DNA of 56,072 nt from Prevotella sp. (GTDB lineage: Bacteria > Bacteroidota > Bacteroidia > Bacteroidales > Bacteroidaceae): positions 1 through 56,072 of the forward strand of contig JAFPME010000005.1 of NCBI GenBank assembly GCA_017402445.1, in the 5' to 3' direction. The notes under the pieces are model-generated. The model was not told the origin of the DNA. It saw only the letters and a list, made by a program, of their open reading frames with translations, and searched no databases. Shown here piece by piece: positions 1-56,072 of this stretch. The position numbers and the translations under genes were made by a program. Numbering within the stretch: position 1 is the stretch's first letter; each line of letters begins with the position of its first letter.

Positions 1-276
1 CACTATGCTTCAGACTGCGGGGCAAAGGTACTTCATATCAAACAGACTGCCAAAAATAAAGCAACTAAAGTCATCCTGCAATTTGAGCTATTGAGTACCA
101 ACTACTCAAAATCATCCTGCAAAATGAGCTATACGCCAAAAATTCTTACAACCTTCGTGACAAGAAGAGGATAATATCATATACGTCGACAAAACAGAAT
201 GCGCTGGCCTTTTTTGGTCAGCGCATTCTGCTTTCAAACGCACAGGCCGCTTCCCCATCGAGGTCATCGAACAGGG
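1..276. other. Left-edge intergenic region with short repeats
   Basis: No gene is supported here. A phrase beginning TCATCCTGCA and ending TGAGCTAT occurs twice (from 71 and from 112). Between the copies lies a small inverted repeat, TTGAGTA / TACTCAA. The rest is AT-rich, apart from the terminator hairpin at 195-230. The function of the repeats is unknown. Confidence 0.4.
195..230 (-). terminator. Intrinsic terminator after the 69-aa peptide gene
   Basis: A 15-bp stem (195-209 with 216-230, one G-T pair) closes a six-base loop. On the minus strand it is followed by TTTTG. It lies about 45 bases past the stop of the small acidic peptide gene and probably ends that two-gene transcript. Confidence 0.7.
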
Positions 277-486
277 TTAGTCCAGGTCGAGGAAATCATC
301 ATATTCATCATCATCACCACCACCCCAGGGATCGGGTGGGGTAGGTGGCGGCACCACCGGGTCTTCTTGCGTGACGTCAATGGGAGGATTGCCATCTTGC
401 GACCATCCCCGACTGGCGCTCATCAGTTGAAATGGCGAGACGAGTATGACCTCAGTATCTGGTTGCTGATATATTTTCTTCTTCAT
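277..486 (-). CDS. Small acidic peptide (69 aa), unknown function
   Basis: The protein opens with MKKKIYQQPDTEVILV, a hydrophobic stretch (ILVSPFQLM) and a Ser-Ala-Ser. A Pro-rich segment (VVPPPTPPDPW) follows, then a glycine run and a very acidic end (GGGDDDEYDDFLDLD). Short proteins starting with a similar 'MKK.Y..P.TEV' phrase are, as I recall, common orphan genes in Prevotella and relatives; no function is known to me. The start lies 13 bases past the stop of the upstream secreted-protein gene, so the two are probably co-transcribed, and a terminator follows. There is no classical signal peptide and no cysteine. The acidic tail could bind calcium or be the mature part of a processed peptide, but that is speculation. 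The closely coupled position and following terminator support it as a real gene. Confidence 0.6.
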   Translation of the reverse strand: MKKKIYQQPDTEVILVSPFQLMSASRGWSQDGNPPIDVTQEDPVVPPPTPPDPWGGGDDDEYDDFLDLD

Positions 487-499
487 CTCACGCCTCCTT

Positions 500-3229
500 T
501 CACTTCACCAGCAGTTTCTTTCCGTTTACGATGTACATGCCCTTCGGCAGGTTGTCAATCGATGTGTTTACCTTGCGCCCAGACAGGTCGTAGATGGCAG
601 TGATAGAATTCGGTGGCACGGGAACAACGGAATTTCGCTCAATGGAGGTTACGATGCCGTCGTCCGTCTCATCGTCTGCATATCCGTCTATGATACCGTT
701 GATGGAAATCTTAGCTCCTGCATCAGTGTTTTCAGGTGTGTCGAAGATGCTATGAGTGAGTGTAATCCATCCACGGAAGCCCTTGATGCGGGTGTCGCGG
801 CTCAGTTCATACATTTTGCCGCCGCTCATGGCATACGAACCCTTCGGGGCGTAGCTGCCGTCAGGGGACGTTTCAGAAGCAGAAACGGTTATAGTGCCAT
901 TACTGTTAACCCGGAACGTGTCGAAACCCGGTGTCTGAATATATGTGACATGTCCGCAACCGTCGTTCGTGTTATTATAGGAGCCGACTTCCTGCTCTCC
1001 GTTCCATGTATTCAGGTCCATTACAGGATAAATATAATCAGGATCTTCATTTTCTCCCTTGGTGGAGAAGAACATCCTGCCGAGGTCGTAATAGTTAGCC
1101 ATGTCGCCACGTGGGGTTACACCAAAGATAGGCTCCTTTGTTGGTTTCAGCATGTAGAGGTTGCCAGGCGTGACGACGTTGTCGAGCGTAATCAGATCGA
1201 CCGTCTGGAAATCAATGATACGGTCATTTTTATTCGACAGGTTGCCGATGCTGTGCAAGATGAGCAGTTCGCAATCGTCTCCGAAAGCATTGCGCACTTG
1301 CTCACCCGTCAAGGGCAGCGGGAACGAGAAGGTGTTCCACTCGTCCCTCGTGAACTTCCGTTGCAGGTTGACAGAACCACTATACCTGCCACTCTTGACT
1401 GCCGGAGCATATTCGTTTGGCGTAAACCGCGCTTCGTCAGCATCTTCTTGGCTCAAGTATCTCAAATCCTCTTCGTCCTCATAGAAGAACACGGGGCCTA
1501 TACCCATATAGGAGGCGCGGATGTCATCCACGCACACCCAGTCGGTGTCATAGTAGCCTCTGTTGTTGTTTTTGACAACAACATCGCTCTGAGTAGCCGC
1601 ATCTTTCCTGAATCCTAAGCGGATGGTCTTTTTGCCTGCCTCGAAGTCTTCTTCCGAAATCAGCACCCACACCTTCTGTCTGTGGTTATCTCTGTTGCGG
1701 AGCAACTCCTTGCCCACTTCCAAACAATTCTCGTAGTTATTTTTCTGATATGCATCGTAACGCATTTTCTCCAAAGTCACCTGGCCATAGGTAGGATCAT
1801 CCTCATTTTCCTCATCTGGAATCGCAAACGAGCTTTCCGGAGTATTGATTTGGTCGTCGCGAATCACACGGGCAAACAGATAGGCATCATGGGCATCATT
1901 TTCATCATTTTCGCTCATCGAGAAGCCCGCACACTCTATCTCATACCATCCTGGTAAGGTGACTGTGAAGTTGGTCGTGACGGTGCCCACGCCTTCAAAG
2001 ATCATAAAACCATACTTGGCATTCTTCTTTCCAGCAGGCTGATCATTCGTGCTTGTAGAAGTCCACTTGTCAAATACTTCTTTTAACCTAACGGGCGAGT
2101 CCCATGGTTCATTGACAAAACCTCTTGATTGTTGGTTGTTGGTTTTCAACGCTTGATCCTTCTGATAATCACCCCAGGTGTAGGCATAACGTTTCGTACC
2201 CGTCCCATAGGTATAGCCACTCAGCGTAGAGACCGTCCAGTCGTGATCACCGAAAAAGTCATTGGCGTTACGGGTGAAATCGCGGTCTTTAATCAGTGAC
2301 GAGATGCTTGGATTAAGCCCAATCCCGTTACTGTTCAGTTTATCTATAAACTCTTTGATAGATATCAAGCGCCACTGATAGAGTTTCTGTATATCCACAA
2401 GGTCTCCGTTTTCCAACATTGCCTTTCCGTTTTCTTGCTTCACATAAACACCATTCTCTGTTGTCGTACCCCACATAGAAACTGCTTCTATAGCATCTTC
2501 GTTCCGTACGTCTACGCTTGTCCAGCAAGAACGGTCATCATCCATAAATACAAACTGCCCGTCACCCTTGCCATTTATGGTGTTGTGACATTCTCCCCAA
2601 GCGGCTCCAAGAAAAAAATTCTTGCCGTCATATTGTTTGTTATGGTATGTAGAGCCAGTAGAAGCATTAGGAGCATTAATCTTATATAGACTTTTAGAAG
2701 TTTGATACATATAATAGGTGTAAGTCTCTGTATTCGACGCTGCTTCAACTCGCTCAAAATGCCAAGTCATTGGATAATTTCCCCATTTAGTGTCTCCATC
2801 CATCAAGGTGGTAAGGTTGGCTTCAGTAATACTTGTCCAGCTGGTTTTTCCTGTCGGTTCAGGAGGTCGGGTGCAGAAACTGTTCTTAGTAGCAGTTACA
2901 CTCTCGGTGATTCCAGCATTGATGCGGCCATTGGAGTACAGATACATCTGGCGGCCAAAGTCCGAGAAGAACAGACGGCCTTCCATTGCCCAGTCACCAC
3001 CCTGCATGATAAAACGACCGGTTCCTACATTATACAAAAGAAAGGGAAAACCACTTTCAATGGTGTTATCGTCGGGGTAATCGCCATTAAGAAGAACAGT
3101 ATTAACATCAATACCCTTCCATTTCTGGCTGGTAGCCTCGGCATGTGTCTGTGCCTTTAATCCTCCGACAAGTATGAACGTCATGAGGAATAATAATGCG
3201 TATGTCTTAAAATGTCTATTGAGTCTCAT
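500..3229 (-). CDS. Large secreted protein with C-terminal sorting-like tail, unknown function
   Basis: A protein of about 909 aa. I start it at the ATG at 3229 (MRLNRHFKTYALL), because the longer frame needs a TTG two codons earlier. Residues 1-27 form a signal peptide ending in GGLKAQ. The body is rich in aromatic residues, Asn and Asp, as in extracellular beta-sandwich proteins. I recognise no catalytic family. The end (IYDLSGRKV, then LPKGMYIVNGKKLLVK) resembles the C-terminal sorting domains of type IX secretion substrates. The same tail occurs on three PUL proteins in this window. It therefore probably acts at the cell surface or outside the cell, perhaps binding glycan, but this is inferred only from the tail and the neighbourhood. 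It is followed by the small acidic peptide gene. It is separated from rhaM by about 780 bases, so it may not belong to the PUL. Confidence 0.75.
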   Translation of the reverse strand: MRLNRHFKTYALLFLMTFILVGGLKAQTHAEATSQKWKGIDVNTVLLNGDYPDDNTIESGFPFLLYNVGTGRFIMQGGDWAMEGRLFFSDFGRQMYLYSNGRINAGITESVTATKNSFCTRPPEPTGKTSWTSITEANLTTLMDGDTKWGNYPMTWHFERVEAASNTETYTYYMYQTSKSLYKINAPNASTGSTYHNKQYDGKNFFLGAAWGECHNTINGKGDGQFVFMDDDRSCWTSVDVRNEDAIEAVSMWGTTTENGVYVKQENGKAMLENGDLVDIQKLYQWRLISIKEFIDKLNSNGIGLNPSISSLIKDRDFTRNANDFFGDHDWTVSTLSGYTYGTGTKRYAYTWGDYQKDQALKTNNQQSRGFVNEPWDSPVRLKEVFDKWTSTSTNDQPAGKKNAKYGFMIFEGVGTVTTNFTVTLPGWYEIECAGFSMSENDENDAHDAYLFARVIRDDQINTPESSFAIPDEENEDDPTYGQVTLEKMRYDAYQKNNYENCLEVGKELLRNRDNHRQKVWVLISEEDFEAGKKTIRLGFRKDAATQSDVVVKNNNRGYYDTDWVCVDDIRASYMGIGPVFFYEDEEDLRYLSQEDADEARFTPNEYAPAVKSGRYSGSVNLQRKFTRDEWNTFSFPLPLTGEQVRNAFGDDCELLILHSIGNLSNKNDRIIDFQTVDLITLDNVVTPGNLYMLKPTKEPIFGVTPRGDMANYYDLGRMFFSTKGENEDPDYIYPVMDLNTWNGEQEVGSYNNTNDGCGHVTYIQTPGFDTFRVNSNGTITVSASETSPDGSYAPKGSYAMSGGKMYELSRDTRIKGFRGWITLTHSIFDTPENTDAGAKISINGIIDGYADDETDDGIVTSIERNSVVPVPPNSITAIYDLSGRKVNTSIDNLPKGMYIVNGKKLLVK

Positions 3230-3712
3230 AACCAAATGACAAAAATTCTTACAAATTAGAAAAAACAGTTTTCATTCTTACAAAAATACATAAAAGATTT
3301 CTTTTTTACGGAATCGATGTGTATTTTTTTTTTAAAAAATGCGGATTTAACTTTTGTTAGGTTAAATCGACCTTCAACACCCCAGAATGAGAAGAAAATG
3401 AAGGGCAGGTCTATGGATACTCGATTTGCTCAATCTATGAGCCAGAACGACACATACACTAATTATATATACGAAACGTAAATAAAAAACTATTACAAGG
3501 ATATTAAATATTATCTCAGTACTACTTACGGTGAATGTCATGTTTCCGCTTGGAAAGGTGATGTAATAATCGTAATTCACGTAATTCTTTGAGGAGCTTG
3601 TTTAGTTAAGAGTTAAGAAAAGATGCTGTTGTGGCTGTCAATCATTCAAAATTATGATAATTTCTGGAAATTCCTTTCTTAAAGTCCCGCGCAGCGAATA
3701 ATTATTCTTATG

Positions 3713-3784
3713 ATTCGAATTTCCTAAAATATACTCATTCGAATTTCTTTCGGAATTATTATTCGTTCTCATTCGCTCTCACTA
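3713..3784. repeat. Three-unit degenerate repeat, 24-bp period
   Basis: ATTCG begins at 3713, 3737 and 3761, exactly 24 bases apart. The first two units share ATTCGAATTTC. Extra ATTCG or CGAAT copies lie nearby (about 3695 and 3771). The unit length is a multiple of three, but no start codon or conserved frame suggests that it is coding. Confidence 0.5.
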
Positions 3785-3861
3785 TTCTCATGCGTTTCCG
3801 TCAAAGGAATATGGGGAGGGGGGAAAGAGAATCACTTGATTGACGTCGTTCGTTAAATGTG

Positions 3862-3932
3862 AATGTTCATGAATGGACACGAGTCTTCAGGAATCATTGT
3901 TTTTGAAAACACATGTGTCATTCATGAACATT
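3862..3932. repeat. Large inverted repeat built on TTCATGAA
   Basis: The left arm AATGTTCATGAATG (3862-3875) is perfectly complementary to CATTCATGAACATT (3919-3932). A further GACAC/GTGT pairing lies inside. Each arm contains the 8-bp palindrome TTCATGAA. It lies about 80 bases past the rhaM stop. It could end or protect the pectin operon transcript, or be a paired operator. No T-tract follows on the minus strand, so a classical terminator is not shown. Confidence 0.5.
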
Positions 3933-4012
3933 ACATCCCATGGTATGTGGGTCTTCGGTGAAGCTCTACGGAAATTGCTCTTCCCTATTCCCTTCCACCT
4001 TGAGGGAAAGAC

Positions 4013-4330
4013 TTAATCCATGTGGAAGACCTCCTGGATGGGGATGGTGACGGGCGAGTTATCGGAGTTCACCTCCATGATATCAGCCATCATGTCCCAC
4101 CATTTCTGCGTGATGGGATCCACATCTGTGGTGTCTTGACTGTTGCCCTCGCCGCTACACTCCTGATAGGCGAAGAGGATGTTGGTCTCCTTGTCCCAGA
4201 AGATGCTGTAGTTTCCCACGCCCTGGTCCTTGATCATCTGCTTCAGTTCTGGCCAGATGGCAGCGTGGCGTTTCTCATACTCTTTCTCGAAGCCGGGCTT
4301 CAAGTACATTTTAAATGCGAATCTTTTCAT
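4013..4330 (-). CDS. rhaM: L-rhamnose mutarotase
   Basis: A 105-aa cytoplasmic enzyme that interconverts the alpha and beta anomers of L-rhamnose, feeding rhamnose freed from pectin into catabolism. The length fits the RhaM family exactly. Near the N-terminus lies YEKRHAAIWPEL, with the family's Tyr and catalytic His, then ysIFWDKETNILFAYQE and the late WW of the dimeric alpha/beta barrel fold (QKWWDMM). There is no signal peptide, as expected. It is the last gene of the minus-strand pectinase block, 45 bases after the esterase gene. No rhamnose kinase, isomerase or aldolase gene is in this window, so the rest of the pathway must be elsewhere. Confidence 0.95.
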   Translation of the reverse strand: MKRFAFKMYLKPGFEKEYEKRHAAIWPELKQMIKDQGVGNYSIFWDKETNILFAYQECSGEGNSQDTTDVDPITQKWWDMMADIMEVNSDNSPVTIPIQEVFHMD

Positions 4331-4375
4331 AATTGTATTATTTTGTAGATGAATGGATCAACGATGAACTAACAC

Positions 4376-5599
4376 TCAGTTCCCGTCTGGCTTGGTGACG
4401 TCGGCATTGTCGGGCGAATTGAACCAGACGAAGCGATTGAAGTCATCAGGATGCGACGGGTCGAAGTCCTGCCAGTCGGAGCGCAGGTGGCTGACGATTG
4501 GCAGTCCGAGCTGCTTCAAGCCCATGACGACGAGCTTGGCCACCTCGTAAGCGCCGTAGGGATTGAAGTGCGTGTTATCGGCGAGAGCTTTTTCCTGTCC
4601 TGGGAATGTATTGGCCGGATAGTGTACGAGTGCCCGCTTGCTGTCTTCGTAGCCCAAGGTCTCGAAGAATGTCTTCGTGGTGCCGTTGAGGTCGATGACG
4701 GGCACGTTCTCGCGCAGTGCCACGCTGAGCATGGCGGCGGGGAACTCGCCGTGCGTTGCCTTGATGGTCTTGTTGTCGGCCTCCCACGCCCTGCGCTGCG
4801 TCGGCGTACAGAAGATGATGTTTCCACCGGCTTCACGCACCTTGTCGATGAAGATTTTCAGGTTGTAGACATAGTGATACCACGGTCCGTCACCTGCCCT
4901 GTGCTCCTTCTCGTCGTTGTGCCCGAACTCACAGACTACGTAGTCGCCGGGTTTCATCATTGAAAGGATTTTCTCCAGACGGTTGGAACCGAGGAAGGTG
5001 CGCGCCGTGAGCCCGCTTTCGGCATGGTTGGAGATGGCCACCTGGTCGTCGAACCATCGTGTGATCATCTGTCCCCACGAGGCCCACGGGTCGTTGTTCT
5101 GGTCGACGACGGTGGAATTTCCGCAGAGGAAGACCGTCGTGGCCGTGGTGTCGCGCTCTATGCGGATGCGTTGCACGGCGGGTGCACTGCCGTTGAACTC
5201 CAACGTGAGCAGGTTGTCCCAGTTGAGATAGCCTTTCTCGCGTTCCTTTATCTTCACGACGCCCTCTTTCAGCTCGATGGATTTGTTGTCGGCCGACGGC
5301 TGACGGTAGACATATCGTGGCGAACGTTTGCTGACAATGAACGAGACGGTCTGGAACTGTCCCTTCCGCGTCTGCGCATTCTCGACGAACAGTCGTCGGC
5401 TCTCAGCGCGGACCACGGTCTGCCCTGCCCTCTTCTTCGAGCCGAGCGTGAGCGTCACTTTGTAGTTGCCGTCATCCACGGGTACTGAGAAATAGAAAGG
5501 AGTCGTCGCCTTGCGGTTGATGACGGTGTCTACGACCGTCTGGGCCTGCAAGGAAAGCGTGAAGGCCGTCATGGCCATGGTTGCTATGAGTTTCTTCAT
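4376..5599 (-). CDS. Rhamnogalacturonan acetylesterase (SGNH, CE12-like) with N-terminal beta domain
   Basis: A secreted 407-aa protein, predicted to remove acetyl groups from galacturonate in rhamnogalacturonan so that lyases can cut. Residues 1-20 are a signal peptide (ending SLQAQ). Residues 25-150 form a beta-rich domain like those found in front of CE12 esterases. The SGNH hydrolase core starts at about 155. Block I is FLCGNSTVVDQ, with nucleophile Ser162. The Asn block is VCEFGHNDEKE, and the catalytic Asp-His pair sits in DNTHFNPYGA. Block I has Asn where most GDSL enzymes have Asp, as is usual in this subgroup. It lies between a PL11 lyase gene (113 bases upstream) and rhaM in the same orientation. 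The substrate is assigned from family and context. Confidence 0.85.
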   Translation of the reverse strand: MKKLIATMAMTAFTLSLQAQTVVDTVINRKATTPFYFSVPVDDGNYKVTLTLGSKKRAGQTVVRAESRRLFVENAQTRKGQFQTVSFIVSKRSPRYVYRQPSADNKSIELKEGVVKIKEREKGYLNWDNLLTLEFNGSAPAVQRIRIERDTTATTVFLCGNSTVVDQNNDPWASWGQMITRWFDDQVAISNHAESGLTARTFLGSNRLEKILSMMKPGDYVVCEFGHNDEKEHRAGDGPWYHYVYNLKIFIDKVREAGGNIIFCTPTQRRAWEADNKTIKATHGEFPAAMLSVALRENVPVIDLNGTTKTFFETLGYEDSKRALVHYPANTFPGQEKALADNTHFNPYGAYEVAKLVVMGLKQLGLPIVSHLRSDWQDFDPSHPDDFNRFVWFNSPDNADVTKPDGN

Positions 5600-5712
5600 T
5601 GTTTTTTTATTTTATGTGATGTATTGTCATTGATGACTGGCGCCGCGAACCATCCTTGTCGGGTCAAGTGGCCGTGACTCGGCAACTGGATCGGGCGGTC
5701 AGGGCCTGGGCA

Positions 5713-7638
5713 TTATTTCTTCTTTGTTTTCAGCACGGCATCGGGCAGATAATAGCCCAGATGTGGCGGTTGGTTGTAGGCCACATTCTGCCAGCAGACG
5801 CTCATGCGGTAGGTGTGGTCGTGCATCAGCGTCGTCACACGGTGGTCGGTGGGAATGTTGGTTGTGAAGATGTTCAGGTGCGACGCGTCGCTGCTATCCC
5901 ACAGAATGAGTTCTTCGCGCCAGTCACCGAACAGGTCGGCCTGCAGGTTGGGCGTCGCCTTGCTGCCGTTGCAGGTCATCGACGCTCCCATCTCCCACAG
6001 ATGCTTGCCGTTGCTCAGCGGCAATGGTTCTGCATGGCTGCCGTTCCACTTCTCCAACTGCGGTGCGAAGCGCTTCAGCCTCGTGCTTCCGAACAGCTCG
6101 TCCTGAAGGTCGCCGTCCCAGTAGATGCGGAAGTTGATGGAGGGATTATGGTCGGAGATGATATTGCCGCGAATGTCGCGCACGGCCCGTTTGTCGGAGT
6201 TCCAGAACTCAAAGCCGCGATGCGCTGCGTCGATATCGGCCGCCAGTCCGCGCCCTGTGTCGGTTCTGCCCGGCTCATGGTAGAGGATTTCGCCCGTCCG
6301 TGCGTCGCGCAGGTCGGCTCCGTAGGGCGGAAACTCGTGCACCATGTAGTATTCCAGCCCCGGACGGTCGGGGTCGAGGTCGGTCAGATGGTGTGCGTCA
6401 CCGTGTCCGAGCGACGTGGAATAGAGCAGGCTGCCGTCGTTGTCGACAGCTGCCGAGCCGAACGTGATTTCGTCGCAGCCGTCACCGTCGACGTCGGCCA
6501 CGGCAATGCTGTGGCTTCCCTGCCCATAGGTGGAGGGCACATTGGGGTCTTCGTCTCGATGGACCCACTTCGTGGTAAGCCGCTGACCGTCAAAACCGAC
6601 AGCCCAGAGACAGGTACGCGTGTAGTATCCTCGTGTAAAAACGGCACTGGCATTGCGGTGTGCACCGTCGAGATGGGCCACGCAGGCCAGGAAACGGTCG
6701 CCGCGGTTACCCACGACACGCCCCCGGTCGCCCCAGCCGTCGATGTCGTAGTCAGCACTGCCGCCGAGCGTGAAGGCTCGGTTAGGGTTATAATAAACGG
6801 TATGGACAGCGCGCCCAGTCTGCCCGTCGAACACGGTCAGATATTCGGGACCGCTCAGAATGCGCCCACGCTCGTTGCGGTAGTCGGCACTGTTGCCGGT
6901 GGAGCGTATCTCGTCGTCGGTGGCTGCCTCGGAGACGTAGCGTCCCTGCCCGTCGGTGGTGCCGGGAGCCGTCTTGCACATCATCTCCGCGCGGCCGTCG
7001 CCGTTGAAGTCGTAGACGAGGAACTGCGTGTAGTGGGCTCCGGCGCGGATGTTACGTCCAAGGTCGATGCGCCAGAGGCGCGTGCCATCCATGCGGTAGC
7101 AGTCGAAGATGACGCTTGCGGTAAACCCCTCGTGCGAATTGTCGCGCGAATTGGTAGGTTCCCATTTCAGGATGATTTCGTAGGATCCGTCGCCATCGAC
7201 ATCGCCCACGCTGCAGTCGTTGGGCAGATAGACATATTCGCGCCCGTCAACGGTGCCGCCATCAGGACGGTCCAACGGGATGGAAAGGAAAAGACCGGCC
7301 CAGGGAGTGGCGACGGAAGAAGTGTCGACAGGCATCTGTCCGTGCAGCGTAACGACCTGATAGCGCGAAGAAGGCATGCCGTCGGTGTCAGTATAGCAAG
7401 TGGCCCCCGTCAGGTTGCGCGCAATGGGTTTCCCGTCGCGCAACAGATGGAACGATGTTGCAGCAGGGTCGGTGCCCAAGAGTCGCCAGCTGACGAAGAT
7501 TCCCTTTTGTTGGGCAGGCAGAGCCACCATGCCGCGGTTCAGCTTTTCCATCTGCGGTGGGGCGGATGGAGGCTGTGCATGCACAGCCATGGTCAAGCCG
7601 ACGGCGGCAGCGATGAGCAAAATCCGTGCTGTTTTCAT
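5713..7638 (-). CDS. Rhamnogalacturonan lyase, family PL11 (first copy)
   Basis: A 641-aa secreted lyase cutting the rhamnose-galacturonate backbone by beta-elimination and leaving unsaturated galacturonate ends. I start it at the internal ATG at 7638 (MKTARILLIAAAVGL), which gives a proper signal peptide ending AVHAQ; the longer frame adds 13 hydrophilic residues. PL11 marks are MEKLNRGMVAL near the N-terminus, VSWRLLGTDP, NDCSVGDVDGDGSYE, MNIRAG-like NIRAGAHYTQF, several DxDGDG calcium-binding loops and WQNVAYNQPPHLGYYLPD near the C-terminus. These loops form the eight-bladed propeller of the family. Unlike the other two PL11 copies here it has no C-terminal sorting-like tail; it simply ends in Lys residues. 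It may therefore stay in the periplasm or be released. It is likely co-transcribed with the SGNH gene 49 bases upstream. Confidence 0.93.
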   Translation of the reverse strand: MKTARILLIAAAVGLTMAVHAQPPSAPPQMEKLNRGMVALPAQQKGIFVSWRLLGTDPAATSFHLLRDGKPIARNLTGATCYTDTDGMPSSRYQVVTLHGQMPVDTSSVATPWAGLFLSIPLDRPDGGTVDGREYVYLPNDCSVGDVDGDGSYEIILKWEPTNSRDNSHEGFTASVIFDCYRMDGTRLWRIDLGRNIRAGAHYTQFLVYDFNGDGRAEMMCKTAPGTTDGQGRYVSEAATDDEIRSTGNSADYRNERGRILSGPEYLTVFDGQTGRAVHTVYYNPNRAFTLGGSADYDIDGWGDRGRVVGNRGDRFLACVAHLDGAHRNASAVFTRGYYTRTCLWAVGFDGQRLTTKWVHRDEDPNVPSTYGQGSHSIAVADVDGDGCDEITFGSAAVDNDGSLLYSTSLGHGDAHHLTDLDPDRPGLEYYMVHEFPPYGADLRDARTGEILYHEPGRTDTGRGLAADIDAAHRGFEFWNSDKRAVRDIRGNIISDHNPSINFRIYWDGDLQDELFGSTRLKRFAPQLEKWNGSHAEPLPLSNGKHLWEMGASMTCNGSKATPNLQADLFGDWREELILWDSSDASHLNIFTTNIPTDHRVTTLMHDHTYRMSVCWQNVAYNQPPHLGYYLPDAVLKTKKK

Positions 7639-7687
7639 GCAGTGTGAGTTTTTTTCTTTGAACGGGAATAGGGACAAATCTTTATGC

Positions 7688-8497
7688 TTAGAAGGTGCAA
7701 GGCAAGGAGAGCAGCTGATACATCAGCGTGCGGGCCATGCGCTCCTGGCCTTTGTCGTTGGGATGGAGTTGATCGACGTCGGGCTTGGCGAAGTACTGCA
7801 GCTGTTCTTCTTGCAGGGGGAACAGTCCACAGGAAGCGTTCCAGTCGATGACGGGCACGGCCCAGATGTTCCCGGCTTCCTTCACACTGCTGACGTAGGC
7901 ATCTACATACTCGCCGCACTCGTTCTGATACGACTCGTTGGGCTGCCAGTTCTTGTCGTTGGCGAAGAAGTTGGCACGGTGGATGGGAGTCAGCAGCACG
8001 ATCTGCTTGGTGGGATACATGCGCTTCACCGTGTCGAGAGCGATGTTGATGCGGCCGCGATACGTATTCTTGTTCATCGCCGGAACACGCTGGCGACGCG
8101 TCTCCAGGGCCTTGGGCTTATGGATGCCGGCCATCACCTCGGTCGTGGTCTCGTCCCACCACTCGCCGATGGGCACACCGGCATTGTAGTCGTTGGTGCC
8201 GATGAAGATCAGGATGGCATCGAAGTCGTCGCCATGTTCGCTCTTCAGCTGCTCTGCCTGCCGCGGGATGTCGTTCCACTGTCGGCCGCTGACACCGTAG
8301 ACGTACGGCGTAATGCCGAGCCATTCCTGCAGGAAGTTCCAGTATTTCTTCTTCGAACCGCTGTTGCGCGGATCGGTGATGCTGTCGCCGAAGTAGGCGA
8401 CGCGCTTGCCTTGCCACGGATGTTGGAAGAGCGTCTGGGGAGACGCCTGCACGGCCAGGGCCAAAAAGAACACGAGTGAGATTGTTTTCTTCAGCAT
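7688..8497 (-). CDS. Secreted SGNH/GDSL esterase
   Basis: A 269-aa protein with a signal peptide of about 20 residues. Block I is VAYFGDSITD (nucleophile Ser39), the Gly block is YGVSGRQWNDI, the Asn block is IFIGTNDYN, and the catalytic Asp-His pair lies in DQLHPNDKG. This is the GDSL-like lipase/acylhydrolase type 2 pattern, different from the CE12-like esterases of this locus. In an operon between two PL11 lyase genes it is best read as a carbohydrate acetylesterase that removes acetyl groups from pectic oligosaccharides. The exact bond is not visible from sequence. Spacing is 40 bases to the upstream lyase and 49 to the downstream one. Confidence 0.82.
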   Translation of the reverse strand: MLKKTISLVFFLALAVQASPQTLFQHPWQGKRVAYFGDSITDPRNSGSKKKYWNFLQEWLGITPYVYGVSGRQWNDIPRQAEQLKSEHGDDFDAILIFIGTNDYNAGVPIGEWWDETTTEVMAGIHKPKALETRRQRVPAMNKNTYRGRINIALDTVKRMYPTKQIVLLTPIHRANFFANDKNWQPNESYQNECGEYVDAYVSSVKEAGNIWAVPVIDWNASCGLFPLQEEQLQYFAKPDVDQLHPNDKGQERMARTLMYQLLSLPCTF

Positions 8498-8537
8498 AAC
8501 GTTTTTAGATATGTATTATAACGTTTTTCTATATGTA

Positions 8538-10676
8538 TTATCGGACGATGATTGTCTTGCCTTTCGACACGTAGACACCGGGCTTTTCGGGCCGGTTCAC
8601 TTTCACGCCCTGCAACGTGAACCACTCGTTTTCGGCCGGAGTCTCGTCGGCCGTCACGTCGACGATGCCTGTAGACATGCCCTGGAAGGAGTCGATGAAG
8701 TCAGGGAGATAGTAGCCGAGATGAGGCGGCTGGTTGTAGGCCACGTTCTGCCAGCACACGCCCATGCGGTAGGTGTGGTCGTGCATCAGCGTAGGCACGC
8801 GGTAGTCGGTGGCAGTTGCAGTGGAATAGATGTTCAGAGCGTCGTTGGTCATGTTCCTGACGATGAGCTCCTCGCGCCAGTCGCCGAAGATGTCGGCCGA
8901 GAGACAGGGTGTCGACTTCGTACTGTTGTTCGACTGTCCGGAGATGCCGAAGCGTCCCACGCCGAGATTCTCAGCACCGCCATACTTGCTGATGTTCGTT
9001 CCGTCGAGCAGTTCGTCCAGAGCGTCGCCGTCCCAGTAGATACGGAAGTTCATCGAAGGTGTCACCGTTCCTACCGACTGGCTAGATATCACATTGTACG
9101 GATTACGGTTCCTACTGGAGCTGGAGAATCCGCCGTAGGAAGACCAGAATTCATAGCCCCGACTGTCGCCCACGATGTCGGCAGCCAGACCGCGTCCGTT
9201 GTCCTGTCCCGACTGTCCTCCTTTCCAGAGAATCTCGCCCGTGGCAGCATCGTGGATGTCCCACGCATACGTCCCCTTGTCTTCATGGACCTGGAAGAGC
9301 TCCAGTCCGGGACGATCGGGGTTCAGGTCGCCCAGATGAATGGCGTCGCCGTGGCCGAAACCGACGGCATAGAGCAGCGAGCCGTCATCGTCGAGAGCCG
9401 CCGATCCCCAGATGATCTCGTCCTTCCCGTCGCCATCGACATCGGCCACGGAGAGATTATGATTGCCGTTGGCATACATCGTGTTGCGACCTTCGCCTGA
9501 CGAGCAGGCAGGAGCCGTCACCTTGGCAGATTCGTTCATGTCGGCATCCACTACCGACCACTGATTATTGCTGTCGGAACGGTGGAGCCAACGGTGCTTC
9601 AGCTTCTGACCGTCGAAGTCGACAGCCCACACGTAAGCATAGGTATAGTAGCCACGGGAGAAGATGCCGCTCGGACGGCCGTCGGGTCCGTCCAGATAGG
9701 CCACGGCAGCGAGATAGCGCTCGCCACGGTTGCCGTAGTTTCCCTTGTCGTTGCGACCGCTACGGTCGTCCCAGTTGAACGTGCCTTCAGCCTCGCTCAG
9801 CTCTGCCTTGGCGTTGCGGTTGGGATAGTAAGCGATGGTGTGGACGGCTTCGCCCGTCAGACCGTTGAAGACCGTCAGGTATTCCTGTCCGCCGTTGATG
9901 CGTCCGGTGCCTGAGCGCCAGTCCTTCGTGTTGTCGGCGGCCTTGATGGCCTCGTCGGTGGCCAGCAGGTTCACGTAGTTTCCGGCACCGTCCTTGCTGC
10001 CAGGAGCCGTCTTGCACATCAGTTCGGCCTTGCCGTCCTTGTCAAAGTCGTAGACCATGAACTGCGTGTAGTGGGCACCGGCACGGATATTCATGCCGAG
10101 GTCTACGCGCCACAGCTTGGTGCCGTCGAGCCGGTAGCAGTCGAGAAAGACGTTACCTGTCACGCCATCCTGGCTGTTGTCCTTGGAGTTGGAGGGATCC
10201 CACTTCACGAAAAACTCATACTGCCCGTCGCCGTCGACGTCGCCCACCGAGCAGTCGTTGGGCGAATAGGAATAGTTGCTGCCGTCAGCGGGCCGGTCGA
10301 GCTTCAGTTCGAGGTAGTGTCCCTTATTGAACGAGGCTACGGCGGGTGTCGTCTCCACCGCAACACCGTTCTGATAGGTCACCACCTGATAGGTGTCGTC
10401 GGCATTGCCCGACTTGAAATTCATCGAAGTGGACTTGCTGATGTCCTTCGCGACGGACGTTCCGTTGCGCAGAATCTCGAAAGTGGTGCCCTGGTTGTCG
10501 GTTCCGAGCAGTCGCCAGCTGACGAAGTAGCCGCCGGAATGCTTGATGACAACGAGGCCACGGTCGAGCTTTTCCATCTGACTGACCGGCGTGTCGTCCG
10601 GCCTCTGAGCCGTTGCAGCCGTCGCAACGAGAAGCCCGACGGCTGCCATAAGAGTTGATTTGAGACTTATTTTCAT
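8538..10676 (-). CDS. Rhamnogalacturonan lyase, family PL11, with sorting-like tail (second copy)
   Basis: A 712-aa secreted endo-lyase of rhamnogalacturonan I. The ATG at 10676 (MKISLKSTLMAAVGLL) is preferred over one five codons upstream, because it gives a compact signal peptide ending ATAQ. The PL11 propeller covers about 30-640. It shows MEKLDRGLVVI, VSWRLLGTDNQGT, NDCSVGDVDGDGQYE, GMNIRAGAHYTQF, DxDGDG calcium loops and WQNVAYNQPPHLGYYLPD. After a short linker the end reads LQGVKVNRPEKPGVYVSKG, a tail like those of type IX secretion substrates, which suggests surface attachment or export. It is clearly similar to the 641-aa copy; the two probably arose by duplication and diverged in location or in endo/exo preference. 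Confidence 0.93.
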   Translation of the reverse strand: MKISLKSTLMAAVGLLVATAATAQRPDDTPVSQMEKLDRGLVVIKHSGGYFVSWRLLGTDNQGTTFEILRNGTSVAKDISKSTSMNFKSGNADDTYQVVTYQNGVAVETTPAVASFNKGHYLELKLDRPADGSNYSYSPNDCSVGDVDGDGQYEFFVKWDPSNSKDNSQDGVTGNVFLDCYRLDGTKLWRVDLGMNIRAGAHYTQFMVYDFDKDGKAELMCKTAPGSKDGAGNYVNLLATDEAIKAADNTKDWRSGTGRINGGQEYLTVFNGLTGEAVHTIAYYPNRNAKAELSEAEGTFNWDDRSGRNDKGNYGNRGERYLAAVAYLDGPDGRPSGIFSRGYYTYAYVWAVDFDGQKLKHRWLHRSDSNNQWSVVDADMNESAKVTAPACSSGEGRNTMYANGNHNLSVADVDGDGKDEIIWGSAALDDDGSLLYAVGFGHGDAIHLGDLNPDRPGLELFQVHEDKGTYAWDIHDAATGEILWKGGQSGQDNGRGLAADIVGDSRGYEFWSSYGGFSSSSRNRNPYNVISSQSVGTVTPSMNFRIYWDGDALDELLDGTNISKYGGAENLGVGRFGISGQSNNSTKSTPCLSADIFGDWREELIVRNMTNDALNIYSTATATDYRVPTLMHDHTYRMGVCWQNVAYNQPPHLGYYLPDFIDSFQGMSTGIVDVTADETPAENEWFTLQGVKVNRPEKPGVYVSKGKTIIVR

Positions 10677-10707
10677 AAAACTGGAATGCATGGAGTGATG
10701 ATTGACT

Positions 10708-13700
10708 TTATTTCTTGAAGTATACTTTCTTTCCGTTCACGATGTAGATGCCACCGACCTGCGGCTCGTTCACCCGAACGCCGTTGAGGTTGTAGATGCG
10801 ATCGCCCTCGGACGGGTCGGCTTCGAGGTTGCGGATGCCCACCGAAGAGTCGTTGGTGACGCGCAACCGGCCCTCGCCTCTCAGCAGGTCGGACGTGTCC
10901 CAGTAGAGTCCGTCGGGAAGTGCGGGCAGATTGATGACGGCTTGCTGCGTCATCGAGATGGAACCGACGTGCCAAAGGACCACCTGGTCGCCGGCAGCCA
11001 GGTCGCGTCCGTTATGGGTGATGTTGATTTCGCCCGTGATGAGGAGCGAGCCCTCCACGCTGACCGACGTGGCCGAGAGGCCGCCGCGCGTCTTCGTCAG
11101 CGTCAGGTTCAGGTGGTTCACGCTGTAACGGCCCGAACCCGTCAGCGTGGTGTTGCCGATGAGCGTGCCGATGGTCACGTCGATGCCGCTGTTGTCGAAC
11201 ACGCCCGTGACGGTGGCCTTGCCGAGTCCCTTCGTATTGTTCCACTGGATGAGCGGGTCGTAGGACCCCGTCTTGCTCTTTTGGAAGTTCAGCGTGCCCT
11301 CAAACTGGCTCCAGTCGCCCTGCATGTTGCAGCGCACGCTGGTGACGTTGACCGTCAGTTCACCCTTTCCGAGCAGTTTGCCCGTGTAGTTGCAGCGCGA
11401 ATCGAGCCACCACTGGGCCTTCATGCCCTCGGGAACTACGATTGTAGTACGGTTAGTGGAGTAGTTGTAGATGTTGTCGGGGTCGCGCAGCGAGGCGTTG
11501 TTGAGTACCAGCGTATCGGGATAGGAATGCACGTCGTTGACCTCGCCGCCGCGGACAAGTCCCTGGTCGACGTAGAGTGCCGAGTATTTGGACGTACCGC
11601 CGATCTGGAGCGTGCCGTTGCCGGTCTTGTGGAGGGCTGACTTCTCGGTCTGCGTGACGGCACCGTTGAGCGAAAGCGTCTTGCCCGCAGGCACCGAAAT
11701 GCTGCCGCCAAGGGCACCTAACTGCAGGGGCTGCGACGACATGGCATCGCCGGTGACGTCCAGCGTGCCGCCGTTACGGAGGGTAATGGGGCTGTTCACG
11801 CCGCCCAGAGCACCGTATTCCACGCCGTTGTCGTTGGCCAGCGACGAGACACTCAGCACTCCGCCCTCGACGATGGTGCCTCCTGTGTATTTGTTCGCGT
11901 TGCTGATGGTCAAACGGCCCGCACCTTTCTTCGTCAGCGTGGCACTGCCCACGATGCTTCCGGAGCCCGAGAGGGTGAAGTCCTTAGCCGTATTGTCGAA
12001 GGTGACGCTGCCGGGAGCCAGTTCGCCGACAAGAACGACGTCGGTAACGGCTGCATTGTCGTTGAACGTCACATCGTCGCCGCTGACAAAGAGCTCCGAC
12101 TCACCGTTGCCGGTCTTGAAGTTCTCGGTGTTGGCAAGGTCCCAGATGCCGTCGCTACCGCCGTCCCAGACGACGGTTTCGGGCGAGCGTGTCTTTTCAA
12201 TGTTCAGGAAAACGCGTGTAAAACCGTCAGCGTTGGTCTCGCTCTGAATGGAATACTTCATGCCGTCGAGTCCTTCCACGGTGAAGTCGTCGAGGTTACC
12301 ATTGATTTTCACGTTAACCTGCATGATTTCATATTTCCCTTCGGGAAGCACGGTCTGTCCTTCTGCGAAATGAGGGATGATGCGGATGACGGGCGCATTG
12401 TACTTCGGACCATACTGCCAGTCCTTTTTCTCTATCGTCAGCGAGTCGACGCCCAGCTCTGAAATGCCGTCGGGATAGCTGGGCTTCAGAGACTTGTCGT
12501 AGACATCGAGCTCCAACACGGAGCCGAAGCCCAGTACAAGGTCGGAGATGGCGAAGCCGCTGAAACCGTTGGCACCGCCGGGGCTCACCACGGAGCCGTA
12601 TTCTGCCTTCACGCTGGGAAACTGCCCCCACGTGTCGGGATAGGATTCCAGACGGGCAAAGCGGTTCAGCCACACGTGACTGTCCTTGATTCCGCCCTGA
12701 CCGACGACCAGCGTGCCTGCCCAGACCTCGGTGTCGCCGGTGTACATCTGTCCGGCCTCGCGCGGCAGTTGCAGGATGCCGTCGCCCTGTTTGACGAGCC
12801 GCATGTCGCCGCCGAAGGCTCCTCCGGTGAGCGTATGGGTGAAGTAGGTCGTCGTGATGTTGTCGTTATCGTCGTGACCCTGCACCCACGAAGGGGCATT
12901 GTCTATGAAGATGGCGGGGCTGACGGATGTCTTCTCTATGTCGACGGTGGCATCGGCGGTCTCTGCCAGCAGCACTTCTTTCTGATTATGAGTGGCATTG
13001 CTGATGGTGCCACCGTTCTTCACCTCCACGCGGCCCGTCATGGTCAGTGGCGGCGGTGCCATGGTGATGCCTTCCAGCTCGCCGAGGAAATAGCTCACGT
13101 GGGGCGGCTGGTTGTAACCGCACATCTGCCACACCATGGCCTGCCGGTACTGCATGTCGTGCCACAGCGTGTAGTTGCGCCAAGGCGTAACGTCGGTGGT
13201 CGTATAGATGCGGATGGTGTTGTCGTGTGTACGCATCATCACCTCTTCACGCCAGTCGCCGAAGAGATCGCCCTGATAGCAAGGCGTGCCCTTCGTGTCG
13301 TTGTTGGTCAGCGAGCCCTGAAGCTTATAGATGAGGCCCTTTCCATACTTGTAGATACCGCCTGCCGTGTTCTTGCCATCGGTGTAGTTGAAGCACTCTT
13401 CGAGCAGGTCGCCGTCCCAGTAGATGCGCATGTTGTCGGCCAGACCGGCCTTGCTCAGGCCGTCGACATAGCCGTTGGTGACGCACGAGATGGCCTCGTC
13501 GCGCGAGGAGAAGCCCATGGCACCGGGGAAGTCGTTGGTGAAGTTGCCGGCCATGCAGCGTCCGTCGTCGGAGCCACCGGCCTTGCGGTAGTAGATTTTG
13601 CTGGTGGTGGCGTCGCGATAGTTGTTCGACGGCAGGTCCTCGTTGCAGGCAAAGATCTCATGACCGTGTATGTAGGGGTTGAAATCGCCGTGGTGCTGGG

Positions 13701-14886
13701 CATCGCCATGGCCGAGTCCCGTTGTGGAGAGGCCCAGACCATTGTCGTCGATGACCATCGAGCCGAAGCAGATCTCGTCGCGGCCGTCCCAGTCGACGTC
13801 GGCGACGGCGAAGTTGTGGTAGCCGTTACCATACCACGGGCTGCCGGGATTGTTGCAGTTCCAGCGCCAACGTTCGGTCAGCTCGTGCGTCGCGGGGTTG
13901 ACGTCGAGGGCTATCATCTTGTGGCGGGTGTAGATGCCGCGCGCCAGGAAGATGCTGGGCTTGCGGCCATCGAGATAGGGAGCGCCGAAGAAATGCTTCG
14001 ATGAGCGGTGGCCGTAGCCGTCGCCCCACGCTGCTGCCAGATCGGTCTCGCCGGGCTCGAGGCGCTTCAGCGGGTACTCCATGACCTGATAGGGCTGGCC
14101 CGTCTCGCCGTTCATGTAGACCAGATATTCGTCTCCCTGGAAGATGAACCACTGTCCGCTGCTCGAAGCGGCAAGGTAGTTCTTGCTCTTGTCGCCGATG
14201 ACGTACTCGGTACCGTCGGCCATGTGGATGGTCGTGCCGTCGGAGGCGCGCATCACGGCCTCGGCCTTGCCGTCACCGTCCCAGTCGTAGGCGACAATGT
14301 TCTGCTCGTTGTTCTGGAAATCGGCCATGTTCGGACCCAGATCGACCCACCAAAGCTTCTTTCCGTTGAGCTTGTACACTTCGATGATGAAGTATTCGCC
14401 GTTGTAGCCTTCTCTCTGATAGGACGAACGCGCCCAGCTGGAGTTGTCGAACTTCAGCAGGATTTCAAGTTCACCGTCGCCGTCAACGTCGGCACAACAG
14501 GCGTCGTTGGGAACGTAGGTGCTGGTCAGCGAGCCGTGGTCGGGTGTGATCTCCAAATAGCTCTGCTCCCACACGCTGACCGGTTTGCTCTGAGCCTGTT
14601 CCTGTCCGCGTACGACTGCCGAAACCGTGTACGAGCTGCCGGCGCTGCCGCCGGTGTCAACGAAGTTCGACACCGCGAGCGGTTCGGCATTCAGCTTGGT
14701 GCCGTCGCGGTAGATGTTGTAGTTCACATCGTAATATTCCTCGCCAAAAATGCGCCAGGAACAATAGACGCCAGCTGCTGTCTTCACGGCTATCAAGCCG
14801 CGGTCCAGCTGATCGGTCATGCGTTGCGCCGAGACTGACACGAAGGTCAGCAGGGCAACGACTGTCATCAGAAAGATTTTTTTCAT
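10708..14886 (-). CDS. PL11 lyase fused to autotransporter-like beta-strand repeats and sorting-like tail
   Basis: A 1392-aa protein, about twice the usual PL11 length. A signal peptide (1-20) is followed by a PL11 propeller to about residue 615, with MTDQLDRGLIAV, NDACCADVDGDGELE, DVDWDGRDEI and WQMCGYNQPPHVSYFLGE. It is more divergent than the other two copies. The remaining 750 residues are Gly/Thr/Asn-rich beta-helix-like sequence. They include a clear autotransporter-associated beta-strand repeat (TKKGAGRLTISNANKYTGG, then IVEGGVLSV) and related blocks (LVKQGDGILQLP, LHKTGNGTLQIGG). The end, YNLNGVRVNEPQVGG then IYIVNGKK, is the sorting-like tail. No outer-membrane beta-barrel is present, so it is not a true autotransporter. 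The repeats may be a stalk or a glycan-binding surface. It sits 31 bases upstream of the second PL11 gene. Confidence 0.9.
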   Translation of the reverse strand: MKKIFLMTVVALLTFVSVSAQRMTDQLDRGLIAVKTAAGVYCSWRIFGEEYYDVNYNIYRDGTKLNAEPLAVSNFVDTGGSAGSSYTVSAVVRGQEQAQSKPVSVWEQSYLEITPDHGSLTSTYVPNDACCADVDGDGELEILLKFDNSSWARSSYQREGYNGEYFIIEVYKLNGKKLWWVDLGPNMADFQNNEQNIVAYDWDGDGKAEAVMRASDGTTIHMADGTEYVIGDKSKNYLAASSSGQWFIFQGDEYLVYMNGETGQPYQVMEYPLKRLEPGETDLAAAWGDGYGHRSSKHFFGAPYLDGRKPSIFLARGIYTRHKMIALDVNPATHELTERWRWNCNNPGSPWYGNGYHNFAVADVDWDGRDEICFGSMVIDDNGLGLSTTGLGHGDAQHHGDFNPYIHGHEIFACNEDLPSNNYRDATTSKIYYRKAGGSDDGRCMAGNFTNDFPGAMGFSSRDEAISCVTNGYVDGLSKAGLADNMRIYWDGDLLEECFNYTDGKNTAGGIYKYGKGLIYKLQGSLTNNDTKGTPCYQGDLFGDWREEVMMRTHDNTIRIYTTTDVTPWRNYTLWHDMQYRQAMVWQMCGYNQPPHVSYFLGELEGITMAPPPLTMTGRVEVKNGGTISNATHNQKEVLLAETADATVDIEKTSVSPAIFIDNAPSWVQGHDDNDNITTTYFTHTLTGGAFGGDMRLVKQGDGILQLPREAGQMYTGDTEVWAGTLVVGQGGIKDSHVWLNRFARLESYPDTWGQFPSVKAEYGSVVSPGGANGFSGFAISDLVLGFGSVLELDVYDKSLKPSYPDGISELGVDSLTIEKKDWQYGPKYNAPVIRIIPHFAEGQTVLPEGKYEIMQVNVKINGNLDDFTVEGLDGMKYSIQSETNADGFTRVFLNIEKTRSPETVVWDGGSDGIWDLANTENFKTGNGESELFVSGDDVTFNDNAAVTDVVLVGELAPGSVTFDNTAKDFTLSGSGSIVGSATLTKKGAGRLTISNANKYTGGTIVEGGVLSVSSLANDNGVEYGALGGVNSPITLRNGGTLDVTGDAMSSQPLQLGALGGSISVPAGKTLSLNGAVTQTEKSALHKTGNGTLQIGGTSKYSALYVDQGLVRGGEVNDVHSYPDTLVLNNASLRDPDNIYNYSTNRTTIVVPEGMKAQWWLDSRCNYTGKLLGKGELTVNVTSVRCNMQGDWSQFEGTLNFQKSKTGSYDPLIQWNNTKGLGKATVTGVFDNSGIDVTIGTLIGNTTLTGSGRYSVNHLNLTLTKTRGGLSATSVSVEGSLLITGEINITHNGRDLAAGDQVVLWHVGSISMTQQAVINLPALPDGLYWDTSDLLRGEGRLRVTNDSSVGIRNLEADPSEGDRIYNLNGVRVNEPQVGGIYIVNGKKVYFKK

Positions 14887-15046
14887 ATACGTTGTTTCGA
14901 TTTGTTTTCAAAGGTTTCGACAGACATCGGCTGTGCTGTTTGTCTCTCCATCCGACCGGAGCGATGGACTGCAACGACTACGACAGTTTTCAGGAGCAAC
15001 GGACGCGGCAAGGCCCGACAGCCACGGCCGTCTCGACGACGCGAGG

Positions 15047-15610
15047 CTACTCGGATGGCTGCTTGGCGTCGTCGATGAAATAGTTGATGTGGTTGTCGGT
15101 GAGGTCGAAGCGACGGCCGTCGCAGTAGAGTTCCCGGGCATTCATCTGCACGGACAGGGTGGCCCACGTGCTGTTCCACATCGCATACGACTCCAACAGT
15201 ACGGACACGGGCAGGCTCTGGCCGCCTACCTTCACGGTGAACACCAAGTCGGTGGCGTCCATGTTGAGCAGCGACGAGGACGGCAGAAGGCTGATGTTGA
15301 CGATGGGAGCCGTGAACGTGGTCACCTCGCCAACGGACGCCAGCGCTTCGTCGAGCTCGTTCTGACTCGGGAAGACAACACGGAGGATGGGTTCAAGAGG
15401 CAGCTGACGAACGGAGAACTCGTCGTTTCCGACAACCACGGTCACGCGCCGGGACTCGTTTCCGACACGTACCGTGCCCTCGTAGGTGCCCTTTATCTTA
15501 TTGTATACTTCCGTTGCCGTGCCTGCATTGACTTCTTTCGCCTCGTCACCGGAACACGACCAAAGGAAAAGAAGTGCCGTCAGCACAAACAAACACCTGA
15601 AATAAGCCAT
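15047..15610 (-). CDS. Lipoprotein, DUF4840-like
   Basis: A 187-aa predicted lipoprotein. I start at the ATG at 15610 (MAYFRCLFVLTALL). The signal sequence ends in the lipobox LWSC (Cys19), followed by SGDE, a sequence compatible with outer-membrane or surface sorting in Bacteroidota. The rest is a beta-rich domain without catalytic motifs (TYEGTVRVGNESRRVTV). It resembles the DUF4840 lipoproteins of Bacteroidota; that match is from memory and moderate. It precedes the PL11 fusion gene by 160 bases in the same orientation, so it may be the first gene of the lyase operon and might serve as a glycan-binding or accessory surface protein. That role is inference from context only. Confidence 0.7.
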   Translation of the reverse strand: MAYFRCLFVLTALLFLWSCSGDEAKEVNAGTATEVYNKIKGTYEGTVRVGNESRRVTVVVGNDEFSVRQLPLEPILRVVFPSQNELDEALASVGEVTTFTAPIVNISLLPSSSLLNMDATDLVFTVKVGGQSLPVSVLLESYAMWNSTWATLSVQMNARELYCDGRRFDLTDNHINYFIDDAKQPSE

Positions 15611-15635
15611 AACAGATTCTTTTGATTTGATTATG

Positions 15636-15668
15636 CAAATGTACACAAAAAATATGAATTACGCGCAA
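15636..15668 (-). promoter_or_regulatory. Candidate promoter for the lipoprotein/lyase operon
   Basis: The minus strand reads TTG, 22 bases, then TACATTTG (TAnnTTTG, 15636-15643), about 25 bases ahead of the lipoprotein ATG. The spacer is slightly longer than the usual 19-21 for the Bacteroidota housekeeping sigma factor. Confidence 0.4.
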
Positions 15669-15787
15669 GCGACGCTCATAAATTAAACTTTCTTTAGAGG
15701 GCAGCTATCTTCTGAACTGACAACTGCTGCGATTGGAAAGACAACAGTCCTTGCACAAGGAAGGGGAAACAGTGGAATCAAGGAAGA

Positions 15788-15941
15788 CGGAGCTCCCTTT
15801 TCGCACGACGAACAAGACACCGTTGCACGATGACCAAAGCCTGGTCAGCACGTGACCGCACCCTGGTCAGCAAGCGACCAAAGCCTGGTCGACCGATGAC
15901 CACGCCCTGGTCAGCACATGACCAGCGTGCGGTCGCCACAA
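15788..15941. repeat. Intergenic degenerate array A, 22-bp period
   Basis: Five units starting GACC at 15832, 15854, 15876, 15898 and 15920 are each exactly 22 bases. The core is GACC-N4-CCTGGTC, itself a small inverted repeat, usually followed by AGCAC or similar. Two weaker units precede (15788, 15810). The period is not a multiple of three, so it is not coding. The array lies between the lyase operon promoter and the group II intron. Confidence 0.75.
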
Positions 15942-16024
15942 CCAAAATCAGCTTGTCGCGGGCCATGGCGTCTCTCTGCAGAATGAACAATGGCGTGGTG
16001 GACCTCAAGATATGACATGGGCAA

Positions 16025-16663
16025 ATTGGGTAGGAGCATGGGGATTAGTTCCCCATGCGTCCTCCCACACCACCGTACAAGCGGTTCCGCATACGGCGGT
16101 TCCGTGCTTTGACACCTCCGAGGGCGTGCGTCTTGTTGTCTTAGGCTATCAGCTGCCAAACATCGCTCTTGCCTATCCTTTGATTCCGTCATACTTTCGG
16201 CAAGCAGCCTCCTTGAGGAGCAACTGACTCTTAGGCAGCCGTAACCTTCAATTACGAATTCGCTGCACGGTTCGGTCCTTCCCTGTAGGTACACGTACCT
16301 TGGGTACTTTGACCTCGGCTGACTTCTCATGGCAAGCTTTACTCCGCTATGGTACATCGAATAGCTGTATCTTCGCCATGCGTCCATGAGATCTCCCCGA
16401 TTAAGAGCATAATCTTTCACACTTATACCTGCTTGATTTACGCCACTCGTTCCGAATAGCTATAGGGCTTTGACTTCTTTGGCAGTCTCACCCACGAGCA
16501 AACGCCTTGGTATCAAGTTTCTGTACGTCAGGCCAGTGATTTGCCGCAGACTTCCTTCAGATTCCACCTCACGATGGACACCCTTGTCGTTGGCTGTGCG
16601 CTTGCCGCTATCAGGCCGCGCTGGGGACTTGCACCCATTAGATTATGCCCATGTCGGGCGAAC
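16025..16663 (-). mobile_element. Group IIC intron without maturase gene
   Basis: On the minus strand the element begins G-TTCGCCCGACATGGGC, close to the group IIC start GTGYGCCCGGCATGGG. It continues with GGGTGCAAGTCCC, CAAGGGTGTCC and GGAATCTGAAGGAAG, all typical of the intron's domain I. Domain V is at about 16050-16098 (GGAACCGCCGTATGCGG, then TACGGTGGTGTG). Domain VI follows as a hairpin (GCATGGGG / CCCCATGC) with the bulged A region, ending near CCTACCCAAT. The length is about 640 nt, so the reverse transcriptase has been lost. A short frame starting MTESKDRQERCLAADS may be its remnant. The element lies directly after the T-tract of an intrinsic terminator, the usual target of class C introns. 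It could move only with a maturase supplied in trans. Ends are uncertain by a few bases. Confidence 0.88.
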
Positions 16664-16664
16664 C

Positions 16665-16701
16665 AAAAAAATCCCCACGCACGAGAACGAGCGTGGGGAT
16701 T
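16665..16701 (-). terminator. Intrinsic terminator of the SusC/SusD operon
   Basis: A perfect 11-bp stem AATCCCCACGC / GCGTGGGGATT (16670-16701) with a 10-base loop is followed on the minus strand by a run of seven T. It lies about 40 bases past the stop of the 716-aa protein gene. The group IIC intron starts one or two bases after the T-run. Confidence 0.85.
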
Positions 16702-16738
16702 GTATTCAGATTGCATGTCAGCAATCTTCAAACGAAGA

Positions 16739-18889
16739 TTAGCGGACGATGAACTTCTTGCCCTGCTTCACATAGATACCCTTCTGCAGCGTGTTGCCGT
16801 TGACACGGACACCGTTCAGGTTGTAGACAGGAGCGTTAGGATCGGAAACGACCTCGTTGGCAATCTCCTGGATACCGTCAACACCGACAGCCTTGAAGAT
16901 ATCGATGCGTGCAATGGCGGTGTCGATACGATAGAGACTGTAGGTATCAGTACCGCGCAGCACCTGTACGTTGGTTCCGTCGCCAAGGTTCTCAGCCTTA
17001 TACTTCTCCTTACCCTCAGCAGGAGTTGTTCCTTGCGGATAAATCGGGTGCTTGGAAGAAGATCCGTAGTCGCTGATGATGTAAGCAATGTAGTAGTCAT
17101 TGTCGGTCAGGCCACTGACTCCAACAATACCATTAGGATAGTTGATGGAAGAACCGTCGCCCTTGCAACCGATGTTGATAAGACCAAGACCATAGTTCAT
17201 CTTCAGACCAGCAACGTCAGAACCGTCAGCAACAGCGGGATCAGCCTCGCCAGTGTACCATGTGTAGAACGGAGCGAAGATGGTTGTTGCCACTTCCTGA
17301 GTCAGACTGGCAGCAGAGAGAGTGAATCGGCGGATGGGTTCAACAACATCGCTGGCACCCTCAGGACCATAGACTACATAAGTATCATACTTAGCAGAAC
17401 CATCATCATTGAGCTCACCATTCTCGATACCGAACCACAGACGCTTGCGACCTGTCCAGTTGGTTTCACCACTCATTTTAGCATCCTGCAGCGGGTCGAT
17501 CTCGGCAAAGCCCTTAGCAGTGAGGTCAGCCTCGGCCATGTGCTGGAAGTCGATAGTCTTATCAACAGCAAACTCAGTGTTGTTCTCGAAGGTAACGGTT
17601 GTCTCACCGAAACCGTAAGCGTGAGTGGTCACGGTCAGTGTACCCTTCTCAGAAGCCTCATAGAGAGCGCCGCTGGCAACCTCTCCGGCAGACTTGTCAC
17701 CGTTGCTGTATTCCCATGTCAATGTGATGACGGGCTGTGTGGGAACAGTTGAGTTGTCAACAGTCATCAAGAGACTCTTCACGTAGCCAGAGTTCACCTT
17801 CGTGATGTCAATCTTTGCAGCAGGCAGAGGAATCACTTCAGCAACAACGTCGAGAACGACATGCTCAGAAGTAGCGGTGCCAGCCTCGGTCCAAGCTTCG
17901 AGTGTACCAGAAGTAGAGGTCTCGTAGTCGTACGGGCTCTCAACAGCTGTTTCCTCGATGCCTTCGGTCTTCTTGATATGCAGGATCTCACCGTCCTCGA
18001 AGAAGATCTTGTAAGAACGCTTGTTCATGTCAACACCAACCAATGCAATAGTAGGAGCGTTGGCGAAGTCGCCTTCGGTCTCGGTCTGAACCTTCACGTC
18101 GTCAATGTGAGCAATAGACTTGTAGCGGCCGAGCAGAACGTTGATGCCTTTGGCGTAAACGCTTGCATATTCGGGAATGGTGTAGGTTCCGGTTGCAATC
18201 ACGTCGCCCTGGTTCTGAGAATAGATCTCGTAAGCAGCAGTGCGAGCCTCAACGTCTACGTTGATGGTGATGTCGTAGTAGCCACCCTGTTCGAGTGTCA
18301 CCTTGTTGTTCTGGTCGCCATTGATGTAGAAATCGAAGATGTAGTTGCTGTTGTCCTGATTGTCTACCCAGTACTCGTTGGTGTCAGAGTAAGCACCCTT
18401 GAGCTGAGTGAGTGCGAACAGACGCAGAGAGTCGTTGGCAGCATACTGTCCGTTGTTGATAGACTTAGTGATTTTCCAACCTTCCACGTCGGAAGTGGCT
18501 ACGGAAGGAGTGAGCACAGCAATCTCAGAAGAGAACTGAACGTCCTGAGGTTTGCCTGTTGACTCGGGATTCTTCACCAGACCCCAAGTGAAGCTCACGG
18601 TGTAGTTCTTCAGATCCTGACCATCGAAAATGGTAGCACCGTCTGCCAAGCCGTAGTTGAAGTCCATGACAGCATTACGGTTGTTGTTGGCACCGAGGTC
18701 GAACTGGAACAGACGACCTTCCATGTCTGAGTAGATCGACATGCCGTTAGCAAGGTTCGGAGACGTCCAACCAGCATCCTGCGGCGTGGAAGCAATCTCG
18801 AAGTCCTGCTTGAACAGGTTCTTCACACCTGCGTTCGCAACGAGTGTGCAAGCGAACAAGGCTGCGAAAAGGAGATAGAATTTTCTCAT
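16739..18889 (-). CDS. Secreted PUL protein with sorting-like tail, unknown function
   Basis: A 716-aa protein with a signal peptide (1-20, ending VANA) and no lipobox cysteine, so it is not a typical SusE/SusF lipoprotein. The early part (LFKQDFEIASTPQDAGW, then a YSDMEGRLFQFDL segment) resembles the first strands of a lectin-like jelly roll. Later segments look like repeated immunoglobulin-type beta domains (TQPVITLTWEYSNGDKS, KGTLTVTTHAYGFGETTVTF). The end is YNLNGVRVNGNTLQKG and IYVKQGKK, the sorting-like tail. I see no catalytic motif. As the last gene behind two SusC/SusD pairs it occupies the position of a surface glycan-binding protein, its most likely role. It may have its own promoter in the 162-base gap upstream. 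Confidence 0.75.
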   Translation of the reverse strand: MRKFYLLFAALFACTLVANAGVKNLFKQDFEIASTPQDAGWTSPNLANGMSIYSDMEGRLFQFDLGANNNRNAVMDFNYGLADGATIFDGQDLKNYTVSFTWGLVKNPESTGKPQDVQFSSEIAVLTPSVATSDVEGWKITKSINNGQYAANDSLRLFALTQLKGAYSDTNEYWVDNQDNSNYIFDFYINGDQNNKVTLEQGGYYDITINVDVEARTAAYEIYSQNQGDVIATGTYTIPEYASVYAKGINVLLGRYKSIAHIDDVKVQTETEGDFANAPTIALVGVDMNKRSYKIFFEDGEILHIKKTEGIEETAVESPYDYETSTSGTLEAWTEAGTATSEHVVLDVVAEVIPLPAAKIDITKVNSGYVKSLLMTVDNSTVPTQPVITLTWEYSNGDKSAGEVASGALYEASEKGTLTVTTHAYGFGETTVTFENNTEFAVDKTIDFQHMAEADLTAKGFAEIDPLQDAKMSGETNWTGRKRLWFGIENGELNDDGSAKYDTYVVYGPEGASDVVEPIRRFTLSAASLTQEVATTIFAPFYTWYTGEADPAVADGSDVAGLKMNYGLGLINIGCKGDGSSINYPNGIVGVSGLTDNDYYIAYIISDYGSSSKHPIYPQGTTPAEGKEKYKAENLGDGTNVQVLRGTDTYSLYRIDTAIARIDIFKAVGVDGIQEIANEVVSDPNAPVYNLNGVRVNGNTLQKGIYVKQGKKFIVR

Positions 18890-18952
18890 GATTGATAAAC
18901 TTTAAAATGATTAATATAAAAAGATAATAACTCTTGTTCTTTCTGTCGGTTG

Positions 18953-18983
18953 CGAAAATACAAATAAAATTTGAATCTCACAA
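18953..18983 (-). promoter_or_regulatory. Possible internal promoter for the 716-aa protein gene
   Basis: The minus strand has TTG, a 20-base spacer, then TATTTTCG, one mismatch from TAnnTTTG, about 64 bases ahead of the ATG. With the hairpin just upstream, it suggests partly independent expression. Confidence 0.35.
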
Positions 18984-19004
18984 CAAATTGTTGTTTTTTT
19001 AACA

Positions 19005-19041
19005 CTGAAATACGGACAGAACGCGTCTGCCCGTATTTCAG
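19005..19041 (-). terminator. Hairpin after the second SusD gene
   Basis: A near-perfect inverted repeat (CTGAAATACGG at 19005-19015 with CCGTATTTCAG at 19031-19041) begins 11 bases past the SusD stop. On the minus strand no T-tract follows immediately (TGTTAAAAAAA). It may be a weak terminator or a transcript-stabilising hairpin that lowers expression of the last gene. Confidence 0.5.
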
Positions 19042-19051
19042 AGCTGCGGAA

Positions 19052-20725
19052 TTACCAGCCGGGGTTCTGCGTAAGCACGCCTCCCGACTTGAGAATCTCA
19101 CTCTGCGGAATGGGGAAGAGATTCATCTTCGACTCATCCCACTGGCGGTTCTGGATGACTGTCTTCGCTTCGCTGAAGGTGCCGTCGGCATTCTTCGTGA
19201 TACGCAGGCCGTAGATGGTCTTGAAATACTTCTCGCCTTCCTTCCAGCGGCGTACATCGAAGAAGCGATGACCCTCGAAGGCCAGCTCCACGAAGCGCTC
19301 GTTCTCGTATCTGGCCTTGAAGTCAGCGGCGCTCAGCCCTGTCTCGATATTGCCTAATCCGGCACGCTTACGAATCTGGTTGATGTAGTAAGCAGGCGTG
19401 GCAGAAGCGGGGAATCCCGTGGGAGCCGTATAACCATCGTTGGAAAGGTTGAACAGTGCCTCAGCATAGTTGAGGTAGAACTCTCCGAGACGGAAGGTGA
19501 CCCAAACATGCTTGCAGGTGTTGGCACCGTTACCGGCAATCTGGACAGACTCGGTGACGTACTTCTTCAGGTAGTAACCTGTCGGAGTGGCGTAAGCCGT
19601 GGGAAGTCCGTTGATACCACCGACGAAGGTTTCCAGAGGAACGGTGTTGGCATTGGGCCAGGAATCGCCGTTGCAGGCAATGGTCTGTGCGAAACGCTTG
19701 TCACCATCTTCGTAAGCCTCAACCAGATTCTGTGTAGGACAGTTGCCACCGCCGCCACCAGCACCGGCACCCGAGATGCCAACGGGGAAATTGTAGGTCT
19801 CGAAGTTGCGGTTTTCAGTCGGCATGCGGCGTCCGAAGATGATTTCTCCCAGCGCAGCAGCGTCACTCCAGTTGGTGTTGCCGATGAACAAGCCTTTGTA
19901 ATCGTTGGAGAGCTTCATGCCACGGGCTTGACAAGAGTCGATGACGGCCTTGTTCAGCTGGGCAGCCTTCTGCCAGAGATCCTTGTTGTTGCTCTCGTTG
20001 AAGAGAGGACTGGCATGATAAAGGGCGGCACGCGCACGCAGCGCCAGCACAGCCAGGTTGTTGGCACGACCGTTGTTGGCAGGTGTCATGGCCAGATTGC
20101 CCAGGTCTCCGTAGTCCTTCGTGATGCTGTCCTTGATGGCCTCGCATTCGCTGTCGATGAAGTCGAACACCTGATCGGCTGTTGCACGGGGCTGCACGTT
20201 GGCAACATCGGCCTCCAGATCCTCGGTAATGAGAGGAACACCACCGTACTGGCGCACGAGCAGGAAGTAGAAATAGGCACGCAGGAAACGCGCTTCCCAC
20301 TGATAGTTGTTGTACTGATACAACTCTGCCTGGAAGTTCTTGTCGAGTGCATAGTCGCTGAACTTCAGTCCGACGAAGTCGTTCAGGTATTTGTTACAGT
20401 AAGCAATGCCGTGATAGCACGTCGTCCAGAGAGAACTGTTGGCGTTTGACGGGCTCCAGGCGCCGTTGAAGAAGCTCTCAATGGCGTTACCATCGTGTGA
20501 ATAGACCGATTCGTCGGTAGCCGATGAAAGCATGGCTCCGCTGTAGTTTCCGAAATCGGAATCCAAGTCGGCATAGATAGTGGAAAGAATACCTCCCGCA
20601 CGCTCGAACTTCTTCTGCATATAAGCCGTGTCATAGATACTGAACTCCTTGTAGTCCATCTGTTCGCTACAGGATGCCAGTGTCGCTACGGCAAGAACGC
20701 TTGAAAATATATACTTCAGTTTCAT
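19052..20725 (-). CDS. SusD/RagB-family glycan-binding lipoprotein (second pair)
   Basis: An outer-membrane surface lipoprotein of about 557 aa that forms the lid of its SusC partner and captures oligosaccharide. I start at the ATG 16 codons into the longest frame (MKLKYIFSSVLAVATL), because it gives a clean lipoprotein signal with lipobox LASC (Cys19). The SusD fold is seen in the helical repeats (WEARFLRAYFYFLLVRQYG is typical) and in the C-terminal ERFVELAFEGHRFFDVRRW motif. The gene starts 22 bases after the 954-aa SusC gene. The paired context and the surrounding enzymes point to rhamnogalacturonan I fragments as ligand. Confidence 0.95.
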   Translation of the reverse strand: MKLKYIFSSVLAVATLASCSEQMDYKEFSIYDTAYMQKKFERAGGILSTIYADLDSDFGNYSGAMLSSATDESVYSHDGNAIESFFNGAWSPSNANSSLWTTCYHGIAYCNKYLNDFVGLKFSDYALDKNFQAELYQYNNYQWEARFLRAYFYFLLVRQYGGVPLITEDLEADVANVQPRATADQVFDFIDSECEAIKDSITKDYGDLGNLAMTPANNGRANNLAVLALRARAALYHASPLFNESNNKDLWQKAAQLNKAVIDSCQARGMKLSNDYKGLFIGNTNWSDAAALGEIIFGRRMPTENRNFETYNFPVGISGAGAGGGGGNCPTQNLVEAYEDGDKRFAQTIACNGDSWPNANTVPLETFVGGINGLPTAYATPTGYYLKKYVTESVQIAGNGANTCKHVWVTFRLGEFYLNYAEALFNLSNDGYTAPTGFPASATPAYYINQIRKRAGLGNIETGLSAADFKARYENERFVELAFEGHRFFDVRRWKEGEKYFKTIYGLRITKNADGTFSEAKTVIQNRQWDESKMNLFPIPQSEILKSGGVLTQNPGW

Positions 20726-20747
20726 ATTCTTTTGTCTGTTTAATGGG

Positions 20748-23612
20748 TTAGAAAGACAACGATACACCGGCAACGATGCTTCTGTTCAGCGGAGCGGTAA
20801 CGCCGTAGCTCTCAGCATCAGCCTCGTCAAGGTGGTCAGCACAGAACAGGTCAACACCGCGCACGTAGACTTTGGCAGTATTGATGAAGCCTGTCTTCTC
20901 CATCAGCGCCTTCGGCAGGTTATAGAATACCTCCACGTTGCGGAGCTTCAGGAACGAGCGGTCGCGCTGCCAGTACGTACTTGTCTGGTAGTTGTTGGCG
21001 TTGCTCGTGGTAGCCAGGCGCGGATATTCTGCGTTCACGTCAGGATTGCTGCTGCTCCAACGGCCATCATAGGCAGCCTGCGAGAGGTTGGTGGTGTTCA
21101 GCAGCGGCCAGTACATACCCTTGGCATTCAGGTTTGCCGTATAGCGACCTGCGCCCTGGAAAAGGAGATTGAATCCGAATCCCTTGTACTCAAGGCCGGC
21201 ACGGAGGTTGTAGAAAATCTCAGGAGCATAGCCACTATAGCCGATCTTCGTCACGTCATTAGCGTCGATGACGTTGTCACCGTTGATGTCCTTGTACTTG
21301 ATATCGCCGGGATAGACGTTCGAGAAGTTCTGCTTCGGGCTGGCATCGATGTCAGCCTGGTCGCGGAACAGTCCGATAGCGACAAGACCATAAGTGGAAT
21401 TCAGCGGATTTCCTGTCTGCACGAGGTTGTCGTAGGCGCGAGGCTCCTCGGCCTGCTCTTTGATTTCGTTCTTGTTGAAGTTGAACATACCTCCAATGTT
21501 GAAGGTCAGCTCGCCAATCTGCTTCGTGTAGTCGAGTGAAAGCTCGATACCCTTGCTGTTCACCTTACCTGCATTGATGTAAGGAGCATCGAAACCGATG
21601 AGCTTCGTGTAGGCTCCGGTACCCTCAACCCAAATGTCCTTGCGCTGCTGCATGTAGAGATCCAACTCCACATTGAGTCCGTTGAAGAGCACAGCGTCGA
21701 TACCTACATTATATTTATAGGCCTTCTCGTGACTTGGATTCAGCGTCGGGAGCAAACCGAGCGTCGTATTGGCATAGACATAGTCGTAACCAGCGCCGAA
21801 AGGATAGCTGCCTGTGTTCGAAGAACCCTGTGAATAGGACATGGCATAGTAGTTCCAAACGTTGTCGCCCGGCAGGTAGTCGGCGTTGATGATGCCGAAG
21901 CTGGCGCGCAACTTGAGGAAGTTCACCATGGGATTGTCCTTCAGGAAGTTCTCATTCGAGAGCACCCAAGCGGCAGATACGGTCGGCGAGAAGTTCCACT
22001 TCGTACCGGGAGCCAGACGGTTCGAGCCCGAGTAGAGCAGTGCAACCTCTCCGATGTAGCGGTTGTCATAGCCATAATGGCCCAGGAAAGATGCGTTCTG
22101 GCGGTAGACAGTGTAGCCTGTGCTGCCGGTTGTGTTCTGATATTCATAGTCCCACTTCAGCTGGCTGTACACATAATGCTTGTCGGCAAACGTGCGATCG
22201 AAGTTGAAACCGGCCGAGAAGATCAGACGGCGGGCCCAGTCCACGGTTCCAGAGTTCTTGCTCATGGTGCCAGGAGTTCCCGAAGTCCAGTAGTCACCTT
22301 TCACAGGACTGCCACCCTGCCATCCAGTAACAGGATAGTTACCGTAGACATAGGTCATCGAGTGGTCCTCGTAGAGCGTAGAATAGGTGTCGTAACCCAG
22401 ACGTGCCGTCATACTCAGGCCCTCAATCCAGTACTTCAGGTCCTGACTGAGCGTCATGTCGGCGAAGAGTGCGCGCTCGTGAAGCTTGTAGTAGGCAGCA
22501 CCCGACGACTCAGCGACGGGATTATTCACGCCGGAATAGGTAGAGCTGCCACCCCACTCGCCGTTCTCGTTCTTGATCGGGAAGGCCAAAGCCGGTGTGC
22601 TGTAGATCATGTCCCACAGGTTGGCAACGGTCGTATTGTTGGAGCTACCCATCGATGTGGGTCCACCCGGACGCGACATCTCGCTCAGCATGCCGAGCAT
22701 GTTCACTTTCAGCATCGTGGTTTCCGTCAGGTCGATGTCAAGATTGGTGCGCAGGTTGCCGCGTACATACTTGTCCTGAGTGGAATAACCGTCGGTCTCG
22801 TCGAAGTTCTTGATGAATCCCTTGTCGGAGAGCAGGTTCACCATGGTGAAATAGCGGAACTTGGCACCGCCGCCGCTGAACTCCACGCCGATCTTATTGG
22901 TGGAGCCGCTCTTGCGGAAGGTCTCGTCTACCCAGTTCACGTTCGGGTACTGGTAAGGATAGTTGCCGCTCTGGAAGGCTGCAATCTCCTCTGCCGAGAA
23001 TCGCGGAGCCTGTCCTTCGTTGGCCAGAGCCTCGTTCATGGCGTTGGCGAAGGTGTAGCCGTCGACGAACTTCGGGCGGTTGCTCTGGAAGTTGAACAGA
23101 TGGTCGTAGGTGACACGTATGTTCTGACTGTTATAGTCACCGCGCTTGGTGGTGATGAGAATAGCACCATTTGCTCCCTTGTAGCCATAGAGTGCCACAG
23201 CGGCAGCGTCCTTGAGAATCGACACATGGTCAACTTCCTCTGCACTGACGATACTGATGTCGCGTTCCACGCCGTCGACGAGCACCAGCGGAGCACTTGT
23301 GCTCAAGCTCTGCAGACCGCGGACGTAGAATGTAGGATTCTGCTCGAAATAGGTTCCCGTTCCCTGCAGGGAGATGAGGCCGTTGCCCTGACCGAGAATC
23401 GAGTTCCCGATATTCTTGGCAGAGCGTTTGTTGACATCTCTGTTGGTTATCACAGAGACAGCAGCCGTAGACTGTGCACGGGAGAAGTCCTTGTTGGCGC
23501 CCACTTCGATGACCTGGTCAACGAAATCGATGCCTGTGCTGTCCTGTTGTGCCGCTGCCGGCAGGCTGATGCCCGCGAGCAGTGATAGCACAAATATATT
23601 TCTTTTCTTCAT
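20748..23612 (-). CDS. SusC/RagA-family TonB-dependent transporter (second pair, short N-terminus)
   Basis: A 954-aa outer-membrane beta-barrel importing oligosaccharides with energy from TonB. The signal peptide (1-21, ending PAAAQ) is followed almost directly by the plug domain (AAVSVITNRDVNKRSAKN, then LVDGVERDIS and ATVALYG-like DAAAVALYGYKGANGAI). The carboxypeptidase-regulatory-like domain that opens most SusC proteins is missing, so it is about 100 residues shorter than its partner at 25802-29128. The barrel ends in SIVAGVSLSF with a terminal aromatic residue, as barrel assembly requires. It follows the first SusD gene by 45 bases and precedes its own SusD. Confidence 0.95.
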   Translation of the reverse strand: MKKRNIFVLSLLAGISLPAAAQQDSTGIDFVDQVIEVGANKDFSRAQSTAAVSVITNRDVNKRSAKNIGNSILGQGNGLISLQGTGTYFEQNPTFYVRGLQSLSTSAPLVLVDGVERDISIVSAEEVDHVSILKDAAAVALYGYKGANGAILITTKRGDYNSQNIRVTYDHLFNFQSNRPKFVDGYTFANAMNEALANEGQAPRFSAEEIAAFQSGNYPYQYPNVNWVDETFRKSGSTNKIGVEFSGGGAKFRYFTMVNLLSDKGFIKNFDETDGYSTQDKYVRGNLRTNLDIDLTETTMLKVNMLGMLSEMSRPGGPTSMGSSNNTTVANLWDMIYSTPALAFPIKNENGEWGGSSTYSGVNNPVAESSGAAYYKLHERALFADMTLSQDLKYWIEGLSMTARLGYDTYSTLYEDHSMTYVYGNYPVTGWQGGSPVKGDYWTSGTPGTMSKNSGTVDWARRLIFSAGFNFDRTFADKHYVYSQLKWDYEYQNTTGSTGYTVYRQNASFLGHYGYDNRYIGEVALLYSGSNRLAPGTKWNFSPTVSAAWVLSNENFLKDNPMVNFLKLRASFGIINADYLPGDNVWNYYAMSYSQGSSNTGSYPFGAGYDYVYANTTLGLLPTLNPSHEKAYKYNVGIDAVLFNGLNVELDLYMQQRKDIWVEGTGAYTKLIGFDAPYINAGKVNSKGIELSLDYTKQIGELTFNIGGMFNFNKNEIKEQAEEPRAYDNLVQTGNPLNSTYGLVAIGLFRDQADIDASPKQNFSNVYPGDIKYKDINGDNVIDANDVTKIGYSGYAPEIFYNLRAGLEYKGFGFNLLFQGAGRYTANLNAKGMYWPLLNTTNLSQAAYDGRWSSSNPDVNAEYPRLATTSNANNYQTSTYWQRDRSFLKLRNVEVFYNLPKALMEKTGFINTAKVYVRGVDLFCADHLDEADAESYGVTAPLNRSIVAGVSLSF

Positions 23613-23657
23613 AATGTTGTATCTTAAATCTTCATTCTTAACTCTTAACTCAAGAAT

Positions 23658-25775
23658 TTACCATCCGGGGTTCTGCACAAGGCCATAGCCCTTGTTGATC
23701 TCCGACAGCGGCATTGGCATCAGCAACCACTTCAGCACCTCCTTGTCATTGGGTTGGAAATCCCAAAGGTAGCGGGCGCGGTTCTGAATCTGGAACTTCT
23801 GGTATGTGAACATGGTGGGTTCCTTACCTCCGCTGTTTTTATCAGTGCCGATATAGGGATTGTTGTTCTGCACAAGCTCCTTCTTCGAGTTGAGCATCAT
23901 GCGGAACGTAATCAGACCGTGGAGTTTCTTCGTCATCCAGTCAGTACGCTTGTAGCGAATCATGTCGTAGTAGCGGTTGTTACTCATACCCAACTCACAG
24001 GCACGCTCGCGGAGGATCTCCTCAATGACGCCTTCCTTCGTGGACAGATTGGGTAACTTGCTCTTATCACCCTTATAAGCAGCCTGACCATACTTCAGTC
24101 CTTTCAGACCAACGCGGTCGCGCACCTCATCCACACGGGCGATAGCCTCGTCGAGACGTCCGCACTGTGCCAGACACTCTGCATACATCAGCAGCATCTC
24201 GTCGTAGCTCAGCGTCACCCACTGCGTGTATTTGCCGTAATACTCCTGACCGAGATAGTACTTGATCGTACCATAACCGGTAGCAAAGCGACCGAGGTCT
24301 TTCTCCATGATCAGGAGTTCACCAGTCTTATCGTCGAAGGCGGCAGCGTCAGTTCCCTCATGCTCACCCTTCACCCAGAGCTCGTAGACGTCGCCCTCGG
24401 GCTTACCTGTGGTCCAGTTGAGCGAAAGCGTCTGGCTGCATACGATGGCGTTCTCATAGAGACGCGGGTCGCGGGTAGCTGTCTTGGTGACCACACGTCC
24501 GCCAGTCCACTCATAGAACAGTTTTCCGTTCTCTCCGCCGATCTTACCTGCAAGCGAGTCGGTCTCCCAGTTGAACGGCGTACCGTCGCTCCATGGGAAC
24601 ATTTCAACATATTCCTCGGTAGGATTGTAAGAATGACGGAACGGTCCGTTGCTGTTTCCGAAAGGTCCTACGAAGTTTGCCCACTGGTAAGAAGCCTTGT
24701 TTGAGGTCTGTCCGGTCACGCGTGTGGCGTGAATGATCTCGCGGCTGCCCTGATAGATGTAACCCATACGGTAAGCCTGACGATAGTCTTCCACCTTTGT
24801 GTTCTTACCGCGGTTTGCAACCTGGTTCAGCTGATACCAGTTTCCGTTAGAGGCATTGGCGTTCATAAAGTCCTGACATGCAGCCAGTGCACGCTCCCAG
24901 CGTTCCTGCTTGAAGCCGCCGTGCCATACAAGACTGTCTTTCTCGGCCTGTGTCGTGCCGTCGTAGTAAGGCTGGTCGTTGTTGTAGAGCGGCGAAGCGT
25001 TGAACAACAGGATCTTTGCCTTCAGAGCCATGGCTCCGGCAGCGGTCCAACGGCCCGTGTTGTTGTCAGCATCGGTATCGATGGTGTTACCGTTGTAGGC
25101 CCAGCGCAGATAAGGAATAGCTTCGTCGAGCAGCTTCACCATGAAGTTAGCCGTAGCCTCAGCCGTAGCACGCGGAATCTCATAGGTTCCCTCCAGTCCG
25201 GTGTAGGTCTTGTCAATGATGGGCAGACCGCCGTAGATAGAGTAGAGGTCGAAATAGCGCGAAGCGATAAGGCATTTAGCCTGAGCAATCATGTTGTTCT
25301 TCTCGTCATCAGTCAGACCTGGCACCTTGTCGAGGTTATCCATCAGCAGATAGCAGCGACGTACCGTCTCCCATACATAGTCATGAGTGTACGAAATGAG
25401 CGGATGGTCAGTGTTCGAGATGTCAGCAGAGTTGAGCAGACCGCCGTAGTACTTGCCGTATGCAGCACCGTTGCTGAAGTGCTGCTGGTAGCAGTCGGTC
25501 AGTGCATCCATCTTACAGTTCCAGTAGCTGGCACTCCAAGGAGCCGATGTGGCATTCTTGAATGGCAGGCCATAGTACTGAGTCACATAGAGTCCCACGA
25601 GGAACTGCTTGGTGTACTCAGCACTGTTGAACACGGTGTCGAGCGACACGGTTCCGCCAGGGGTTTTCTCGATGAAGGCATCGCCGAACTTGATCTCGTC
25701 GGTACATGCCGTGAACGCGATGCTGCCAATCATCAGCGTCACCACCCCTGTTGATATTTTATGATATAGTTTCAT
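23658..25775 (-). CDS. SusD/RagB-family glycan-binding lipoprotein (first pair)
   Basis: A 705-aa outer-membrane surface lipoprotein, long for SusD (usually 500-600). The lipoprotein signal ends FTAC (Cys24), followed by TDEIKFG. SusD-type helical segments include KCLIASRYFDLYSIYGGLP and the later YAECLAQCGRLDEAI. The C-terminal helix motif ERACELGMSNNRYYDMIRY corresponds to the usual ER..EL...G.R..D..RW. The extra length lies in loops, which may suit a branched ligand. It begins 26 bases after the 1108-aa SusC gene, and the two should work as one transporter complex. Confidence 0.95.
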   Translation of the reverse strand: MKLYHKISTGVVTLMIGSIAFTACTDEIKFGDAFIEKTPGGTVSLDTVFNSAEYTKQFLVGLYVTQYYGLPFKNATSAPWSASYWNCKMDALTDCYQQHFSNGAAYGKYYGGLLNSADISNTDHPLISYTHDYVWETVRRCYLLMDNLDKVPGLTDDEKNNMIAQAKCLIASRYFDLYSIYGGLPIIDKTYTGLEGTYEIPRATAEATANFMVKLLDEAIPYLRWAYNGNTIDTDADNNTGRWTAAGAMALKAKILLFNASPLYNNDQPYYDGTTQAEKDSLVWHGGFKQERWERALAACQDFMNANASNGNWYQLNQVANRGKNTKVEDYRQAYRMGYIYQGSREIIHATRVTGQTSNKASYQWANFVGPFGNSNGPFRHSYNPTEEYVEMFPWSDGTPFNWETDSLAGKIGGENGKLFYEWTGGRVVTKTATRDPRLYENAIVCSQTLSLNWTTGKPEGDVYELWVKGEHEGTDAAAFDDKTGELLIMEKDLGRFATGYGTIKYYLGQEYYGKYTQWVTLSYDEMLLMYAECLAQCGRLDEAIARVDEVRDRVGLKGLKYGQAAYKGDKSKLPNLSTKEGVIEEILRERACELGMSNNRYYDMIRYKRTDWMTKKLHGLITFRMMLNSKKELVQNNNPYIGTDKNSGGKEPTMFTYQKFQIQNRARYLWDFQPNDKEVLKWLLMPMPLSEINKGYGLVQNPGW

Positions 25776-25801
25776 ATCTTATACCTTATTTATATTATAC
25801 G

Positions 25802-28800
25802 TTAGAAACCGAGCTTCAGACTTGCAGTGTAGGTACGCTGCAGAGGATAAGAAGGCGTCGTGCTGGCGCGTGCCTCTGGGTCACCGAACTTATACGGAGT
25901 GAGCGTGAAGAGGTTGTAAGCACTGAGCGCGAGCTGCAACTGGTTCAGACCAAGCTTCTTCATGAACGGGAACTTGAAGTCGTAAGCCACCTGGATGGTC
26001 TTCAGACGCAGGTACTTCGCATCCTTTTCGTAGAGGGTAGAGCCGGCGTAGTTCTGGTCGGCATTCGCCCATGTGGCACGCGGATACTCGGCACCCTGAC
26101 TGGGATTGTCGACAGTCCAAGTGTTATTAAGGTGATACTGCAGCAGACCACCGTTGTTCACAGTCGAACGGTTCTGGAACGGACGACGGAAGACGTCGCC
26201 GAGCACACGGCTCACGTTCCATGCTCCTGTGAACTGAGCGCTGAACGAGAAGCTCTTGTAATACAGTGCGAGGTTCAGACCGGCGATATACTGCGGGTCA
26301 TCGGTGTAACCATAGTCGCGGCTCATATCGTTACCGTCGATGTCTCCGTCCTTGTCAAGGTCAACAAACACGGCATCACCGGGATAAAGCTTCGAAACAA
26401 GCTGTGTGGGGAACGGGCTGCCGAACTCCTTCTCGTAGTCAGCCTCTGCACCTTCGTAGTAATACTTCCAGAATTTGTACTGCAGACGGCTACCGATGCG
26501 GTGGCCGGCGGTGTACATGTAGTCGTTCTCCTGCGGAGCCTGACGGTCTTCGATGATTTCATTCTGGTTGTACGACAGGTTCAGCTTCACGCTGTAGCGC
26601 AGGTCCTGACCCACCTTGTCCTGCCAGTTGATGGATGCTTCCCAACCGTGGCTGTCCACAATACCGAAGTTGGTGTAAGGAGGATTGAATCCGAGGAAGC
26701 CGGGGATGGTCCAGTCCTGAGCCAAGATGTTGGTACGATGCTCCTTATAGTAGTCGAACACCGTGCGCAGACGGTCGTCGAAGAAGTTCATGTCGAAACC
26801 GTAGTCCTGCTTGAAGGCCTTCTCCCAAGACACCTCGGGGTTGTTCTTAGCGCTCTCGTAGGCACCCTTCGTGGCTGTTCCGTTCTCGATACCGAAGATG
26901 TAAGCGAAAGCAGGCTCATTCACGCTGGTGTAAGTGAAGCGGTCGAACGTGTTGGTCTGGTTCACGATGTACGGGTCGGCCATATACATGAAGCGGTTAC
27001 CACCGATCTTGTCGTTACCGACGAGACCCCACGAAGCGCGGAGCTTCAGGAAGCTGACCACCTTCTTGAGTGGTTTGAAGAAAGCTTCATCGCTGACGAC
27101 CCATCCCACAGAACCTGCAGGGAAGGAACCGAAGCGGCGGCCGGGAGCGAAGTTCTCCGAACCGTTGTAACCGAAGTTGAACTCAGCCATGTAGCGGTTG
27201 TTCCAGTCGTAGGTCACACGGGCCACCAGGCCGACGTACGTACGGGGAATATCCGAGTAGTTACCACCGATGTAGTAGTCCTTACTCTGGTTGTAGAGGG
27301 CCAGGGCGGTGATGGTGTGCAGGCCGAACGAACGGTTGTAGTTCAGCGAACCTTCTGCATACCAGTTACGTCCCTTCGAGGGAGAAGAGTTGCTATAGAC
27401 AGGATCGGTGTTGTCGCTGCTCAGACGGTAGTCCGTACGCTCACCCCATGCATACACGGGAATGGTGATCGGATTGCCATCCTTGTCGACAGTGTCCATC
27501 GTTCCGGTCTGGATCGGGTTGCCGGCTTCGTCGGTCTGGACGAATTTGTGATAGACCGGCGTGTAGGTTGCCTGCGAGTTGGTGATTTCCTTACGCACCT
27601 GATAGGAGCTATTGTAGGAGCCCTTCAGCTTCAGCGACAGACCCTTGGTGATGAAGTCGAGTTTCTGGTCGAGCACCAAGTCCATCTGCAACTTGTTATT
27701 ATTATAATGGTACGCGCCCGGCTGATTCATGGCATAAGCCATCGGGGTATTGGTCTCGATAGGCAGCACACCGACTGTCTCGCCCTGCGGCTTCAGGATG
27801 TCGTCCACATAGTTGTCCGACTCGGCAGTACTGGTGACGATATAGCGACCGTCCACCATACCTGCACTACTGAACGGCGAAGCCCAGTACATCTCGCGGA
27901 TCATCTGGTCGGACGACTGTCCGGTGTGCGGCTTGCACGACTCGTCAACTTTACCGGAGATATTGAAGCTCACCTGCGTGGTCTTCGTCACGTTGATGTC
28001 CAGGTTTGTACGGTAGTTGAAGCGCTGGTACTGGTATCCGTAATCGTAGGGGCGGTCGAATTCCTCGAAGATACCGTCCTGTGTGAACATACCGGCCGAG
28101 ATGAAGTACTTCACCTTCTGGTTACCACCCGAGATGTTCACGTTGTGCTGCTGCTGCAGTGTCACGTCCTTCATCAGGTAGTCCGTCCACTTCATGCTCG
28201 GGAAGCGGATGGGGTCGGCACCACTCTGGAACATGTCGAGCACGCTCTGAGAGAAGATGGGGTCCATGCCGTCGTTGCGGCGCATAGCATTGTGGAACGT
28301 AGCATACTCGTAAGAGCTGGTCTGTTTGATCATTTCAGTCGGCGTCAGGGCTGAGAAAGAGGCGTTGAACGAGATCTTGGCCTTACCTTCGGAACCGCGC
28401 TTGGTCGTGATCAGCACGACACCGTTAGCACCACGCACACCGAACACGGCCGTGGCCGATGCGTCCTTCAGCACCGTCACACTCTCGATTTCGTTCGGGT
28501 CGATGTCCCACATTTCGCGTTCCACACCGTCCACCTGGATCAGAGGCGAGGAGTCGGCCCACGTTCCTTGTCCGCGGACGAAGATCTGGGCAGCATCGCT
28601 ACCCGGCTCACCAGAAGTCTGCACCGTGGTCACACCCGAAAGCTGACCTGCCAGCACGTTGTTAACAGAAGACACAGGCGTGCGAGTCAGCTCTTCCGAC
28701 TTCACAGACGAGAGGGCACCTGTCACGGTGACCTTCTTCTGAACACCGTAGGCAACCACCTCGACGCTCTGCAGCGCAATGGCGTCGCTCTTCAGGGTGA

Positions 28801-29128
28801 CCTTCATGCCGTTCTTTGCCTCGACAACCTGCGTCTGATAGCCCACATAGCTGATCTGCAGCTTCTGGCCTGCCTTACACTTAATCTGGAAGTTACCGTC
28901 GAAGTCGGTAACCGTTCCCTGAGTGGCGTTGCCGCCAACGACGACAACCGTAGCTCCTATCACTGTCTCGCCCGTATCATCAACCACCTGACCGGTAATG
29001 ACATCCGACTGTTGCAGCTCGGTGGGAGCAGCAATAGCTGATTGTACACCAATCAAAGGAGAGAATGAAGCAGCAAAAATGACAGTCATCGACAGGAACT
29101 TTCCCTTGACAAACTTTTTGTGATTCAT
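25802..29128 (-). CDS. SusC/RagA-family TonB-dependent transporter (first pair)
   Basis: A 1108-aa outer-membrane transporter, first gene of the SusC/D operon. After a long signal sequence (about 1-33) comes a carboxypeptidase-regulatory-like beta-sandwich (about 40-118; ITGQVVDDTGETVIGATV and ISYVGYQTQ). A TonB-box-like and plug region follows (VEVVAYGVQKKVTVTGAL; VDGVEREMWDIDPNEIESV; VLKDASATAVFGVRGANGV), and then the 22-strand barrel to the terminal ASLKLGF. Substrate is inferred from the neighbours: oligosaccharides of rhamnogalacturonan I made by the PL11 lyases. A good promoter lies about 150 bases upstream. Confidence 0.96.
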   Translation of the reverse strand: MNHKKFVKGKFLSMTVIFAASFSPLIGVQSAIAAPTELQQSDVITGQVVDDTGETVIGATVVVVGGNATQGTVTDFDGNFQIKCKAGQKLQISYVGYQTQVVEAKNGMKVTLKSDAIALQSVEVVAYGVQKKVTVTGALSSVKSEELTRTPVSSVNNVLAGQLSGVTTVQTSGEPGSDAAQIFVRGQGTWADSSPLIQVDGVEREMWDIDPNEIESVTVLKDASATAVFGVRGANGVVLITTKRGSEGKAKISFNASFSALTPTEMIKQTSSYEYATFHNAMRRNDGMDPIFSQSVLDMFQSGADPIRFPSMKWTDYLMKDVTLQQQHNVNISGGNQKVKYFISAGMFTQDGIFEEFDRPYDYGYQYQRFNYRTNLDINVTKTTQVSFNISGKVDESCKPHTGQSSDQMIREMYWASPFSSAGMVDGRYIVTSTAESDNYVDDILKPQGETVGVLPIETNTPMAYAMNQPGAYHYNNNKLQMDLVLDQKLDFITKGLSLKLKGSYNSSYQVRKEITNSQATYTPVYHKFVQTDEAGNPIQTGTMDTVDKDGNPITIPVYAWGERTDYRLSSDNTDPVYSNSSPSKGRNWYAEGSLNYNRSFGLHTITALALYNQSKDYYIGGNYSDIPRTYVGLVARVTYDWNNRYMAEFNFGYNGSENFAPGRRFGSFPAGSVGWVVSDEAFFKPLKKVVSFLKLRASWGLVGNDKIGGNRFMYMADPYIVNQTNTFDRFTYTSVNEPAFAYIFGIENGTATKGAYESAKNNPEVSWEKAFKQDYGFDMNFFDDRLRTVFDYYKEHRTNILAQDWTIPGFLGFNPPYTNFGIVDSHGWEASINWQDKVGQDLRYSVKLNLSYNQNEIIEDRQAPQENDYMYTAGHRIGSRLQYKFWKYYYEGAEADYEKEFGSPFPTQLVSKLYPGDAVFVDLDKDGDIDGNDMSRDYGYTDDPQYIAGLNLALYYKSFSFSAQFTGAWNVSRVLGDVFRRPFQNRSTVNNGGLLQYHLNNTWTVDNPSQGAEYPRATWANADQNYAGSTLYEKDAKYLRLKTIQVAYDFKFPFMKKLGLNQLQLALSAYNLFTLTPYKFGDPEARASTTPSYPLQRTYTASLKLGF

Positions 29129-29278
29129 GTTATTTGTAATTAGTTATTAGTAATATCCTTGTTCGAAAACGGATTGCAGTTAGTTATTTCCGTCACAGAT
29201 AGCAGCTTGATATTCTTTCGAGTAATAGATTAGCTGCAAAGATAACTTAAAATGCGTAAGTATTTATAAATACGGCTG

Positions 29279-29308
29279 CAAAATTAATGTTTTTTAAAAC
29301 GAAAGCAA
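29279..29308 (-). promoter_or_regulatory. Promoter of the SusC/SusD operon
   Basis: The minus strand has TTG (29306-29308), a 19-base spacer, then TAATTTTG (29279-29286). This matches the Bacteroidota housekeeping promoter (TTG-N19-21-TAnnTTTG) exactly. Transcription would start about 140 bases before the SusC ATG. Confidence 0.65.
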
Positions 29309-29606
29309 CCGAATTTTTGATTTTTGGAGTGTAATTTTTGACATAGCTCAAGTCTGTATATCGTTCGAGTGGTGCTCAAAACGTAGAATTTGAAAGGCTG
29401 AAGCCATTCTGTTGTGTAAATATTTTTCAATCATAAAAAGCACATTTCTGTGGCTCTCACATCGTTTTCACGAACCACTGGTGACCATACGGACCGCCGA
29501 CGACTGCCGTTGCGAATGAAAGGCTGCTCTGTTCCGAAGTCTCTCCTGACTTGCAGCGACCCTTCAAAGGGCGCTCAGAAAGCTGGCAACTTTCTCATTA
29601 CCAATT

Positions 29607-29804
29607 GTATAACAATCCTTTTCGCGTTGACGGAAGAACGCTGTCAAGCTGCCATTTCAGTGAAATTGCTCTCCAATTTCACTGAAATTCCTCAGCAATC
29701 TCACTGATTTTCCTTTGCAATTTCACTGAAATTACACACCGAAAGCATTGCTCTGACAAAGAAAAATGACGCTTTTGGCAAGCAGAAAGCCTCCTTTTGA
29801 CAAC
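29607..29804. repeat. Intergenic degenerate array B, 22-bp period
   Basis: Nine contiguous 22-base units run from 29607. Units at 29651, 29673, 29695 and 29717 share a CAATTTCACTGAAATT-type core, a near palindrome. The units at 29739, 29761 and 29783 share AAA plus CTTTTGRCAA at the same offset. The order of these blocks repeats that of array C at 42.8-43.0 kb. The period of 22 rules out a coding repeat. Confidence 0.8.
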
Positions 29805-29956
29805 GAAAGGAGCGAGTATATGATCGTTTTTCGACTCCTTTTTATCAAAATATGTAAAATAAATTCAGAACAAAGACTGTCTTTCAGAACCTGTCTAAAG
29901 GACAAAAAACACGGTTATTATAGCAAAAAAGTAGAGACGGACTGAAAAAAAATTAG

Positions 29957-29964
29957 TAAATTTG
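29957..29964 (+). promoter_or_regulatory. -7 box of the GH105-GH106-GH2 operon
   Basis: TAAATTTG matches TAnnTTTG 28 bases ahead of the GH105 ATG. No TTG lies at the -33 distance, which may mean an activator is needed. Confidence 0.4.
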
Positions 29965-29991
29965 CAGCATGTTATAAAACTACCTGCACTT

Positions 29992-31146
29992 ATGAAAAGA
30001 ACAATAACTATCCTGATGACTGCCATGCTCGCGCTCGGAGCCACTGCGCAGAACGCCGCGCAGACCGAAGTTCTGCAGTCGGCACGCAAAGTAAACAACT
30101 ATTTCATGGAGAAACATGCAGACCCAACGCTGCCTACAAACGTCGGACGCATCCGACCAAGCAGCCTCTGGACACGCGCCGTCTACTACGAAGGGCTCAT
30201 GGCTCTGTACGAAATCGACCCCGACGACCGCTACATCGACTACACAGACCGATGGGCAGAGGCGCACAAATGGACGCCTCGCAACGGCATCAACACCTGC
30301 GACGCCGACGACCAGTGCTGCGCGCAGACCTATCTGGACCGTTACATGATGACGCACGACGCGAAAATGATTGAACATGTGCGCGAGAACCTCGACCACC
30401 AGATGAAGACGGCTAACCCGAAGGCCGGCAATGCGCTGATGGGATGGTGGACTTGGATTGACGCCATACAGATGGCCATGCCCGTCTACACGAAGATGTG
30501 GCGAGCAACGGGCGAACAGAAATACCTCGACCACGGCATGAATATGTACATTTGGAGCCGCGACACGCTCGCCGGGGGCCTCTTCAACGAGGCCGAGGGA
30601 CTGTGGTGGCGCGACAAGGACTATGTGCCGCCCTACAAAGAGCCCGACGGACGGAACTGCTACTGGAGCCGTGGCAGCGGATGGGTGTACGCCGCATTGG
30701 TAAAATCGCTCATCGACCTGCAGGCCATGCCCAAAAACAAGCAGACGAAGAAGTACATCAAGCTGCTCAAGAAGGACTTCCTCCTCATGAGCGAGGCTCT
30801 GCTGAAGTGCCAACGCGAGGACGGACTGTGGAACCCGTCGCTCGTCAGCAGCAACTACGAGGGCAAGGAGCTCACCGGAACGGCCCTCTTCCTCTACGGC
30901 ATGGCGTGGGGCATACAGAACAAGCTGCTCAAGGACAAGCAGTACCGGCCCGCATGCGACCGCGCATGGACGGCTATCGTGCGCGACTGCATCCACCGCG
31001 ACGGTTTCCTCGGCTGGGTACAGGGCACCGGAAAGGACCCGTCGGCTGGTCAGCCGCTGTCATACACCAAGGTTCCCGACTTTGAAGACTACGGCACTGG
31101 CTGCTTCCTCCTCGGCGCCGCCGAATACTACAAGCTCATCAAATAA
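29992..31146 (+). CDS. Unsaturated rhamnogalacturonyl hydrolase, GH105
   Basis: A 384-aa exported enzyme (signal peptide 1-20, ending GATAQ), probably periplasmic. It removes the unsaturated galacturonate that PL11 lyases leave at the non-reducing end, adding water to the double bond. The (alpha/alpha)6-barrel family is recognised by RPSSLWTRAVYYEGLMALY, NTCDADDQCCAQTYLDRY and WTWIDAIQMAMP, whose Asp157 corresponds to the catalytic Asp of YteR-type enzymes. WSRGSGWVYAAL and the late FLGWVQGTGKDP fit as well. I start at the ATG at 29992; the frame is open further up, but only from a TTG inside the promoter box. It is the first gene of a three-gene plus-strand operon. Confidence 0.95.
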   Translation: MKRTITILMTAMLALGATAQNAAQTEVLQSARKVNNYFMEKHADPTLPTNVGRIRPSSLWTRAVYYEGLMALYEIDPDDRYIDYTDRWAEAHKWTPRNGINTCDADDQCCAQTYLDRYMMTHDAKMIEHVRENLDHQMKTANPKAGNALMGWWTWIDAIQMAMPVYTKMWRATGEQKYLDHGMNMYIWSRDTLAGGLFNEAEGLWWRDKDYVPPYKEPDGRNCYWSRGSGWVYAALVKSLIDLQAMPKNKQTKKYIKLLKKDFLLMSEALLKCQREDGLWNPSLVSSNYEGKELTGTALFLYGMAWGIQNKLLKDKQYRPACDRAWTAIVRDCIHRDGFLGWVQGTGKDPSAGQPLSYTKVPDFEDYGTGCFLLGAAEYYKLIK

Positions 31147-31201
31147 CCCACCCTAACGTCCCGTATGTTGCGGTATCACCGCAACCCACAAAACAATCGT
31201 C

Positions 31202-33883
31202 ATGAAGAAAACCCTCTCTATCATAGCGGCCTGCCTGATGGCCGCTCCCGCATGGGCACAGATGTGGCCCGAAGTGAAGCCCGAGGCACGCCCCGGCGCA
31301 CGTTGGTGGTGGCTCGGTTCGGCCGTCAACCAGCAGGACCTGCAGTGGAACATGCAGCAATACAGCCGCGCAGGCATCGGCTCGCTGGAGATTACGCCCA
31401 TCTACGGCGTACAGGGCAACGCGAAGAACGAACTGCCTTTCCTCTCTGCTCCGTGGATGAACGCCCTGAAGTTCGTCGAGGCTGAAGGTCAGCGCGACGG
31501 CATTCTCATCGACATGAACTGCGGAACGGGCTGGCCTTTCGGCGGTCCTAACGTCCCCATCGAAGAGGCTGCCTGCAAACTTGGACTGAAGACTGCCGAC
31601 ATTGCGGGCAAGGGCTCGGTCGACATTGCGCTCGACGAGAAAGAGATGAAGTTCTCCCGCCTCTCGCGCGTCATGCTCTACCCCATCGCCAGCCGTACCG
31701 TCACCAAGCCGGTCTGCCTCTTTGCACTGAACCATGCTACAGGAACGGCTTCCGCTGAGACTCTTCCGAAAGCCTTGAAGAAAACTGTACTCAACGGCAC
31801 CACGCTCACCTACAAGCTGAAGAAGGGCGAACGCTTCCGCGTCTACGCGCTCTACGATTCGCGCACGCGTCAGAAAGTGAAGCGGGCTGCACCCGGCGGC
31901 GAGGGATACGTCATCGACCACTTCGACCGTCAGTCCGTAGCCAACTATCTGGCACGCTTCGACTCGGCCTTCGTGGCGAGCAACACACCGTGGCCGCACA
32001 ACTTCTTCAACGACTCGTACGAGGTGTACGGAGCCGACTGGACGCCCTCGCTCTTCGCTGAATTCGAGAAACGACGCGGCTACAAGCTCGAAGAACACCT
32101 GCCAGAGCTGCTCGGCGGCGACGATACGCGTGTGCTCGTGGACTACCGCGAGACGCTGGGCGAACTGCTGCTCGAGAACTTCACCAACCAATGGACCGCG
32201 TGGGCACACAGCCACGGCGTGCAGACACGCAACCAGGCGCACGGTTCTCCGGCCAATCTCATCGACCAATACGCGGCCGTCGACATCCCAGAGATTGAGG
32301 GATTCGGCCTCTCCGACTTCGGAATCCGCGGGCTGCGCACCGATCAGGGCTTCACGCGCAAGAACGACAGCGACGTATCGATGCTGAAATATGCTTCGTC
32401 GGCTGCTCACATCACGGGCAAACCGCTCACGTCAAGCGAGACGTTCACATGGCTCACCGAGCATTTCCGCACATCGCTCTCGCAGATGAAGCCCGACATC
32501 GACCTGATGTTCACCTGCGGTGTGAACCACATGTTCTTCCACGGAACAACCTATTCGCCCAAAGACGACCCCTGGCCGGGATGGAAATTCTACGCTTCCG
32601 TCGACATGAGCCCCACGAACAGCATCTGGCGCGACGCGCCCTTCCTGATGAAATACATAGAGCGCTGCCAGAGTTTCCTGCAGATGGGACAGCCTGACAA
32701 CGACTTCCTGGTCTATCTACCTGTCCGCGACATGTGGGGACAGCGCACGGGCGAACAGCTGCTCATGCAGTTCGACATCCACTCCATGGCCAAGAAAGCA
32801 CCCGACTTCATCAAGAGCATCCTCGAAATAGACGCCGCCGGCTACGACTGCGACTACATCAGCGACCGCTACTTGCTCACGACAAGCTTCCAGAACGGTA
32901 TGTTGCAGACAGCCGCAGGCACGCGCTACCGTGCCGTCATCATCCCCGGAACGGGACAACTGCCCGAAAACGTGAAGCAACACCTGCTGTCCTTACAGGC
33001 GCAGGGGGCGCAGGTCATCATGGGAACCGACGCGCAGCAAATGGGAAAGGCTGCCAAGGCGGAGCCGATGCGCCACTGCGGTCTGCGCACCATACGCAGG
33101 AAGAACAACGAGGGCTACCACTATTTCATAGCAAACCTGACGCCGAACGACGTGAACCAAATGATTCCGCTGTCTGTCCGCTTCCGCAGTGCCGTGTTCT
33201 TCAACCCGATGAACGGCGACATGCGCGAGGCTGTTACCAGCGGAGACAGCGTGTGCATCAACCTGCGTTCGGGCGAATCGGTGATTCTTCAGACCTACAA
33301 CACGCGGCCTGCAGTGGTTTCAGTCGCTGAACAAGAGGCAAAGAAGGGTGCAAAAGCGAAGCTCGCGGACGCCAAGCGGACAGACATTCTGCTCGAAGGA
33401 GCGTGGACGCTCTCCTTCCCCGAGTCCGTTCCGGCCGTCAAGCAGACTTTCTCGCTGCCGAAACTGCAGTGCTGGGAGACGCTCGGCAACGACACCCTGC
33501 GCACACTGATGGGCACCGGTGCCTACACCACGCATCTGAAGCTTACCAAGAAACAGGCTGCGGCAAAATGGCGCATCGACCTCGGCGACGTTCGTGAGAG
33601 CGCGCGCGTATATATAAATGATGTATTCGTGGGATGTGCATGGGCCGTTCCATTCGTGCTCGACTGTCAGGATGCGCTCCGCGCAGGCGACAACGAAATC
33701 AGAATCGAGGTGACCAACCTGCCAGCCAACCGCATTGCACAGATGGACCGTGACGGCATCAAATGGCGAAAGTTTAACGAAATCAACATCGTAGACATCA
33801 ATTACAAGAAGACAGGCTACGAGAACTGGGCTCCCGTGCCCTCTGGACTCGCCTCAACCGTGCGCCTCGTGCCCATCGACTGA
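31202..33883 (+). CDS. Alpha-L-rhamnosidase, GH106
   Basis: An 893-aa exported enzyme (signal peptide 1-19, ending AWAQ) that releases alpha-linked L-rhamnose from the ends of rhamnogalacturonan oligosaccharides. The GH106 opening is clear: PGARWWWLGSAVNQQDL followed by GIGSLEITPIYGV and DMNCGTGWPFGGP. The middle (HNFFNDSYEVYGADWTPSL; SSETFTWLTEHFRTSL) is the catalytic barrel with conserved acidic residues. The C-terminal part (WRIDLGDVRESARVYIND) is a galactose-binding-like beta-sandwich. It follows GH105 by 55 bases. The two act in sequence: GH105 exposes rhamnose, GH106 removes it, and mutarotase then equilibrates the sugar. Confidence 0.95.
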   Translation: MKKTLSIIAACLMAAPAWAQMWPEVKPEARPGARWWWLGSAVNQQDLQWNMQQYSRAGIGSLEITPIYGVQGNAKNELPFLSAPWMNALKFVEAEGQRDGILIDMNCGTGWPFGGPNVPIEEAACKLGLKTADIAGKGSVDIALDEKEMKFSRLSRVMLYPIASRTVTKPVCLFALNHATGTASAETLPKALKKTVLNGTTLTYKLKKGERFRVYALYDSRTRQKVKRAAPGGEGYVIDHFDRQSVANYLARFDSAFVASNTPWPHNFFNDSYEVYGADWTPSLFAEFEKRRGYKLEEHLPELLGGDDTRVLVDYRETLGELLLENFTNQWTAWAHSHGVQTRNQAHGSPANLIDQYAAVDIPEIEGFGLSDFGIRGLRTDQGFTRKNDSDVSMLKYASSAAHITGKPLTSSETFTWLTEHFRTSLSQMKPDIDLMFTCGVNHMFFHGTTYSPKDDPWPGWKFYASVDMSPTNSIWRDAPFLMKYIERCQSFLQMGQPDNDFLVYLPVRDMWGQRTGEQLLMQFDIHSMAKKAPDFIKSILEIDAAGYDCDYISDRYLLTTSFQNGMLQTAAGTRYRAVIIPGTGQLPENVKQHLLSLQAQGAQVIMGTDAQQMGKAAKAEPMRHCGLRTIRRKNNEGYHYFIANLTPNDVNQMIPLSVRFRSAVFFNPMNGDMREAVTSGDSVCINLRSGESVILQTYNTRPAVVSVAEQEAKKGAKAKLADAKRTDILLEGAWTLSFPESVPAVKQTFSLPKLQCWETLGNDTLRTLMGTGAYTTHLKLTKKQAAAKWRIDLGDVRESARVYINDVFVGCAWAVPFVLDCQDALRAGDNEIRIEVTNLPANRIAQMDRDGIKWRKFNEINIVDINYKKTGYENWAPVPSGLASTVRLVPID

Positions 33884-33887
33884 GCAA

Positions 33888-33909
33888 AGAGTGGGTTCAC
33901 CCCCACTCT
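33888..33909 (+). terminator. Intercistronic hairpin between GH106 and GH2
   Basis: A perfect 8-bp stem AGAGTGGG / CCCACTCT starts just past the GH106 stop and is followed by CATTTTG. The short T-run makes it a weak terminator or a stability hairpin. GH2 probably still belongs to the same transcript. Confidence 0.45.
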
Positions 33910-33994
33910 CATTTTGCATAATCATCTTTCATTTCAAACGACAATACGTCAGTAGGCTGCGATGAACACGCAGCCTATCATAACACAATAAGAC

Positions 33995-36391
33995 ATGAAA
34001 AGAATACTGACCTTCGTGGCGGCTGCGCTCGTAGCAATGGCCTCACAAGCACAAACGCGACAAGCCATCTGTCTGAACGACGGATGGAAGTTCCAACTCG
34101 GAGATGTCGGCAATGCAGAAAAATCCGACTTCAACGACAGCGGATGGCGGACACTGACGCTTCCGCACGATTTCCAGATAGAACAGTCATGGGTTCCGCC
34201 GACGGCAGACGAGCGTCCTGACAACACCGACGTGGCCGCCAACATCAAAAGCCGCCTCTCCAGCAGAGGATTCAAGGAGATGGGGCGCGGGTGGTACCGC
34301 CTGCATTTCACACCGGCTGACAGTCTGAAGGGTCGGCGCGTGCTCATCGACTTCGCAGGAATCATATATGTGGGTGACGTTTACCTGAACGGTGAACTCG
34401 TCGGAGGTACCGACTACGGATACGTCGGCTTCGAAATCGACGTCACAGACAAGCTGCGCTACGGTCAGGAAAACGTACTGGCCGTTATGGCAGATACGCG
34501 CGAACCCGCCAATTCGCGCTGGTACACGGGCGGAGGCTTGTTCCGTGGCGTGAAAATGGTGACAACACCGAAGGATATGTACTTCAACCGCCATCCGCTC
34601 TGCATTTCGACGCGCGACAACCGCTATGTCAGCATCGGCGCGGAATACACAAACCGCACCAAAGCGAAAGAAGTTAACTTCCGCATTCGCGTCTACGATC
34701 CCAACGGTCTGATTGTCTACGACGGAAAGTCCACGCAGAAACGGAATCCACAAGCACGCACGGTGGAACGTCAGCTGGCCGACATCGAAGTGAAGGACCC
34801 GCAGTTGTGGGACACCGAAAAGCCCCGTCTCTACAGGGCTGTGGTCACGATGCTGCGCGAAGACGGCTCCGTGGCCGATGAAGTTTCATCGTCGTTCGGC
34901 ATCCGTACCGTAGAGTTCGGCCCCGACTTCGGCATGAAGCTCAACGGCAAGAAGGTGCTCCTCAAGGGCTATGCCAACCACCACACGCTCGGAGCGCTCG
35001 GTGCTGCCAACTATCCCGACGCTATCGAGAAGCGCATTCTGCTGATGAAGCAGTTCGGAATGAACCATATACGCACCTCTCACAATCCATATAGCCGCGA
35101 ATTCATAGAGCTTTGCGACAAGCACGGCATCCTCGTTGTCGACGAGCTTTACGACAAATGGACCCGACAGCACACCGGTGGGCGCGTGAGTTTCGAGGAA
35201 CACTGGCAGAAAGAGGTGCCCGAATGGGTGAAGCGCGACCGCAACTCACCTTCCGTCGTGCTGTGGAGTCTCGGCAACGAGCTGCAACAAGACCCCAATC
35301 AGCCGTTCAACGACTTCGGCGTCACCATGTATAAGCTCATGCGGACGCTCATACAGCGATACGATTCCACACGTTTGGTCACCGTGGCCATGCATCCACG
35401 CTACCGCAATTGGGACACCGATTCGCTGCCTGCCGACCTCGCCATGCAGACGGATGTGCAGTCGTACAACTACCGTTATATGTATTTCCCTGGCGACGGA
35501 CGCCGTTTCCCGTGGATGAAGTTCTACCAAAGCGAGGCTTCCGTAGCCGCCATGGGACAGAATTTCTTCGAAATGGACCTCAACAAGGTTATCGGACTGG
35601 CTTACTGGGGGGCAATCGACTACCTCGGAGAGTCGCAAGGATGGCCCAACAAAGGCTGGGCTCAGGGTGTCTTCGACATCTCTTTGGAGCCAAAACCGAA
35701 GGCTTACTACATGAAAAGCTTCTTCAAGCCCGAAGAACCGCTGGTGCACATCGCCGTCATCGACAGCAAGCAGGACATTGAATGGAACGGTGTACAGACT
35801 GGTAACGACGGTATGAGCGACCACTGGAACCGCAAGCCGGGACAGAAGCTGTCGCTCATCACCTACACGAACGCTGACGAGGTAGAGCTGAAGCTCAACG
35901 GAAAGAGCCTTGGAAAGAAGGAAAACCCGAAGAGCGACGCCAAACGGCGCAACCAGATACGCTGGGAAGGCATTGAATATCAGGACGGACGGTTCGAAGC
36001 CATCGCCCGGACGAACGGCAATATCGTTGCCCGCCATCAGATAGAGACTACAGGTAAGGCATCGAAGCTCTTGGTTCAGCCGGAAATCTTGCCCGATCAG
36101 AAGTATGAAGAAGGCTCACTCATTCACGTCCGCATCCATGCTGTAGACAGCAAAGGGCGTCGCACCTACGCAGCTCAGGACGATCTGAAGTTCACAGTCG
36201 AAGGAAATGCCAGCATTGTAGCCGTCACTAACGGCGACATCACGAGCGACGAACTGAATGCAACCGACCACCGCCACCTCTGGAACGGCTCCGCCATGGT
36301 CATTCTCCGCCTTGGCAAGAATCCAGGTAAGGTCACCCTGACCACAACCAGCCCCGCCTTCAAGACGGTGAAGACGAAACTGCTGAAATAA
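33995..36391 (+). CDS. GH2 glycoside hydrolase, likely beta-galactosidase
   Basis: A 798-aa exported enzyme (signal peptide 1-20, ending ASQAQ). Order: jelly-roll sugar-binding domain (about 21-195; WRTLTLPHDFQIEQSW, GWYRLHF, VYLNGELVGG), immunoglobulin-like domain (about 200-305), TIM barrel (about 306-600), then C-terminal beta domains (DEVELKLNGKSLGKKENP; LIHVRIHAVDSKGRRTYA). In the barrel the acid/base Glu429 lies in VVLWSLGNELQQ and the nucleophile Glu514 in MKFYQSEASVAAMG. The family includes beta-galactosidases, beta-glucuronidases and others. In a rhamnogalacturonan I locus, removal of beta-galactose side chains is the most plausible use. It is the last gene of the operon, with a strong terminator 14 bases on. 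Confidence 0.9.
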   Translation: MKRILTFVAAALVAMASQAQTRQAICLNDGWKFQLGDVGNAEKSDFNDSGWRTLTLPHDFQIEQSWVPPTADERPDNTDVAANIKSRLSSRGFKEMGRGWYRLHFTPADSLKGRRVLIDFAGIIYVGDVYLNGELVGGTDYGYVGFEIDVTDKLRYGQENVLAVMADTREPANSRWYTGGGLFRGVKMVTTPKDMYFNRHPLCISTRDNRYVSIGAEYTNRTKAKEVNFRIRVYDPNGLIVYDGKSTQKRNPQARTVERQLADIEVKDPQLWDTEKPRLYRAVVTMLREDGSVADEVSSSFGIRTVEFGPDFGMKLNGKKVLLKGYANHHTLGALGAANYPDAIEKRILLMKQFGMNHIRTSHNPYSREFIELCDKHGILVVDELYDKWTRQHTGGRVSFEEHWQKEVPEWVKRDRNSPSVVLWSLGNELQQDPNQPFNDFGVTMYKLMRTLIQRYDSTRLVTVAMHPRYRNWDTDSLPADLAMQTDVQSYNYRYMYFPGDGRRFPWMKFYQSEASVAAMGQNFFEMDLNKVIGLAYWGAIDYLGESQGWPNKGWAQGVFDISLEPKPKAYYMKSFFKPEEPLVHIAVIDSKQDIEWNGVQTGNDGMSDHWNRKPGQKLSLITYTNADEVELKLNGKSLGKKENPKSDAKRRNQIRWEGIEYQDGRFEAIARTNGNIVARHQIETTGKASKLLVQPEILPDQKYEEGSLIHVRIHAVDSKGRRTYAAQDDLKFTVEGNASIVAVTNGDITSDELNATDHRHLWNGSAMVILRLGKNPGKVTLTTTSPAFKTVKTKLLK

Positions 36392-36405
36392 ATACCAATA
36401 CGAAG

Positions 36406-36444
36406 AAAGCCGGCCTGGAGCGCGATTTGCTCCAGGCCGGCTTT
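36406..36444. terminator. Bidirectional terminator between convergent GH2 and esterase genes
   Basis: A perfect 15-bp GC-rich stem (36406-36420 with 36430-36444) closes a 9-base loop. The arms end in AAA and TTT, so it can work for both the GH2 gene and the convergent esterase gene. Confidence 0.85.
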
Positions 36445-36475
36445 CATTATTGTACAAACGTCCCCGTTTCTCGTC

Positions 36476-38158
36476 CTATTTCTTCAGGAATGCAGCCAGC
36501 TTGCTGTTAATCTGCCGCAACCCTTGCGCCACACTCTTAGCGTTAGTCTTCGCTCCAAGGAGTGATGTATGGGTGTGGTCGCGTTTGAAATACTTAGAAG
36601 CCTTCTCCTTGCTGCCGCACTTGCGATCGAGGAAATCGGCAGTAATGTTGTGCAGATCGACGAATTCGCAGCCCGTTTCCTCGCAGACGTCGCGGTACCA
36701 GCGTCCGTATGTGTCGTTGCGGCGCTCAATCTTGCCGCCAGGCCACTCGTTTCGCGGAGTCAGCGAGACGATGATGGGCGTTGCACCTTTCTCCCGCACA
36801 TCGTCGATGAACTTTCTGAGGTACCATCCGAAGCTGTACACCATCTCGTAATCGCCGGGATGGACATCTGTTACCTTCATACGCTGATCAATGACGTTGC
36901 CGTTATTGGACTGACCCTTCGCTGCCTGCATCTTGTAGACGTGGCAAGTGTCGGCCGACGAAGCGATACAACCGCGGTATTTGGGCCGTTCTATCTCGCC
37001 GATGTCATTGTGTCCGAACTCTATGAGCACGAAGTCGCCCGGACGCAGACTGTTGTAGACGCGGTCCCAACGTCCTTCGCGCAGGTAACTACGGCAACTG
37101 CGTCCGGCCTGTGCAGCGTTGACGATTTGTATCTTGCTCTCGTCGAAGACTGTATTTGCAACGGCTCCCCAGCCCCACATGCCGTCTTTCTCCTTGTCTT
37201 CATTCTTCACCGTACTGTCACCAGTGATGAAAACAACGGGACGGCCGTCGGTTCGATCGATGTCATACTGCGGCAGTTCGATGTTCTTCAGCATGGCCTG
37301 GAGCGGACGCAGCGCCGGATTGCGACTGGCAGCAATGCCCTCGGCGGCACTTCGCGCGTTCATCATTGCCCCGAAGCGACTGGTGTGGATATGATCGCCG
37401 TGGAAATGGTATTTCTCCTTCCACTTGCTGTAGCTGTCGAGCTTCTGTCCCGAAATCTCGTTCTGGTCGATAAAGGGCACGCCTTCCTCAGCAGCCACCT
37501 GCATGAGCCACTGCGTGTGCGGCTTGCGCACAATCTTTCCGTTGTCGTCGAAGGCGTCGCGCGGTGTCAGCGACATCAGAATTGGGTTTCCGCCTTGCGC
37601 TCTCACGTCGTTGATATACTTGCGCATGTAACCGCCATAGGTGTAGACCGTCTCGTGCTGGCCCGTTTCCTGAATGACAACATTCAGCGTATCGTCGCCC
37701 ACACCGGGTATGCTGGCGCGCGCCCGACCGCTATCATAGGGTCCGTTATCGTTGTGTCCGATGGAGATAATCACCCAGTCGCCGGGCCGGATGGCCTGCC
37801 GGATGGGCTCCCACAGCCGGTTGTAGAACGTTCGGCTGCTCATTCCCCCGAGTGCCTGGTTCTCCACGGTGATCTGATTCTCGTCGAAGAACTCATGGGC
37901 GAAGTACCCCCAGCCCCACTGTCCGTTGTTTCCGTTGCCCAAAGTGCCGTTGCGCATGGTGCTGTTTCCGATGAGGAAGAGCACCGGATGGTTGCCCCTG
38001 CGCGAGCTTCCGGGCACGGGCCGCGCCGTCTGTGCTATCTTCAGGCTGTCGAACGTGTTGTCGACCACCTTGTTCACATCCTCCACACCGTTTCTGACCT
38101 GCGCCGTGCAGACCGTTGCGAGCCCCATCATGAGGGCTGCTGCTACTGTTCGTTTCAT
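36476..38158 (-). CDS. Double-domain rhamnogalacturonan acetylesterase (tandem SGNH, CE12-like)
   Basis: A 560-aa secreted protein (signal peptide 1-20) with two SGNH esterase domains in one chain. Domain 1 spans about 55-285: nucleophile Ser66 in FLIGNSTMRNG, SIGHNDNGP and the Asp-His pair in GDHIHTSRFGA. Domain 2 spans about 305-560: Ser315 in FITGDSTVKNE, LIEFGHNDIGE and DHTHTSLLGAK. Both keep a complete catalytic set, so both are probably active, perhaps on O-2 and O-3 acetyl groups of galacturonate. Its start codon overlaps the stop of the GH28 gene (ATGA), so the two are translationally coupled. It is the third acetylesterase gene of the locus. Confidence 0.9.
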   Translation of the reverse strand: MKRTVAAALMMGLATVCTAQVRNGVEDVNKVVDNTFDSLKIAQTARPVPGSSRRGNHPVLFLIGNSTMRNGTLGNGNNGQWGWGYFAHEFFDENQITVENQALGGMSSRTFYNRLWEPIRQAIRPGDWVIISIGHNDNGPYDSGRARASIPGVGDDTLNVVIQETGQHETVYTYGGYMRKYINDVRAQGGNPILMSLTPRDAFDDNGKIVRKPHTQWLMQVAAEEGVPFIDQNEISGQKLDSYSKWKEKYHFHGDHIHTSRFGAMMNARSAAEGIAASRNPALRPLQAMLKNIELPQYDIDRTDGRPVVFITGDSTVKNEDKEKDGMWGWGAVANTVFDESKIQIVNAAQAGRSCRSYLREGRWDRVYNSLRPGDFVLIEFGHNDIGEIERPKYRGCIASSADTCHVYKMQAAKGQSNNGNVIDQRMKVTDVHPGDYEMVYSFGWYLRKFIDDVREKGATPIIVSLTPRNEWPGGKIERRNDTYGRWYRDVCEETGCEFVDLHNITADFLDRKCGSKEKASKYFKRDHTHTSLLGAKTNAKSVAQGLRQINSKLAAFLKK

Positions 38159-39513
38159 TTGATTGATTCTCCGTTGATGATAATATTCTTGATGACAGTG
38201 TTCTCTATCATGCTCTTGTCGAAGGCGCGTGCCTCATCCTGCACGTCGCAGTTCTCGAACGTGAAGTCCAGAAGACGGTATTTGTCCGACGTTCCCACAT
38301 CGAAGAAGTTCTTACACGACATGCGAATGTTCGACAGACGGATGTTGTTGCACTGCGAAAGCGGCATGCCGGCGCGGTCTTCGGGCTTGAAGAACTGCGT
38401 CCAGGGGCGCACCACGAGGAAGCTGCCGCAGTTGCCTGTGAAGTCTTCGACGGTCACGTACTCGTAGTGTTGCGGCGTGTCGGGGCGCATCTTCAGCCAG
38501 AGCACACGGTTGGCATCCTCGGCCTTGCATCGACGCAGGATGATATTGCGGTCGTGGAGCGACTCACTGCCGAGCGTCAGGCATCCATGCACCTTGCCGT
38601 AGGTGCAGTCTTCGATGATGACATTGTAGTTGGGACCGTTCTTCGGGTCTTTGTCTGCCCATGTTCCCTTTCCGCCTTTCAGCACCACGGCGTCGTCGTT
38701 CACGTTCATGTAGCATCCATGCACAAGCACGTCGTGGCAGAAATCGATGTCGATGGCATCCGAACTGGGAGCTCCACGCTTCGGTTCTGCGGCGAAGACA
38801 TTCTCCGTGGGGGCATAGATATAGCACCCGAGGTAGCGCACATGGTCGCTATGGTAGACGTGGTTGGTCCAGAACGGACTGTTGATGAGTCGCACGTCCT
38901 GCACGGTGACGTTCTTGCTGTTCGATATATAGGTCAGACGGGGCCGCATGGCTTCCAGATTGGTACACTGACGATTGTATTGCCGACGGATCCAGAACTC
39001 TTCCCAGTAGAGATGTCCGTTGCCGTCGATGGTCCCAGGCCCTGAAATAGTAAAGCCGTCCACGCCGTCGGCATTCACCAAAGCGGCGAAATACTTGATG
39101 CTCTGCCCCTCCATGCGCGAGTCGAGCAGGCGGAAATGGCGGATGCGGTCGCTGCCTTTCAGCTTGCCGCCCTCCCGTATCTGAAGGTGAGTGCCCTGCC
39201 TGAAGAAGAGCGAACCGCTCAAAAAGGTGCCGCGAGGCACCACGATGACGCCCCCACCCTCGCTGGCGGCACGGTCGATAACGGCCTGTATGGCCTCGGT
39301 CTGCACGAGCGTGCTGTCGTCGGCACGCACGCCATAGTCGGTAATAACGTACTGTTTACCCAGCTGGTTCATGTCAACGCGTGTCGTATCGCTGAACCAC
39401 GCAGGAATGGGCGTCCCGTCGGGGAACAAGGACGGCTGCTGTTTCTTCTTACTCTTGCCATCTGCCGACACGGCCAGCATGACAAGCAGTGCCATGAACA
39501 AAGTTTTTCTCAT
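38155..39513 (-). CDS. Polygalacturonase-family enzyme, GH28
   Basis: A 452-aa exported parallel beta-helix enzyme. I start at the ATG at 39513 (MRKTLFMALLVMLAV), giving a signal peptide ending VSADG. The N-terminal pectate-lyase-like strand is YVITDYGVRADD, and the inner helix includes GVDGFTISGPGTIDGNG. The GH28 active-site region reads APSSDAIDIDFC, NVNDDAVVLKGG (the Asp-Asp pair) and VHGCLTLGSES, and LWLKMRPD replaces the usual RIK. It would hydrolyse galacturonate linkages of homogalacturonan or the galacturonate-rhamnose bond of rhamnogalacturonan. The family contains both, and the locus favours the second. It leads a two-gene operon with the double esterase and diverges from the araC-type gene. 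Confidence 0.92.
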   Translation of the reverse strand: MRKTLFMALLVMLAVSADGKSKKKQQPSLFPDGTPIPAWFSDTTRVDMNQLGKQYVITDYGVRADDSTLVQTEAIQAVIDRAASEGGGVIVVPRGTFLSGSLFFRQGTHLQIREGGKLKGSDRIRHFRLLDSRMEGQSIKYFAALVNADGVDGFTISGPGTIDGNGHLYWEEFWIRRQYNRQCTNLEAMRPRLTYISNSKNVTVQDVRLINSPFWTNHVYHSDHVRYLGCYIYAPTENVFAAEPKRGAPSSDAIDIDFCHDVLVHGCYMNVNDDAVVLKGGKGTWADKDPKNGPNYNVIIEDCTYGKVHGCLTLGSESLHDRNIILRRCKAEDANRVLWLKMRPDTPQHYEYVTVEDFTGNCGSFLVVRPWTQFFKPEDRAGMPLSQCNNIRLSNIRMSCKNFFDVGTSDKYRLLDFTFENCDVQDEARAFDKSMIENTVIKNIIINGESIK

Positions 39514-39529
39514 CAGATTAGTCTTTTGA

Positions 39530-39567
39530 TTTATCAAATGCATTTGTTTTTATCGAATGCAAAAGTA
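39530..39567 (-). promoter_or_regulatory. Promoter box and candidate operator of the GH28 operon
   Basis: On the minus strand TACTTTTG (39560-39567) matches TAnnTTTG; no TTG lies at the -33 distance. Just downstream a 12-bp direct repeat occurs, TTTATCAAATGC (39530-39541) and TTTATCGAATGC (39549-39560) as read on the plus strand, 19 bases apart. The palindrome CAAATGCATTTG lies between. Direct repeats about two turns apart suit an AraC-type regulator, and one is encoded next door. Confidence 0.4.
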
Positions 39568-39784
39568 GGAAAATAATCCGAAAAGCCATCATAATATTTG
39601 ATTTTTCGCATTCGTTTTTTGACAACAGGCAGCCCGCCTGAGCAACGCCCTGCCCCGTGCCGAAAAAACAACAGAATCTATGCCGACCGTTTTTCCGTCG
39701 CAAAAAAAAGCCCATCTGCACTTTTTCGGGCTGCGGCAACCATTATTTCTGCCCTTATCACATTCTGTTCTGAACTTTTTTACT

Positions 39785-39792
39785 TATCTTTG
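39785..39792 (+). promoter_or_regulatory. -7 box of the araC-type regulator gene
   Basis: TATCTTTG fits TAnnTTTG and lies 22 bases ahead of the ATG at 39815. No good TTG is present at -33. Confidence 0.4.
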
Positions 39793-39814
39793 CAACGCAA
39801 ATGAGAATCATGCC

Positions 39815-40690
39815 ATGCAACAAAGCAAATATCTTGTTGTCAACGAACGCGACGCTCAGTGGGGACTGGCTGTCAGCACGGTCGGTTACGAGGAAATAGG
39901 CATCGGCGAAGAATACCCTACTCACGGACATGCTGAAGGCTATTACTTCCACGTGAACAAAGGACGAGTGCTCAACGAATATCAATTGCTCTACATCATC
40001 GAGGGCGAAGGCATCTTTCAGTCTACCCATCAGCCACCCGTAAACATCAAAGCGGGCGACCTCTTCCTGCTGTTTCCCGGCGAATGGCACACATACCATC
40101 CTCTGCCCGAGAAGGGATGGAAGAAGTATTGGATCGGATTCAAGGGACCAAACATCGACAACCGCGTCAGACAACGCTTCCTCTCGCCCGAGAAGCCTGT
40201 CTTCCACGTCGGATACTCGGCCGAACTGGTGCGCCTGTACAAGAACGCCTACAAGACAGCACTGGCCGAAAAACCCTATTTCCAGCAGCTCCTTGCCGGC
40301 ATCGTCAACCTGCAAGTGGGGCTGATGTACTCGCTCGAACGCAGCAACATGCTCAACAAGAATCACGAGCACCTGAACATGATCGACCGGGCAAGGCTCC
40401 GCATACGCGAAACATTGGAAAGCGGGGTCACCATTCAGCAAATAGCACAGGAGCAAGGCGTCAGCTATTCCAACTTCAGAAAGCTCTTCAAGGAGTACAC
40501 AGGCATCTCACCCGCGCTCTATCAGCAGGACCTGAAGCTGCAACAAGCCAAGGAAATGCTCACCACCACCGCCATGAGCATCAAAGAAATAGCCTACCAG
40601 CTGAACTTCGAGTCGCCCGACTATTTCTCCTCCAAATTCCGATCAAAAACAGGCTTGAGGCCCAGCGAATTCCGAAATGCCCACCAATAA
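39815..40690 (+). CDS. AraC-family transcriptional regulator
   Basis: A 291-aa cytoplasmic regulator. I start at the ATG at 39815 (MQQSKYLVVNERDAQWG), since the frame upstream runs through the promoter. The N-terminal half is a cupin-like sensor (LLYIIEGEGIFQS, AGDLFLLFPGEWHTYHP). The C-terminal 100 residues hold two helix-turn-helix motifs (TIQQIAQEQGVSYSNFRKLF; MSIKEIAYQLNFESPDYFSS, then KFRSKTGLRPSEFR). It lies divergent from the GH28-esterase pair and is the only regulator in the locus. No hybrid two-component sensor or ECF sigma/anti-sigma pair is present, unlike many PULs. It probably senses rhamnose, galacturonate or a small oligosaccharide that reaches the cytoplasm and activates the pectin genes. 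The ligand is not visible from sequence. Confidence 0.92.
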   Translation: MQQSKYLVVNERDAQWGLAVSTVGYEEIGIGEEYPTHGHAEGYYFHVNKGRVLNEYQLLYIIEGEGIFQSTHQPPVNIKAGDLFLLFPGEWHTYHPLPEKGWKKYWIGFKGPNIDNRVRQRFLSPEKPVFHVGYSAELVRLYKNAYKTALAEKPYFQQLLAGIVNLQVGLMYSLERSNMLNKNHEHLNMIDRARLRIRETLESGVTIQQIAQEQGVSYSNFRKLFKEYTGISPALYQQDLKLQQAKEMLTTTAMSIKEIAYQLNFESPDYFSSKFRSKTGLRPSEFRNAHQ

Positions 40691-40721
40691 TGTAACGGAA
40701 ATGAGTATTTTTTCTTACAAA

Positions 40722-40754
40722 TTGGCAATTTCTGAAATTTTATTCTTACCTTTG
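40722..40754 (+). promoter_or_regulatory. Promoter of the psd-pssA operon
   Basis: TTG (40722-40724), a 22-base spacer and TACCTTTG (40747-40754), about 30 bases ahead of psd. The -7 box is a good match; the spacer is one base longer than usual. Confidence 0.45.
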
Positions 40755-40783
40755 CACGCAATTTGTATTCGTACTACTACTCC

Positions 40784-41482
40784 ATGGGAAAGAGAATCAA
40801 GAAAATAAAAAACATACGACTCCACCGCGAAGGTACCAATACGCTTCTCTATGTAGGCCTTGCCGCCGTGGCGGTGGGAGCCCTCTTGTGGTATCTCGCA
40901 GGCCCCAATCTTCTTTTCAAAGCATACGCCTGCCTCATGATTATCGTGTACGCCATCATGATCAACTTCTTCCGCTGCCCCATCCGATACTTCCAAGGAG
41001 CAACAGACGACGTGGTCGTGGCACCCGCCGACGGCCGAATCGTGGTGATTGAAGAAGTGGACGAGGACGAATACTTCCACGACAAGCGGCTCATGGTGAG
41101 CATCTTCATGAGCCTTTTCAACGTACACGCCAACTGGTTTCCCGTGGACGGCAGAGTAAAATTCGTCAAGCACTTCAACGGTAACTTCCATAAGGCGTAT
41201 CTGCCAAAGGCCAGCGAGGAGAACGAACACGCCGACATCATGCTCGAAACGGACAACGGCGTGGACATTCTCTGCCGCCAGATAGCAGGTGCCGTGGCCC
41301 GACGAATCGTCACTTACGCCAAGGACGACGAGGACTGCTACATTGACGAGCACCTCGGATTCATCAAGTTCGGCTCGCGAGTGGACGTCTTCCTGCCGCT
41401 CGGAACGGAGGTCTGCGTCAAGATGGGGCAGGCCACAACCGGCGACCAGACCGTCATCGCACGACTGAAAGGAAACGCATAG
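40784..41482 (+). CDS. psd: Phosphatidylserine decarboxylase, short form
   Basis: A 232-aa inner-membrane-associated enzyme that converts phosphatidylserine to phosphatidylethanolamine. The ATG at 40784 ([17 protein letters not shown]) is chosen over one seven codons earlier that adds only Tyr and Ser. Two hydrophobic segments (about 20-60) precede the catalytic part ([36 protein letters not shown]). The self-cleavage site is the Gly-Ser of [12 protein letters not shown], where Ser becomes the pyruvoyl group. This is the archaeal/Bacteroidota-type short Psd. It is followed after 77 bases by pssA, the preceding step of the pathway. Confidence 0.95.
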
Positions 41483-41559
41483 ACAGCAAACAACACCCAC
41501 GGGAACAGCAGCGACGCTCTGAAGCAGCATCCATGAAACGAAGAAACACGTAAAAGACA

Positions 41560-42279
41560 ATGGGAATCAAGAAGCATATTCCAAACACCATCACCTGCTG
41601 CAACCTCATTTCAGGCTGCATCGCCACCGTCTTCGCCCTCAACGGACAGTTTGCCATGGCCCTGCTGTGGATTGTCACAGGAGCCGTCTTCGACTTTTTC
41701 GACGGCATGACGGCACGGCTGCTGCACGTATCATCGCCCATCGGCAAGGAACTCGACTCGCTGGCCGACGACGTTACGTTCGGCGTGGCACCCTCGGCCA
41801 TGGTGTTCTACGAGCTGAGTGCCATGGACTACCCTACTGTCATGGAGCCCCTGCGGCCCTACATCCCCTATTTTGCATTCATCATGGCGGCATTCTCAGC
41901 CCTCAGACTGGCCAAGTTCAACCTTGACGAGCGACAGACTACCTCGTTCATCGGACTGCCTACACCGGCCAACGCCCTTTTCTGGGGCTCGCTGCTCGTC
42001 GGAGCCAACCAGTGGTTAGAGTCTTCGCCGAACAATGCGCCGCTGATCATGATCATGGTCCTGCTCAGTTGCTACCTGCTGGTGAGCGAGATACCGATGT
42101 TCGCCCTGAAGTTCAAGCAGTGGGGATGGAAGGGTAACGAAGTGAAATACATCTTCGTCGCCACCGCAGCCGCACTGATCATCCTGCTTGGCGTGAAAGG
42201 TATCGCCGTCGTCATTGCCTGGTACGTACTTCTTTCGGCCTTTGTGGGCAGAAAATCCGGCAGCGCTGACCCAGAGTGA
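41560..42279 (+). CDS. pssA: CDP-diacylglycerol-serine O-phosphatidyltransferase
   Basis: A 239-aa integral membrane enzyme that makes phosphatidylserine from CDP-diacylglycerol and serine. The CDP-alcohol phosphatidyltransferase signature is present as DFFDGMTAR followed by GKELDSLADDVTFG, with the metal-binding Asp residues in the usual spacing. About six to eight hydrophobic helices follow (LWIVTGAVFDFF, APSAMVFYEL, LIIMVLLSCYLLV-like, AALIILLGVKGIAVVIAWY). Together with psd it provides the cell's phosphatidylethanolamine. The downstream DUF4834 gene is 76 bases on. Confidence 0.95.
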   Translation: MGIKKHIPNTITCCNLISGCIATVFALNGQFAMALLWIVTGAVFDFFDGMTARLLHVSSPIGKELDSLADDVTFGVAPSAMVFYELSAMDYPTVMEPLRPYIPYFAFIMAAFSALRLAKFNLDERQTTSFIGLPTPANALFWGSLLVGANQWLESSPNNAPLIMIMVLLSCYLLVSEIPMFALKFKQWGWKGNEVKYIFVATAAALIILLGVKGIAVVIAWYVLLSAFVGRKSGSADPE

Positions 42280-42355
42280 GCATCCGCCGGGCACCCCTGC
42301 ACCGCAACCGCAATCCCCGTAAAACATCCGAACAACCTCATCATCCCATCCGACA

Positions 42356-42598
42356 GTGATCATTCTGAAGTTCATTTTCATCATCTTCCTCGTAGGACTG
42401 CTCATCGTGCTGTTCCTCGTCTTTGGCCTGTTCAACGTGGTCAACAAGGCCAGAAAGCAGTTCAAAGAACAAGGCGAACGCCCGAAGAACGTCAACGGAC
42501 AAGCCGTCACCGACACACGCTCGCCCAACCAAACCCGGCGGAAAATCATTGCCGACGACGAAGGCGAATACGTAGAATACGAAGAGGTGAAGGACTGA
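42356..42598 (+). CDS. Small single-span membrane protein, DUF4834-like
   Basis: An 80-aa protein starting at GTG (42356). An N-terminal transmembrane helix (LKFIFIIFLVGLLIVLFLV) is followed by a short charged cytoplasmic part (NKARKQFKEQGERP) and an acidic end (DDEGEYVEYEEVKD). This pattern fits the DUF4834 family, which commonly sits next to pssA in Bacteroidota. Function is unknown; by position it may assist phospholipid synthesis. No alternative ATG with the full helix is seen, so the GTG start seems real. Confidence 0.75.
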   Translation: MIILKFIFIIFLVGLLIVLFLVFGLFNVVNKARKQFKEQGERPKNVNGQAVTDTRSPNQTRRKIIADDEGEYVEYEEVKD

Positions 42599-42636
42599 AT
42601 CCACTCACCACGCCTTTCTATAACAGCCCCAGCTGC

Positions 42637-43041
42637 GACGTAACGAAGTCTCGGCCTCGCTATGACGTTATTTCGCTTTCGTTATGACGTTATATCATCG
42701 TCGTCATAACGTTATTCCACCTTCGTTATGACGTTATAACGACAACGAATTAACGTTATAGCGGCAACATATTAACATTAAAAACGGCAACCTGTTAACG
42801 CTAAAACGGCCTCTTCACAATGTCAAAACAGCCTGATCGTGTTGACGAAGCATTGCTTCCCGAATGCAAAATCAGTGAAATTGCCTGGCAATCTCAGTGA
42901 AATTGCGCTGCAAAATCAGTGAAATTACTGAGCAATTTCAATGAAGTTGCAATCTCCGACGGACCTTCCGGCAACGGAAAAGCAGCCGTTTGGCAAGTCT
43001 GGCACAGCCCGTCGGCAAATCGGAATGTCGCTTGCTGAAGA
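42637..43041. repeat. Intergenic degenerate array C, 22-bp period
   Basis: About 18 units fill most of the gap between convergent genes. Units from 42659 to about 42813 share a GTTATGACGTTAT- or TTAACGTTA-type core, with one 23-base unit. Four units at 42866, 42888, 42910 and 42932 share CAATCTCAGTGAAATTG-type cores. Units at 42954, 42976 and 42998 end in GGCAAC, GGCAAG and GGCAAA. Block order and words match array B. It is not coding because 22 is not a multiple of three. Confidence 0.82.
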
Positions 43042-43130
43042 AAGTGTGGGGGCGGGGAGAGGGGAACCGGAGAGTGGCCAGGGAGGAAAAATGCAGGCTT
43101 CGGAAAGCGGAAGCGAGCGGTCCGGACAAA

Positions 43131-43175
43131 AAGAAAGGCATTCGTGGCTGACAGAAAGCCGCGAATGCCTTTCTT
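43131..43175. terminator. Terminator of the M16 peptidase gene
   Basis: A 14-bp stem AAGAAAGGCATTCG / CGAATGCCTTTCTT lies just beyond the peptidase stop. It has A and T runs on its arms and can end transcription in either direction, mainly on the minus strand. Confidence 0.75.
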
Positions 43176-43190
43176 CTTTGCAGTCAGAAG

Positions 43191-46091
43191 CTATTGCTTG
43201 AAGAAGTCGTTGCGCTCCATTTCGACGATGCGGCCGTAACGTGAGAGCTCCTCAAAGTTCAGCTTCTTCTTGTTCCCGACGATGATGGTAGTCCGCGGGA
43301 CGGTCTTGATGCGCTGTTCGTAGAAGGTCTTCACGTCGCCGATGGACTGCTGCGGAACGTTCTTCACCAGTATACCGTTCGGATCTTCGGTCTTGCCTTC
43401 GCGCATGAGGTCGGCAATAGTTTCGCCGACGTCGCGGAACGAGGGGAATTCGTTGTTGACGTCGCTGAGGATCGTCTTCTTCGTGATGTCAAAATTGCGT
43501 TGCCGTAAGGGCAGGTCGGTCTGCAAAGAGTCGAGGACTGCCAGTGCCTGCATGGACTTGTCAGCTTGTGTTCCGATGATGCTGAGCAGAGCACAGGGGT
43601 AGTCTTTCCTGACCGATGTGGCAGACGTGCTTCCGGTGGAGTAGGCCATGGAGCGGAACTCGCGTATTTCCTGGAAGAGGATGGACGACATGCCTCCGCC
43701 GAAATATGACGACAACAGTTCGAGGCGTGCACGGTCGGCGTCGGACGGCATTGCGGTGAGGCCCTGATAGGTGCACAGTAGCGTCTGGCGCGCTGACGGC
43801 ATGTTGTAGAAATAGACGACGGGTTCCTGATAGGTCTGCATGCGCCGCACTTTGAGGGGCTCGTCCTTGACGGCAGTGCTGAGCGGGAGCGCCTCACAGA
43901 CGGCCGTCCGCACCTCCTGAGCGTCAAGCGCTCCGCTGTAAATGATGTCGCATGCGTATTGCTGCACGTCGTGGAAGCGCTTCAACAGGGTTTCCGACGT
44001 CGTGTTCTTGAGCTCCGTGGGCGTCACGTGGTTCAGGTATTCCGACTCTTGGCCGTACATCACCTTCGAGAGAATGGGTGTGAAGACCGACTGGTTGCTC
44101 TTCCAGATGGACCTGAAGCTGGCTTTCAGCGAGCTGATCATGTCCTTGCGTGCCTCTTCGTCGGCCTTGGCGTGCCGCATGAAATGACCCAGGAGGCGCA
44201 GCGACGGCATCAGATTGCGGTCGAAACCTGTCAGTGAGAGGATGAAGTTACGCTTGTTGACTGCGACGTCGAAGGTCGTTCCCAGTTGCTGCATGGCCTT
44301 TTTGAACTGCTGAAGCTTCAGCGAATCGGTGCCTAACTGTCCGACATAGCCAGCCACGGCCTCCAACATGGGGTCGTTGAGTCTGCCTCGGTGATAGCGA
44401 AGCGACAGCTTGAAGATGTCGTTCTGCGGATTCTTCGTGGCAAAGACGCGGCTGCCGGAGACACTGGCACCGTTTTGCGCATGGAGTGGTACGATCTGTG
44501 CATCCTTGGCGAAGTCGAGAAGCCGTACTTCCCTGTCCTCGACAGGCATCTGCCGCAGCTCTCGGGCGTAGTCGGATTCGGCATCGAGGTTCTTTGGCCG
44601 CACGGGATCGAAGCCCGGTTTCTCTATCAGGTCCTTGTCGTACTCGCCGAATTTCTTGACGAAGCGGATGAAGTCGTCCGTGAAGTAGCGATTAGCCACG
44701 CGCACGATGTCGGCTTTCGTGAGGTTGCGGATGTTCTCCACCTGCTGCAGATAGTCGCTCCAGTTGCGTCCCTGTGCAAAGAGGTCGACCATCATCGCGG
44801 CTCTGCCCTCCAGGTCTTCGAGGGCTGTGCTCTCTTCGCGCTGCGTTTCCATCTTCAGAACGTCGAGAGCCTGCTCAGAGAACTCGCCCCGTTTGATTTT
44901 CTCCACCTGTTCCCAGCACATCTTCTCGGCCTTGGCTTTCTTGCCGAAAGGCAGCTTCGGGATGCTGGCCACGATGAGGGTGCCAATGCCGTTGAGCGAC
45001 ATGCGGGCGGAGAGTCCTGCGAGAATCTTGTGGTCGTTGCTGAGCGAGTCGAGCAGACCTGTTTCGCCGTCGTTGGAAAGCAGTTTGGTGGCCAGGTCGA
45101 GGGCTGGCGCATCGGCGTCGAAGTCGGCCGGAGCGCGGAAGGCCAAGGCCGTTGCCTTGATGAGCGGCAGCGGTATCTTCAGCTTCACGGTGCGCTGGCC
45201 TGTCAGCTTGGCGGCCTTCACGAGTTCGCGCTTGGGCGGGTCGGCCATGGGCAGTCGTCCGAAGGTCTCTTCGAGCATGCCTTTCACCTCGTCGGAATTG
45301 AAGTCGCCGCAGAGCACGAGGCCCATGTTCGAGGGCACGTAGAACTTTTTGTAGAAGGCTTCCATCTCGCTCATGCGCGGATTCTTCAGGTTTTCGGTGC
45401 TCCCGATGATGGGATATTCGTAGGGCGTGCCCTTGAACATCTCGCTCAGGCCTTTCTCCAGTGCCCCCATGATGATGTTGTCCGACGAGCGGTTCTTTTC
45501 TTCGTAGACCGTTTCGAGCTCGCCCTGGAACAGTCGGTAGACGGGATGGAGGAGCCGGTGGCTGTTCAGCGTGAGCCATTGTCGCATGTACTGTGGCGAG
45601 AAGACGTTGTGATAGAAAGTGTAGTCGTAGCTGGTTCCGGCATTTAGGTCGGTTCCTCCGTATTCGGCGATGAGGCGGTTGAACTCGTTCGGAATGGCAT
45701 AGTCGCCGGCTTTGATGCTCAGCTGGTTGATTTTTTTCTGGATTTCCTTGCGTTTCAGGTTGTCGGTGGTCTGTGCGAGCAGTTCATACTGTGCGGCGAT
45801 GGAGTCGAGGTAGACTTTCTCGGCGGTGTAGTTGGTCGTTCCGATGCGGTCGGTTCCCTTGAACATGATGTGCTCGAAGTAGTGGGCTATGCCCGTGTTG
45901 GGACAGTCCACGGCCCCAGCCTTGACGACGACGGCCCCGTAGACCTTCGGCTGCGAGTGGTCTTCGTTGAGCCAGACGGTCATTCCGTTGCTGAGCCTGA
46001 CTTCGCTGACACTGAGAACCTGTTCCTTTTGTGCCGACGTGGAGGTTGAAAACAGTACGACAGCTGCTATCGAAAACAGAAACTTCTTCAT
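43191..46091 (-). CDS. M16-family zinc metallopeptidase (pitrilysin/insulinase type)
   Basis: A 966-aa exported protease (signal peptide 1-20, ending STSA). It carries two M16 units in one chain. The inverted zinc motif is H70-Y-F-E-H74 in IAHYFEHIMFKG, and the third zinc ligand Glu lies in ELETVYEEKN near residue 193. The second half (about 500-960) is the inactive M16C-type clam-shell partner (VRRMQTYQEPVVYFYN; SSYFGGGMSSILFQEIRE). Such proteins degrade peptides in the periplasm. It follows pyrH but is separated by a terminator, so it probably has its own promoter. Confidence 0.93.
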   Translation of the reverse strand: MKKFLFSIAAVVLFSTSTSAQKEQVLSVSEVRLSNGMTVWLNEDHSQPKVYGAVVVKAGAVDCPNTGIAHYFEHIMFKGTDRIGTTNYTAEKVYLDSIAAQYELLAQTTDNLKRKEIQKKINQLSIKAGDYAIPNEFNRLIAEYGGTDLNAGTSYDYTFYHNVFSPQYMRQWLTLNSHRLLHPVYRLFQGELETVYEEKNRSSDNIIMGALEKGLSEMFKGTPYEYPIIGSTENLKNPRMSEMEAFYKKFYVPSNMGLVLCGDFNSDEVKGMLEETFGRLPMADPPKRELVKAAKLTGQRTVKLKIPLPLIKATALAFRAPADFDADAPALDLATKLLSNDGETGLLDSLSNDHKILAGLSARMSLNGIGTLIVASIPKLPFGKKAKAEKMCWEQVEKIKRGEFSEQALDVLKMETQREESTALEDLEGRAAMMVDLFAQGRNWSDYLQQVENIRNLTKADIVRVANRYFTDDFIRFVKKFGEYDKDLIEKPGFDPVRPKNLDAESDYARELRQMPVEDREVRLLDFAKDAQIVPLHAQNGASVSGSRVFATKNPQNDIFKLSLRYHRGRLNDPMLEAVAGYVGQLGTDSLKLQQFKKAMQQLGTTFDVAVNKRNFILSLTGFDRNLMPSLRLLGHFMRHAKADEEARKDMISSLKASFRSIWKSNQSVFTPILSKVMYGQESEYLNHVTPTELKNTTSETLLKRFHDVQQYACDIIYSGALDAQEVRTAVCEALPLSTAVKDEPLKVRRMQTYQEPVVYFYNMPSARQTLLCTYQGLTAMPSDADRARLELLSSYFGGGMSSILFQEIREFRSMAYSTGSTSATSVRKDYPCALLSIIGTQADKSMQALAVLDSLQTDLPLRQRNFDITKKTILSDVNNEFPSFRDVGETIADLMREGKTEDPNGILVKNVPQQSIGDVKTFYEQRIKTVPRTTIIVGNKKKLNFEELSRYGRIVEMERNDFFKQ

Positions 46092-46155
46092 ATCTCTTTC
46101 GTTTGTTGTTGAGTTTGGGTTGCTGTTCTGTTCATTTTTTGTTACAGAAAGAAAA

Positions 46156-46195
46156 GTGCCTCTTTCCTCCGCTGTTTCGGATGGGAAAGAGACAC
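46156..46195 (-). terminator. Terminator after pyrH
   Basis: A long stem (GTGCCTCTTTCC with GGGAAAGAGACAC, small mismatches) begins 12 bases past the pyrH stop. It is followed on the minus strand by TTTTCTTT. Confidence 0.7.
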
Positions 46196-46206
46196 TCCGT
46201 GTTTTG

Positions 46207-46917
46207 TCAGGGATGTACGAGCGTTCCGATGTCCTCGCCGTCCATCACCTTCTTCAGGTTGCCCACCACGTCCATGTTGAACACGTAGATGGGAAGGTTG
46301 TTGTCGTTGCACATGACGACGGCCGAGAGGTCCATGACCTTCAGGTTGCGCGCCAGCACTTCCTGATAGCTGATGTCGGTGAACTTCGTGGCAGTAGGAT
46401 CTTTCTCAGGATCGGCCGTGTAGATGCCGTCCACGCGTGTGCCCTTCAGCATGACGTCGGCCTCGATTTCCACTCCGCGCAGCGACGAACCAGTGTCGGT
46501 GGTGAAGTATGGCGAGCCCGTTCCGGCCGAGAAGATGCAGACGTAGCCGTCGTTCATGGCGTCGATGGCTTTCCACTTGGAGTAGAACTCGCCCACGGGT
46601 TCCATGCGGATGGCGGTGAGCACCTTGTTCTTCACGCCTGCCGCGTCGAGTGCAGAGCTCAGGGCCAGCGAGTTAATGACCGTGGCCATCATGCCCATCT
46701 GGTCGCCCTTCACGCGGTCGAAGCCCTTCTTGGCTCCGCTGAGGCCCCTGAAGATGTTGCCACCGCCGATGACGATGCCTATCTGCACGCCCATGTCGTG
46801 CACTTCTTTGATTTGTTGTGCATACTCGGCGAGGCGCTGCTCGTCGATACCTGTCTTGCCACCAGCGGCCAGACTCTCGCCGCTGAGCTTCAGAAGAATT
46901 CTTTTGAATCTTGCCAT
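46207..46917 (-). CDS. pyrH: UMP kinase
   Basis: A 236-aa cytoplasmic enzyme that phosphorylates UMP to UDP, essential for pyrimidine nucleotide synthesis. The amino-acid-kinase fold is shown by ILLKLSGESLAAGG at the start, IGIVIGGGNIFRG, MGMMATVINSLAL and the late FSAGTGSPYFTTDTGSSLRG. The length is typical for bacterial PyrH. It lies 30 bases downstream of birA in the same orientation and is probably co-transcribed with it. Confidence 0.97.
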   Translation of the reverse strand: MARFKRILLKLSGESLAAGGKTGIDEQRLAEYAQQIKEVHDMGVQIGIVIGGGNIFRGLSGAKKGFDRVKGDQMGMMATVINSLALSSALDAAGVKNKVLTAIRMEPVGEFYSKWKAIDAMNDGYVCIFSAGTGSPYFTTDTGSSLRGVEIEADVMLKGTRVDGIYTADPEKDPTATKFTDISYQEVLARNLKVMDLSAVVMCNDNNLPIYVFNMDVVGNLKKVMDGEDIGTLVHP

Positions 46918-46947
46918 AGTTGTATTCTGTTTGATGAAATGATTGAT

Positions 46948-47691
46948 TCAGATGACGAACTGCACCTCCTTGAAGCCGAAGCGCAGCGGTGAGCCGCCGT
47001 CAGGGGGGGTGAGCAGCAGGTGGCCGTCGTCCTCGACGTCGGTCAGGATGAGCGCTGTCGTCGTGCCGTCGGGCATGCGGTAGCCGTGGACTTCGCCTCG
47101 GCGGTAAAGAGCGGCTCTGTAGTCGCGGCGCAGCTCTTCCCATTCGCCGTGCTCCACCTTATTCATATATGTGACGGTTGCACCGATGAGTTGTTCGAGC
47201 AGGGCTTCGCGGTCTGCCTCGTGGCCCAGTATCTGGCAGAGCGACACCGGGTTTGGTGCATCACTGCGGAATACTTGCTGGTTCACATTGATGCCTGTGC
47301 CGACGATGAAGCTTCCGACGCAACTGCCGCGCAGCGTTGTCTCGATGAGCGTGCCGCAGAGTTTGCGGTCGTTCCAGTAGATGTCGTTCGGCCATTTGAT
47401 GGTGACGCCGTCGGTGTATGCGTCGAGTGTCTGCTTCAGAGCGAGCGCATTGGCCATCGAGACAATGAACTGGTCGCGTGCCGGTACCCCTTCCGGCCTC
47501 AGGAGCATGCTCAGCGTCAGGTTCTTTCCAGCTTCGCTCTCCCACACATTGGTCCCGCATCCGCGTCCAGCTGTCTGGTAGTCGGTCCACACCACGGTTA
47601 TCTTCTCCGGCATGTCCTGCTGGCTTCTGCGCAGAAAATCGTTTGTAGAATCGGTTTGGGGCAGGTAGAAGGTTTTGATTTCGTCGCTCAT
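46948..47691 (-). CDS. birA: Biotin-[acetyl-CoA-carboxylase] ligase (no DNA-binding domain)
   Basis: A 247-aa cytoplasmic enzyme that attaches biotin to the carboxyl carrier protein. The motifs are QTDSTNDFLRR, the biotinyl-AMP-binding AGRGCGTNVWESEAGKN and TIKWPNDIYWNDRKLCG. It starts directly with the catalytic domain; the N-terminal winged helix of the E. coli repressor form is absent, so it cannot regulate biotin genes by itself. It precedes pyrH by 30 bases. Confidence 0.95.
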   Translation of the reverse strand: MSDEIKTFYLPQTDSTNDFLRRSQQDMPEKITVVWTDYQTAGRGCGTNVWESEAGKNLTLSMLLRPEGVPARDQFIVSMANALALKQTLDAYTDGVTIKWPNDIYWNDRKLCGTLIETTLRGSCVGSFIVGTGINVNQQVFRSDAPNPVSLCQILGHEADREALLEQLIGATVTYMNKVEHGEWEELRRDYRAALYRRGEVHGYRMPDGTTTALILTDVEDDGHLLLTPPDGGSPLRFGFKEVQFVI

Positions 47692-47708
47692 TATTTACCA
47701 AATAAATG

Positions 47709-47716
47709 CAAATGTA
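47709..47716 (-). promoter_or_regulatory. -7 box of the birA-pyrH operon
   Basis: TACATTTG on the minus strand fits TAnnTTTG, 17 bases ahead of the birA ATG. No TTG lies at a normal distance. Confidence 0.35.
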
Positions 47717-47784
47717 CGAAAAAAACTTGAATTGTACGCCTGCAAGGTGAAGAAATTACGTTTTCTTTAGAGTAGACATGAAAA

Positions 47785-47823
47785 AAAAGAGCAACGACCT
47801 GCAGGATAGGTCGTTGCTCTTTT
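47785..47823. terminator. Terminator of the DUF362/TonB/ECF operon
   Basis: A perfect 16-bp stem (47785-47800 with 47808-47823) closes a 7-base loop and has A8 and T5 flanks. It lies 36 bases past the stop of the ECF S-component gene. Confidence 0.85.
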
Positions 47824-47858
47824 TCAAGTCCTTATGTCTGGAAGCAATGAAGAAAGCC

Positions 47859-48365
47859 TTACAGGTACTTGCAGACAATCCACGTTCCGGCCACCTGAAG
47901 CAGCAGACCGGGATAGCCGACTGAGAAGTCCTGAACCGTGGAAGCAATGCCTCCCGTCAGCAAAAGCTCGGCAAGGGCACCTAAAAGCTCTGCGACGAGC
48001 ACCACACCGACGATCAACGGCAGTGAAACACGCTTGAAGTGCTGGGCAGCAAGGCCTGCAAGCAGAGCCAGAGCCGCCAGTTTCAGCGTCATCAGCGGCA
48101 GCATGCCCCATGCAGGCATGCCCGTCAGCAGATGGTTGACCAGCGGCGATGCGACGGCAGCCAGCAGTCCTGTCTTCCAACCGAGCTTGTAGGAGCCGGC
48201 CAGAATGACAAGCGACAGGGGCGCAAAGACGATGCCTCCCTGCGGCACGAGGTGGAATACTTGCGGTAGCAGGATGTTGCATGCGACGAACAACATGCTC
48301 CACAGATAGGTTCTCAGTTCGCTGTAGTTGAAAGAATAGAGTCTTGCGCTTGTTTCCATATTCAT
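47859..48365 (-). CDS. ECF transporter S component-like membrane protein
   Basis: A 168-aa protein with five to six hydrophobic helices and few charged residues (YLWSMLFVACNILLPQVF; IVFAPLSLVILAGSYKLGW; AVASPLVNHLLTG; LIVGVVLVAELLGALAELL). Size and pattern fit the substrate-binding S subunit of energy-coupling-factor vitamin transporters. It needs a shared EcfA/EcfT module encoded elsewhere; none is in this window. It starts 21 bases past the TonB-receptor stop. Outer-membrane receptor, periplasmic-side protein and inner-membrane S subunit would make a complete route for one scarce nutrient. The substrate (a vitamin, corrinoid, heme-like or metal-bound compound) cannot be read from sequence. 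Confidence 0.75.
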   Translation of the reverse strand: MNMETSARLYSFNYSELRTYLWSMLFVACNILLPQVFHLVPQGGIVFAPLSLVILAGSYKLGWKTGLLAAVASPLVNHLLTGMPAWGMLPLMTLKLAALALLAGLAAQHFKRVSLPLIVGVVLVAELLGALAELLLTGGIASTVQDFSVGYPGLLLQVAGTWIVCKYL

Positions 48366-48386
48366 TTTTCTTTTGTTAAAGTGTCT

Positions 48387-50321
48387 TCAGAATTGAATGT
48401 TCACACCACCCATGAACGTGGCGCGGGGCATCGGGTAGCCGAGATTGATTTCGTAGCGCTGCGCCAACAGGTTTTCACCGCGCAACCAGAGCTGGATGCC
48501 CTTTGTCAGATGGTAGCCGACGGTGGTGTTGAGCAGGCAGAAGTCTTCTTTCGTTTCGTTCTGTCCTACTTCCGTATAGAGGCCGTTGATGAACTGAATG
48601 CCTGCAACGACGCTCCACGGGCCTTGGTGGTAGTCGGCACCGACGAAGGCTTTATAGGTGGGAGCGGCCACCACTTTGTGCTCCATGTGCAGCAGTGCGT
48701 GGTTGGTCGTCAGGTTCCAGTGGCTGCCGATGCGCCAGGTAGCCTCCAGTTCGGCCCCGTAGTTCTCGATTTCGCCTGTATTTACGTTCTTGCGGTTCAC
48801 GGTCTGAATCATGTTGTCGCCCTTGATGTAGAAGATGTTCAAGCCGTAGCTGAAGTTGTTGAAGCGCTGCCGCCATGCGAGTTCGTAGTTCCACAGGCGT
48901 TCTGGCTCCAGTTCTTCGTTTGAAGGTGGGTAGAGGTACATCTCGCGCATGGTGGGATTGCGGAAACCTTTGCTCATCATGACCTTGACTTCGCCCGTTA
49001 TGAGCGGACGGACAACGATGCCGACCTGCGGAATCCATTCCGTTCCGGTCACGCTGTGGTGGTCCACGCGCACACCGGCATCCACCGTGAGCCATGAAAT
49101 GAGGTCCTGTCTGAAGTCAACGTAGCCGGCAATCTCGTCGCGATGCGAACGCCCGCTCTGCTTGTTGGGCGTGTCGAGCACGTCGCCCGTCTGTTTCGAG
49201 GTGTAGTATGCGTTTCCGTAGATGTGCTGATAGTCGAAACCGGCGGTCAGTCGGTTGCCCTTGAAGAGCTGTATGCTCTGATACCACGACACTCCCGTGA
49301 GTGCATCCTTTGAACGGAAGTAGCGTTGCGTTGGCTGTTCGGCGTTGGCTGTCCCGTCGTCAATCTTGTGTCGGCCAAAGTTAGAGTAGACACTGAGTGC
49401 ACCGCTTGTGCGGTTGTAGTGGTTTTCCAGCGCTGCTGAGACGACACCGCGCGTGATCCACTGATCTGCACCGTAGAGTGGGCTCGACGTGCTGCCTGGA
49501 TAGCTGCTGTTGAAGTGTGTGATGTCGCAGTCTACGTAGGTGTTCCAATGGTCGTTGAAGTCGTAACCCAGCTTCAGATAGCCTCCGAATTGCTCGAAAC
49601 CCATGCGAGGGCGGTGATTGTCGGAGCGACCGTATTGCGCCGAAACGGTAGAGGTGAACTTTCCAATGCGCGCTTGGTTGGAGGCTTCGGCTTGTAGAGT
49701 GCCATAGCTTCCGGCTCCGATGTTGACGCTGGTCTTGACGCCATCCTGATGCATGGAACGCGTGACAATGTTCAGAACGCCCCCCATGGCGTTTGAACCG
49801 TAGAGCACTGAAGCCGGACCACGCAGCACTTCTATGCGTTCGGCCATCAATGTCTGGTAGCTGTCACTGATGGGATGGCCGTAGATGCCTTGGTATTGCG
49901 GATGGCCATCGATGAGGACGAGCAGTTGTCCGGCCCCTCCGGTGATGCCTCGCAGGTTGATGCCGCCGGCAGCTCCTGTCGAAACGCCGTAGCCCATCAT
50001 GGAACGGCTGGTCACAAAGAGCGAGGGTACTTGCTGCATGAGGGTGGGTAGCACGGACGTTTGGTGCTGTTCGGTCAGCTTGTCACGTCCTACGACGGTA
50101 ACTGTCATGGGTAGATGACGCACGTCTACGGCGTTTCGCGTTCCGGTTACTACCACGTCTGCCAGCTCATAGGCCGTTGTGTCCGCGTGAAGTGACGGTT
50201 GTAAGTCGGCGGATGGCGGTGACTGTGCCGCCGATCCGTCGGTTACGGTTGACGTTCTGGCCTGTCCCGACAGGCTCATTGCGACCATCAGGGCCAGAGG
50301 GAAGGTGGTGCGAGTCGTCAT
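48387..50321 (-). CDS. TonB-dependent outer-membrane receptor (vitamin/siderophore type)
   Basis: A 644-aa receptor, much smaller than SusC proteins and without a SusD partner. After a signal peptide (about 1-21) comes a TonB-box-like YELADVVVTGTRNAV, then the plug (TVTVVGRDKLTEQ; INLRGITGGAGQLLVLIDG; IEVLRGPASVLYGSNAMGG). A 22-strand barrel follows, ending FMGGVNIQF. The layout is that of BtuB- or siderophore-type receptors. Its start overlaps the stop of the DUF362 gene by one base (TAATG), so the two are translationally coupled. It works with the downstream S component; substrate unknown. Confidence 0.9.
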   Translation of the reverse strand: MTTRTTFPLALMVAMSLSGQARTSTVTDGSAAQSPPSADLQPSLHADTTAYELADVVVTGTRNAVDVRHLPMTVTVVGRDKLTEQHQTSVLPTLMQQVPSLFVTSRSMMGYGVSTGAAGGINLRGITGGAGQLLVLIDGHPQYQGIYGHPISDSYQTLMAERIEVLRGPASVLYGSNAMGGVLNIVTRSMHQDGVKTSVNIGAGSYGTLQAEASNQARIGKFTSTVSAQYGRSDNHRPRMGFEQFGGYLKLGYDFNDHWNTYVDCDITHFNSSYPGSTSSPLYGADQWITRGVVSAALENHYNRTSGALSVYSNFGRHKIDDGTANAEQPTQRYFRSKDALTGVSWYQSIQLFKGNRLTAGFDYQHIYGNAYYTSKQTGDVLDTPNKQSGRSHRDEIAGYVDFRQDLISWLTVDAGVRVDHHSVTGTEWIPQVGIVVRPLITGEVKVMMSKGFRNPTMREMYLYPPSNEELEPERLWNYELAWRQRFNNFSYGLNIFYIKGDNMIQTVNRKNVNTGEIENYGAELEATWRIGSHWNLTTNHALLHMEHKVVAAPTYKAFVGADYHQGPWSVVAGIQFINGLYTEVGQNETKEDFCLLNTTVGYHLTKGIQLWLRGENLLAQRYEINLGYPMPRATFMGGVNIQF

Positions 50322-51388
50322 TATTGCTTCTTTACGAATGGTTTCAGACCCTTTGCCGCTTCGGCAGCGGTGATGCGACGTCCGCCATTGTCGAGGTCAA
50401 TGAGCACATAACGGTCGTTGCCCATGCCCAGTTCCTTCATGTACGACAGCTGGCGCAGTCCGTGACGGCTCTCAATGCGCTCCACCATGTCGTGGTGCTC
50501 GGCAGCGGTCATGGCGTAGATGATGTCGATGCAGGCCTGATCGACGGCCAGAATGTCGGTGGAGGAGAGTATACCCACGTCGGGAGTCACCACGGGTTCG
50601 GCGGCAATGCCTTCGCAGTCGCACGACACAGACATGTTGCGCATCACGTTGACGTAGGTCACATGCTGTCCGAAATAGTCGATTGGAGCCTTGGTTGACT
50701 CCGTCATGCGCTCCATGAACTCCTCTTCTGCAATGTCCCATTGGTTGTCCTGGCCCGGTGTGGTATGTATCCAAGCCTTGCCGATGCGTCCGTCAGCACA
50801 ACCGATGCCGATATTCTTGTTGCTGCCTCCAAAGCCTCCTTGCGTGTGACCCTTGAAATGTGTGAGCGCAACCATGGCATCGTAGTTGGTCAGATGGCCC
50901 CCGACCGACATCTTCCGGAACCATTTTCCACCGTTGACGGGCAGTGTCGTCGTTCCGTCTTCGTCGAGGATGTCCACAGGACAGAAGGTCCATCCGTTCA
51001 CTTCGAGCGTCTTACGGTGCTGCGGCGTCGTGTATCGGTCGCCTTCGTAGTAGGTGTTGGTCTCAATGATGTTTGCTCCACGCAGGTCTTTGGCCATCAG
51101 TGCCTTCACCCACTCGCGGGGAATGATGTTGGGACCGTTGGGTTCGCCCGTATGGAGTTTCACTCCCACGTGTCCTTCTATTTTTCCGCTCACCTGTTCA
51201 TAGGCTTTGATAAGTCCTTCGGCAGAGAGGTTTCGCGTGAAATACACCACCGACTCGTTGCCGGTGCGCTGTTCGTAGGCAATATACTTGTTGCCGTTGG
51301 TGCCAGGAATAGGCTTTTGATTGTTTTGTGCAGTCATAACACTACATGAAATAATGCCGAAAATGGCGGTTAGAATGATTCTTTTCAT
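50321..51388 (-). CDS. Exported DUF362-family protein
   Basis: A 355-aa protein with a signal peptide (1-20, ending VMTAQ). The DUF362 pattern is clear: VGVKLHTGEPNGPNIIPREW, YDAMVALTHFKGHTQGGFGG (then NIGIG), and MRNMSVSCDCEG followed by DVGILSSTDILAVDQACID. A Cys-Asp-Cys motif and a further Cys in QACID may bind a metal or iron-sulfur cluster, but no ferredoxin CxxCxxC set is present. The function of this family is not established. Here it is the first gene of a coupled operon with a TonB receptor and an ECF S component, so it probably handles the imported compound in the periplasm (binding, reduction or release). Confidence 0.85.
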   Translation of the reverse strand: MKRIILTAIFGIISCSVMTAQNNQKPIPGTNGNKYIAYEQRTGNESVVYFTRNLSAEGLIKAYEQVSGKIEGHVGVKLHTGEPNGPNIIPREWVKALMAKDLRGANIIETNTYYEGDRYTTPQHRKTLEVNGWTFCPVDILDEDGTTTLPVNGGKWFRKMSVGGHLTNYDAMVALTHFKGHTQGGFGGSNKNIGIGCADGRIGKAWIHTTPGQDNQWDIAEEEFMERMTESTKAPIDYFGQHVTYVNVMRNMSVSCDCEGIAAEPVVTPDVGILSSTDILAVDQACIDIIYAMTAAEHHDMVERIESRHGLRQLSYMKELGMGNDRYVLIDLDNGGRRITAAEAAKGLKPFVKKQ

Positions 51389-51502
51389 TGTTATCAGTTG
51401 GATGTTTTTACTGTAATCAGAATGGTAGAAGTGTTTGGGACAGTCGAAGAGGAATGTTGCTAATAGTCGTGAAAGGGCTCATAAAAGCTAACAATCCAGC
51501 GG

Positions 51503-51532
51503 CAAAGATACGATATTAATTTGAAATACCAA
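51503..51532 (-). promoter_or_regulatory. Promoter of the DUF362/TonB/ECF operon
   Basis: On the minus strand TTG (51530-51532), a 19-base spacer and TATCTTTG (51503-51510) match the Bacteroidota consensus fully. The untranslated leader would be about 105 bases. I saw no clear cobalamin or thiamin riboswitch motif in it. Confidence 0.65.
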
Positions 51533-51592
51533 TTAACAGAATGGCTGAAATAATAACCAATATCGCTGTTTTTCGTTTTTGTTGGTGCCTTT

Positions 51593-51680
51593 CGGCGTGT
51601 TTTCTGCCAGGAGAATGGTGTCTGCGGATGCTGCGCGGCGCTTTTTCTGAAGTGCGACGGCGCTTTGGCGTGATGATGGG
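51593..51680. repeat. Intergenic degenerate array D, 22-bp period (short)
   Basis: CGGCG-started units lie at 51593, 51636 and 51658, with a weaker one between (51615). CGGCGTGTTTTCTG and CGGCGCTTTTTCTG are clearly related, and the last two units are exactly 22 bases apart. The array lies between the DUF362 operon promoter and the terminator of the lipoprotein gene. Confidence 0.5.
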
Positions 51681-51693
51681 AACGTGATAAAAA

Positions 51694-51727
51694 AAGGATT
51701 GCACAGGCGTAAGTCCCGGCAATCCTT
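51694..51727 (-). terminator. Terminator of the rsmI-lipoprotein operon
   Basis: A 9-bp stem AAGGATTGC / GCAATCCTT with a 16-base loop is followed on the minus strand by a run of seven T. It lies about 37 bases past the lipoprotein stop. Confidence 0.8.
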
Positions 51728-51763
51728 CGTTGAAATATCTACGTTGGGGTTGATTAACAATTC

Positions 51764-52612
51764 TTATTTTACCAGAATAACCAGATACTTGCTGGTACTC
51801 CAGAATATTTGCGGGTTCGTGATGCGGAGCGTGTACTGCTTGCTGGCATCCTGAGCGAGTGTATAGCTGCTTGAGGGATGCATGGTCAGCAACTTGGCAG
51901 ACTTCGAATAAAGCTTGATTTCTTTCTCGTTGCGGATGTCAATCTTCGTGAAGTAGTTCTTATTGAAATTGCCGCGCAGCACCTGACCGTCCTGCAGGAT
52001 GCCCTGCTCGCGCAGTTCTTTCTTTGTTCCGAACACATACCAGGCCGTGTTCAGCTGGCGATCCTGCGTGTTGATGGTCTCTGTCTTCTGCTCGCTCTCC
52101 GTGCGCAGGTTGCTCACGTTGTCGTTCAGGTCGGCAATCTGCTCGTCGAGTTCGCCGATGTGGATATCTTTAGCATCGAGAGAGGCGCGCAGTTCCTGAA
52201 GCTCGGCATCCTTTTGCTCCATCTGTTGCAGCAGGCTTTCGATGGTCTTCTGCAGCTTTTCGCTCTTCAGTGTGCCTTCCTTCATCTGTCCCTGCAGCTT
52301 TTTCAGCAACTCGCGGTTCTTGGCCATGCGGTCGGCAATGAACTGCATGTCTTCGCGAATCTGCTGAGCCTTGTCGGCACGCTCGCCGCTCTTGGCCACG
52401 CTCACGCGGTTCTCGGCCTCGTTGATTTCGCGGAAGCCCTCCTGAATCTCGGTCAGGGTGCTCATCAGGTCGTTGATTTCGTTCTCTTTCTGCTCAATGA
52501 TGTTCTCGAGCGAGTCGTTGGAGCCGCCGTCAGGAACCACTGGGGCGGGCTTTTCCTGTTTACATGCGACAAGCGCAAAGAGGCACATGGCCACAAACAA
52601 AAGCTTTTTCAT
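51764..52612 (-). CDS. Coiled-coil lipoprotein
   Basis: A 282-aa lipoprotein with lipobox LVAC (Cys17) followed by KQEKPAP. Residues about 33-190 are an almost unbroken heptad coiled coil rich in Glu, Lys, Gln and Leu (LLQQMEQKDAELQELRASL). The last 90 residues form a compact beta-rich domain (WYVFGTKKELREQGIL; YTLRITNPQIFW). I recall a similar layout in the Bacteroides collagen-binding lipoprotein Cbp1 and relatives. That name is a low-confidence suggestion. The gene overlaps the rsmI stop (ATGA), so translation is coupled although the functions seem unrelated. Confidence 0.8.
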   Translation of the reverse strand: MKKLLFVAMCLFALVACKQEKPAPVVPDGGSNDSLENIIEQKENEINDLMSTLTEIQEGFREINEAENRVSVAKSGERADKAQQIREDMQFIADRMAKNRELLKKLQGQMKEGTLKSEKLQKTIESLLQQMEQKDAELQELRASLDAKDIHIGELDEQIADLNDNVSNLRTESEQKTETINTQDRQLNTAWYVFGTKKELREQGILQDGQVLRGNFNKNYFTKIDIRNEKEIKLYSKSAKLLTMHPSSSYTLAQDASKQYTLRITNPQIFWSTSKYLVILVK

Positions 52613-53331
52613 AACTGTTCGTTCTTTTTATGATTGTTTTCTTTCTTCTTTTCTTTCTCTTTTTCCTTACCTGCCACCACAATGACAAACTCGCCGCGTG
52701 GCTCGGTTTGGGTGAAATGGGCGATGACTTCGCTCAGCGTGCCCCGCACGCTCTCTTCATGCACCTTGGAAATCTCGCGGCAGCAGCTCACACGACGGTC
52801 CTCGCCGAAGTACTCGGCAAACTGCTGCAGCGTCTTCAGCACGCGGTAGGGGCTCTCGTAGAAAACCATTGTGCGAGGCTCGTCGCGCAGACTCTCCAGT
52901 CTGGACTGCCTGCCTTTCTTCTGCGGAAGGAAGCCTTCAAAGCAGAAACGGTCGTCGGGCAGGCCGCTCGACACGATGGCCGGGACGAACGCCGTGGCCC
53001 CCGGAAGGCACTGAACCTCTATGCCTGCAGCCACGGCCTCGCGAACGAGGAAGAAACCGGGGTCGCTGATGCCCGGCGTTCCGGCGTCGCTGATGAGGGC
53101 AATGGTCTGTCCGGCGAGCAGCCGCTCCACGATGGCCGCCGAAGTGCCGTGTTCGTTGAACTTATGGTGCGACATGAGCTGGTTGCGGATGTCGTAGTGC
53201 TTCAGCAGAACGCTGCTTGTGCGCGTATCCTCGGCCAGGATGAGGTCGGCTTCCTTCAGCACCCGGATGGCCCTCAGCGTCATGTCTTCCATGTTCCCCA
53301 CAGGTGTGGGAACTACATACAATGTGCCCAT
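52609..53331 (-). CDS. rsmI: 16S rRNA (cytidine-1402-2'-O)-methyltransferase
   Basis: A 240-aa cytoplasmic enzyme that 2'-O-methylates C1402 in the ribosomal P site, using S-adenosylmethionine. Family motifs are LYVVPTPVGNMEDMTLRA, LILAEDTRTS, LISDAGTPGISDPG and VFYESPYRVLKTL. The C-terminal RsmI extension is replaced by a low-complexity tail of Lys, Glu and Asn (GKEKEKEKKKENNHKKNE). Its short leader carries a TACCTTTG box at 53340-53347. Confidence 0.95.
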   Translation of the reverse strand: MGTLYVVPTPVGNMEDMTLRAIRVLKEADLILAEDTRTSSVLLKHYDIRNQLMSHHKFNEHGTSAAIVERLLAGQTIALISDAGTPGISDPGFFLVREAVAAGIEVQCLPGATAFVPAIVSSGLPDDRFCFEGFLPQKKGRQSRLESLRDEPRTMVFYESPYRVLKTLQQFAEYFGEDRRVSCCREISKVHEESVRGTLSEVIAHFTQTEPRGEFVIVVAGKEKEKEKKKENNHKKNEQL

Positions 53332-53339
53332 ACTCGCCG

Positions 53340-53347
53340 CAAAGGTA
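53340..53347 (-). promoter_or_regulatory. -7 box of rsmI
   Basis: TACCTTTG on the minus strand fits TAnnTTTG just 8 bases ahead of the rsmI ATG, so the transcript would be nearly leaderless. No TTG is at -33. Confidence 0.35.
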
Positions 53348-53444
53348 GCTTAAATATTGTTTCATTGTACTTTTGCGACCCACAAATAATTCTTTTCTTT
53401 ACAATTTTTAGCACGTGAAGCGCAAAAAGGGTAAGATTATTTCT

Positions 53445-53452
53445 TAATTTTG
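53445..53452 (+). promoter_or_regulatory. -7 box of tdk
   Basis: TAATTTTG fits TAnnTTTG 22 bases ahead of the tdk ATG. The -33 element is not recognisable. Confidence 0.35.
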
Positions 53453-53474
53453 CACGCACATAACGTATAATTTC

Positions 53475-54059
53475 ATGGTTACAGAAAACCTTACAGGAGA
53501 AGTGAACCGCCGGGGACGCATAGAAGTCGTGTGCGGTTCCATGTTCTCAGGAAAGACAGAAGAACTCATCCGCCGGCTCAAAAGGGCCAAGTTTGCCAAA
53601 CAACGGGTGGAGATATTCAAACCGGCCATTGATGTGCGCTACAGCGAGCAAGATGTTGTGAGCCACGACCAGAACTCTATCCCCTCGACGCCCATCGATT
53701 CGTCGGCCAGCATACTGCTGCTGGCGGGCGACATTGACGTGGTCGGCATTGACGAAGCACAGTTTCTCGACAACGGACTCGTCGATGTGTGCAACACGCT
53801 GGCCAATCGTGGCGTGCGTGTCATTGTGGCCGGGCTCGACATGGACTTCAAGGGAGTGCCGTTCGGACCCATGCCGGGGCTCTGTGCGGTGGCCGACGAG
53901 GTGACAAAGGTGCATGCCATCTGCGTCAAATGCGGTGCCTTGGCGTATGTCAGCCACCGTCTGGTGAAGAACGACCGCCGCGTTCTCCTCGGTGAAACGC
54001 AGGAGTACGAGCCGCTTTGCCGCGACTGCTACCAGCGAGCGTTGCAATCCGAGAAGTAA
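53475..54059 (+). CDS. tdk: Thymidine kinase (type II)
   Basis: A 194-aa cytoplasmic salvage enzyme phosphorylating thymidine. The P-loop is [14 protein letters not shown], the Walker B-like stretch is [12 protein letters not shown], and the lid/substrate region is [15 protein letters not shown]. The zinc ribbon has Cys pairs in CVKCG and LCRDC. The length matches the family. It is followed after 37 bases by the AI-2E-type permease. Confidence 0.97.
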
Positions 54060-54096
54060 GGAACTGTTTCCTCCCACTAAACCACTTTCATCGAAC

Positions 54097-55248
54097 ATGC
54101 GCAAAGAAATCACATTCGACCGCTTCATCCGCATTGCCGGCATCGTGCTGCTTGTCATTGCCATCCTGCTCACGGTGAACTACCTGGGCAGTGTGCTGCT
54201 TCCTTTCTTCGTGGCTTGGCTCATGGCCTACCTGCTGCACCCCTTCGTGAAGTTCGTCCAGAACAAACTGCATGTGCCGACGCGCGCCCTGAGCATCATC
54301 GTGACGCTCATCGCCGTCACAGCCATCGTGTCGGCCATCGTCTGGCTCATCATTCCACCCATGATCGAGCAGTTTGGAAAGCTCACGCAGCTCATCACGC
54401 AGTATCTGCAGCACCGTACGAACACCGACGACCTGTCGTCGTTCGTCAGTGATTGGATAGCCGAGCACCGCCTGCAGATTGAGAAGGTACTGAAAAGCCC
54501 CGACATGACCGATGCCATCAAAGCCGCCGTTCCGCAGCTTTTCTCCTTCCTGGGCCAGACGGCCAACATTATCATCAGCATCATCGGCTCGATGATAACC
54601 TTATTATATATGTTCTTCATCCTGCTCGACTACGAATATCTCACCGACAACTGGATTCGTATCTTCCCCGTCAAGGCCAGACCCTTCTGGCAGGAACTCA
54701 TGAACGACGTGGAAAATGCGCTCAACGCATACATAAGAGGGCAGGGACTCGTCGCGCTGTCCATGGGAGTGCTCTTCTGCATCGGCTTCACCATCATCGA
54801 CTTTCCCATGGCTATTGGCCTCGGAATACTCATCGGCATTCTCGACCTCGTGCCTTATCTGCACACGTTCGCACTCATTCCGACGGCGTTTCTCGCGCTG
54901 CTGAAGGCAGCAGACACAGGGCAGAACTTCTGGGTCATATTGGCTTCGGCCGTCGCCATCTTCATCATCGTGCAGGTTATCATCGATATGGTCATCACAC
55001 CCAAGATCATGGGGAAGGCCATGGGACTCAATCCGGCTGTCCTCTTGCTCTCGCTTTCGGTATGGGGCGCGCTGCTTGGCTTCATCGGGCTCATTGTTGC
55101 CCTGCCGCTTACCACGCTCATCATCGCCTATTACCAGCGATACGTGACCAAGGAAAACGAAAGTCTGCTGCCCAGTCCGCCTGTCGGCGACCATGAAGAA
55201 CGCAGTCAGGCAGACGGTGCACCCGCGTCCGAAGCAGCGAAAAATTGA
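54097..55248 (+). CDS. AI-2E family permease (PF01594-type membrane protein)
   Basis: A 383-aa inner-membrane protein with about eight helices. I start at the ATG at 54097 (MRKEITFDRFIRIAGIVLL); the longer frame would overlap tdk in another frame. Family features are LPFFVAWLMAYLLHPFVKF, a soluble amphipathic stretch (about 100-150), and the conserved LGILIGILDLVPYLHT and MVITPKIMGKAMGLNP. Members transport diverse small molecules or ions. Autoinducer-2 export is shown only for some, so the substrate is open. The C-terminus is a charged cytoplasmic tail. Confidence 0.93.
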   Translation: MRKEITFDRFIRIAGIVLLVIAILLTVNYLGSVLLPFFVAWLMAYLLHPFVKFVQNKLHVPTRALSIIVTLIAVTAIVSAIVWLIIPPMIEQFGKLTQLITQYLQHRTNTDDLSSFVSDWIAEHRLQIEKVLKSPDMTDAIKAAVPQLFSFLGQTANIIISIIGSMITLLYMFFILLDYEYLTDNWIRIFPVKARPFWQELMNDVENALNAYIRGQGLVALSMGVLFCIGFTIIDFPMAIGLGILIGILDLVPYLHTFALIPTAFLALLKAADTGQNFWVILASAVAIFIIVQVIIDMVITPKIMGKAMGLNPAVLLLSLSVWGALLGFIGLIVALPLTTLIIAYYQRYVTKENESLLPSPPVGDHEERSQADGAPASEAAKN

Positions 55249-55309
55249 AGCGCGAGGCTGCCATCAGTCCGACTCAAAAAAGAAAAAGCGCAAAAAACTT
55301 GCAAATAAT

Positions 55310-55340
55310 TTGCTCATCTCAAAAAAACATCGTACCTTTG
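55310..55340 (+). promoter_or_regulatory. Promoter of tRNA-Lys
   Basis: TTG (55310-55312), a 20-base spacer and TACCTTTG (55333-55340) match the Bacteroidota consensus. The box lies 33 bases ahead of the tRNA. Confidence 0.6.
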
Positions 55341-55372
55341 CACCCGCTTTTTGATAAGATTCAAATCGCATT

Positions 55373-55448
55373 GATCCGTTAGCTCAGTTGGTAGAGCACA
55401 ACACTTTTAATGTTGGGGTCTTGGGTTCGAGCCCCAAACGGATCACCA
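55373..55448 (+). tRNA. tRNA-Lys (anticodon UUU)
   Basis: A 76-base cloverleaf. The acceptor stem GATCCGT pairs with ACGGATC. The D arm is AGCTCAGTTGGTAGAGC. The anticodon stem CAACA/TGTTG closes the loop CTTTTAA, with anticodon TTT. The T arm holds GGTTCGA. The 3' CCA is encoded (ACCA at 55445-55448). A terminator follows. Confidence 0.97.
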
Positions 55449-55453
55449 AGAAC

Positions 55454-55490
55454 AATCCGCAAGAAACTGAATATCAGTCGCTTGCGGATT
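55454..55490 (+). terminator. Terminator of tRNA-Lys
   Basis: A perfect 10-bp stem AATCCGCAAG / CTTGCGGATT with a 17-base loop is followed by TATTATTTCTTT. Confidence 0.75.
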
Positions 55491-55588
55491 TATTATTTCT
55501 TTAAATGCACCACATTTGCACCACTTAGCCCCTACAACAAGATTTTACAAACAGGCTTATATACCACGAAATGGCTCATTAACACTTA

Positions 55589-56072
55589 TTAGAGTTGTTC
55601 CAATAACTCTCTGCCCTTCTTCGTTAGATAGTATGATTGCATTGGATGATTTGGAGCCTCAGGATAAAGCATCGCAATATAACCTGCTTCTATGTTTGGC
55701 ACAATATATGTGCTCACAAATCCTTTTCTATCCTTTCTCTGCATCGATTCCATCAAGGCTCTCAGATTTGAGCCATTTGTTCCAATAGCGGATAATAAAG
55801 CTTTTAAACGCTTAGCTTTTGCTATCTCGCGTTTTGAGGTTGAGGGGGTTGAGGGGGTTGAGGGGGTTGAGGGGGTATTAACTTGTAGGGTTGTGGGGGT
55901 CTTGCCTTGCAAGCGACCATCGGTCGAGCGGAGGGGTGAACTTGTATGGTTGTACGGCTGTATGGTTGAACGTTTGAACGTAACCCATACAAATGCACTA
56001 TTTTGATTGAACTCTGGTTCCGGAAGATTGGCATTTTTGCAAGCTTCGACCATACGATCTACGCCACTGCCC
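55589..56072 (-). CDS. C-terminal part of an AlbA/RecG-like ATP-binding regulator (cut by the window edge)
   Basis: The gene enters from beyond the right edge. The frame is open to the last base, reading GSGVDRMVEACKNANLPEPEF, with the GSG.DRM...C...GLPEPEF-type phrase that ends the GHKL-ATPase-like domain of COG2865 (AlbA_2-type, 'putative DNA-binding') proteins. A linker then contains four TPS-type repeats (NTPSTPSTPSTPSTSK), coded by a 9-bp minisatellite. It is followed by a basic helical region (KREIAKAKRLKALLSAIG) and a C-terminal winged-helix-like segment ending YYLTKKGRELLEQL. Such proteins are often found in genomic islands and defence-rich regions. At least 161 codons are seen; a start inside the window (ATG at 56053) is not the real one. 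Confidence 0.7.
   Translation of the reverse strand, partial: GSGVDRMVEACKNANLPEPEFNQNSAFVWVTFKRSTIQPYNHTSSPLRSTDGRLQGKTPTTLQVNTPSTPSTPSTPSTSKREIAKAKRLKALLSAIGTNGSNLRALMESMQRKDRKGFVSTYIVPNIEAGYIAMLYPEAPNHPMQSYYLTKKGRELLEQL

Follow-up and report, generated by a model that had tools for sequence, protein, structure and literature searches.

The 56,072-nt stretch of Prevotella sp. DNA studied here (the window) harbors two intergenic arrays, denoted B and C. Array B lies between the divergent genes of a TonB-dependent receptor and a GH88 protein; array C is found between the convergent genes of a CDP-alcohol phosphatidyltransferase and an M16 peptidase. In both places, a GTTGACG leader precedes four 19-bp palindromic units, which succeed each other at a spacing of exactly 22 bp. 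Behind them, array B shows TCTGACAAAG, TTTTGGCAAG and TTTTGACAACG (likewise 22 bp apart) and array C shows TCCGGCAACG, TTTGGCAAG and GTCGGCAAA. A preliminary description of the window had reported this composition, with one divergent and one convergent gene pair, and it could be read at both sites. Respective coordinates are provided in Table 1. The borders given there follow from the 22-bp grid and are slightly wider than those first reported. The array of GTTATGACGTTAT-type units next to C has no second match that we could find in the same genome, and its membership in element C is only putative.

Table 1. Coordinates of arrays B and C, their parts and associated repeats (window positions unless a locus is named).
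Feature	Position	Strand	Remarks
Element copy B, 219-bp platform, centre 29693	29584..29802	.	PWM score 190.2 (copy included in profile)
B left arm	29584..29653	+	TGnC words 29584 TGGC, 29628 TGAC (inside the GTTGACG leader), 29650 TGCC; grid position 29606 reads TGTA, word missed
B leader GTTGACG	29626..29632
B central units, n=4, GCAAxyTCASTGAyxTTGC type	29651..29735	.	starts 29651, 29673, 29695, 29717
B right arm	29755..29802	+	GnCA words 29755 GACA, 29777 GGCA, 29799 GACA; 29733 misses
Element copy C, 219-bp platform, centre 42908	42799..43017	.	PWM score 171.5 (copy included in profile)
C left arm words	42821..42846	+	42821 TGTC, 42843 TGAC; 42799 and 42865 miss
C leader GTTGACG	42841..42847
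C central units, n=4	42866..42950	.	starts 42866, 42888, 42910, 42932
C right arm words	42970..43017	+	42970, 42992, 43014, all GGCA; 42948 misses
22-bp array of GTTATGACGTTAT-type units, immediately to the left (upstream) of C	42657..42810	.
~383-bp family, examples	L225:6957-7339, L224:269-651, L235:5801-6183

The preliminary description had further stated that the two arrays share words as well as the order of these words. Gapped local alignment of 29600-29810 with 42830-43045 yields a score of 106. Scores from 1000 first-order Markov shuffles are on average 21.1 (sd 3.4, maximum 36) and other segments of the window reach at most 33, which bears out the shared words. If the 22-bp blocks are randomly ordered (500 trials), a mean of 42.9 (sd 10.2) and a maximum of 92 are obtained. 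Since B and C score above this maximum, not only the units themselves but also their order is kept. Reversed B matches C equally well (score 112), because the element is mirror-symmetric.

Within the respective genome, a draft of 1.87 Mb in 44 contigs (50.7% complete), BLAST of B identifies 52 pieces at 28 places, B and C included; the other 26 places are loci L009-L034. That B and C are members of a repeat family, as had been supposed, is thus supported by 26 more loci in the genome itself and by related arrays in relatives. Exactly four central units at 22-bp steps are present in 26/28 loci, the exceptions being L013 (four units plus decayed ones) and L034 (two units). A pattern search with at most 2 mismatches identifies 82 unit junctions in this genome, compared to none if the pattern is reversed. 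When the loci are superimposed without gaps and centred on the four units, 27/28 follow a common plan, which is mirror-symmetric, covers 219 bp and obeys an exact 22-bp grid. That is, the left arm holds TGnC at -109, -87, -65 and -43, the centre holds TCASTGA (centred at -33, -11, +11 and +33, within GCAAxyTCASTGAyxTTGC), and the right arm holds GnCA at +40, +62, +84 and +106 (ending at +109). All profile counts are based on 27 loci, i.e., L034 was left out. The left arm words are at their exact position in 22, 23, 24 and 19 of the 27 loci (outside to inside) and the right arm words in 16, 23, 22 and 20 (inside to outside). Words shifted by 1-3 bp occur in 0 or 1 of 27 loci, and the next two outward grid positions carry a word in 5 and 0 (left) or 3 and 6 (right) of 27. 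On average, 6.3 of the 8 arm words are present per element (range 4 to 8), with 6/8 for B and 5/8 for C. Given the exact grid, the sites recur after whole turns of the helix, as in iteron- or centromere-type arrays. A CRISPR array would show identical repeats separated by unique, equally long spacers, which were not found in B/C-type arrays; CRISPR was rejected because only 3 bp separate the units and units differ within one array.

We also scanned 456 kb, i.e., the window and three long contigs chosen in the knowledge that they hold matches, with the element profile. Nine full copies score between 142 and 201 and one degenerate copy (C15:7931, cores mostly AATTGA) scores 67, while the best value in a shuffled contig is -135.4. 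As the full copies are part of the profile, these scores reflect separation and not independent discovery. The next-scoring places that were inspected belong to a different family of about 383 bp with CATTTTG/CAAAATG units, which is discussed below.

All 28 loci lie between called genes, where the gene calls are longest-ORF picks and not curated annotation. At 7 loci, a called ORF and the core edge overlap by 5-35 bp, and in L034 an ORF spans the core; both may be artefacts, since the earliest start is always taken. The flanking genes are divergent in 10, convergent in 9 and in tandem in 9 of the 28 loci. Within the 456-kb sample, 10 of the 59 gaps of at least 250 bp contain the element (degenerate copy included), namely 4 divergent, 4 convergent and 2 tandem gaps, which are too few for a claim on orientation. 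Neighbour products range from TonB receptors and glycoside hydrolases to a ribosomal RNA methylase, LytB and LpxB, and no common function was seen among the 30 neighbour proteins of L009-L033 and 7 window ORFs that were scanned.

Next, we compared the conservation of the words with that of the remaining positions. The mean pairwise identity between loci is 0.91 for word columns and 0.32 for non-word columns inside the element, where the latter has to be related to 0.28 just outside the element and 0.25 from base composition. Non-word columns thus retain only a weak trace of likeness between loci. For the arms, the best pair of loci shows an identity of 0.59 compared to a mean null maximum of 0.58 from shuffled columns, and 0/1404 arm pairs exceed the 95% null. 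Within units and linkers, neighbours along the same array are partly alike (homogenised) in direct orientation, as in an ordinary tandem repeat. Since the words are kept in copies that show no detectable relation outside them, the data point to selection or constraint at each locus and not to recent copying. The copies of this genome are therefore of great age, or evolved rapidly, or arose independently of each other, with the words kept in each case. Young identical copies may be absent from a draft of 50.7% completeness.

A different picture emerges in relatives. In the sister species G005, the 25 fetched loci have two to four TCASTGA units with a predominant TTGGTnACCAA linker, the arm words are much weaker than in the genome of the window, and flanking genes are convergent at 11/25 and divergent at 1/25 loci. 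Only one position is clearly common to both genomes (L021/L053, 69% protein identity); a second is perhaps shared but doubtful (L015/L057, 42%). The 20 loci fetched from G331 (Tb.RUG.441) hold 2 to 5 units and weak arm words. In tf2-5 (Prevotella sp.), 11/12 fetched loci have a near-identical three-unit block in common, from which L083 differs. The full 4+4+4 plan was observed in the genome of the window only, and in part in one G248 copy (four units, 4/8 arm words). An apparent link between this G248 copy and the G005 loci was dropped, since nothing but short segments within other genes had produced it. Flanks are shared, i.e., exceed the null, in 32/264 arm pairs of tf2-5, 18/760 of G331 and 5/1200 of G005, which shows dispersal by copying for part of the copies in these three relatives. 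The initial alternative of 'dispersal or common constraint' can thus be separated in part: constraint is favoured within the genome of the window and copying within three relatives.

At least one TCASTGA junction (at most 1 mismatch) is present in 26/299 genomes of the genus, and 22 of these have 1 to 8. The highest counts at this threshold are 81 (G000), 53 (G191), 52 (G005) and 12 (G280). Among 80 of 99 named loci listed, 61 are assigned to Prevotella/Prevotellaceae, 10 to Treponema, 2 to Bacteroidaceae and 7 to others; six of the latter look like chance matches, and the seventh (L075) comes from a Clostridiales draft and has three units in an array. One Treponema genome shows 120 junctions with at most 2 mismatches. 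In locus L080 of this Treponema MAG (2708-3089), a 17-unit array changes its word stepwise from TCACTGAGTT to GCGCGGAGGT at a constant period of 22 bp. Neither the 72,556 plasmid records nor the phage collection contain a match to copy B. Three viral contigs of near-identical sequence have one two-unit match each, and the B/C plan was not found in them.

We further investigated whether a 22-bp period is present beyond the TCASTGA arrays, which were masked for this purpose. In the non-coding DNA of the genome of the window, lag 22 has the most self-similar windows (9, next best lag 2). It also leads in the tf2-5 loci (7 windows, next best 4 at lag 44) and in arbitrary stretches of G028 (6 windows, next best 5). 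For G003, lag 22 shows the strongest autocorrelation (z 4.4), with more windows at lag 44. The signal is weak in the G005 and G331 loci, and in arbitrary stretches it is absent from 2/4 other genomes, i.e., G009 (7/14-bp periods instead) and G016 (20 kb), which counts against generality across the genus. The 22-bp ruler is thus common in part of the genus and not universal. Several further arrays were noticed on the way. G028 has its own dispersed 22-bp family with a ATAGCCTAT core (L219:9218, L220:15725, L222:11942), and its locus L035 mixes this core with TCACTGA units in one array. In five G005 loci (L050, L055, L056, L063, L067), arrays of a second family occur, whose cores are of TCGACGA type and whose linker resembles the one in TCASTGA arrays. 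In L087, L120, L146 and other loci of tf2-5, the TCASTGA block is accompanied by adjacent GAAGGYGGCACCTTC-type palindrome units that keep to its 22-bp grid.

The genome of the window also holds the second compound family mentioned above, i.e., elements of about 383 bp in which a conserved leader ACGCGTACGCGCGAA...TTGTATTTTCTTTACA precedes CATTTTG/CAAAATG units on a 22-bp grid. Motif search identifies 11 copies, all in a 400-kb sample, and at least 3 more are visible. BLAST finds at least 11 main places including the query at 78-100% identity (best 11 of 88 candidates), with 81-91% for the best six other places. Judged by these sequence identities, the family has clearly spread by copying, such that compound elements on a 22-bp grid do disperse in this genome. 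Covariation is seen at 2/14 tested dyad positions (37 vs. 25.9, P 0.0003; 34 vs. 25.6, P 0.007).

To assess the potential for RNA or single-strand structure in the B/C family, we considered both folding energies and the pairing of variable positions. The 85-nt cores fold strongly as single strands due to their palindromic composition, i.e., with on average -35.6 kcal/mol compared to -13.3 for mono-shuffled and -37.0 +- 0.8 for half-site-recombined sequences. Half-sites within a unit that are identical as inverted copies are, however, rarer than expected (22 vs. 34.1, P 0.0006), and the same holds for half-sites facing each other across the linker (8 vs. 22.3). No excess pairing was found for mirror-position pairs. 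We read this as recognition of half-sites in double-stranded DNA, as far as sequence can tell, with a single-strand or RNA role being possible. An RNA hairpin or terminator was rejected for the B/C family, since variable pairs are depleted and do not covary despite the strong folding potential. Rfam at gathering threshold gave no match for the elements in the window, L009 and L017; beyond these, the search covered C29 stretches only. Promoter-like matches in the B region are at chance level (3 vs. 2.0 expected), one of which is a sigma-70-like match (11 of 12) at 29797-29824 that overlaps B's last right word. Of terminator-like matches, 0.6 are expected in this region and one is present, on the minus strand within B's right arm (29791-29812).

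On balance, we lean towards reading B and C as two of at least 28 intergenic copies of a fixed platform, i.e., a phased docking array on double-stranded DNA for a putative oligomeric protein. Plan, exact phasing, bounds, copy number and the absence of a detectable relation outside the words are observed in the loci themselves; protein binding, the oligomeric state and the role are what we infer from them. Each of the four palindromic units in the centre offers two inverted half-sites GCAAxyTCA. On either side, four directional words (TGnC on the left, GnCA on the right) extend the grid outward in mirror orientation. As two helical turns span approximately 22 bp, all sites are on one face of the DNA. 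The putative protein would most likely nucleate on the four central dimer sites and then spread outward over the arms, whose eight sites would be weaker and outward-facing. Formed at many positions of the chromosome, the resulting complex might serve chromosome organisation, insulation or co-regulation. Far back in their history, the arrays were probably dispersed as non-autonomous mobile elements. A mobile origin of the B/C family is plausible, and its mobility within this genome is putative.

The strongest rival to a docking array is an old non-autonomous, MITE-like element, with the arms as sub-terminal transposase sites, TG...CA as ends and copies that are old. We consider it rather unlikely, and both readings may hold in succession, i.e., the element spread and was then kept for its function. 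Near-identical blocks at 11/12 tf2-5 loci, the flanks shared in three relatives, a copied second family on the same grid and the patchy occurrence in 26/299 genomes all fit mobility, as do the mirror symmetry and the outward-facing words with TG...CA outermost. The copies of the genome studied here, however, show no detectable relation outside the words, and their arms are repeats of short words, without longer terminal inverted repeats in the profile. Target-site duplications were looked for at lengths of 4-9 bp; with 256 offsets per length, the best z is 3.1 and none is conspicuous, a test that has little power if copies are old. A Mu/Tn7-type C-terminal domain had no match in 12 genomes, in which the control matched nowhere either, such that this negative is uninformative. 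Less probable still are operator arrays of a global transcription regulator. Conservation restricted to words is typical of operators, the loci are intergenic with 10/28 between divergent genes, and the sigma-70-like match touches the last word of B, yet such matches do not exceed chance. Loci between convergent genes (9/28 here and 11/25 in G005, with 1 divergent) have no promoter to control and thus speak against operators, as do the scanned neighbour genes, which share no pathway. Moreover, usual operators have fewer than twelve fixed sites.

That the arrays act as RNA or single-stranded-DNA hairpins, i.e., as terminators or REP/BIME-type elements, seems very improbable to us. The predicted folding is strong, 2/14 dyads covary in the ~383-bp family and B's right arm has its terminator-like match. 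Real cores, however, fold slightly less well than half-site-recombined ones, paired variable positions are rarer than expected, and the elements tested in the window, L009 and L017 are without Rfam match. In addition, the Y1 transposase (PF01797) does not track the arrays: it has matches in 9/12 genomes, unrelated to array presence, with 0 in G005 (25 array loci), one partial match in G000, 10 in Treponema G323, and matches in G010 and G016, both without TCASTGA junction. A REP/RAYT system was rejected on this co-occurrence. We give hardly any credit to a neutral 22-bp minisatellite whose register is kept by unit duplication. It could draw on the many unrelated 22-bp arrays in these genomes, the homogenised adjacent linkers and the gradual word change along the Treponema array, but without selection one would not expect the number of central units to be constant, the element to be mirror-symmetric and the words to be near-invariant across 27 loci.

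For a more general system the case is tentative. Several Prevotella and some Treponema might possess an undescribed site system, in which dispersed platforms obey a strict 22-bp ruler (mirror-symmetric in the genome of the window) and are recognised by a fast-evolving putative binder, such that words are replaced genome-wide between species while the phasing is kept. If true, these platforms would constitute a new class of nucleoprotein element in bacteria, with either a chromosome-organising or a parasitic role.

Concerning literature, the preliminary description knew of no such family, and a printed description was not found in the open-licence full texts of PubMed Central. In a term search of a 2024 review of prokaryotic MITEs (PMC10969869), BrickBuilt occurs twice, and Prevotella, Bacteroidetes, Treponema and tandem have no match; a term search of a P. 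gingivalis resequencing paper (PMC5771137) yielded nothing bearing on B/C arrays. Among the literature searched, BrickBuilt is the nearest printed relative in kind of the B/C family. Its host Porphyromonas gingivalis belongs to the same bacterial order as Prevotella. This MITE is dispersed and intergenic, with 23-nt tandem units between leader and tail, 19 copies in one strain and 1 to 22.8 units per copy; leader and tail are long and non-repetitive, and the ends resemble IS5-family inverted repeats (PMC4596501). The B/C family is likewise dispersed and intergenic with tandem units every 22 bp between leader and tail. Unlike BrickBuilt, it has a nearly constant unit number, its leader and tail are words on the same 22-bp grid, and neither an inverted terminus nor a target duplication was found.

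REP/BIME elements are numerous short intergenic palindromes per genome in regular arrays, accompanied by RAYT transposases. The B/C family resembles them in its many short intergenic palindromes in regular arrays but differs by its mirror-symmetric twelve-word design without pairing covariation. The 22-bp iterons of plasmid R6K place sites every two helical turns, with protomers on one face, and the B/C sites are phased in the same way. Iteron- or centromere-type arrays are, however, single replication or partition loci on plasmids, whereas the B/C family has tens of copies across a genome, with B unmatched in the plasmid records. matS, Noc and SlmA sites are palindromes that occur across the chromosome, each type being the target of one organising protein, but are mostly single sites. 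The B/C sites are also palindromic and spread over the chromosome, with an organising binder being putative, and each locus is a platform of twelve words. Proteins that organise the chromosome in a sequence-specific manner are, to our knowledge, poorly known in Prevotella and its order. With its twelve fixed words at tens of loci, words that differ between species and a constant 22-bp ruler, the platform could serve as bait for an organiser protein. The series of arrays also allows to study how a binder and its sites throughout the genome change jointly. Under the mobile reading, the family would instead represent a type of miniature element that is defined by phased words and not by terminal repeats.

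Two further repeats were observed in the window. At 15825-15924, there is a 22-bp array of TGACCA...TGGTCA palindromes, which has one other place in the genome (C42:24235). Group II intron matches (16025-16578) are found at a distance of about 100 bp. At 55838-55876, the 9-bp sequence GGTTGAGGG forms a perfect tandem repeat of 4.3 copies.
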